Source: a virus. Taken from it: a stretch of DNA of 20,967 nucleotides. The position numbers were made by a program, and so were the translations under genes. The stretch covers positions 1-20,967 of IMG/VR virus record IMGVR_UViG_3300037245_000723; one strand, written 5' to 3'. Below, one piece after another: positions 1 to 20,967 of the stretch (position 1 is its first letter; every line of letters starts with the position of its first letter). Below the pieces are notes generated by a model that saw only the letters and a program-made list of their open reading frames with translations, was not told the DNA's origin and searched no databases.

Positions 1-431
1 CTGGTCATCCACTCTATCGTTCCGTCTCGTTGTACTTGTGGGAACATCCTGTATTCTACTGCATCTTTGATACAGCTATCTAACAGGTAATCAGGAACGT
101 CTATCTCCATCTCTTTAGGTACATAGAAAGCCCTGCCATTGTGTCCCATGGGAACATACGGGAGGTCCGTCTCTGATGTACTATGAAAGATGATTCTTGA
201 CAACATAAGTACAGGCAGGTCTACTTCCTTCTTAAGTTGTTCGATCACAGCCGGGGCGATCTTACCATCATCGTCCTCTTCAACCATAACTTTTGCTGCT
301 TGAATCTTTTCATTCTTCTTGAGCATGTCGATGGCAATCTTCCTATCGTACTCTGCCAACTCAAGACCTTGCAGGCTTAATTCATCTACTACTTGACTGT
401 CTTTCCATGTCCAGTAATTAATCTTGCTCAT
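1..431 (-). CDS. Hypothetical protein downstream of the capsid gene (3' end outside window)
   Basis: An open frame runs from ATG at 431 to the left edge with no stop, giving at least 143 residues. The start follows a purine-rich GGGGAGAGAG site. The product begins MSKINYWTWKDSQVVDE, is soluble and charged, and has no signal peptide or membrane segment. It sits directly after the major capsid gene, where tailed phages often place head-completion, neck or adaptor proteins, so a virion-assembly role is a contextual guess. I do not recognise the family. A terminator-like hairpin separates it from the capsid gene, so it may be transcribed at a lower level than capsid. Confidence 0.8.
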   Translation of the reverse strand, partial: MSKINYWTWKDSQVVDELSLQGLELAEYDRKIAIDMLKKNEKIQAAKVMVEEDDDGKIAPAVIEQLKKEVDLPVLMLSRIIFHSTSETDLPYVPMGHNGRAFYVPKEMEIDVPDYLLDSCIKDAVEYRMFPQVQRDGTIEWMT

Positions 432-470
432 TGTTTCTCTCTCCCCTCTTCTCAGAGATCCCCTCATTGT

Positions 471-511
471 TAAAAAGGATGTGGTGCAGGGGGAGGGAAT
501 CCCTACACCAC
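471..511 (-). terminator. Rho-independent-type terminator after the capsid gene
   Basis: Reading leftward on the minus strand, an 8-bp stem (GTGGTGTA with TGCACCAC, one G-T pair) encloses a further AGGG/CCCT pairing and is followed after ATCC by five T residues. It lies 24 bases past the capsid stop codon. Termination is probably partial, because the next gene has its own SD and no obvious promoter. Confidence 0.65.
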
Positions 512-534
512 ACCTATATAGACCTTACTACAGT

Positions 535-1608
535 TTAGTCAGTAAGGTATCCATCTGCCGTAACTGCAACTTCACCACGAACCATCCAGAAGTCCTGAAG
601 GATGATTGTAGTTTGCTGTGCTTTCCAACCAGCATGACCACGCTGAGCCAAAGGATCTGAGTCAGTCGGTTTCGGGTTGACGACCATAGGCATGATCGAA
701 GCTTTGCCCTTAAGAGGCACTATACCGTATGCATCTCTTGCAAGGTACAGGATAGGATAGACGTGTGCTTCGGAGTTCGAATTTTCAATAACATTCGTTC
801 CACCAGAGGCACCAGCAGATCCTACGGTTGTCCATGGTTCGAAGATTGTGGTAAGGACGTATCTCACATCAGATATCTTTCCTATCTCCCCTTCCATGGG
901 TTTCATTGATCCGTACTTCTCAGAAGGAACAAAGCCAGCAGCCTGACGAATATCATACTCGACATCAGGGTGACAAATTCCGAAGAAGGACGGGGCAATT
1001 GCTTCCGTGCCATAATTGACAGTTGATTTCACGTATGAACTCAACGGTTTTGCCAACTGCCTTTTAAGTGTTCTTGTAGCGTTCCTTTGGAGGGAAGCTG
1101 CAAACACGGAATTAACGGATGCACGTGCAGCACCGTTAGCATACACAACGTTACTACCAGCACGAACAACGTTGAACCGGGCTTTCTCAAGGATGATAGC
1201 TGCTTGCTCACCAAGCACTTCAACAGCTTCCCTAAGGATAGGATCTTCGTGACTGTCAAGGATGATGTCGGTGATAGTAGTTCTATCGCCATACTGAATC
1301 AAGGTAGCCGAAAGGTCTTCCTTGTCAAGCATGGTTGCATCAGGCGTGACACCTTCACTCAGTTGCTTTTGGGTTGGATCGAAATTACCCGTAGCAAAGT
1401 AGTCCTGAGGTGTGAAGGAACTCAGGGAACTATCTTTCATAAAGTATCTACGAAACTTGATAGTCCGTGTACTGTTTGTAGGAAGCGGTTTGGACTGTCC
1501 AAACTTTTCCAGGATCAGGTAAGGGAAACCCCTTTCCAGTAAATCCTTGACAACAAATGCTGCTGTTCTTGGGGTGATATCCCCGTAAGTTGTTACTCCA
1601 GAACTCAT
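535..1608 (-). CDS. Major capsid protein, N4-gp56 family
   Basis: This 357-residue protein forms the icosahedral shell. The N-terminus has the TTYGDITPRTAAFVVKDLLE segment typical of the N4-gp56 capsid family, followed by FGQSKPLP, TIKFRRY and then SEGVTPDA near residue 85. The C-terminus carries the family's DPLAQRGHAGWK motif followed by a final beta segment. Length fits the family. The start at 1608 follows AAAGGAGAACGACT, a strong SD. It sits just after the scaffold gene, the usual order for prohead assembly. Family membership is from motif recognition rather than a search. Confidence 0.9.
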   Translation of the reverse strand: MSSGVTTYGDITPRTAAFVVKDLLERGFPYLILEKFGQSKPLPTNSTRTIKFRRYFMKDSSLSSFTPQDYFATGNFDPTQKQLSEGVTPDATMLDKEDLSATLIQYGDRTTITDIILDSHEDPILREAVEVLGEQAAIILEKARFNVVRAGSNVVYANGAARASVNSVFAASLQRNATRTLKRQLAKPLSSYVKSTVNYGTEAIAPSFFGICHPDVEYDIRQAAGFVPSEKYGSMKPMEGEIGKISDVRYVLTTIFEPWTTVGSAGASGGTNVIENSNSEAHVYPILYLARDAYGIVPLKGKASIMPMVVNPKPTDSDPLAQRGHAGWKAQQTTIILQDFWMVRGEVAVTADGYLTD

Positions 1609-1620
1609 AGTCGTTCTCCT

Positions 1621-2601
1621 TTATTTCTTTTGTACAGCTTCATCCCAAGCTCCGTCAAAGTCGTCCTTAGACTTCTTGTCCTTTGGTATCCGTGGACCAC
1701 CTGACTCACCATCAACTGCTATGTGAGCCTTTGCCTTTGCTTTGGCTTTCTGCTGTTGGGTTTGTGACGATTGTGAAGCTTTGCCTTTATAGCGATCAAA
1801 CATATCAATGATCTCATCGGCTGTGCCACTCTTAATGACAGTTTCAAAACCATACTGGACAAAGGACGGTTGCTTCTCAATCCACACTTTTAACTTACCC
1901 GAATCTCTGATCTCTTCATAGTCAGGATGTGCTTCCCTGATATCACTGAAGTGATCTTCACTGACAACTTCATCTTCCTTTGCTGCCCTTGATCCAAGTT
2001 CATCAAGCTGTGGCTGAAGCTTAGTTAGCTCTGCCTTTACGATCTTCTCTGCCATCTTGGTAGCTATTGCCTTGATCGGCTTCTCCAATGATGGGTACTC
2101 TGTTGTGAACTCGTTGATAGCTTCTGCTGCATCATCTGAATCATCACCCTCAGGAGATGTATCATCCTTGTCTGAAGTTGATTTCTTCGTTGCTTCTTCA
2201 AGTTTCCGTTCGGCCTCTTTAGCACGTTCGTTTGATTTCGAAATTCTACCTTCCCATGAAGACATCTTCTGCTCAGACGCTTTGGCCCTTGCTTCCCAAT
2301 CTATCTCGTCAGTGTCCGTGTCTAAGTCTTCGACAACGGGTTGAACGATTAGGTCTTCATCTTCTGGTTCGTCTCCTTCTGGCTCCGTAGTGCTATCATC
2401 CGAATCTTTTTTTACGTTTCCCTCTTCATCTAACTCAGGTTCGCCCTGAGGCTTACCGTCCAGTGCTTCATCAAACGCTGAATCGAAGTCGTCCATGTCT
2501 GCTGCTTTATCTGGATTCATAGCCAGTTCTAAAGCGTCCAGTTCCGTTTGTTCCTCTTCGTTCAGTTCTGCCATATCTTTTAATTCATCGTATCTACTCA
2601 T
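1621..2601 (-). CDS. Capsid scaffolding protein
   Basis: This 326-residue protein is very acidic and hydrophilic and is predicted largely helical, with a coiled-coil-like stretch rich in Lys, Glu and Ala near residues 110-150. The segment around HPDYEEIRDSGKLKVWIEK and the basic C-terminal tail resemble scaffolds of podovirus-like phages, which guide coat assembly inside the prohead and then leave. Position between portal and capsid supports this. ATG at 2601 is chosen over an upstream in-frame ATG because AAGGGGGAGACG precedes it. An acidic DDFD-x-A-x-DEA motif occurs at both residues 37-46 and 313-322. Confidence 0.85.
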   Translation of the reverse strand: MSRYDELKDMAELNEEEQTELDALELAMNPDKAADMDDFDSAFDEALDGKPQGEPELDEEGNVKKDSDDSTTEPEGDEPEDEDLIVQPVVEDLDTDTDEIDWEARAKASEQKMSSWEGRISKSNERAKEAERKLEEATKKSTSDKDDTSPEGDDSDDAAEAINEFTTEYPSLEKPIKAIATKMAEKIVKAELTKLQPQLDELGSRAAKEDEVVSEDHFSDIREAHPDYEEIRDSGKLKVWIEKQPSFVQYGFETVIKSGTADEIIDMFDRYKGKASQSSQTQQQKAKAKAKAHIAVDGESGGPRIPKDKKSKDDFDGAWDEAVQKK

Positions 2602-2622
2602 CGTCTCCCCCTTCAAGGTTAT

Positions 2623-2639
2623 CCAACAACTGTTGTTGG
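2623..2639. repeat. Short perfect hairpin ahead of the scaffold gene
   Basis: CCAACAAC and GTTGTTGG are separated by one base in the 51-base gap between a small gene and the scaffold SD. No T-run follows on the minus strand, so a simple terminator is unlikely. It could be a pause or processing site, or a protein-binding palindrome. Confidence 0.4.
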
Positions 2640-2652
2640 GCCAATTAGATTA

Positions 2653-2883
2653 TTAGCTGAATGCTCCGTCATGCCCTTTATGTTTCTTCTCAGGGTCAAA
2701 GCCCATTTCCTTTAGTAGTCTATTAAGGTACTGTGCTACTCCCTGATTCCTAAACACCTCATCCCCCTCTGCTGTGTCGTTCTTCTTTCTAACATCGTCC
2801 AGGTCGCTACCGACCAAAGCCAGGAAAGCTCTAAAGGCTGCTGCTTCCCTATATTCGATCACCCTCTTTAGTGTAGCTCTCAT
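2653..2883 (-). CDS. Small hypothetical protein between portal and scaffold
   Basis: A 76-residue, mostly helical, charged protein starting MRATLKRVIEYREAAAF. Its ATG directly follows the portal stop codon (TAAATG), with AAGGAC upstream in the portal coding end as SD, so its translation is probably coupled to portal. Small conserved proteins in this position occur in many phages with N4-gp56-type capsids, but I do not know a function. The tight packing in the head operon suggests a role in head assembly or DNA packaging. Confidence 0.75.
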   Translation of the reverse strand: MRATLKRVIEYREAAAFRAFLALVGSDLDDVRKKNDTAEGDEVFRNQGVAQYLNRLLKEMGFDPEKKHKGHDGAFS

Positions 2884-4977
2884 TTATACTTGTCCTTCCT
2901 GCACCAAGTCAGACTGATTAGGTGTGCCTGTTCCTGGTGTCATCTCTCCTTCAACGTGTCCACCGGACTTGGCCTTAAGCATTGCCAGTTCCTGCATGAA
3001 CTCTTTGTCTGCTTTCTGTGCTTCTGCACGGTCCTGCTCTTCGATCTCGACAGTGTTCTTGTCCTTGATAAGTTCCATATCGTCAAGGTCCATAGCTTTG
3101 ACTATTGCACGTAGTACGTTGTCTCTACGGGTGTACATCATATCAATCTCATTTGCTGTCAAAGCTAAGAACTGGTGTAACGATTCCAGTTTGACTTCTC
3201 TTGCAATGAGTGATGTGCTACCCCTTGCCTGTACGTTGAAGTCTCCCTTGATATGCTCTTTCTCAGAGAACTCCATATTCCAGAAGTACAGTCCCTTAAT
3301 GAATGGTTTAGTTATACCTTCGTCAAAGTTCTTGACTTGATCTTTCAGTGTGATGTTAGCTGCACCCATTAGCATGGACAGGCCAGAGGCTGTCTTGCCA
3401 GCACCACCCATGTTGTCAGTGCTGCCATACATGTAACGTGGTATAGTTGTGATCTCATCAGCAGCAGTCTGGAAGAACCCGATCATTGCCATGAACTCAT
3501 TGGTATGAGTGTCAACGTTATACACATGCACAGCTTGTGCCTGTGCTTCCATACCTGTACCCTCTCTTGCAAATACCCTGAATGGATACAAGTCTCTTGG
3601 GTCTTCATCAGCAGCCAGTAGGTCTACGTTGACTTCAACGATAGGTCCTGCTGAGATAGCTGCATTGTCAAGCATTGCTCTTACTGCACCATTGAAGAGT
3701 TTTTGAACATCTCTCATTATCTTAGGTATACCATCTCCTAAGATGCTGGTGTCGTCCTTCTCATAGTAGTACAGATGATACGGTATCTCTGATCCTTCGA
3801 TGTAGGAGATAATAGCCTTAACAACGATGGGACCTAACAACCAAATGTTTACTGCTACGTCATTGCCCATGCCCTCAGGAACGTCTATGTCATTGTCCTC
3901 AAGAGTTTGCTTTGACATGTATCCCCAATACTCTATCATCTCGTACTTACCACGTCTCTTGTACACACTCTGACCGTCACTACCGATATTAGATGTACCA
4001 GCATTGGTTGTCTCTCTGTAGCCTTGGGTACGTTCTGAGCCAGTTGGGTTTAATGCCCTGAGGTCGTTCTCATGGTTCTTATAAGGTGCATCACCTTTAG
4101 GGTACATCTCAAGAAAAGCTTTGATAGCTTTACCGTTGAAGTCTTCCCTGTTGGCAAGCTCTAACACACGTTGCCTACTCTTAACGTGTCTCTGGAAACA
4201 TCCTCTCATATTGTCAGATGTCCTTGAAGAGAAGTCAGGATAGAAGTCCCATATGGATACGTGTTCACACCAAGGCGAAAGCGTATCGACATGTACTGTT
4301 ACCCATTCACCGTCAGGTCCAGGTAACCAACGTTTCACTCTCCGTTGCTTTACCAGTGGTCCCTTAAGTATGCCAGTGCCATAGATGTGTCCGTCCTTCA
4401 TGACACTACGAATGATATCCCTGTACTTCAATTCTGAGAGTTGATCTTCCATCTCAGCTTCCATGGCATCACTACGCTTCTGTGCTTCCTTGTTAAGCTC
4501 CTTCTTGATGAACTGTTCTGTGGCAGGCTCACCAGTTTGTTTCTCGTACTGGTCTGCAATATTTTGTATGATGCCTGGATTTAACTCCGGCACTGGTGTT
4601 GGGTCAATGCCCCAATTCTTTTCCTTGTTAGCTGGAAACAGGAGGTCAGTCTGACGTGAGGTTACAGTGTTGACCTTTGTCCGTGTGAGGCCAAGGAATG
4701 CCTTTGATCTCTTAGGATGCATACGTCCAAGAGTAATTGGATCGTACTCACCTCTGTACTGTCTGAGGTCATCAATGAAGTCACACTCTTTGTCTCGCCT
4801 GTCTATCTCGTACTCATTAAACAGACTCTGAATGACACCACCTAATGGAGTGATGAACTCTGTAAGAGTAGTACTCAGGGCATCGTCCACGCCCCGGTGT
4901 TTTGAAGCCTCAGCGAATACCTTATTAAACTGATCTACATCTTCATCTCTTTTTTGTAAGTCCTGTTCAGTTGCCAT
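2884..4977 (-). CDS. Portal protein (podovirus type)
   Basis: A 697-residue protein that should form the dodecameric portal at the capsid vertex, docking the terminase and later the tail. Near the N-terminus it has a DLRQYRGEYDP motif and then SELKYRDIIRSVMKDGHIYG, which is characteristic of long podovirus portals. The TASGLSMLMGAANITLKDQV segment lies in the C-terminal third. The last 60 or so residues are charged and helical, like the barrel and tail of long portals. ATG at 4977 has AAAGGAATCAAC upstream, overlapping the large terminase stop. Length matches P22/N4-like portals rather than siphovirus portals. Confidence 0.9.
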   Translation of the reverse strand: MATEQDLQKRDEDVDQFNKVFAEASKHRGVDDALSTTLTEFITPLGGVIQSLFNEYEIDRRDKECDFIDDLRQYRGEYDPITLGRMHPKRSKAFLGLTRTKVNTVTSRQTDLLFPANKEKNWGIDPTPVPELNPGIIQNIADQYEKQTGEPATEQFIKKELNKEAQKRSDAMEAEMEDQLSELKYRDIIRSVMKDGHIYGTGILKGPLVKQRRVKRWLPGPDGEWVTVHVDTLSPWCEHVSIWDFYPDFSSRTSDNMRGCFQRHVKSRQRVLELANREDFNGKAIKAFLEMYPKGDAPYKNHENDLRALNPTGSERTQGYRETTNAGTSNIGSDGQSVYKRRGKYEMIEYWGYMSKQTLEDNDIDVPEGMGNDVAVNIWLLGPIVVKAIISYIEGSEIPYHLYYYEKDDTSILGDGIPKIMRDVQKLFNGAVRAMLDNAAISAGPIVEVNVDLLAADEDPRDLYPFRVFAREGTGMEAQAQAVHVYNVDTHTNEFMAMIGFFQTAADEITTIPRYMYGSTDNMGGAGKTASGLSMLMGAANITLKDQVKNFDEGITKPFIKGLYFWNMEFSEKEHIKGDFNVQARGSTSLIAREVKLESLHQFLALTANEIDMMYTRRDNVLRAIVKAMDLDDMELIKDKNTVEIEEQDRAEAQKADKEFMQELAMLKAKSGGHVEGEMTPGTGTPNQSDLVQEGQV

Positions 4978-4988
4978 GTTGATTCCTT

Positions 4989-6557
4989 TTAGTAGCCACT
5001 TGTACTATCGGCAGGTTGATTATAAGCATTCTTCTTCGGTTTGCTCTTACGTTTCTTTCCAGTTTTTCCTTCTGAACATTCAATGGCACCGTACTGTACG
5101 GCCTCATGTATGTGACTGTAGATGTTCTTTTCCCACTTCTCTTTAAACATATCAGCATTACTTGATCGAACATTCATAACCCCAAGTCTCTTTCTCTCAA
5201 ACTTGAACTCAGATATAAAGCCCTTACGAATGTAGGCACACTTGGGTCCCACAGAAAAGCCGTCTAATCTTCGGAGGAAGTAAATAACTGCTTCCCTACG
5301 TTTGATGGGGTTGTTCGTTTTAGCATGTCTGTAACTCAGGCCACATCCTTTGATGATCTCAGCAGCAGACTTGGCATCGTTCTGTGATCGTATACCAGCC
5401 GAAGGATCGATGAGCAACTCAAAGTTGAACTTCGGGTAGTTGTTAATGAGATGAGGTTTCAAGTGATCATCACAGAATGCTTGGATGGAACAGTCCTCTG
5501 TGACGATTTCATCAAACACGTTCAATGTGCCTGTTGGAGTTAGCTGCATAAAGGCAGCAGCAGGAGTAAGGCCTAAGTCCATGCCTATGATGATTGGTAC
5601 TCCAGGCATTGGATCAATCATCTTGTCATTGAAGTGAACACCGTCCTGGTACTCTGCATACACAGGCTTGCCTGATCTAAGCTCACCATAGCTGTTCATG
5701 ATCATAACACTGACCCAATCAGCCTCAGCACCCAACACCTGATCTATATAGTAGTCGGCTGCAAGGTGAGGTACGTACCACTGTCCAGTTTCTTTGTTAT
5801 ACGTTGACTTGACTGTGGGCGGTTTGTTTATTGCTCCGGGTTCGAAGTGACCTAAGTTGTCTGCATCGGGATTGATGATGTAGGCATTGCCTTGTACATC
5901 AATCAGATCAGACTCTCCTGGTTTAACCATCAGTAGTGCTGGAGGTTGATGGTAGAAGAGATGTCCAGGTGGTTGCTCTTCTTCGGCTATGGAGTACAGC
6001 CAGTGGTCAGTAGGCACAGAGTTATAATCACAAATGATGAAGGGGAACGATGCTCCACCTTCACGTTCCTCAGGATACCTATTGATTCTTGACTTGAGCA
6101 TCTGATGCACTGCTCTTGGAATTTCAGCAGCCTCATTCAAATGCGCCCCTGTAAGCTCCAATGACTGTAGCTTGTTGACATCTTCTTCCCTGTCCAGGGC
6201 AATAAAGATTAACTCCATGATGATCGTTGACACGCCATCGGGATGTGGAAGCTTTAACTCTCCACGGATAGGTGTGTCGTACACGATGTTGATTAGGTTC
6301 TTAAACCATAGCTGCCATGATTTCACGACAGTAGTTTTGAGTGCCGGATATGTGGCTCTGAGTATTCCATAACGTGAACGTCTTACCAGTGTTCCGTCAG
6401 GCTCCTTCTGTACAGGTTGCTGCATTGCATTGAGCATGCAGTGCCAGATACAGCCGGAAGACTTACCACTACCAACCGGACCCCGTATGAACATGTACTT
6501 CATTAGTGCTGCGTGTACACCCTGAAATGTTGGGTTTGCAAAATAGTTTAACTCCAC
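4989..6557 (-). CDS. terL: Terminase large subunit
   Basis: This 522-residue protein is the packaging motor: an N-terminal ATPase and a C-terminal nuclease. Walker A is GPVGSGKS at residues 26-33. LTGAHLNEAAEIP fits the Walker B/catalytic glutamate region of this TerL type. The nuclease acidic residues are in IIIGMDLGLTP and LLIDPSAG, with a conserved YSHIHEAVQYG near the C-terminus. I choose GTG at 6557: CAAGGGGGAATC lies directly upstream, while the longer frame reaching a TTG at 6671 overlaps a separate well-supported small gene. The portal gene follows 11 bases after its stop. Confidence 0.92.
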   Translation of the reverse strand: MELNYFANPTFQGVHAALMKYMFIRGPVGSGKSSGCIWHCMLNAMQQPVQKEPDGTLVRRSRYGILRATYPALKTTVVKSWQLWFKNLINIVYDTPIRGELKLPHPDGVSTIIMELIFIALDREEDVNKLQSLELTGAHLNEAAEIPRAVHQMLKSRINRYPEEREGGASFPFIICDYNSVPTDHWLYSIAEEEQPPGHLFYHQPPALLMVKPGESDLIDVQGNAYIINPDADNLGHFEPGAINKPPTVKSTYNKETGQWYVPHLAADYYIDQVLGAEADWVSVMIMNSYGELRSGKPVYAEYQDGVHFNDKMIDPMPGVPIIIGMDLGLTPAAAFMQLTPTGTLNVFDEIVTEDCSIQAFCDDHLKPHLINNYPKFNFELLIDPSAGIRSQNDAKSAAEIIKGCGLSYRHAKTNNPIKRREAVIYFLRRLDGFSVGPKCAYIRKGFISEFKFERKRLGVMNVRSSNADMFKEKWEKNIYSHIHEAVQYGAIECSEGKTGKKRKSKPKKNAYNQPADSTSGY

Positions 6558-6579
6558 GATTCCCCCTTGAACGTGTGTG

Positions 6580-6717
6580 CTACTTCTTTTTCTTCTCATC
6601 TTTAAAAAGTTCGTCCATAATATCTTTACGGGTTTGTTTCTGTTTCTTAATAGTCTTCTTAGCACCACCAAACGAAAACAAACCTAACTTGGCTTTCTTT
6701 TTCTTTTTCCGTGGCAT
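6580..6717 (-). CDS. Small lysine-rich protein before terL
   Basis: A 45-residue protein, MPRKKKKKAKLGLFSFGGAK then a charged helix ending in four lysines. It has one of the best SD sites in the window, CTAAAGGAGGATAAATT directly before ATG. Its stop is 22 bases before the terL GTG. About 40 percent of residues are Lys or Arg. A nucleic-acid-binding or packaging accessory role is plausible from composition and position only. I do not recognise a family, and its frame differs from that of terL. Confidence 0.7.
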   Translation of the reverse strand: MPRKKKKKAKLGLFSFGGAKKTIKKQKQTRKDIMDELFKDEKKKK

Positions 6718-6730
6718 AATTTATCCTCCT

Positions 6731-7303
6731 TTAGAAAATTCCCCAATCACCAGAAGTATCGCCCTGATCTGAGCCACCATCACCGTAGGAATCACCGTAG
6801 TCACCACCACTCCAATCATATTGTCCGGCTGGATAACTACCGTCAGCAGCCATTTCACCTACTTGCCATTCGGCACCTCCCACACCCTGGACAGTCTTTC
6901 CACCACCAACACGACTGCCACCGTTACCGTCAACATTGTAGTCAACACCACTGACGGCATAATCATCACTATAATTGCCTCTCCGTCTGTTTTGAGCATT
7001 GGCAGCATCAGCAGCTATTTTTGCATCGGCAGCAGCTTTTGCATCAGCAATTGCTTTTGCTTCTGCATCTGATTTTGCTTTTGCTTTTGCTGCGACACGC
7101 TTGGTCCTTGCGATCTTTCTATTAGCAGTTGCACCTGCTGATGCATCTTTATATGCTTGTGCTATTCTTCCCAACTTGGGAACACCATCAGCACCAATTG
7201 GGTTTGGGCCATATTTCTGTCCAGTGCCAGTACCTCCGAGTCCAAGTGCTGGTTGGGCTGCTGCTCCAGTGCCTGTGCTTGTGCTTGTGGCTGCATCTGC
7301 CAT
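6731..7303 (-). CDS. Low-complexity Ala/Gly-rich protein, function unknown
   Basis: A 190-residue protein in three compositional blocks. Residues 1-40 are Thr/Gly/Ala rich. A central Ala-Lys-Asp helix-like block with repeated ADAKAAADAK units follows. The C-terminal third is Gly, Asp and Tyr rich and ends DTSGDWGIF. ATG at 7303 is used because AAGGAGAACAGC precedes it; an in-frame ATG nine codons upstream lies inside the previous gene. It lies between a beta-rich gene and the terminase genes, suggesting an internal virion or ejection protein, but no motif proves that. Confidence 0.75.
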   Translation of the reverse strand: MADAATSTSTGTGAAAQPALGLGGTGTGQKYGPNPIGADGVPKLGRIAQAYKDASAGATANRKIARTKRVAAKAKAKSDAEAKAIADAKAAADAKIAADAANAQNRRRGNYSDDYAVSGVDYNVDGNGGSRVGGGKTVQGVGGAEWQVGEMAADGSYPAGQYDWSGGDYGDSYGDGGSDQGDTSGDWGIF

Positions 7304-7317
7304 GCTGTTCTCCTTAT

Positions 7318-7680
7318 TTAGTAAGCCCACACGTAGTAGGCATAGTATGAATGTTCTGCCCCATTGTCCAGCGTGAGGTTAAATACTAATGTGTGTTTTA
7401 CTCCACCTATGTACGTGGACGTGGTGGGATAGTTAAAGTATGCAGAGATAATGAAGTCAGTTGATACAACTGTTTCAACAGCGTCAATAAGCTCGTCCGT
7501 GGTATCCGTTTCGTCTGTCAGTACGTCCTTTGGATTAACATGACCAAGATATGACTTCAGAGATATCGCTGATATCGTTGTACCATCAGGCAAAGCTCCA
7601 TCTTCAAAGTCAAACTTGAATGGTCCATAGTCAACCGTTGCTTGATGTATTCTTATTTTGAATCTGTCGAAGTCTGCCAT
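7318..7680 (-). CDS. Beta-rich hypothetical structural protein
   Basis: A 120-residue protein starting MADFDRFKIRIHQATVDYG. Alternating hydrophobic residues and a final strand with many aromatics (EHSYYAYYVWAY) suggest a small beta-sandwich, of the kind used in neck, baseplate or decoration proteins. A good SD, AAGGAGC, lies upstream of ATG 7680 and overlaps the end of the previous small gene. Family not recognised. The role is inferred from the late-gene context. Confidence 0.75.
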   Translation of the reverse strand: MADFDRFKIRIHQATVDYGPFKFDFEDGALPDGTTISAISLKSYLGHVNPKDVLTDETDTTDELIDAVETVVSTDFIISAYFNYPTTSTYIGGVKHTLVFNLTLDNGAEHSYYAYYVWAY

Positions 7681-7692
7681 GTTCGATGCTCC

Positions 7693-7833
7693 TTATGATT
7701 GTGACTCGTCTTTTTCGTGGGCTGTGAAAGTAGTGATCTTCTCCAGAGCTTCGAATGTAGACTGTAAGGTTTCTGAAGAATTAAATAATTTCTCAAGTGC
7801 CAGTGCTTCGTTAGTCAGTTCTGTTTGGCCCAT
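7693..7833 (-). CDS. Small helical protein, 46 residues
   Basis: A short gene starting MGQTELTNEALALEKLFNSS and ending HEKDESQS. Its ATG is one base after the stop of the upstream gene (TAAGATG), and a GAGGAG SD lies within that gene's last codons, so coupled translation is likely. It is predicted to be one amphipathic helix with a polar tail. It fills the only gap between two firm genes in the same orientation, which supports it as real. Function unknown. Confidence 0.65.
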   Translation of the reverse strand: MGQTELTNEALALEKLFNSSETLQSTFEALEKITTFTAHEKDESQS

Positions 7834-7834
7834 C

Positions 7835-8218
7835 TTACGTCTTCTCCTCTATCTTGTTTGGCACCTGAATGTTGAAGATGATCTTGTCATGTTCCGAAGC
7901 TGTACCAAGTTCCATCGAACGTAGTTTCGGATAACAGTACGCCAGTAGTTTCTCAAGCATGGTCCAACGTTTGGCCTGTGAACCATTAAGGAACTCAAGT
8001 TCGTCCTCAGAGAAGCCAGTGGTAGGTGATAGGTGTGCCTCAGCATTCTCCAACGCCCGAATAACCAACGGCTTAGAGGCATCACTGATCTCTCTATATA
8101 GTGCTAAGACTTCCTCAATTACGTTAAAGTTATGCTCCGAAGTCAGGAGGTGTAACAACCTCCGGCTATTTTTATTAGGCGTACCTTTCTCTCTGCCACC
8201 AGTTTTCTTACCCTTCAT
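7835..8218 (-). CDS. Candidate terminase small subunit
   Basis: A 127-residue protein with a basic N-terminus KGKKTGGREKGTPNKNSRRL. This GGR-x-KGTPNK pattern recurs in phage small terminase-like DNA-recognition proteins. The rest is helical, with a middle region that could oligomerise and a short C-terminal tail. It lies upstream of terL in the same operon, separated by four small genes, which fits the usual TerS-TerL order loosely. SD GGGAGACAGCA precedes ATG 8218. Alternatively it is a related DNA-binding protein of unknown role. Confidence 0.6.
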   Translation of the reverse strand: MKGKKTGGREKGTPNKNSRRLLHLLTSEHNFNVIEEVLALYREISDASKPLVIRALENAEAHLSPTTGFSEDELEFLNGSQAKRWTMLEKLLAYCYPKLRSMELGTASEHDKIIFNIQVPNKIEEKT

Positions 8219-8228
8219 TGCTGTCTCC

Positions 8229-8780
8229 CTATTTTATCCTTGGTTGTTCGTACCACTTGATGCCACCGAATAGTACTGTATTCTTCTCAAAAGCTGTGAA
8301 CTTAATTGTGTACGTAGTGTTCTGACGTAGTACCCAATAATCTGCTGGCCCAACAGGTTCCCCTTCTGGTGCAGCTATATCTGCCAGTATCTTTCCGTCT
8401 GTTGCGAAATCTGCATTAGAAGCTACTTCCGTGTCATACGTATTATCAATGTTTCTATTCATGTTCACAACTGGCACAATGTCACCATAAACAGGTACAA
8501 CATGTTCTGTTGGGCCTTCAAAGAACTGTAACCTTCCATCTTTACTACTTCCCATCCTATATCTTAGATGGGTCCACTCAGGGATATCAGCCGTGGTAAT
8601 TCTAAAATAGTACACTCCGTTCTTTGGTATCGGAGGTGTTGGCTGAAGTAACGCCACAAAAAGATTTCCTTCATTGATCAGGTGCTGTATTACATCCGTA
8701 TTGATTATACTTCCTGTATCACTGTCCAACCTTATAATACGTGAGGCACCTCTTACCGTGAGGCCTCTCATGTTACTCAT
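8229..8780 (-). CDS. Virion structural protein, FEGPT paralogue 1
   Basis: A 183-residue protein with a middle motif FFEGPTEHVVPVYGDIVPV followed by MNRNIDNTYDTEVAS, and a C-terminal strand ending in WYE. The same layout (fluid N-terminus, FEGPT, NRN, T-x-YxIKFT, WYE) occurs in the next gene upstream and in many phage virion proteins of unknown exact role, often linked to head decoration or fibres. ATG at 8780 is preferred over a TTG one codon earlier. The SD is weak for this operon (CGAG), so the start is less certain than its neighbours. Confidence 0.75.
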   Translation of the reverse strand: MSNMRGLTVRGASRIIRLDSDTGSIINTDVIQHLINEGNLFVALLQPTPPIPKNGVYYFRITTADIPEWTHLRYRMGSSKDGRLQFFEGPTEHVVPVYGDIVPVVNMNRNIDNTYDTEVASNADFATDGKILADIAAPEGEPVGPADYWVLRQNTTYTIKFTAFEKNTVLFGGIKWYEQPRIK

Positions 8781-8838
8781 CAAATTTACTCGTTTTCAGG
8801 ATGTCTTGTGATTCGTAATACCATCCCTGTCTTAGGGT

Positions 8839-9408
8839 TTATGCATCACTGTCTGTGTGTTCGTACCAATCAAATACTATCCATGCTGCTGTGGTGTTTG
8901 CATCTGGTGTGAACTTGATTATGTATGAAGTAGATTCGTTAAGTACAAACTCCTGTCTGGTTTCAGCACCACCACCTTGGATCGTGGCAGGATTCCCTGT
9001 TGTACCAAGACGTGCCTGATTTATCAGGGTACCGTCAGCAGCAACATCAGGGTCTTTCTTAACAAGGATTGTTGAAGAATTAGCTGTGACTCTATTCCTG
9101 TCTATAGCTGTTACAGTAGTACCAGGAACAGGCGAACCTTGTTCTGTTGGTCCCTCAAACATCTCAACAAGTCCGGCTTTGTCTACCCATATAGCAGCAG
9201 TGAAGTGTCCATGTTTATCTCCAGCAGGTGTAAGGATTCTCCAGTACTTAGGCGAAGCAGTGTCAATGTCTAAATCAACATCTGAAACTACGAAACCCCC
9301 GCCCTCATGAATCTCATGGTGAGGCTGACCGATTGTGATTAGTGCATTTGACAGGCTATCCATACGTAGCATCCTGGAAACGCCTGCTCTAATTAAAGCT
9401 TTTAACAT
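8839..9408 (-). CDS. Virion structural protein, FEGPT paralogue 2
   Basis: A 189-residue paralogue of the following gene. Shared elements in order: an N-terminal SRMLRMDS segment (matching SRIIRLDS), MFEGPTEQGSPVPGTTVTAI followed by DRNRV, a DGTL segment, STSYIIKFTPDANTT and a final DWYEH. SD AGGAGACACAA sits directly before ATG 9408. The family is widespread in phage structural modules, but the exact virion location is not known to me. The duplication implies either two related virion positions or diversification of a surface-exposed protein. Confidence 0.8.
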   Translation of the reverse strand: MLKALIRAGVSRMLRMDSLSNALITIGQPHHEIHEGGGFVVSDVDLDIDTASPKYWRILTPAGDKHGHFTAAIWVDKAGLVEMFEGPTEQGSPVPGTTVTAIDRNRVTANSSTILVKKDPDVAADGTLINQARLGTTGNPATIQGGGAETRQEFVLNESTSYIIKFTPDANTTAAWIVFDWYEHTDSDA

Positions 9409-9421
9409 TTGTGTCTCCTAA

Positions 9422-9447
9422 GAAAAGGCAGGGAGGGGTTACCTCCC
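9422..9447 (-). terminator. Terminator hairpin between fibre-like gene and FEGPT gene
   Basis: On the minus strand GGGAGG-TAACC-CCTCCC is followed by TGCCTTTTCTT. It lies just after the stop of the 9459-10163 gene and just before the SD of the next. The T-tract is interrupted, so read-through is likely. Confidence 0.55.
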
Positions 9448-9458
9448 CACCGTATAGA

Positions 9459-10163
9459 TTAAGCTAAGATTGCTCTGCCGTAAAGTGTGATCACGAACTG
9501 TCCTGCTGTGTACACACCGTCAGTTGCTGCTGCATCACCTTCTGTAAGGTAGATGAAGTCTGTAGTAGCAAAAGATGGGTCGATGTTCACAAGCTTAAGG
9601 CCTGCTGCTGAAAAGACGCCATCACTGTTAAACAGATAATCATTGGAAACTGCTTCGTCATAGTCAATGGTACCTGCTGAGTTCATCGTGAGGTTGATGT
9701 CAACCGTTGCTGAACCTGAGCCTGCTGGAATTTCAACACATTCCATAGTGACTTCGGTTATGATTCCGTTCTTTGCTGTGGTCATCTCATAAATGTAAGC
9801 AGGGACGGTACCAGTACCAATAGCATCGTCAGCATTACCACCTTTACAACCAAGGCCCGTAATGTCAACTTCAATTGTGGTGATGATCACGCCATTCTCA
9901 GTTCTCTTGTAGGCCCGATTGATTCCACCAACGCCCACAGAACCTGCACCTTGACCGCCCACTTCTAACACTCCCAATGAAGAGGCACCTGCTATGTTAC
10001 CTGTGACGTTTCCTGTCACTGCACCAGTGACTGCACCAGTAAAGCTTGTACCAACTAATGTTCCCATGTTGATACTACCGTCCTGAATTTTATCAAGCAA
10101 CTTTCTCATCGGGTTTGCAATACCCGAAGGTAACATTCTTAGATAAGCATTCTTATTTGCCAT
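9459..10163 (-). CDS. Fibre-like structural protein with GAVTGNVTG shaft
   Basis: A 234-residue protein. Residues 1-25 (MANKNAYLRMLPSGIANPMR and KLLDK) match the N-terminus of the 707-residue fibre gene, probably a shared virion-attachment segment. Residues 40-60 are a GAVTGAVTGNVTGNIAG repeat, typical of phage fibre shafts. The C-terminal half is beta-rich and ends with GQFVITLYGRAILA. ATG at 10163 is chosen because AAAGGAGAACAACC precedes it. Likely a short fibre or decoration protein. No enzymatic motif is seen. Confidence 0.75.
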   Translation of the reverse strand: MANKNAYLRMLPSGIANPMRKLLDKIQDGSINMGTLVGTSFTGAVTGAVTGNVTGNIAGASSLGVLEVGGQGAGSVGVGGINRAYKRTENGVIITTIEVDITGLGCKGGNADDAIGTGTVPAYIYEMTTAKNGIITEVTMECVEIPAGSGSATVDINLTMNSAGTIDYDEAVSNDYLFNSDGVFSAAGLKLVNIDPSFATTDFIYLTEGDAAATDGVYTAGQFVITLYGRAILA

Positions 10164-10290
10164 GGTTGTTCTCCTTTTTTTATGCATCCTGAGTGCCAGT
10201 TGAGAAGGGGAGTGGAAAGTCTCCCGTTTGAATGAGCAGCTACTCTACTTCATTATCTCCAACTGTTGGACGTAGTGTCCAGTGTACCTC
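10164..10290 (-). promoter_or_regulatory. Leader region with hairpins upstream of the short fibre gene
   Basis: This gap holds a hairpin GGAC-ACTAC-GTCC close to an 11-base near-palindrome CCAACAGTTGG, and a second hairpin GGGAG-ACTTTCCA-CTCCC. The second is followed by CTTCTC rather than a clear T-run, so it is a weak terminator or a processing site. A strong SD follows. No sigma-70 promoter stands out. Confidence 0.4.
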
Positions 10291-10662
10291 TTACTTTTTA
10301 GGTTTCTTCACAGCCTTAAGAGGCTTCTTATCTTTTGTCTCCTCATCTTTGTTCTCAATGAACATCTCATAAAGGGTGATGTGTTCCTCTTTGAGTTTAT
10401 CTCCCTTGTTCATCTTATTTAAAATCTTCACGATCTCTGCCGTCACGATCTCGCCAATCTCAACCGTCTTTATGATCTTTGCGTCTGCTTCTTTGTCCCA
10501 AACAGTCATCCCGTTCAAATCCTTGAACTTGAGTTTCTTATGTTCGTTGTCACTGAACGATAAGTCTTCTTTCACTGACCTGATCAACTTCAACATAAGG
10601 AAGTTCGTCTCTGTTGGTAACAATCCGAGTAGGATCACTCTGTCTAATACTGATAATTTCAT
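10291..10662 (-). CDS. Conserved-looking hypothetical protein, 123 residues
   Basis: A charged protein starting MKLSVLDRVILLGLLPTETN and ending in a Lys-rich tail (KAVKKPKK). The N-terminal KLSVLDR-x-LLGLLPTE pattern with SFSDNEHKKL resembles small phage proteins of unknown function that I have seen near tail genes. Predicted all-helical apart from a central strand. SD GGAGGGAAAGAGA directly precedes ATG 10662. Soluble, with no signal peptide. A role in tail assembly or in modulating the host is possible but unproven. Confidence 0.75.
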   Translation of the reverse strand: MKLSVLDRVILLGLLPTETNFLMLKLIRSVKEDLSFSDNEHKKLKFKDLNGMTVWDKEADAKIIKTVEIGEIVTAEIVKILNKMNKGDKLKEEHITLYEMFIENKDEETKDKKPLKAVKKPKK

Positions 10663-10690
10663 TCTCTTTCCCTCCGTTTAAGGTTTATGT

Positions 10691-11398
10691 TTATGCTACT
10701 CCTAAATATCCATAGTCGGATGTTCCACCTGTTTGCTCCATGATGACATCATCACTTACATTAGCAAACTGTAAAATTGAATCATCACCTGGATTTAAAA
10801 TTTCGAGTGCTTGTATTCTCACTGAAATGTCTGTTGACGAATTAGCATCACCCATGAACACGGCAAGGCAACAATCAGTTAAGCTCCCACCTGATAGGTC
10901 AAGAGGTCCGTAAGTAGTGTTCACATCAAATGGAGCACCTTGATCGTCTATTGTATCAAGTAGGCCATTACCAGCACTGCCCACCCAAAAATTGTCGCTG
11001 TTCGCTATATTCCAATCACCATTAACTGTTCTATCATATGCCCCATCAACTACTACGCACTTATATGTCTGTACTTGAAATGACGTAGCTCCGTCCCATT
11101 CAATTCGTATCTTCTTTCCATCAAGATAAGCTCTTGTGAAGTTGGCGAAGAAAATTGCCTCTCCAAGACTTGCTGTTGTGGAGACACCTTGTACTTCCGA
11201 TGCACCCGACTTTGAAAATGTCATAGCCGGAAATAAGGCAACGTACCTTTGTCTTTCTCTAAGGTATAAAGTGAAAGGTGTTGGTTCTGGTGCTGGAGCA
11301 TCTGCACCATAAATATTTGCTATGTTAGCAATGTCCACGCCACTTACTTTAGCAATGTTGGCAATATCCACTGTGCTTATTTTTGAGATGTCTGCCAT
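10691..11398 (-). CDS. Structural protein with N-terminal KI-x-GV repeats
   Basis: A 235-residue protein. Its first 32 residues carry repeats of the form I-x-K(I/V)-x-(T/G)-V-D-I-A-N-I (for example ISKISTVDIANIAKVSGVDI). A short proline-rich linker APAPEPTPF follows, then a beta-rich domain of about 190 residues. ATG overlaps the upstream stop by one base (TAATG), so translation is strictly coupled. The upstream protein ends with the same repeat type. Probably a tail or fibre component; the repeat may be the contact between the two products. The beta-rich domain is not one I can name. Confidence 0.75.
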   Translation of the reverse strand: MADISKISTVDIANIAKVSGVDIANIANIYGADAPAPEPTPFTLYLRERQRYVALFPAMTFSKSGASEVQGVSTTASLGEAIFFANFTRAYLDGKKIRIEWDGATSFQVQTYKCVVVDGAYDRTVNGDWNIANSDNFWVGSAGNGLLDTIDDQGAPFDVNTTYGPLDLSGGSLTDCCLAVFMGDANSSTDISVRIQALEILNPGDDSILQFANVSDDVIMEQTGGTSDYGYLGVA

Positions 11399-12102
11399 TA
11401 TGCCACTCCATTTATCTTTGCAATGGTTGCAATGTCAACTGTATTAATCAAACTGACGTTAGCTTTGTCAATGCCTGCTATTTTCGAAACATTTGCCGGA
11501 CCAGATGCTAAGGGAACAGCTATGTCCAGGTTCTGAAAGAACCCATCTATAGTTCCTGAAGCTGCGTCCTCCATTGATGCTGTGTAAATATATCTGTAAT
11601 CAATTTTGGTATCTGGATCACATATTACTACATCAATAACGGCTCCAGTATGACTTCCAGTTCGTATGGTTAATGTGTATCTACCATTGGCCCCTATAGT
11701 TTCATCCCTGTTAAAGGTACAGTAGTATGTAACACCATAAGATAGTGCTACTGAGCCGTTGGCGTCTCTTTGGCTCCCATTTCTCCAAGCTGACAAAACC
11801 ATAGTAGGTGTTGTTGTAATCTGTATTCTTACACAATCATCTGTTGTTGCTATAAAATCAGAATGACCAATAATATTGGCTAATATAAACATACCAGGAA
11901 CTTTGCCAACACCTACTTTATTAGAAAACTGACACTCAAACTGCATGTTTACATCGTCTGAGAAATTATCAATGCCGAAGTCATCGTAAGCATAACTGTC
12001 AGAAGCTCTTGCCAATGTTACCCATGAGATTTGGGTTGCTCCAAGTGTGATATCATTACCTGGATCTACCTCAGTCCAGGCTGCTAAATTTTGAAAGGCC
12101 AT
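11398..12102 (-). CDS. LamG/concanavalin-like structural protein with C-terminal repeats
   Basis: A 234-residue protein. Residues 1-195 look like a jellyroll of the LamG/concanavalin type: WVTLARAS, YAYDDFGIDNFSDDVNMQFE, then alternating strands, and GTIDGFFQNLDIAVP. Such folds often bind glycans on the host surface. The last 36 residues carry KIAGIDKAN and VDIATIAKINGVA repeats that match the start of the next gene. SD AAAGGATATATT precedes ATG 12102. Likely a virion surface protein. Fold assignment is by pattern and should be treated as moderate. Confidence 0.75.
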   Translation of the reverse strand: MAFQNLAAWTEVDPGNDITLGATQISWVTLARASDSYAYDDFGIDNFSDDVNMQFECQFSNKVGVGKVPGMFILANIIGHSDFIATTDDCVRIQITTTPTMVLSAWRNGSQRDANGSVALSYGVTYYCTFNRDETIGANGRYTLTIRTGSHTGAVIDVVICDPDTKIDYRYIYTASMEDAASGTIDGFFQNLDIAVPLASGPANVSKIAGIDKANVSLINTVDIATIAKINGVA

Positions 12103-12113
12103 AATATATCCTT

Positions 12114-14237
12114 TTAAGCTATTTCAATTAACGTTAGATCTGGATCAAACCAGATAGTGTCGTCAGTAAGTGCATAACCAACCACCTGAACCTGATCACC
12201 AGAACCGGATGGGGCAGTTTCCGTAAACCCACCTGCTGCAACATCCACATAAATTGTTACACCAGGAGCAGACCAATCCCAAACGTCATGGGTAAACATT
12301 CCACGAATGAGTAATACCTTTTCCGTTGAAGCTTCATAATCCTCACCTGCTATAGCAACACATGGCATGGATGCAGCAGCATCAGCATCACTGTGTTCGT
12401 AGTTACCGTCTGCTGCAAGGAACAAACCTTCGCCAGCAATAGCAGCAGCCGTGTCAATAATTCTTTCGATGATGTCACCCTGATATTTTCCATCTACACT
12501 GGATGGACCTTCAAACAATCTCCAATCAACCATAAAGTTTGTGCTGTTAACTTCCAGTTGAGTCTTTGAAGGATTGTACTTAAGCATGGTAGTGTTTCCC
12601 GTTGGGCCGAACATGAAGTTGTCTTCGTCTATCTGCATCTTATACTCGTCAACGCCAAAGCCTGCCCTGTAACTGGTAGGAACTTGGAAAGTAATTATTC
12701 CACCTGTGTCATCATCATCGGCTGCAAAGACAACCTGACCTATACCACCTGCTGCATTGTCAAGACCAAAGGTAACTGTACCTCCTGGTGTAATGAATGA
12801 CCAATTATTACTACCGTCATTCACGAAGGAATGGTCAGAGCCTGCATGTAAACTCATCACGGCCCCTTCAACTTCAATTTCAAAAGTGTTTGCAGAATAA
12901 CCAACATCTGCTGAGGCGTAGAAGACAACCTTACCACCTTGCTGTGATGTTGGGGCTGCACCCCAAAGGTTGAGTTGACCATATCTTCCAGCAGATTCTT
13001 GTATACCAATGTCTACCAGGCCCTGTGGGATCTTTACGACTTCTGCACCAAGGACATCAGTTTCAACACCAGTAGTGAACACACCGAAAGTTGCACCTGC
13101 ACCTGTAGCAGCCGAACCATCAACGTGAAAACCATAAGCTGCTGTATCAATGTCACCTTCAAAAGTAACCTTAGTACCATAAGCTGTACCTAACGTTCCA
13201 CCGAAGTTTGCAATGTAGAAATTTACACCATAAGCAGTTGTAGTGGTTCCACCATCAACAAAAAGCTGGCCCTCAAAACAATAGTTGTCAGTAACTGTTC
13301 CGGCAGCTTGGTTCGTAAAAGCAAACACAACGTTGTTATATGCATATGTTCCAGCCGTTATGATTGATCTAAAGACTCCACCCGATTGATTCATAAGGTG
13401 ACCACTGTTAACAATATTACCAGTGACATCTTGATAGAAGCCCACAACAGACGTGTTGGCTGTAAGTGTTCCTGTTGTGTTCAGGTCTTGCTCAAAGCCG
13501 TACTGATCTATTGAACCTAAATCAAAGGTATGTGTTTGGGCAACAACGTCACCTAATTCCAGAATATTAAAAATCTTAAGACCGTCTGCATCTCTGAAAC
13601 GCCACTTAGGAGATTCGGCACCGTCATAGATAAAAGAAGTTAAGTCTACATCAGGTCCAATATCAAGTGAAGCTTCGCCTACTCTGATCCTGAAATAGTC
13701 AATCGTACCGTCAGAACCTGGATCAGTGAACATCTTAATCGATCCACCGCCCTCTTCGTTTTTAGCATGGAGGACAATGTCACCTCCTATAGAGTCTACT
13801 ACACCGACCGACAATGTTCCACCTGGAACTGACAAAGTTGATGCTACAACAGAACCTGCTGTGACAACTGAGTTTGCAATGTCAGCACCAGAGTTAACGA
13901 TTACTGCTGTATCGACTGCAAGAACATTACCTGTTAAGGCACCAGCTACTGAGCCAGTAAAACTTGCTGTGATCATTCCTGTAGTGGAGTTGTAAAGCAA
14001 CCCACCATCTGTTTTTACTGCCATGTCACCTGTAGCAGAGTCGAATAGTGCTATAAAGGACGTAGCATCTGTGCTGTCCACTACTGTCACTGTTGCTGCT
14101 AAGGTTGCTGTGTCAGCATTACCTACGATGTCACCTTCTATGTCATTGATCAGTGTGGCCCCACTCTTAAACAGTTTCCACAAAGGGACTCTGATTGCAA
14201 GTGGTAATTGATTGAGATAACTTTTTCTGTTTGCCAT
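12114..14237 (-). CDS. Long fibre-like virion protein
   Basis: The second-longest protein here (707 residues). The N-terminus MANRKSYLNQLPLAIRVPLW matches the short fibre gene. The middle has glycine- and threonine-rich repetitive strands such as TTAYGVNFYIANFGGTLGTA and AYGTKVTFEGDIDTAAYGFH, typical of elongated trimeric fibres. Residues from about 600 to the end (AGEGLFLAADGNYEHSDADA then LLIRGMF, VVGYAL, IWFDPDLTLIEIA) match a common C-terminal phage fibre/decoration domain. SD GGAGAAG overlaps the end of the upstream gene. A tail or head fibre is the best reading. Confidence 0.85.
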   Translation of the reverse strand: MANRKSYLNQLPLAIRVPLWKLFKSGATLINDIEGDIVGNADTATLAATVTVVDSTDATSFIALFDSATGDMAVKTDGGLLYNSTTGMITASFTGSVAGALTGNVLAVDTAVIVNSGADIANSVVTAGSVVASTLSVPGGTLSVGVVDSIGGDIVLHAKNEEGGGSIKMFTDPGSDGTIDYFRIRVGEASLDIGPDVDLTSFIYDGAESPKWRFRDADGLKIFNILELGDVVAQTHTFDLGSIDQYGFEQDLNTTGTLTANTSVVGFYQDVTGNIVNSGHLMNQSGGVFRSIITAGTYAYNNVVFAFTNQAAGTVTDNYCFEGQLFVDGGTTTTAYGVNFYIANFGGTLGTAYGTKVTFEGDIDTAAYGFHVDGSAATGAGATFGVFTTGVETDVLGAEVVKIPQGLVDIGIQESAGRYGQLNLWGAAPTSQQGGKVVFYASADVGYSANTFEIEVEGAVMSLHAGSDHSFVNDGSNNWSFITPGGTVTFGLDNAAGGIGQVVFAADDDDTGGIITFQVPTSYRAGFGVDEYKMQIDEDNFMFGPTGNTTMLKYNPSKTQLEVNSTNFMVDWRLFEGPSSVDGKYQGDIIERIIDTAAAIAGEGLFLAADGNYEHSDADAAASMPCVAIAGEDYEASTEKVLLIRGMFTHDVWDWSAPGVTIYVDVAAGGFTETAPSGSGDQVQVVGYALTDDTIWFDPDLTLIEIA

Positions 14238-14238
14238 T

Positions 14239-15084
14239 TTACTTCTCCGTTAACCCCTCCTGGTTGTCGGCTACGACTGCCCTTGACCCTCCGTTCATTT
14301 CCTTGTCGAGTAGTTCCTTTATTTCATCATCGGACATATCATGGTAAGTCACACATGGCGGTGCCAATGGTTCACCGTCTGTATATTTGAGTACTGTTGG
14401 ATCTCCAATGGCCCAAGCACGTTTCATCCAATCTCTCATGACTTTAATTTTCATAAGCTCAGATTGTTCCTTGTCGTACACAACCATGTAACAGCCCTCT
14501 TCGATTTCGTTCTCCCACCACTTTGACATCTCTGTTTCTTCGTACTTAGTAGTGTCACCGTGGTTCATTTCCAATTCGGTACAGCCACGTTTCAAAGTAA
14601 CCGAAACGTCCGGTCCAAGATAACCGTCTACCATCTGCCGTACTTCCTTGTACCTGTCTAAGCCTTGCTGCAACCCACGACAGTAGAAGTACCCACCGTA
14701 GGACCCATTGACGTAGTCCCTGTCCTCTGTGCCACACTTGCAGTAGCACTCAGGGTCTGCCTGTACCATCATCTGTTGCATCACGTTCAGCTTGAATAAT
14801 TCTTCGAAGCTGTTGGGCCTTACTACTACCTTATAGCAGGCCATGCATTTGGAATGTACAAACCCGAATAGGTCTGCAATGTTTCTCCACCAAGTACAAT
14901 GGTAATTGATAGGGTTGTTTGTGTACATCCACGGACAGTCTACTTCAACGCTCATGTCACCCTTGAACTCTGAGGTACTCCAAATCTTTCCATCGGAGTG
15001 GTTCACCATGTAACTACCATCTTTAATCAGTGGCTTGAAAACAGTTACGATATCTTTTGCACAAATGTTTTTATGTAGGGACAT
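14239..15084 (-). CDS. Cysteine-rich hypothetical protein
   Basis: A 281-residue soluble protein with twelve cysteines, including CMAC (80-83) and CYCKC (113-117), plus Cys50 and Cys63 flanking a conserved-looking NNPINYHCTWWRN. The spacing suggests metal or Fe-S binding. It does not match the CxxxCxxC of radical SAM enzymes. ATG at 15084 is chosen because GGAGG lies eight bases upstream; it overlaps the previous gene by 14 bases. Its stop is one base before the long fibre gene's ATG. A cytoplasmic enzyme or chaperone for fibre genes is conceivable, but I do not recognise the family. Confidence 0.75.
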   Translation of the reverse strand: MSLHKNICAKDIVTVFKPLIKDGSYMVNHSDGKIWSTSEFKGDMSVEVDCPWMYTNNPINYHCTWWRNIADLFGFVHSKCMACYKVVVRPNSFEELFKLNVMQQMMVQADPECYCKCGTEDRDYVNGSYGGYFYCRGLQQGLDRYKEVRQMVDGYLGPDVSVTLKRGCTELEMNHGDTTKYEETEMSKWWENEIEEGCYMVVYDKEQSELMKIKVMRDWMKRAWAIGDPTVLKYTDGEPLAPPCVTYHDMSDDEIKELLDKEMNGGSRAVVADNQEGLTEK

Positions 15085-15295
15085 TACACTGTCCTCCACA
15101 CGTTATAATGGTCTTGTCAGTGTAGTCAGGCTGTGGAGTATAATAGATAGGTGGGTAATAGTAGGTTTGTGTCATTGGTGCTACACAATCGTCATGCTTG
15201 TCGTTCCATTCTTTGACCAAGGCTGTAACATCTGATGCCCACTGGCTGTCAAAGACTGCACTACAACCACATTTACAAGTTAGTTCAATTTTCAT
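15071..15295 (-). CDS. Small CKCGC zinc-finger-like protein
   Basis: A 74-residue protein starting MKIELTCKCGCSAVFDS. CKCGC at residues 7-11 and a later H-x3-C (HDDC) could bind one zinc ion, a layout seen in small phage zinc-ribbon proteins. The C-terminal half is Tyr/Pro rich (YYYPPIYYTPQPDY) with a last CGGQC. SD GGAGGGAAT is directly before ATG 15295; an upstream in-frame start would overlap the preceding gene and lacks an SD. It overlaps the next cysteine-rich gene by 14 bases, implying coupled expression. Confidence 0.75.
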   Translation of the reverse strand: MKIELTCKCGCSAVFDSQWASDVTALVKEWNDKHDDCVAPMTQTYYYPPIYYTPQPDYTDKTIITCGGQCNVPT

Positions 15296-15312
15296 ATTCC
15301 CTCCAGAATAAA

Positions 15313-15343
15313 GAAATGGCAAAGGGGATTTCTCCCCTATGCC
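15313..15343 (-). terminator. Terminator after the 15358 gene
   Basis: On the minus strand GGCATAGGGGA and TCCCCTTTGCC form a stem around a short AGAAA-type loop, followed by ATTTCTTTATT. It lies 15 bases after the stop codon of the gene at 15358-16098 and just before the SD of the next gene. Confidence 0.6.
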
Positions 15344-15357
15344 ATGGTTAAACGTTT

Positions 15358-16098
15358 TTAATTGGAATCCCAATTGTCGGACATTGGCAGAAGACCACCT
15401 GTCAACTGCATGAACGTGTCAGTAATACTTGCTGCACTGAGAAGAGTAGTTCCCACAACGAACGGAGAAGCTGACGCATTCTTAATGTGCAATATCCCAA
15501 CCGGACAATATGTCTTGGGATCAACTTGAGGCATCTCAAACCTTGCTCCAGTTGTAGTAAGGACTTCGTCACCAGCGATCCAAACTGAAAGCTGACCATC
15601 TTCCATCGCTGTCACTACAAACCATTGGTCGGTTAGAGTAGTGATGGATTTGCCGGAAGCATTGACTGCTGCATGTGGTGCAACTTCCCAAAAGCCAGCC
15701 CATGAGCCTGACTTAAAAGGTTCATTACCTGGAACTTCAGGGGTCTGATTTGCATCAGTCACGGAAGTATGGGCCAGGGTACATCTGATTCTCTTACTCT
15801 TATGCCAACGAATGTCGTTGTAGACATAAGCTGTGGCACCTGCCCACGCTGTCTTTGTAACTTCGGTTGTGTCTGCACTGATATCAATTTCGTCAGCAGC
15901 AGCCACGATAGGTTGACCATTGATTACCATGTTCTTCCCACCAGTGGATTTAACATCGGACGCTGTAGAACCAATTGCCACAACTTGTGACTCTGTGTTA
16001 AATGTATTCATATATCCAACCAGTTCTTGCTGAGGCTTAAAGCTAAACTTATTTTGGATCTGTGTTATATCTCTTGTAGTTACTAAACTGTCACTCAT
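15358..16098 (-). CDS. Structural protein with CBM-like core, paralogue 1
   Basis: A 246-residue protein clearly paralogous, end to end, to the gene at 16243-16992. Both start SLVT-x-R-x-I-x-QI-x-x-KF and share NGQPIVA, VTKTAWAGATAY, DIRW, CTLAHTSVT, FEMPQVD and DTF(M/I)QLTGGL. The core WAGATAYVYNDIRW then CTLAHTS resembles small carbohydrate-binding modules of the CBM5/12 type, so binding of surface glycans is a reasonable inference. SD AAAGGAGATTCAA precedes ATG 16098. Likely a surface-exposed head or tail protein. Confidence 0.8.
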   Translation of the reverse strand: MSDSLVTTRDITQIQNKFSFKPQQELVGYMNTFNTESQVVAIGSTASDVKSTGGKNMVINGQPIVAAADEIDISADTTEVTKTAWAGATAYVYNDIRWHKSKRIRCTLAHTSVTDANQTPEVPGNEPFKSGSWAGFWEVAPHAAVNASGKSITTLTDQWFVVTAMEDGQLSVWIAGDEVLTTTGARFEMPQVDPKTYCPVGILHIKNASASPFVVGTTLLSAASITDTFMQLTGGLLPMSDNWDSN

Positions 16099-16190
16099 TT
16101 GAATCTCCTTTATGGTCCAACGGGTAACCGAAAAGCCCCGTTAATATTCTACTCACGTACAACATTCGGTTGTCAGTTATGATGTGAGGT
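16099..16190 (-). promoter_or_regulatory. Two-hairpin leader upstream of paralogue 1
   Basis: On the minus strand: a stem CTCAC/GTGAG (16184-16188 with 16052-type partner at 16152-16156) enclosing ACAAC/GTTGT (16069-type arms at 16169-16173 and 16159-16163) and the sequence CTGACAACC. It is followed by AACGGG/CCCGTT (16137-16142 with 16119-16124), and then the SD. Arms are 5-6 bp. The same layout, with changed base pairs, precedes paralogue 2, so the structure looks conserved. Its function is unknown; options are processing, attenuation or translational control. Confidence 0.5.
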
Positions 16191-16202
16191 TCCCTCCCCC
16201 AA

Positions 16203-16234
16203 ATCAAAAATAGCAGGGAGATTTCTCCCCCTGC
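16203..16234 (-). terminator. Terminator after the 16243 gene
   Basis: On the minus strand GCAGGGGGAG-AAAT-CTCCCTGC, with two extra G in the left arm, is followed by TATTTTTGATTT. It starts eight bases after the stop codon of paralogue 2. This is the cleanest intrinsic terminator in the window. Confidence 0.7.
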
Positions 16235-16242
16235 AATTAGTT

Positions 16243-16992
16243 TTAATTAACGTCCCAATTCTCAGACATAGCCATGAGGCCACCTGTTAACTGGATAAAA
16301 GTGTCCGTGATAGAACCTGTATCAAGGTCCGTAGTTCCCACGACAAAGGCTGCACTTGTTGCATTCAAGATGTGAAGCAGTGCAACTGGACAGTACAACT
16401 TGAGGTCAACCTGAGGCATTTCGAACTTCGCCCCTGTACTGGTAAGAACTTCGTCACCTGCAACCCACTCAGTCAGAACACCAGCTTGTGAAGCTGTAAC
16501 CAGAAACCACTGATCGTAGTCTTTGGTGATTGAAGCACCAACAGCGTTAACGGCTGTATGAGGTGCAATTTCCCACTTGGTGTCCCAAAGTGCAGACACG
16601 AAAGGCTCATTAGCTGGAGCTTCAGGGGTGTCAAGCAGGTTGGTTACTGAGGTGTGTGCTAAGGTACAACGTAGTCTGATCTGTGCTGTACCGTACCATC
16701 TGATGTCACCGAACACATAAGCAGTTGCTCCGGCCCATGCTGTCTTGGTAACTTCGACTGTGGAAGCGGAAATGTCAGTTCCAGTGTCGGCAGTTGCTAC
16801 AATAGGCTGACCATTGATGATCATTGCCTTGGTACCCGTAGCTTTAATGTTGGCTGGCACGGAATCGATTGCTACTGTCTGTGACTCACAATTAAACGTG
16901 TTCATTGCAGACACAAGATTCTGCATCGGTTTGTGACCGAACTTCTTTTCGATCTGTTCGATCTTTCTTACTGTTACTAAACTGTTTGCCAT
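16243..16992 (-). CDS. Structural protein with CBM-like core, paralogue 2
   Basis: A 249-residue protein, tandem paralogue of the next gene, with matching motifs along its full length (MANSLVTVRKIEQIEKKF, MNTFN, WAGATAYVFGDIRW, CTLAHTSVT, FEMPQVDLKLYCPVALLHI). Differences cluster in loop regions. SD AGGAGAACATC precedes ATG 16992. The preceding leader folds like the one before paralogue 1, so gene and leader were probably duplicated together. Likely a surface-exposed virion protein binding glycan or another virion protein. Confidence 0.8.
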   Translation of the reverse strand: MANSLVTVRKIEQIEKKFGHKPMQNLVSAMNTFNCESQTVAIDSVPANIKATGTKAMIINGQPIVATADTGTDISASTVEVTKTAWAGATAYVFGDIRWYGTAQIRLRCTLAHTSVTNLLDTPEAPANEPFVSALWDTKWEIAPHTAVNAVGASITKDYDQWFLVTASQAGVLTEWVAGDEVLTSTGAKFEMPQVDLKLYCPVALLHILNATSAAFVVGTTDLDTGSITDTFIQLTGGLMAMSENWDVN

Positions 16993-17004
16993 GATGTTCT
17001 CCTA

Positions 17005-17074
17005 TAAGGTCGGTGGTACCAGAAAGTCCACCTGTATGTTTGGCCCACTAACCTCTGGTTGTCAACGTGTGGGC
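17005..17074 (-). promoter_or_regulatory. Two-hairpin leader upstream of paralogue 2
   Basis: On the minus strand: GCCCAC/GTGGGC (17069-17074 with 17043-17048) enclosing AACC-AGA-GGTT and the sequence TTGACAACCAG. It is followed by GGTGG/CCACC (17028-17032 with 17012-17016), and then GACC and the SD. The arrangement is homologous to the leader at 16099-16190, but the stem bases differ in compensating ways. Confidence 0.5.
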
Positions 17075-17094
17075 TACCCTCCAATTGGTACAAC

Positions 17095-17238
17095 TTAATT
17101 TGTTGGTAATTCAGTACCACCTCTATTAGACTCAGGTGGAAAATCTGGATCTAAACCTTTGTTCGATTCTTTCCACTCTTTAATTTCTTTGTCTCTCCGT
17201 TTCTGTAGCTGTAGCTCTTTGAATTCTTTCATTTCCAT
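17095..17238 (-). CDS. Small charged protein, 47 residues
   Basis: Starts MEMKEFKELQLQKRRDKEIK and ends GGTELPTN. The N-terminal two thirds is a strongly charged helix, possibly coiled coil; the tail is Pro/Gly/Asn rich. ATG at 17238 is two bases after the lipoprotein stop (TAGCTATG); an AAGG in that gene's end may serve as SD, and a second ATG two codons on is also possible. It belongs to the membrane-protein/lipoprotein cluster by tight spacing. Function unknown. Confidence 0.6.
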   Translation of the reverse strand: MEMKEFKELQLQKRRDKEIKEWKESNKGLDPDFPPESNRGGTELPTN

Positions 17239-17240
17239 AG

Positions 17241-17705
17241 CTATGAAACCTTCATCTCTCTGATTCGTTTGTCTTCTTTTTCAAGGAACACTTTTGCTTC
17301 TTCTTCGGTCAGCACAACTGGTATAGCACCGTCTTTAGAAAACCCGTAAAAGGTTTTCGTCTGTGCATCAAAGAAGGCTGCAATCCGTTCTGTACCGTCA
17401 GGGTACTGCATGACAAGAATCGTGTACCGTTTCTCACCGTCCATGAAGTTCACCATGTAAGCTATGTCACCTAAAGGCATAGCAGCCCCTGGAACGTATG
17501 GCTTCTCGAAAAAGTTGGGTGTGGTTGCTGGCACAACGATGGTGTACATCTCACCGTTGTTACCTTCGATGCCGATGACTTTGTACTCTGCCTTGGCAAC
17601 AGTCTCAATGGACGATCCAAGTGGTGCAATCTTTCCTGTGACACAGCCAAGGCCCCCGACCATCAGTAGGAGTGCCATTGCTATGGTTATGAGTTTCGAT
17701 TTCAT
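17241..17705 (-). CDS. Putative phage lipoprotein
   Basis: A 154-residue protein with an N-terminal Lys-containing stretch, a hydrophobic segment (LITIAMALLLMVGG) and a cysteine at 21 in GLGC. This is a slightly unusual lipobox, since the -3 position is Gly rather than Leu. The mature part is soluble with several beta strands and a charged helical C-terminus (EEEAKVFLEKEDKRIREMK). If lipidated it would sit in the outer or inner membrane of a Gram-negative host. Candidate roles are a spanin component or superinfection exclusion. The upstream one-helix gene ends one base before its ATG. Confidence 0.7.
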   Translation of the reverse strand: MKSKLITIAMALLLMVGGLGCVTGKIAPLGSSIETVAKAEYKVIGIEGNNGEMYTIVVPATTPNFFEKPYVPGAAMPLGDIAYMVNFMDGEKRYTILVMQYPDGTERIAAFFDAQTKTFYGFSKDGAIPVVLTEEEAKVFLEKEDKRIREMKVS

Positions 17706-17706
17706 T

Positions 17707-17844
17707 TCATATGGTCCTCTTCTCTTTAAAGATTTTTCTGTAAAGTACCTTACAGCCCCAAGCTGTCACTACCAAAGCTGTGAACAGTGTGAGGCCAATC
17801 ATTATCGTGTAGTCGAGTATTGTGTCCTTTGTGGAGGCATCCAT
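17707..17844 (-). CDS. Small single-span membrane protein (holin- or spanin-like candidate)
   Basis: A 45-residue protein, MDASTKDTILDYTIMIGLTL then FTALVVTAWGCKVLYRKIFK and a short basic tail. One membrane helix spans roughly residues 9-34; the basic C-terminus predicts N-out, C-in. It starts two bases after the upstream stop and ends one base before the lipoprotein ATG (TGA-A-ATG), so the three genes are coupled. Small one-helix proteins beside a lipoprotein occur in phage lysis cassettes, but no endolysin is in the window, so a holin or inner spanin is only a candidate. Confidence 0.65.
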   Translation of the reverse strand: MDASTKDTILDYTIMIGLTLFTALVVTAWGCKVLYRKIFKEKRTI

Positions 17845-17846
17845 GT

Positions 17847-18044
17847 CTACTGGCTACCTCCATCGGACGTTTCTGCTTTCTTATAGACTGCTGTCCTGCC
17901 GTTACCCCACGATCTTAATTCAAGCTGTTCCCATTTTAGTTCAGTGACAGAACAAATTTCCCTTCTAATATGATCATACATTGGGTGATCTGTTTTCATG
18001 TTGATGAAATCGTCTGTGATTAAAACCAAGTAGTCTCGTTTCAT
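17847..18044 (-). CDS. Hypothetical protein, 65 residues
   Basis: Starts MKRDYLVLITDDFINMKTDH and ends KKAETSDGGSQ. Mixed alpha/beta and soluble, with no recognised motif. SD GGAGGGGGAA directly precedes ATG 18044, and a 6-bp hairpin lies just upstream of that. Two bases separate its stop from the small membrane-protein gene, so it is the first gene of a compact four-gene cluster (this gene, membrane protein, lipoprotein, charged protein). Function unknown. Confidence 0.7.
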   Translation of the reverse strand: MKRDYLVLITDDFINMKTDHPMYDHIRREICSVTELKWEQLELRSWGNGRTAVYKKAETSDGGSQ

Positions 18045-18056
18045 TTCCCCCTCCTA

Positions 18057-18076
18057 CTTGGGCTGTTCGTCCCAAG
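18057..18076 (-). promoter_or_regulatory. Hairpin abutting the SD of the 18044 gene
   Basis: On the minus strand CTTGGG-ACGAACAG-CCCAAG is followed at once by TAGGAGGGGGAAATG. There is no T-run, so it is not a standard terminator; it could influence ribosome access or mRNA processing. Confidence 0.45.
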
Positions 18077-18082
18077 GGCCGA

Positions 18083-18487
18083 TTATGTATAATAACCTCT
18101 CACTACTACTTGTACACTTGTCCATCCAGGTGCTGTTCCAGTTCCAAAGTATTCTATGACACCATTTACGTCACAAGAAACTTTGCCACCCCAAGGAAAA
18201 TTATCATTGGCAATCTGGTTCTTTGCTGTTAGTACGTTTATTGTATTCGTGTTACCATTTTTCCTAAACGAAAGGCTTTTGCCTTTAACAGTGTTAACCA
18301 TGGATAGTATTATTAGTTCTACTGCTGTGGCACCTACAGGAAGAATGCCAGCACCACCAGGACCAAGGTCCCAACCATTCCACGTTCCATCTAACGTCAG
18401 ACCTGTTTGGTCCACATCTACAGTAGCTGGATCTCCCCTATCAATATACTGTCCTGCAATAAGGACACCGCTAATTTTTTGTGCCAT
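18083..18487 (-). CDS. Tandem fibre-domain paralogue 1
   Basis: A 134-residue protein starting MAQKISGVLIAGQYIDRGDP. It shares ISGV-x-(I/V)AGQY(I/V)DRGD, P-x-GA-x-AVEL, SFRKNGN-x-N, a CDVN-x-VIEYF segment and a final VRGYYT with the two genes upstream. This small beta-rich domain recurs in phage structural proteins and probably trimerises, but I know no assigned function. ATG at 18487 overlaps the upstream stop by one base (TAATG). A longer in-frame start would intrude on the previous gene and is rejected. Confidence 0.8.
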   Translation of the reverse strand: MAQKISGVLIAGQYIDRGDPATVDVDQTGLTLDGTWNGWDLGPGGAGILPVGATAVELIILSMVNTVKGKSLSFRKNGNTNTINVLTAKNQIANDNFPWGGKVSCDVNGVIEYFGTGTAPGWTSVQVVVRGYYT

Positions 18488-18879
18488 TAGAAATACCATC
18501 CTCGTATATTTATTTCGATATTGTCCCATGCTCCTGGTGCGGGATTAGTGGCAAAGTACTCAATGACCCTGTTAACATCACAGGATACTTTTCCACCAAA
18601 CAGGTGTGTTACTGCTGCAACTAAGCACTTTCGTTCGAGAGCGTTCTTGTCATTTGAATTTCCGTTCTTTCTGAAAGACAGTAGCTTATCAATGTTACCC
18701 GTTACGAATTGAATTGCCAATTCTACTGCTATTGCACCTGCCGGAACTACGGAAGACATGTCCCAAGCTACCCAAGTACTATCAAGTGTCATGGCACCAT
18801 GGGCAAGATCGGATGAGGAATTATCTCCTCTGTCCACATATTGTCCTGCAATTGGGACACCACTAATTTTCTGTACCAT
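18487..18879 (-). CDS. Tandem fibre-domain paralogue 2
   Basis: A 130-residue protein starting MVQKISGVPIAGQYVDRGDN and ending INIRGWYF. It has the same block order as its neighbours, including FRKNGNSN and VSCDVNRVIEYF. SD AAGG lies a few bases before ATG 18879. The one-base stop/start overlap with the next copy suggests one translation unit and comparable amounts of the two proteins. Likely a virion surface component; copies may form mixed trimers or occupy different sites. Confidence 0.8.
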   Translation of the reverse strand: MVQKISGVPIAGQYVDRGDNSSSDLAHGAMTLDSTWVAWDMSSVVPAGAIAVELAIQFVTGNIDKLLSFRKNGNSNDKNALERKCLVAAVTHLFGGKVSCDVNRVIEYFATNPAPGAWDNIEINIRGWYF

Positions 18880-18931
18880 TTTATTACCTTACGTCCCTAC
18901 TTAAAGAACAGGACATCTTTTTACTTCTGAT

Positions 18932-19318
18932 TTATGTGTACCAACCGCCTACTGTTACGTTCTGTTTTGACCAAGTTATACCATCACTACCAAGATACTC
19001 TACAACCCTGCCCGAATCACAGGCCACAGTAAAATCATAGGTTATAGTGCCGTTCGCAACTATTGTTCTGGCTATGACAGCATTAGACGTATTGGAGTTA
19101 CCGTTTTTTCTAAATTGTAAGGCCTTTCCAGCTACATCACCTTGAATAGTTATTCTAAGAAGAACTGCTTTTGCACCAACAGGCACTATGGATGATAAAT
19201 CCAGATTTCTCCATGTATTGTCACTGGTGAAGTTTCCCACAACATAATCACCAGTTGAAGGATCTCCACGGTCAATGTATTGCCCTGCAACAGTGACTCC
19301 TGATATCGTTTGAACCAT
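18932..19318 (-). CDS. Tandem fibre-domain paralogue 3
   Basis: A 128-residue protein starting MVQTISGVTVAGQYIDRGDP and ending VTVGGWYT, with LDLSSIVPVGAKAV, FRKNGNSNTSN and VACDSGRVVEYL matching its neighbours. ATG at 19318 is chosen because GGAG lies seven bases upstream and the paralogues align from this residue. The open frame continues upstream for 51 codons through an orphan tRNA half and the structured segment, which is not coding. It is the first protein gene after the tRNA/ncRNA region, so late transcription may begin upstream of it. Confidence 0.8.
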   Translation of the reverse strand: MVQTISGVTVAGQYIDRGDPSTGDYVVGNFTSDNTWRNLDLSSIVPVGAKAVLLRITIQGDVAGKALQFRKNGNSNTSNAVIARTIVANGTITYDFTVACDSGRVVEYLGSDGITWSKQNVTVGGWYT

Positions 19319-19333
19319 AATTATACTCCACAG

Positions 19334-19359
19334 TGCTCTGCCAATTGAGCTACGGGCCG
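19334..19359 (-). pseudogene. Orphan tRNA 5' half
   Basis: The minus strand reads a tRNA-like 5' part: seven acceptor bases, TA at positions 8-9, then a perfect D-arm with GCTC/GAGC around AATTGGCA. After that, no anticodon stem, T-arm or matching 3' acceptor strand follows; instead an SD and a protein start codon appear within 16 bases. It looks like the remnant of a tRNA cut by recombination, or a D-arm mimic. A spliced or permuted tRNA was considered, but I find no partner half nearby. Confidence 0.6.
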
Positions 19360-19376
19360 ATTGATTGTTTGGTGGA

Positions 19377-19483
19377 GTCCGTTCGGTAGGGGCTTTAACC
19401 GCCGTGTACCTACTGGTAACTGCCGGACACCGACAGTCCTGAGTGGTTTCCCTGAGGTACCACGTGGTCACTTACCTCCTCAG
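19377..19483 (-). ncRNA. Structured segment downstream of the tRNA pair
   Basis: On the minus strand: CTGAG/CTCAG (19479-19483 with 19439-19443) encloses a 6-bp hairpin GAGGTA/TACCTC (19473-19478 with 19454-19459). A hairpin ACTGTC/GGCAGT (19432-19437 with 19419-19424) follows. Next is GTAGG/CCTAC (19409-19413 with 19386-19390) with an inner GGC/GCC. The loop of the ACTGTC hairpin can also pair with GGAC at 19377-19380. No ORF with an SD lies here. It may be the 3' part of a larger RNA that includes the tRNAs. Confidence 0.4.
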
Positions 19484-19496
19484 TCTCCGAAATTTT

Positions 19497-19571
19497 TGGA
19501 GCAGATGACAGGATTCGAACCTGCAACTTCGGGGTGGAAGCCCAACGTGTGACCGTTGACACCACACCTGC
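19497..19571 (-). tRNA. tRNA-Gly(TCC)
   Basis: A full cloverleaf with encoded CCA. Acceptor GCAGGTG pairs with CATCTGC (one G-T), the D-stem is GTGT/ACAC, and the anticodon stem TTGGG/CCCGA encloses loop CTTCCAC with anticodon TCC. The T-arm GCAGG-TTCGAAT-CCTGT and discriminator T complete it. It reads GGA codons. It lies four bases downstream of tRNA-Ala and is probably processed from the same transcript. Confidence 0.95.
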
Positions 19572-19575
19572 TCAA

Positions 19576-19651
19576 TGGTGGACCGTGTAGGGATCGAACC
19601 TACGACCTATTCCGTGCAAGGGAATTGCTCTCCCTGCTGAGCTAACAGCCC
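19576..19651 (-). tRNA. tRNA-Ala(TGC)
   Basis: A full cloverleaf with encoded CCA. Acceptor GGGCTGT pairs with ACGGTCC (two wobbles), the D-stem is GCTC/GAGC, and the anticodon stem ATTCC/GGAAT encloses loop CTTGCAC with anticodon TGC. The T-arm is GTAGG-TTCGATC-CCTAC. It reads GCA codons, which are common in the alanine-rich structural proteins here. Only five bases separate it from the structured domain upstream. Confidence 0.95.
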
Positions 19652-19656
19652 ACAAT

Positions 19657-19966
19657 GGAAAGATCATTCAGTTTCGATGTCAGTTACGTGCATCCGGCCT
19701 GACCACCATTGCACTGTAGTCGAATTGCCCTCTTTCCATAGTGGTGGCTTTTGTTTTTTCACAGGAATCAACCACCGAACCTGTCAATCTGTGGATGCTC
19801 CAGGGATCAAGTCCCTTCACACATCCATTGCACGGTTTTTTATTTCAGTCGGCCATACCGTGGGAAACCGACTACTTCATAAACTCTTTGTCTCCCAAGT
19901 AAGTTAAGTACTAAATCCTGGTTGTCAAGTGGTCGGCAACCCCCTTTAGGTCCGGAGACAACCTAA
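19657..19966 (-). ncRNA. Pseudoknot-rich putative noncoding RNA
   Basis: On the minus strand five successive folds are visible. (A) TTAGGT/ACCTAA whose loop TGTCTCC pairs with GGAGACA at 19889-19895. (B) AGTCGG/CCGACT whose loop CACGGT pairs with ACCGTG at 19831-19836, with a third loop GAAATAAAAA. (H) TGGATG/CATCCA with inner AGGGA/TCCCT. (C) ACAGG/CCTGT whose loop GGTGG pairs with CCACC at 19743-19747, across GAAAAAACAAAAG. (D) A closing stem GGAAAGA/TCTTTCC with TTCGA/TCGAA and a GTGCA/TGCAC, GTCAG/CTGAC pseudoknot. No credible ORF overlaps. tmRNA was considered, but its tRNA-like ends and tag are not seen. A GOLLD-like or novel phage RNA is possible. Confidence 0.6.
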
Positions 19967-20044
19967 GTAAGTGGTATAGCTCTGAAACAAAATTTAAAAT
20001 AATTTACTTTTGAACTGAATATGTATACGTATTTGTGTCAAAAC

Positions 20045-20084
20045 AATGGTATCAGGTGTCGTTAATGGTATCACGAATGGATCA
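20045..20084. repeat. Direct repeats AATGGTATCA
   Basis: Exact copies at 20045-20054 and 20064-20073, 19 bases apart, and a one-base-shorter variant AATGGATCA at 20076-20084. They lie just upstream (on the minus strand) of the TTGACA candidate. Candidate binding sites for a regulator or replication protein. Confidence 0.5.
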
Positions 20085-20119
20085 TATGAGGCGTTTATGA
20101 CCCGTATACGACTCAGGAC

Positions 20120-20187
20120 GTGGACACGTTTTACACACATGTACCCGTTGTGGACACGTTTTGCCACCAGAAAATGTGTTTTACCAC
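20120..20187. repeat. Direct repeats GTGGACACGTTTT and variant
   Basis: Exact 13-base copies at 20120-20132 and 20150-20162, 30 bases apart. A related TGTGTTTTACCAC at 20175-20187 resembles the sequence following the second copy. Near-integral helical spacing suggests protein-binding sites. Confidence 0.5.
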
Positions 20188-20567
20188 GGATGTCCATAAA
20201 TATAACCACAAATATCCGTAAGAGGCAACGGCATCGTTCCGATACCTGTACAAAGAATTGTATCCCCACGTACAATCTCTTGTAGGTATAGCTACAATAT
20301 AGCTACATCGTAGCTACCTTGGGAATCGTGCAAATGGGATAGCTGTGAAACTGGTTGCTGATACGTGTCGGATACCGTCTCAGATGCAGCTACTGATAGA
20401 TATGGGAATGCCAGCTTCTGCTATTAGTTACTGAGCTATACCAGCGTCCAGGTCTGTCGATAATATTGCCGTGTCGTGGACGTGGTGGCGTAAGGGACGT
20501 TCTGAGGTTCATTCGTGTATCCCTCTGATTCTCAGGATGGATATCCTCCGTCCCAGGTTTCCAAAAA

Positions 20568-20694
20568 CCTATAGAGATATATAAGTAGACAGTTACAATA
20601 GTAAGAGTACTGCGTACTACTGTTACTGTTAAACTGTAACTGTAACTGACAGCAATAGACAGTGATTCATATGATCTCTATAGATCTCTATAGG
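20568..20694. repeat. Three nested inverted repeats
   Basis: The outer arms are a perfect 11-bp pair CCTATAGAGAT (20568-20578) and ATCTCTATAGG (20684-20694). Inside are CAGTTAC (20590-20596) with GTAACTG (20636-20642 or 20643-20649), and an inner AGTAC-TGC-GTACT (20606-20618). The sequence is AT-rich. The 20621-20649 part is a run of TGTTACTGTT/AACTGTAACT units. It could be a cruciform-forming origin or control element. Confidence 0.6.
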
Positions 20695-20736
20695 AATCCC
20701 TTGTAGACATTGGCTCTCAGAAGGACCCGTCCGACC

Positions 20737-20771
20737 TTGCAATCATTGCAAGAAATATGCAATCATTGCAA
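20737..20771. promoter_or_regulatory. Two palindromic operator-like sites
   Basis: TTGCAATCATTGCAA at 20737-20751 is a perfect odd palindrome with a central C. A second copy of 14 of those bases lies at 20758-20771, its centre 20 bp away, about two helical turns. This geometry is typical of cooperative dimer binding by a repressor or activator. Confidence 0.6.
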
Positions 20772-20779
20772 CTTATACC

Positions 20780-20812
20780 TGTCACCATAAATTATCGGTG
20801 TCACCATAAATT
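20780..20812 (-). promoter_or_regulatory. Paired 14-bp direct repeats, possible phage promoter elements
   Basis: TGTCACCATAAATT occurs at 20780-20793 and 20799-20812. On the minus strand each reads AATTTATGGTGACA. The ATTTA and GGTGACA blocks are the same as in the SP6 RNA polymerase promoter, with one extra T between them. The left copy continues GGTATAAG. A single-subunit phage polymerase promoter is one reading, tandem operators another. Confidence 0.45.
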
Positions 20813-20903
20813 CTTATTTTAAAATATCCCGAAAAATAAAATACTGTCCTGGCTTGTGTACGAACCTATATGTTTCACTTACGAGTCCGGCCCGTCCAGA
20901 GTT

Positions 20904-20935
20904 CCCCCCCACGCCCCCGGTACCCTATCCCCCCC
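20904..20935 (-). other. Strong predicted G-quadruplex
   Basis: The minus strand has four G-runs of 7, 3, 5 and 7 bases separated by ATA, TACC and CGT, satisfying the usual G3+N1-7 rule. It lies in a gene-free control region with much lower GC on its left side. Confidence 0.7.
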
Positions 20936-20967
20936 ACGTTCCTTATTGTAGTTGGTTCTCAATAGCA

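Follow-up and report, generated by a model that had tools for sequence, protein, structure and literature searches.

The window analysed here is a complete IMG/VR record of 20,967 bases, a fragment of a tailed phage. Its structural genes all lie on the minus strand and both of its tRNA genes point in the same direction (Table 1). Upstream of the tRNA genes, and on the same strand, lies the candidate RNA, a stretch of about 310 bases (19966-19655). Read along the minus strand, the stretch comes first and is followed by tRNA-Ala, tRNA-Gly and the late genes, all co-directional, and no terminator-like site was found between it and tRNA-Ala or the downstream string of genes.

The original prediction let this stretch end five bases before tRNA-Ala. 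The two indeed adjoin, but the last helix stops at 19655 and the first base of tRNA-Ala is 19651, which leaves a gap of 3 nt. It also described the stretch as free of ORFs, which is correct for the minus strand (none of at least 50 aa) but not for the plus strand, where an antisense ORF of 76 aa (19677-19907) overlaps it. This ORF has no convincing family match.

Directly upstream of the stretch is a repeat-rich, putative control region. The ~960 bp at 19990-20967 hold no convincing genes and are dense in paired short repeats (GTGGACACGTTTT, TGCAATCATTGCAA, AATGGTATCA and TCCCCCCCACG, each present twice, and GGTATAGCTcTGAAAC, present three times). This region looks like a control or origin region, and comparison with annotated phages gave no match to it. 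A 16-nt repeat is found in three copies against 0.16 expected, and none of 100 shuffles contained as many. Its copy next to the stretch is probably the upstream limit of the RNA, or else it pairs with 19859-19840 as one arm of an alternative long-range helix; the repeat itself could be a DNA-level site.

Directly after the tRNAs, the minus strand encodes three tandem paralogous proteins (18083-19321; 130-148 aa, 45-53% identical) that share the motif xAGQYxDRGD...FRKNGNxN. An alignment search of IMG/VR found no relatives of these three, and the one compared with both libraries, the protein at 18487-18879 near the stretch, matched neither Pfam nor PHROG. Two other paralogous proteins of 246 and 249 aa are encoded at 15358-16992, also on the minus strand. 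They have relatives in the viral record G009, and one of them shows a weak match, below cut-off, to the carbohydrate-binding module CBM_5_12.

Pairings within the stretch and their strength against chance

According to the original prediction, the minus strand holds at least four successive pairings of pseudoknot topology, two of them with A-rich third loops. All four are present, as are both A-rich loops (Table 1); two of the pseudoknots, PKb and PKc, are strong and the other two are at chance level. PKb and PKc lie on one strand, 46 nt apart. The 5' third of the stretch offers several competing pairings, and in the region of the 5' pseudoknot the competing partners are GGTTGTC/GACAACC and GGGAGAC with GTTTCCCA. 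Two helices of at least 8 bp were observed against 0.35 expected, a number reached by 104 of 2000 shuffles. PKd and the pairing of the H1 loop are true complementarities, each with competing partners; the score of PKd, about -10, is common among shuffles.

Table 1. Features of the window and, in the last rows, loci of the capsid-leader RNA in other records
Feature	Position	Strand	Details
Capsid gene	535-1608	-	
Portal gene	2884-4977	-	
Terminase gene	4989-6671	-	
tRNA-Gly (TCC)	19497-19571	-	ARAGORN; Rfam 54.7 bits; intact
tRNA-Ala (TGC)	19576-19651	-	ARAGORN; Rfam 63.9 bits; intact
Expected RNase P site	19651	-	5' end of tRNA-Ala
3' domain	19655-19739	-	9-bp closing helix ATGGAAAGA (19739-19731) / TCTTTCCAT (19663-19655), an inverted repeat
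PKd, within 3' domain	19679-19714	-	GTGCA/TGCAC crossed with GTCAG/CTGAC, 5+5 bp; short L3 GTAA
PKc, H-type pseudoknot	19784-19743	-	score -14.0; S1 ACAGG/CCTGT, 5 bp; S2 GGTGGTT/AGCCACC, 7 bp; L1 TTC; L2 GATT; A-rich L3 GAAAAAACAAA
Two-part hairpin between PKb and PKc	19792-19827	-	TGGATG/CATCCA and AGGGA/TCCCT
PKb, H-type pseudoknot	19874-19831	-	score -16.7; S1 TAGTCGG/CCGACTG, 7 bp; S2 CACGGT/ACCGTG, 6 bp; L1 TTTCC; L2 ATGG; A-rich L3 AAATAAAAA
Partner of H1 loop	19895-19888	-	GGAGACAA; can pair with H1 loop TTGTCTCC (19961-19954), making the 5' pseudoknot
Hairpin H2	19920-19941	-	GGTTG/CAACC
5' hairpin H1	19946-19966	-	TTAGG/CCTAA; perfect pairing seen directly
16-nt repeat GGTATAGCTCTGAAAC	19973-19988	+	other copies at 20336-20351 (+) and 20427-20442 (-)
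Capsid-leader RNA	L080:9782-9960		
Capsid-leader RNA	L084:9781-9960		
Capsid-leader RNA	L083:6149-6325		
Capsid-leader RNA			also in L094, L088, L089, L081, L095, L101, L153 (Polynucleobacter), L159 (Hydrogenophaga), L150 (Cupriavidus) and others

To compare these pairings with chance, H-type pseudoknots were scored as the stacking energy with a fixed loop penalty added, and chains in which both stems had at least 5 bp were tested against 3000 dinucleotide shuffles. The best chain of the stretch scored -40.8 while the shuffles scored -9.2 +/- 7.6, and two of the 3000 equalled it. Pseudoknots with an A-rich L3 and a score of -12 or better occurred once in 13 of the 3000 shuffles and twice in none. 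As a control, the detector found both PK1 and PK2 of the E. coli tmRNA, which score -12.5 and -11.0 on the same scale; PKb and PKc both outscore PK1. Among all A-rich-L3 pseudoknots with stems of at least 5 bp on both strands of 266 kb (the window and related phage DNA), PKb and PKc are the strongest. Another 788 kb, from more distant relatives, contains comparable pseudoknots singly, some of them in the capsid-leader RNA described below.

In H-type pseudoknots, the deep groove of S2 is spanned by a short L1, and the shallow groove of S1 holds a long L3 that is often A-rich. It is on the minus strand alone, which also carries the tRNAs and the late genes, that PKb and PKc show such loops (L1 of 3-5 nt, L3 of 9-11 nt).

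We also folded the minus strand from 19990 to 19652 (339 nt) without pseudoknots. The nested fold reached -107.9 kcal/mol, against -90.6 +/- 5.0 for shuffles, which corresponds to a z of -3.5 (0 of 100 shuffles) on the minus strand; the plus strand gave -1.8. The minus strand folds better than shuffled sequence, but part of this z is due to a long helix, 19990-19973/19859-19840, which is incompatible with PKb and whose 5' arm is one of the three copies of the 16-nt repeat. Because this helix would unmake PKb, the z of -3.5 is not evidence for the pseudoknots themselves. Local windows of 160 nt had an unremarkable fold z.

These two mutually exclusive folds, the long helix of the lowest-energy nested fold on one side and PKb on the other, are what might be expected of a cis-acting leader. 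The pseudoknots would then form a 5' UTR that protects or regulates the transcript of the tRNAs and late genes, either by stabilizing it or by switching between PKb and the long 5' helix, and no free RNA would be made. The position of the stretch, first on a co-directional gene string and immediately downstream of the putative control region, is consistent with such a role. However, RNase P would normally excise the intact tRNA-Ala and so part the leader from the downstream genes, and the repeat that forms the 5' arm of the alternative helix is found twice more upstream and could be a DNA site. We consider a purely cis-acting leader unlikely, even if it is the leading alternative.

Another explanation is that the pairings are chance complementarity in non-coding DNA, or belong to a control region acting at the DNA level. 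No conservation was seen, the adjacent 960 bp are full of paired short repeats resembling DNA sites, and in total chain score, with 4-bp stems counted, the stretch is matched by a few coding windows of the same genome. Since PKd and the 5' pseudoknot are no better than chance and a few coding windows match the total chain, the case for a structured RNA rests on PKb and PKc. For these, the shuffle frequencies given above argue against chance, and the strand asymmetry of their loops fits an RNA and not a DNA element. This explanation is therefore improbable in our view.

Likeness to tRNA and to known RNA classes

PKc can be read as a tRNA T-arm (ACAGGTTCG..ATTCCTGT) with 7 nt inserted in the T-loop. 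When these 7 nt are removed, the remaining sequence (ACAGGTTCG joined to ATTCCTGT) equals the T-arm at 17 of 17 positions, as in the tRNA-Thr of the related record G007. No other site with this T-arm-plus-insert pattern was found in 3.3 Mb of strand-bases, a count to be read with the fact that the pattern was noticed after the fact. The local similarity of the stretch to 31 phage tRNAs, when summed, was higher than in 294 of 300 shuffles (it was reached by 6), while the best single tRNA similarity was reached by 22 of 300 and is thus only within the top 7%. Overall, the tRNA likeness of the stretch is slight.

The stretch could accordingly be the debris of a tRNA array, in which decayed tRNA genes have left arms that now look like pseudoknots. 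The T-arm within PKc and the summed similarity point in this direction. Yet no further tRNA covariance match appeared at E values up to 10, and decay of tRNA genes leaves unexplained the perfect S2 and the A-rich L3 of PKc, as well as the whole of PKb. Together with the modest rank of the best single similarity and the post hoc nature of the T-arm pattern, this makes an origin as mere debris rather improbable.

The original prediction proposed a member of the tmRNA or GOLLD type, with ROOL among the families to be checked, or else a new class. Membership of the named families was not borne out. With Rfam models at E values up to 10, the minus strand of 19300-20967 matched two tRNAs only, and the plus strand gave three sub-threshold chance matches. 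Like tmRNA (ssrA, PK1-PK4), the stretch has tandem H-type pseudoknots with a short L1 and an A-rich L3. It differs from tmRNA in having no tRNA-like domain and no tag reading frame, as the original prediction had stated: ARAGORN detected neither, reporting only tRNA-Ala and tRNA-Gly, and a three-frame translation contained no tag candidate. The presence of ATTCGAC and of a T-arm-like motif had suggested tmRNA, permuted forms included, but no acceptor pairing follows this motif.

Type III antitoxin RNAs of the ToxI kind are chains of H-type pseudoknots as well. They consist of direct repeats, nearly identical to one another and arrayed next to a toxin gene, whereas no tandem repeat family is present within 19655-19970. 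A group I intron was rejected, as there is no Rfam match and tRNA-Ala is intact.

GOLLD RNAs assemble into multimers, and ROOL RNAs, like those of GOLLD, are longer than the RNA described here. Both share with the stretch a position near phage tRNA genes: GOLLD, found in phages next to tRNA genes, contains pseudoknots and A-minor interactions, and ROOL, encoded by phages and prophages and frequently close to tRNA islands, has multiple pseudoknots (PMC12286853). However, GOLLD is often longer than 800 nt (PMC12286853) while the pseudoknotted part here is ~310 nt, and neither the GOLLD model (at gathering threshold or at E up to 10) nor the ROOL model (at E up to 10) matched the stretch. Theta ribozymes of gut phages, which are HDV-like, are also small pseudoknotted RNAs adjoining phage tRNA genes; they form a nested double pseudoknot with a P3 hairpin, and cleavage falls at the 3' end of the tRNA (PMC10879173). 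A catalytic C is a further mark of this class. The RNA here lies 5' and not 3' of tRNA-Ala, PKb and PKc have neither a P3 hairpin nor the space for one, their L2 measures only 4 nt, and Rfam gave no match. Despite the shared pseudoknot form and genomic neighbourhood, a diverged member of tmRNA, GOLLD, ROOL or the HDV-like ribozymes is thus very improbable.

Search for relatives and a second pseudoknot RNA

Searching with blastn (word size 11) in 50,697 phage and 72,556 plasmid records gave no match to the RNA, and it was not found by DNA search of 62 related viral records, taken whole. A covariance model built from the single sequence had a sole match of 20 nt in 50 related viral records, located in a record brought in by the 16-nt core pattern. 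Scanning IMG/VR with this 16-nt core returned 17 chance matches, none with pseudoknot context, and two scans with tRNA-Ala returned 0 matches and 9 loci without the RNA upstream. Altogether, ~90 records of capsid-related or tRNA-sharing viruses yielded no homologue.

Searches for related phages with the terminase and with the adjacent paralogues yielded none. Those based on the capsid yielded 17, 80 and 10 loci, none of which carries the RNA, with few of the closest capsid relatives long enough to show the tRNA side. The capsid relatives are 53-76% identical and are joined by prophages in Burkholderiales, Marinomonas and others. The parts of G009 that were read contain no tRNAs. G007 and G011, the nearest relatives that have tRNA clusters, carry a cluster of 12 tRNAs including Gly, Asp, Ala and Thr, and in both a protein gene occupies the place upstream of the tRNAs where the RNA would sit.

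About 15 of the capsid-related phages and prophages share a different pseudoknot RNA, located ~165-275 nt upstream of the capsid match or start (Table 1). It consists of an H-type pseudoknot, a hairpin and a closing helix, with GGAGC...GCTCC and the motifs GGGACACG and TCTGCATACGGCA. In an alignment of 15 sequences (A4), the two crossed stems, the hairpin and the closing helix hold in 88.6% of cells, against 86.1% in shuffles. The covariation score was 0.135; shuffles gave 0.092, with none of 500 reaching the observed value, and slid controls gave at most 0.075. This capsid-leader RNA had no accepted Rfam match and none was found in annotated phages; as a candidate new cis-regulatory RNA it is a good one. 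The window does not contain it, and the gap between its scaffold and capsid genes is only 12 bases. Separately, L066 holds a strong GC-rich pseudoknot (5187-5240; GCGGCG/CGCCGC with GCCCCCC/GGGGGGT and an L3 rich in A/T), which follows an ORF and precedes a predicted tRNA-Ala by ~130 nt.

A candidate tRNA-adjacent phage RNA

The best reading of the stretch is a structured phage RNA restricted to its lineage. Of the original prediction, the structured RNA is retained as the best fit to the statistics, the strand sense and the position, while the classes it named do not apply. Among the alternatives, the cis-acting leader is the main one, followed by chance and then by tRNA debris.

GOLLD, ROOL and similar tRNA-adjacent phage RNAs are presumed to act in trans. 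By analogy, we propose that the minus strand of the stretch encodes a genuine structured phage RNA of ~310 nt that leads the transcript of the tRNAs and late genes, is freed by RNase P and acts in trans; we assign this proposal a probability of about 0.45. Such an RNA would start near 19970 and end at the 5' end of tRNA-Ala, and would comprise at least two H-type pseudoknots with A-rich loops and a closed, pseudoknot-bearing 3' domain. It would be transcribed as a leader, with the transcript running on into tRNA-Ala, tRNA-Gly and the late genes. Cleavage by RNase P at tRNA-Ala would then give a defined 3' end, and the product of ~310 nt would terminate in the closing helix of the 3' domain. 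Once freed, this compact RNA may resist nucleases and subsequently act in trans.

A more specific form of this proposal, which we hold tentatively and with some doubt, is that the stretch represents a new class of small phage RNA located next to tRNAs. Its members would be chains of pseudoknots with A-rich loops, tmRNA-like in form and without a tRNA-like domain. They may have been built out of tRNA arms, and RNase P would release them in the course of late transcription.

Being a single sequence without relatives, the RNA is a candidate and not a family. As a candidate for a structured phage RNA outside the known classes it is a good one, and it is small enough for full in vitro probing. Phage RNAs beside tRNA arrays, including GOLLD, ROOL and the theta ribozymes, are widespread and mostly unexplained. 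If our reading is true, a tmRNA-style chain of pseudoknots can stand alone as a phage RNA, without a tRNA-like domain.
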